A stretch of DNA of 5,746 nt. Source: Bryobacterales bacterium. Its GTDB lineage: Bacteria > Acidobacteriota > Terriglobia > Bryobacterales > Bryobacteraceae. Made by a program: the position numbers and the translations under genes. The notes below the pieces were generated by a model, which was given only the letters and a program-made list of their open reading frames with translations, did not search any database and had not been told where the DNA came from. The stretch lies in NCBI GenBank assembly GCA_003142355.1, contig PLMF01000193.1:1186-6931 (forward strand), in the 5' to 3' direction. This document shows positions 1 through 5,746 of this stretch, in pieces (position 1 is the stretch's first letter; each line of letters starts with the position of its first letter).

Positions 1-2
1 TG

Positions 3-662
3 TTCGATGGGGAGCGCTACCTGGGCGACCGCTTTTCGATTTCCTATACGCCCAGCGCCAGCGTCTACTACCTGTGTTCGACCAAGAACGCGCCGCCGAC
101 GGCGGGCGCCCTGGTCCTGGGGGTTCCCGATCCGTCGGCGCCGCACATCCTGGATGAAGTCAAGGCGGTGTCTTCCGTGCTTTCGAACGCGGAAGTATTT
201 ACAGGCGCCGAAGCCACTCTGGAAGTGCTGCGCGAGAAAGGCTCGCAGTGCCGGTTTGTCCACATCGCCACTCACGGCTGGTTCCGCCAGGACAGTCCCA
301 TGTTCTCCTCCATCAGCCTGGGGGACTCGCAACTGAGCCTGTTTGACCTCTACCAGCTCGACCTTCCCGCCGAGCTGGTGACGCTGAGCGGTTGTGGAAC
401 CGGTCTGAACGTGGTGGTGGGGGGCGATGAGCTGTTGGGGCTGGTGCGCGGATTACTGTACGCGGGCGCCCAAGGAGTGCTGGTGACGCTTTGGGATGTC
501 AACGACCAGAGCACCGCCGAGTTCATGAAGCTGTTCTACGAGCATCTCAAGACCAACCCCAACAAGGCGCAAGCGGTGCAGCATGCCACGTCCGAGATCC
601 GCAAAAAGTACGCGCACCCATTCTATTGGGCGCCGTTCGTGCTGGTGGGGAAGTACGCGTAG
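3..662 (+). CDS. CHAT-domain (caspase-like) protein, C-terminal part, 5' end outside window
   Basis: The reading frame is open from the first bases of the window and encodes 219 residues to a TAG stop. It matches the C-terminal half of a CHAT domain, a caspase/separase-like cysteine protease fold often placed after TPR repeats in bacteria. What I see: a DGERYLGDR-type segment at the partial N terminus, then ISYTPSASVYYL, the histidine block HIATHGWF (presumed catalytic His at partial residue 91), the cysteine block LSGCGTG (presumed catalytic Cys at 131), GGDELLGLVRGLLYAGA, VTLWDVND, and the closing HPFYWAPFVLVG motif typical of the family's end. Both catalytic residues are present, so this copy looks active. 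TPR or other N-terminal domains would lie upstream and cannot be seen. The last 47 codons recur at 5387-5530. Substrate and role are unknown; CHAT proteases elsewhere act in regulated proteolysis and some defence systems, but nothing here shows which. Confidence 0.93.
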   Translation, partial: FDGERYLGDRFSISYTPSASVYYLCSTKNAPPTAGALVLGVPDPSAPHILDEVKAVSSVLSNAEVFTGAEATLEVLREKGSQCRFVHIATHGWFRQDSPMFSSISLGDSQLSLFDLYQLDLPAELVTLSGCGTGLNVVVGGDELLGLVRGLLYAGAQGVLVTLWDVNDQSTAEFMKLFYEHLKTNPNKAQAVQHATSEIRKKYAHPFYWAPFVLVGKYA

Positions 663-665
663 GGG
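519..665 (+). repeat. Direct repeat, left copy (CHAT 3' end)
   Basis: These 147 bases cover the last 47 codons of the CHAT gene, its stop and three following G residues. They align without gaps to 5387-5533 with 8 mismatches (about 94.6% identity by hand count). The first 50 bases are identical. Mismatches fall at 569, 572, 576, 577, 582, 591, 605 and 653. Four of the seven altered codons are silent. Confidence 0.93.
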
Positions 666-776
666 GGCCTAAACGTGGCGGTAGTCGTTTTGCCGCCGCC
701 CAACATTACCGTCTCGCTGTTCAGATTTCGAGGCCTACCCCTTCAAGCCTGGCACCTCCGCTATCTGGCCTAAACG
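666..776 (+). repeat. 10-bp direct repeat pair ggcctaaacg
   Basis: The sequence ggcctaaacg occurs exactly at 666-675 and again at 767-776. The first copy starts at the base where homology between the two CHAT tails ends. It may mark a breakpoint or be chance in GC-rich DNA. It does not fit an integron attC core (no GTTRRRY/RYYYAAC pairing recognised). Confidence 0.3.
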
Positions 777-932
777 CCCACCCGGACCCCACGCTGACTC
801 GGTCGACCTCAAAGGAGCGCTCGCCTCGGTCTCGGAATTAAGTGCCGGCGGTTCGCTCCTGTCTGCTTGACGCAGTGTTTCTCCCACACCGCTTCGGATG
901 TCTCCGCAGACGTCCGGCGTCCGAGCAGCGAA

Positions 933-949
933 CTAGGCGCGCCGCCTAG
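933..949. repeat. Short perfect inverted repeat ctaggc / gcctag
   Basis: A 6-bp perfect stem (933-938 with 944-949) encloses a 5-base loop. No T-run follows on either strand, so a Rho-independent terminator is unlikely. It could be a protein-binding dyad or chance. Confidence 0.3.
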
Positions 950-1062
950 AGTCACGTGGCCCTGAAAACCCTTTTCGGATTGTGGCTCGTGTTCGACGAT
1001 GAGACGCGAAATGCAAACACCCGGATCTAAGCTCGCTGACGACACCCGTATTCCCTTGTTGA

Positions 1063-1242
1063 TTACTGAACCATCGCCGGTTGAGGAACCGCAGCAGCCT
1101 GCTGCCGTCGCTCGGCTTCCGCCTTGCGCTTCTCGTCGGCCGCGTTGGCGCACTGCAATCTCGTCGAGGGCGCGCCGCTTTGCCTCCATTCAATCGCAAA
1201 CTTCGTCGTTTCCGGCAATACCGGTTCTGGGCGCCTGCAATC
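1063..1242 (-). pseudogene. Possible decayed 3' end of a small charged protein gene
   Basis: On the minus strand this frame is open for 59 codons between a TGA (1245-1243) and a TAA (1065-1063). Its end reads CANAADEKRKAEAERR followed by QQAAAVPQPAMVQ, a charged, alanine/glutamine-rich helical stretch with a Pro-containing tail, which looks more like real protein than the surrounding arginine-rich noise. An overlapping frame starts with ATG and reads MEAKRRALDEI just upstream, so a single-base frameshift near 1150-1160 would join two charged helical parts. There is no ribosome binding site of note and no recognised family. It may equally be a chance open frame; I record it as a possible remnant only. 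Confidence 0.22.
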
Positions 1243-1320
1243 TCACCCCGGTAGGAGACTCAGGGACTACTCTCACTGGGTGCTAAGTTCTGTTCGCGCG
1301 AGAGGAATACCCACGCCCGG

Positions 1321-1341
1321 CCGACATAGCTGCGATGTCGG
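1321..1341 (-). terminator. Candidate hairpin downstream of the secreted-protein gene
   Basis: A perfect 7-bp stem (ccgacat 1321-1327 with atgtcgg 1335-1341) with a 7-base loop lies 27 bases past the stop codon of the minus-strand gene. The position suits transcript ending or 3'-end protection. No U-tract follows in the minus-strand direction, so a classic Rho-independent terminator is not shown. Confidence 0.35.
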
Positions 1342-1368
1342 ACGGCACTGCGGCCCTTACCTGAAGCT

Positions 1369-4092
1369 TCAAGGTGTTACTTTGCATTTCTTGAGGGCAA
1401 ATTGTGGAGCGAATGGACTCTTGCCGAACTGAAGCACGATATCCTGCCATCGCTTGGCCGCAGGCAGGGTCGTGCTCAGTCCCCAACTGGTAGACGAGGT
1501 CAAGACAACAGACGTGAGCGCGATGTCCTTGTCGAGCGCGACCGGAGTGGCAGCGGCATTAAAATACCGGCCGGCGATCGTGAAATCCGCGGTAGTGATG
1601 TCCTTGTCGGTCTTTACCGTCGCCGTGCAAGCATCATCGCTGATGACCGGGGGGCCATCGTCGTCGTATGTGATGGATGTGTCAATGGTTTGTTCGGCGT
1701 GCGTCATGTAGTCGAAGTGCCAGTGTGGATAGGCAGGTTTGCGGGTAAAGCGCGCCTGAATGACGCCGGCGTTGAGCACTCGGTACTCGCCGGGAGCGAG
1801 CGGAGGCGGGGGTTCAACGGCAGCTTGTTCCTTCAGCGCGTCGCTGTTGAACAAAAAGGAATGCGGAATGTCCTTCCGGAATCCTTGTCCGAAGAGGTCG
1901 ACTAGCACCGAAACTCCGGTGTCGTCGGCATTGTAGTTGGGTGCGGCTCGGGTGAGGGTCGGGTTCTGATAAAACATTGGGGCTATGTCCTTGCTGTCGA
2001 GGGGCGTTTCTTCGTGAGGCCGTGTGCCATCCCATATGTGCAGATTGAAGCCGTTGATGACGGCTTCCCGTGCCGGGGTGATGATCGCGATGCGTGGCGT
2101 CCCGACGAAGGTTGATGGCATGACGAAGGAGAGGATGACTTGTTTGGAGCCGACCATTTCGAAGACGCCGGCAACGCCAGCGTCCCCCGCGCTCGCCGGA
2201 ACAGTAAATGCGGTCTGTTCCAGCATCGGCTGTCCGAGCGAAACAACCTTTTGCAGTGGTGTACCGTTGACGAGAATACCAACTTGGGTGCCGAACGTGC
2301 CCTCCAGTTCGAGCGTGATCCGGTTGCCTGCGGGCACGGGTTTGTAGGATGCACGGTCGATGTAGAAGTTGTCGATACGGTCTGGTATTTCCACGTCGTA
2401 GTGGACGGTGGTGCCACACTCCTCGCCATTGTTGGGTCGACCAAGTGCGTCCTTGAGAGATGGGGCGACTGGCACTTCTCGACGGCGGTAGCCGCAACCA
2501 ACGGCAGCCAGCCGGACGTATCGGGCGTTCTTAGGGACGACAATGATGGCGTAAGTGGTCCGAATCCCCGGCTCCATCCGCTTGGTGCCGGGTAGCGGTC
2601 CAAACGTCCAGCCGAAGATGTCTTGACCCTTGCCGAATGCCGACGCATATGCTTCCTGCTGGGCAAATTGGTCGTACTGGTCCCGCTGCCGCTCGTAACG
2701 GGCCTTGGCGCCAATACCGCTCAAGAGCCCAAATAGCCCGGCGAACCCATACCCACGGGAGACGCTTCGTGCCTCGGCGACGTTGAGCGCGCTGCGGCGC
2801 GGAATGAGGTCGAGTGCATAGAATGGCTGCGTCCTCGTGGCGACCTGTGCGGGAGGTTCTCCTGGCTTGCTCTTCGACCTCGGAGACGTTGATGTCTGGG
2901 GCCTTGCTCCCTCTTGATCGTTAGCTGTTACCTCTACGTACCGGTATTGAAACGGTTTCGCGGGTGGTTTCGCGGCTGGTTTCGCGGCTGGTTCCGCGGT
3001 TGGTTCCGCAGGTGGTTTCGCGGCTAATTTCCCGAAGAACCTCGCCAGGGCTTCCTTCGACGCTGGGTCGATTGCAGACCTACCGGTTGTGAGGTCGTCT
3101 TGCATTTGGTTCCGGGCGGGCAGACGTGACTGTTCGCCTTCACTGTCGTATGGGTTTGGTCGCTGAGCAGTGAGGACACCTTCGATCTGCCACCACGTTT
3201 GGACGAGGTGCGATCCCCAGAATGCCGCAAGGTCCGGATAGATTTTGAGTTTTTGGGTCACGTAGATGCTCTGGGGGAGTTCCAGGAAGATGACTCGGTT
3301 ATCCGGGCCTGCTTCGTCGCGCAGGAGCGTGAGTTGCTTGGCGACAATCTCGTACTGCAGATTGATGTAGTTATCGAGCTTGATGGAGGCCTGCAGTTTA
3401 CTGTTGTTGAGCCCTTGGGGGAGTCCTGTCATCATGGTTGCGAACGTCGAGTTCGCGCCAAGGACGGTCGCGGTGGTAGCGTCGGAGGGCGTCGTGCTTG
3501 TCAGGCCCGAGAGACTAGGCGAGGTCGCACTGATGGTCGTTTTCAAGGTTGCGAGGCGGGTGTCAACGGCCGCCTTGAGTGCGGTGGCGCGTGCCACTTC
3601 GGCCGCTTGTAGTTGGATCTTCTGTTGATCGGGAGGCGCTTGTGCTTGCAGCACGGTCAGTTGGTACTGCGCGGTAGCGAGATCGCCGGCGGCCGCCGCC
3701 TGTTGGCCAACAAGCTGGTCTTGCTGCGCAGTCAGTTCGTTCACTCTGGTGAGATCGTGCTGGTACTGGGAGATCGAGCTCGCGTTCTTTTTTCCAGTGG
3801 CCTGATCATACTGCGCTTGCACACTCAGCAGTGATTTGATGGCGTCGAGCCGATACCCGACGATTTCGTTCGCATCCAGTGGTCCCAGATCCTGTGCGGC
3901 TATGCCCAGATCGTGGGAGCGGTTACGTTCCAATAGGTAGTGTGCCTGGTCCATCGTCCACGCATTCGGCTGGCCGACTGTAACGATTACGGTCGGTTTG
4001 CCGGCGGAGTGCTCCACTGCCTGGGCGAAAACGAGCGTCGCGAGGGTAACGAGCAGGACGACAGAGAAACTGAACTGGTGGCGTCTGATCAT
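1369..4092 (-). CDS. Large exported protein of unknown family (signal peptide, coiled coil, KPA repeats, beta-rich C-terminal half)
   Basis: The product is 907 residues from the ATG at 4092. I chose this start because GGAGA sits 8 bases upstream and the protein then begins with a textbook signal peptide: MIRRHQ, a hydrophobic core to about residue 22, and a likely cleavage after VFAQA (residue 25). A GTG further upstream (4263) would add 57 residues that look noncoding. Regions seen: 30-100, soluble segment; about 105-190, Gln/Ala/Leu-rich, likely coiled coil; 190-225, Ser/Thr-rich linker; 230-310, mixed segment with RVIFLELPQSIYV and aromatic QTWWQIE; 357-380, repeats of the Lys-Pro-Ala type; 395-420, disordered basic linker; 446-462, glycine-rich hydrophobic GYGFAGLFGLLSGIG that could touch a membrane; about 510-907, beta-strand-rich with VDLFGQGF- and FTIAGRYF-like strands suggesting Ig-like or IPT/TIG-type folds. 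Cysteines at about 533, 559, 822 and 903 could form disulfides outside the cytoplasm. I recognise no enzyme motif. It is transcribed toward the CHAT gene and away from the transposase. Confidence 0.88.
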   Translation of the reverse strand: MIRRHQFSFSVVLLVTLATLVFAQAVEHSAGKPTVIVTVGQPNAWTMDQAHYLLERNRSHDLGIAAQDLGPLDANEIVGYRLDAIKSLLSVQAQYDQATGKKNASSISQYQHDLTRVNELTAQQDQLVGQQAAAAGDLATAQYQLTVLQAQAPPDQQKIQLQAAEVARATALKAAVDTRLATLKTTISATSPSLSGLTSTTPSDATTATVLGANSTFATMMTGLPQGLNNSKLQASIKLDNYINLQYEIVAKQLTLLRDEAGPDNRVIFLELPQSIYVTQKLKIYPDLAAFWGSHLVQTWWQIEGVLTAQRPNPYDSEGEQSRLPARNQMQDDLTTGRSAIDPASKEALARFFGKLAAKPPAEPTAEPAAKPAAKPPAKPFQYRYVEVTANDQEGARPQTSTSPRSKSKPGEPPAQVATRTQPFYALDLIPRRSALNVAEARSVSRGYGFAGLFGLLSGIGAKARYERQRDQYDQFAQQEAYASAFGKGQDIFGWTFGPLPGTKRMEPGIRTTYAIIVVPKNARYVRLAAVGCGYRRREVPVAPSLKDALGRPNNGEECGTTVHYDVEIPDRIDNFYIDRASYKPVPAGNRITLELEGTFGTQVGILVNGTPLQKVVSLGQPMLEQTAFTVPASAGDAGVAGVFEMVGSKQVILSFVMPSTFVGTPRIAIITPAREAVINGFNLHIWDGTRPHEETPLDSKDIAPMFYQNPTLTRAAPNYNADDTGVSVLVDLFGQGFRKDIPHSFLFNSDALKEQAAVEPPPPLAPGEYRVLNAGVIQARFTRKPAYPHWHFDYMTHAEQTIDTSITYDDDGPPVISDDACTATVKTDKDITTADFTIAGRYFNAAATPVALDKDIALTSVVLTSSTSWGLSTTLPAAKRWQDIVLQFGKSPFAPQFALKKCKVTP
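2954..3025 (-). repeat. Six 12-bp tandem repeat units coding for a Lys-Pro-Ala linker
   Basis: Six units of about ggtttcgcggct (plus-strand reading) stand head to tail at 2954, 2966, 2978, 2990, 3002 and 3014. They encode a tetrapeptide repeat of the AKPA/AEPT type, residues about 357-380 of the exported protein. Units differ at a few bases, for example ttc/tcc, which turns Lys into Glu in two units. Such repeats form extended cell-wall-spanning or periplasm-spanning linkers, as in TonB/TolA-like proteins, and can change length by slippage. Confidence 0.85.
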
Positions 4093-4236
4093 GTCCGAGT
4101 CTCCAAGGAAATCGGCGAACGCTTGTGCCGTACGCCTCCATACTTTCCAAGCGCAAAACGACGCTGGAAGGGGACAGGAAACCCGCGGAACTGTCCTGGC
4201 GGGCATCACCCAGGATTCCGTTATTACTGCCTGGGT
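4093..4236 (-). promoter_or_regulatory. Structured 5' leader of the exported-protein gene
   Basis: If transcription starts about 7 bases after the TATAAT at 4248-4243, the leader is about 144 bases. It holds two inverted repeats: cccagg (4209-4214) with cctggg (4230-4235), loop 15, and ggacag (4172-4177) with ctgtcc (4191-4196), loop 13. I do not recognise a known riboswitch. The stems could be leader structure or chance; the start site is inferred. Confidence 0.35.
4100..4104 (-). promoter_or_regulatory. Ribosome binding site fixing the start of the exported protein
   Basis: The minus strand reads GGAGA followed by 8 bases and ATG at 4092. This spacing is optimal and decides for the ATG directly ahead of the signal peptide rather than the upstream GTG at 4263. 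Confidence 0.8.
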
Positions 4237-4242
4237 TTCGCA

Positions 4243-4248
4243 ATTATA
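4243..4248 (-). promoter_or_regulatory. Perfect -10 box (TATAAT) for the exported-protein gene
   Basis: The minus strand carries TATAAT preceded directly by TG, about 150 bases ahead of the start codon and oriented toward it. The hexamer at the usual 17-base spacing upstream (GCCCAA) is a poor -35, so the promoter may need an activator or alternative contacts. The 18-bp palindrome at 4262-4279 covers the place where the -35 should be. Confidence 0.5.
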
Positions 4249-4261
4249 CACTAAATTGCCC

Positions 4262-4279
4262 ACTGTTGGGCCAAACAGT
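4262..4279. promoter_or_regulatory. 18-bp near-palindrome, possible operator at the -35 position
   Basis: ACTGTTGGGCCAAACAGT is symmetric at 16 of 18 positions: outer arms ACTGTT/AACAGT around a GGCC core, with one mismatched pair. Its centre lies about 34 bases upstream of the inferred minus-strand start site, where a bound dimeric regulator would block or replace -35 contacts. It also lies just outside or within the left end of the IS, so it could instead belong to the element. The regulator is unknown. Confidence 0.45.
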
Positions 4280-4286
4280 CACCACA

Positions 4287-5386
4287 TGTCGCGGCAAAGT
4301 GATAATGTCCTATTTGGGCAAAGTAGAAATGTCCTATTGACAGGGTCCAGCTTGGAGGGTGGACAAAGAACAACTACTGATGACCCAAGCCGAGCGAGAT
4401 CGGCTGGTGGCCTTGAAGAGGGCCAAGAAGAAACTGATCACGCAGAAGCAGGCAGCCGAGGAGATCGGCGTCACGGAGCGGCAGGTGCGGCGACTCCTGC
4501 GCAAGCTGCGGCGAAAAGGCGACCGGGCGGTAATCCATGAGTTGCGTGGACGGGCGTCGAATCGGAAACTGCCGGCCGAGATGGAACAGCGAGCGATCAC
4601 GGTCCTTTCCGATCCGGTGTACCGGGGATTTGGGCCGACGCTGGCGGCAGAGTACCTGTACAATCTGCACGAGATTACGGTGAGCAAGGAAACGCTGCGG
4701 CGATGGATGGTGGAGGCGGGACTGTGGAAAGCCGGCCGTCGGCGGGTGGTGGAGGTGCACCAGTGGCGGCCGCGGCGGAGCCGCTGTGGCGAGCTGGTGC
4801 AGTGGGATACCAGCACCCACGACTGGCTGGAGGGCCGTGGGGAGCAGATCTATCTGATTTCGATGATCGACGATGCCACCAGTCGGCTGTTCGCGCGGTT
4901 CGTGCATCACGACACCAGCGAAGAGAACATGCGGCTGCTGTGGGCATATCTGGAGCGGTTCGGTCGGCCGCTGGCGTTTTACACGGATAAGGCGGGCATG
5001 TTCCAGGTGGCGGTCAAGACCAAACGGCAGGAGCAGTGCGAAGACCGGGACCGGCCCCAGATGTTGCCCACGCAGATCGAAGGGGCCTTGCGCGAGCTGC
5101 ACGTGGTCTGGATTCCGGCGCACTCGCCGCAGGCCAAAGGGCGCGTCGAGCGCCAGTTTTTGACGGCGCAGGACCGCCTGATGAAAGGGATGCGTGTGGC
5201 CGGGGTGCACACCATCGAAGAGGCCAATGCGTACCTGGAGGAGGAGTTTTTACCCTGGTGGAACCGGACCTTGACGGTGGAGCCGGCCCATGCTGCGGAC
5301 GCCCACCGGCCGTTGGGCAAAGAGCACAACCTGGCGGCGATCCTGAGCCACGTCGAACAGCGGCAGGTGACCAATGACTACACCGT
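4287..5386 (+). mobile_element. IS1202-type (ISNCY family) insertion sequence, right end deleted
   Basis: The element is defined by its transposase and by repeated short motifs ahead of it. The left boundary is uncertain: tgtcgcgg at 4287 is a plausible terminal sequence, but the palindrome at 4262 could also be included. The right boundary is the abrupt switch to CHAT-tail sequence at 5387. Inverted copies of the left-end motif (aataggacatt) are not seen downstream or elsewhere in the window, so the right end is lost and the copy should not move unless another element supplies ends and transposase. Confidence 0.7.
4296..4338 (+). repeat. Subterminal direct repeats at the IS left end
   Basis: Two 19-base units, aaagtgataatgtcctatt (4296-4314) and aaagtagaaatgtcctatt (4320-4338), are spaced 24 bases apart and share an identical 11-base core aatgtcctatt. 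They differ at three adjacent bases. Position between the probable IS end and the transposase gene, and spacing near two helical turns, fit transposase-binding sites. Confidence 0.65.
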
Positions 5387-5396
5387 GAGTTCATGA
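4359..5396 (+). CDS. IS1202-type (ISNCY family) DDE transposase, C-terminally truncated
   Basis: The open frame encodes 345 residues. Domains: an N-terminal helix-turn-helix with the family-typical ERDRLVALKRAKKKLITQKQ start and GVTERQVRRLLRKL recognition region (about 27-50), a second DNA-binding segment to about 125, then an RNase H-like integrase core with D150 (QWDTSTHDW), D210 (YTDKAGMF) and E264 (QAKGRVERQF), the DDE triad. The sequence stays family-like through VTNDYTV and then ends in SS and TGA, because the DNA switches to CHAT-tail sequence in another frame. Relatives usually continue for several tens of residues, so the C terminus is lost. Start: the GTG at 4359 gives the longest frame, but GGAGG directly abuts it with no spacing; the ATG at 4380 (MTQAERDRL) is the other candidate. 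It diverges from the exported-protein gene. Catalytic residues are intact, but activity is doubtful. Confidence 0.9.
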   Translation: MDKEQLLMTQAERDRLVALKRAKKKLITQKQAAEEIGVTERQVRRLLRKLRRKGDRAVIHELRGRASNRKLPAEMEQRAITVLSDPVYRGFGPTLAAEYLYNLHEITVSKETLRRWMVEAGLWKAGRRRVVEVHQWRPRRSRCGELVQWDTSTHDWLEGRGEQIYLISMIDDATSRLFARFVHHDTSEENMRLLWAYLERFGRPLAFYTDKAGMFQVAVKTKRQEQCEDRDRPQMLPTQIEGALRELHVVWIPAHSPQAKGRVERQFLTAQDRLMKGMRVAGVHTIEEANAYLEEEFLPWWNRTLTVEPAHAADAHRPLGKEHNLAAILSHVEQRQVTNDYTVSS

Positions 5397-5530
5397 AGCT
5401 GTTCTACGAGCATCTCAAGACCAACCCCAACAAGGCCCAGGCGACGCAGTATGCCACGGCCGAGATCCGCAAGAAGTACGCGCACCCATTCTATTGGGCG
5501 CCGTTCGTGCTGGTGGGGAAATACGCGTAG
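5387..5530 (+). pseudogene. CHAT-domain protein gene fragment: last 47 codons only
   Basis: This frame reads EFMKLFYEHLKTNPNKAQAT and continues to HPFYWAPFVLVGKYA and TAG, matching residues 173-219 of the partial CHAT protein at 3-662 with three substitutions (Val to Thr, His to Tyr, Ser to Ala). The catalytic His and Cys blocks are missing. It starts abruptly where the transposase frame is broken and is one frame off from it, so no fusion protein is made. The frame still has no stop or indel, and four of seven changed codons are silent, which suggests that most divergence arose while it was part of a working gene, or that the truncation is recent. Its stop lies 21 bp from the nikR stop. Confidence 0.88.
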
Positions 5531-5533
5531 GGG
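5387..5533 (+). repeat. Direct repeat, right copy (CHAT 3' end)
   Basis: This is the right partner of 519-665, in the same orientation and 4721 bp away. Homology stops after tagggg-type sequence: the left copy continues into ggcctaaacg and the right copy into tgcggggttc. Upstream of the repeat both copies happen to share caccg with one base of offset, a possible microhomology at the junction. Confidence 0.9.
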
Positions 5534-5551
5534 TGCGGGGTTCAGGCGGAT

Positions 5552-5746
5552 TTACAGCGCGGCGCTGCTGGCGGTGATCGCCAACTGGGCGTGTTTGACA
5601 CCTTTGGTGGCGGCCAGCAAGCTGGCGAAGCGCTGAACGTCGGCCGACGTGCCGCGCAGCGCAATCAACTCCATGCAGTTGTCATGATCCAAATGGATAT
5701 GCAGTACGGATAGAATCAGGCGGTGATGGTTGTGCTGCATTTCGGT
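5552..5746 (-). CDS. nikR: Nickel-responsive transcriptional regulator NikR, C-terminal domain (5' end outside window)
   Basis: The minus-strand frame is open from the window edge to TAA (5554-5552) and gives the last 64 residues. It matches the ACT-like nickel-binding and tetramerisation domain of NikR, a ribbon-helix-helix repressor of nickel uptake genes. The signature VLHIHLDHDNC is present, followed by ELIALRG, VQRFASLLAATKGVKH. By alignment from memory with E. coli NikR, partial residues H5, H16, H18 and C24 correspond to the square-planar nickel ligands H76, H87, H89 and C95, so all four are kept. The N-terminal DNA-binding ribbon-helix-helix would lie outside the window. It converges on the CHAT fragment with 21 bp between stops. 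No nickel transporter gene is visible here. Confidence 0.93.
   Translation of the reverse strand, partial: TEMQHNHHRLILSVLHIHLDHDNCMELIALRGTSADVQRFASLLAATKGVKHAQLAITASSAAL

Follow-up and report, generated by a model that had tools for sequence, protein, structure and literature searches.

Why does the 3' end of a TPR-CHAT type gene occur twice, in direct orientation and with some 4.7 kb between the copies, in the window (the whole 5,746-nt stretch of DNA, of acidobacterial type, analysed here)? The original prediction offered two models, namely (a) tandem CHAT paralogues of which the second was cut by an IS-linked deletion, and (b) insertion, at the CHAT 3' end, of a segment with a tail of its own. 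The features on which the question turns are the following.

3..662, + strand: C-terminal 219 codons of a TPR-CHAT type gene (PF12770, E 4.1e-54; stop at 660-662)
519..665, + strand: left repeat copy (repeat search and base count)
1066..1189, - strand: frameshifted remnant of a tyrosine-recombinase C-terminal tail (tblastn of a piece of G001, G001:C171)
1369..4092, - strand: 907-aa ORF with a signal-peptide-like start, an accessory gene
4287..5386, + strand: ISNCY element, left end present, right part (~674 bp) missing
4380..5396, + strand: truncated transposase frame that reads on into the CHAT tail, with VTNDYTVSS as its last residues before the stop
5387..5533, + strand: right repeat copy, a dead remnant of a CHAT gene comprising its final 47 codons and the stop (5528-5530)
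5552..5746, - strand: C-terminal part of nikR (PF08753, E 2.1e-21)

The repeat pair and the fused junction

Counted base by base, 139 of 147 positions are identical between 519-665 and 5387-5533 (8 mismatches), exactly the coordinates and the count first proposed. A repeat search returned 519-668 and 5387-5536 in direct orientation, with 94% identity and a start-to-start distance of 4868 nt. The longest exact run is 50 bp and occupies the first 50 bp of the repeat, all mismatches lying 3' of it. Together, this run and the overall identity indicate that the repeat is not due to chance.

The two copies belong to very different contexts. The left CHAT frame is open from base 3, scores 184 bits against PF12770 (Pfam cut-off 24) and is 93% identical in DNA to the full gene of G001, at the locus that we call L001. 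Upstream of the repeat it carries a THG motif at 270 and an SGCGTG motif at 387, which we take to hold the catalytic His and Cys. The right copy begins at the equivalent of position 519, past both motifs, and so contains neither; its stop lies 21 bp from that of nikR, which is on the opposite strand. The description of the left copy as the end of a CHAT C terminus and of the right copy as only a tail next to nikR therefore stands.

Over the 147 bp, left and right tails differ at 8 positions, left tail and G001 at 9, and right tail and G001 at 7. By these counts the two tails and the G001 gene appear to be roughly equidistant homologues at species distance. As the left and right copies have diverged as far from one another as from the gene of another species, a recent target-site duplication is unlikely and was rejected, in agreement with the earlier argument from divergence. 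All three changes private to the right tail fall at codon positions 1 or 2, while of the left tail's five private changes four fall at position 3; the numbers are very small, and the split is in the direction that a lack of selection on the right tail would produce.

The right copy is joined directly to a broken insertion sequence. The ISNCY transposase scores 352 bits against NF033594 (E 3e-105; curated cut-off 250), and a copy in G001 that has both ends, with an internal gap, runs ~674 bp beyond the point at which the window's element breaks off (5386). Measured against a full element, with both terminal repeats and a full transposase, the window's copy is incomplete, and a broken IS does lie between the two tails, as had been noted. 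At the junction (5386/5387) the IS match stops where the CHAT match begins, leaving a 3'-truncated transposase fused to the CHAT tail, whereas P0122 and most of the transposase relatives listed are ~436 aa long. The same fusion residues, VTNDYTVSS, form the C-terminus of P0121, an ENA protein from a 1757-bp contig that represents a cluster of 16 sequences (the representative alone was compared). Its presence in a second assembly makes it unlikely that the IS/CHAT fusion is an error of a single assembly.

Between the copies, the ~700 bp 3' of the left CHAT stop hold no intact gene. They include the recombinase remnant, an addition to the earlier description, which corresponds to the part downstream of the catalytic domain and is 82% identical in DNA to G001:C171. 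The G001 piece matches PF00589 (E 1.2e-7) over its residues 3-43, and tblastn matched its residues 43-57 and 57-83 in two window frames. Integrase tails of this type are multi-copy in the genomes compared. The 907-aa ORF had been described as an orphan exported-protein gene; its start, judged by eye, is signal-peptide-like, and a strict orphan it is not, as 220 relatives were counted (120 listed). It was matched in 5 of the 237 genomes of G001's family, and a 2-residue gap is all that separates it from P0001, encoded on a different contig of 11,205 bp. Pfam, NCBIfam and PADLOC returned no match to it. Plasmid records gave no match to this protein or, in a close-match search, to the window DNA, and a scan of viral contigs that reached close relatives only matched neither this protein nor the full CHAT protein of L001. 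No RNA element was matched in the window by Rfam up to E 1.

CHAT loci in relatives

The CHAT part was matched at E 1e-50 or better in 50 of the 237 family genomes, at 55 places, the best 40 of which were compared. At L001 the gene order is solute-binding protein, ECF sigma factor, TPR-CHAT, gene A and subtilase, and most other loci among the ORF comparisons listed have the same neighbours. Seventeen of the loci are orthologues at 70% identity or above. In the stretch compared, each shows one CHAT match (three with less than 400 bp downstream), and no second CHAT was found near any of them; four of their genomes also encode a more distant CHAT, on a different contig. The strains with two full CHAT genes that the tandem model had called for were thus not seen. 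Nor did any relative compared have a CHAT gene facing nikR, the proposed empty site; in G161, which has the nearest nikR (91% identical in protein, 89% in DNA over 5543-5746), this gene faces an MFS gene (PF07690, E 5.3e-59) with no CHAT tail.

Fourteen of the 17 close orthologues have at least 1.2 kb of sequence downstream, and in nine of these gene A lies within 121-244 bp of CHAT. In the other five it is displaced (to 1.7 kb after CHAT in G001 and 3.1 kb in G006) or was not found in the sequence compared (1.3 kb in G002, 7.3 kb in G004 and 14 kb in G012). Gene A and the subtilase gene are both absent from the window.

Origin of the second tail

Our leading, though tentative, explanation is that the right copy is a dead 3' remnant, in the same genome, of a second TPR-CHAT allele diverged by ~5%, either a xenologue or an old paralogue. 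A single illegitimate deletion, with one end inside the ISNCY transposase and the other inside this second CHAT gene, would have taken the right part of the IS and the 5' part of CHAT, leaving IS, CHAT tail and nikR in a row. The stretch between the tails would then be a debris zone of integrase remnant, 907-aa gene and IS in place of the gene A and subtilase of relatives. We infer the deletion itself, the arrival of a second allele and the presence of both copies in one chromosome. This explanation is supported by the one break at 5386/5387 at which IS and CHAT copy are both cut short, by VTNDYTVSS in P0121, by the codon positions of the private changes and by the lack of gene A in the window. 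We favour the dead tail since it requires the fewest coincidences at the junction. Model (a) therefore fits the junction best in its second half, the IS-linked deletion, but its tandem paralogues find no counterpart in the 17 orthologues. Counting against a remnant are that lack of a tandem or second close CHAT in relatives, the linkage of the window's halves through a multi-copy IS, which P0121 does not confirm, and the different kinship of the window's two ends. Only if the contig is right does the dead tail truly lie 4.7 kb from a full CHAT gene.

The link between the halves may instead be an assembly error, and a jump of the assembler inside the multi-copy ISNCY is nearly as likely as an in-genome remnant. 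A left half (CHAT, the 907-aa gene and the IS 5' half) would then have been joined to a right half (the IS 3' half, the CHAT tail and nikR) from another locus and perhaps another species; the CHAT tail by nikR would be a remnant in that other genome, and the framing would not exist. Such chimeric contigs arising through shared k-mers are described in passages of PMC7299287. The transposase itself is suggestive: between the window and P0121 there are 13 differences in the first 156 residues and none in the next 182, and the nearest relative switches from P0125 in the first half to P0121, then P0122, in the second. However, similar mosaics occur in other pairs among the 84 transposase copies compared, and the chimera may lie in P0121, whose contig is 1757 bp long. 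Judged from these sequences, the mosaic may stem from assembly (of the window or of P0121) or from gene conversion. IS-end matches at many sites in G004 also fit a jump within the element, as do the two tails, which are as far apart as two species.

The ends of the window point the same way. G001 is the genome closest to the left end (93% in DNA), while G161 is closest to the nikR end. Yet when an 11.4-kb contig of G161 was matched to G001, its two longest matches reached only 76-77% identity (others 66-69%). This contig served for the comparison because ribosomal protein L2 was found in neither genome and the RpoB domain was not found in G161. A G001-like left end beside a G161-like nikR end, set against this lower identity, would mean either that DNA moved between lineages or that two loci were joined inside the IS. 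The right tail, at 95% to G001 beside a G161-like nikR, would nevertheless be a mosaic even without any jump in the IS.

Model (b), in the form of site-specific integration at the CHAT 3' end, is improbable by comparison. Here an element would have restored the gene with a tail of its own, now the left copy, and displaced the native tail to its far side, now the right copy, before losing its integrase and being damaged by the IS. Elements at the 3' ends of protein genes are known, and trmE and yicC are given as examples in passages of PMC8409611. Within the window, the integrase tail remnant ~400 bp inside the left edge is a weak hint of integration, and the confinement of mismatches to the region beyond the identical 50 bp would suit it, but there is no working integrase and the multi-copy tail may be present by chance. 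Two of the model's predictions are contradicted: the right tail is followed by nikR instead of gene A, and at the right edge there is a broken IS, which would require the element to end exactly where the IS broke.

A second weak hint of integration at the CHAT 3' end comes from G004, which independently duplicates it around other cargo. When each of the 40 loci was searched for further copies of its own CHAT 3' region, direct repeats spanning the CHAT stop were found in G004 (110 bp, 96%) and G006 (31 bp), the latter not counted, as its sequence resembles a small dispersed palindromic repeat. The unit repeated in G004 comprises the final 52 bp of CHAT and 58 bp past the stop; it lies at 4283-4392 and again at 6085-6194, with a BrnT-type toxin gene and an epimerase gene between the two copies. 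These limits differ from those in the window, and the scaffold has a run of N ~125 bp after the second copy, so that the G004 duplication too is not beyond doubt. In a control that dropped matches less than 300 bp apart, 330 gene 3' ends (CHAT included) gave four spanning direct matches (the G004 CHAT, the 31 bp of G006, 36 bp in L143 and a 74% pair in L154), and 299 gene 5' ends gave one. Among these 3' ends from the 40 loci, G004 is thus the sole long, high-identity case, unusual but single, and we make no statistical claim for a CHAT hotspot.

Searches with the tail alone matched 63 of the 237 family genomes. Six of the matches listed have an open frame below 300 aa; the coordinates of five run to the end of a contig, leaving the G004 copy. 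Among proteins of tail length, a protein collection gave 12 matches: P0247, P0251 and P0252 read as CHAT tails with other N-termini, P0243 is an odd inverted-repeat-like join and the other eight are CHAT pieces possibly cut by contig ends; these figures are for CHAT alone. P0247 occurs on 20 contigs, the longest of 112,691 bp, and the start of P0251 presumably resembles an AbrB-type antitoxin. The tail duplications in the window and G004, these tail-only ORFs and the five loci of 14 in which gene A is displaced (two) or not found (three, one with 1.3 kb only) keep alive, at low probability, the reading of the CHAT 3' end as a recurrent recombination or integration site in G001's family. Were it true, the operon of ECF sigma, TPR-CHAT, gene A and subtilase genes would contain an insertion hotspot, its cargo including, for example, the BrnT-type toxin gene of G004.

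Less probable still is Campbell-type integration, in which a single homologous crossover within the 147 bp brought in a circle with a CHAT tail already truncated by an IS; this would yield exactly two direct copies, and the 50-bp identical run could be the tract, but gene A is missing on the far side and neither the window DNA, in a close-match search, nor the 907-aa protein matched a plasmid record. All other explanations together we consider very improbable.

Comparison with known systems

The whole arrangement looks like ordinary genome debris, the product of a kind of event that is already known, and it carries a caution: a strikingly framed segment in a contig can arise from a dead gene tail and a multi-copy IS. 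The dead remnant that we favour resembles gene remnants left by deletions beside truncated IS elements in its one break common to gene tail and IS, its loss of catalytic residues and its private changes at codon positions 1 and 2; it differs in that, if the contig is right, a full CHAT end ~5% diverged lies 4.7 kb away. With ISNCY insertion sequences the element shares a transposase above the curated cut-off and the left terminal sequence, but it has lost its right part and is a dead copy.

The direct 3'-end repeat around a segment with an integrase remnant recalls the integrative elements at trmE and yicC 3' ends, in so far as passages of PMC8409611 describe them. Unlike these, the window has diverged repeats, a broken-IS edge, no usual downstream gene and, in place of an integrase gene adjoining the attachment site, only a frameshifted C-terminal tail remnant. 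For a sigma-CHAT-subtilase operon, type III-E work was the only clearly related literature found. The TPR-CHAT protease Csx29 of type III-E CRISPR systems, as portrayed in passages of PMC10028731, is similar in being a TPR-CHAT protein, which in relatives of the window adjoins an ECF sigma gene. The full L001 protein scores 54 bits against the Csx29 profile NF041237, well below the curated cut-off of 300, and no CRISPR genes were noticed in the stretches read.

A second duplicated CHAT 3' end

In a related genome, G004, the 3' end of a CHAT gene is likewise present in two direct copies.

L004 (G004:C393) 4283-4392 and 6085-6194: direct copies of the CHAT 3' end, 110 bp, 96%

Between these copies lie, as cargo, genes for a BrnT-type toxin and for an epimerase, and the duplication is independent of that in the window. 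A CHAT tail also occurs behind another N-terminus in P0251, a 38-aa ORF from the protein collection. Its start is presumably AbrB-like and meets the tail in a peptide common to both, AEIRKKY; this may be a microhomology join or an assembly chimera.

Repeated DNA within the window

The DNA of the integrase C-terminal tail (1061-1189) recurs at further places in G001, G003-G007 and G137. As it lies at several places within several of these genomes, related recombinases or their remnants are common there. Within the 907-aa gene, six repeats with 12-bp spacing (2942-3037) are read as a Pro/Ala/Lys-rich linker of the AAKPPAEP type.

The TPR-CHAT operon of relatives

Most of the CHAT loci compared share the neighbours seen in L001, and in G006 two ORFs separate CHAT from gene A.

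L001 3861-12825: ECF sigma - TPR-CHAT - gene A - subtilase operon
L006 (G006) 10829-13530: two ORFs, 400 and 498 aa

Judged by eye, the shorter and the longer of the G006 ORFs, in some order, resemble a dipeptidase and an oxidase of the FAD-linked type. Gene A had no Pfam match, and all five proteins examined carry an H-x4-C-x2-C motif close to the N-terminus, which we take to be reminiscent of zinc-binding anti-sigma factors. A literature search for this operon found nothing on such an arrangement. Although the L001 TPR-CHAT does not reach the profile score of Csx29, the protease of type III-E CASP, the operon resembles the sigma/inhibitor/TPR-CHAT logic of that system (PMC10028731).
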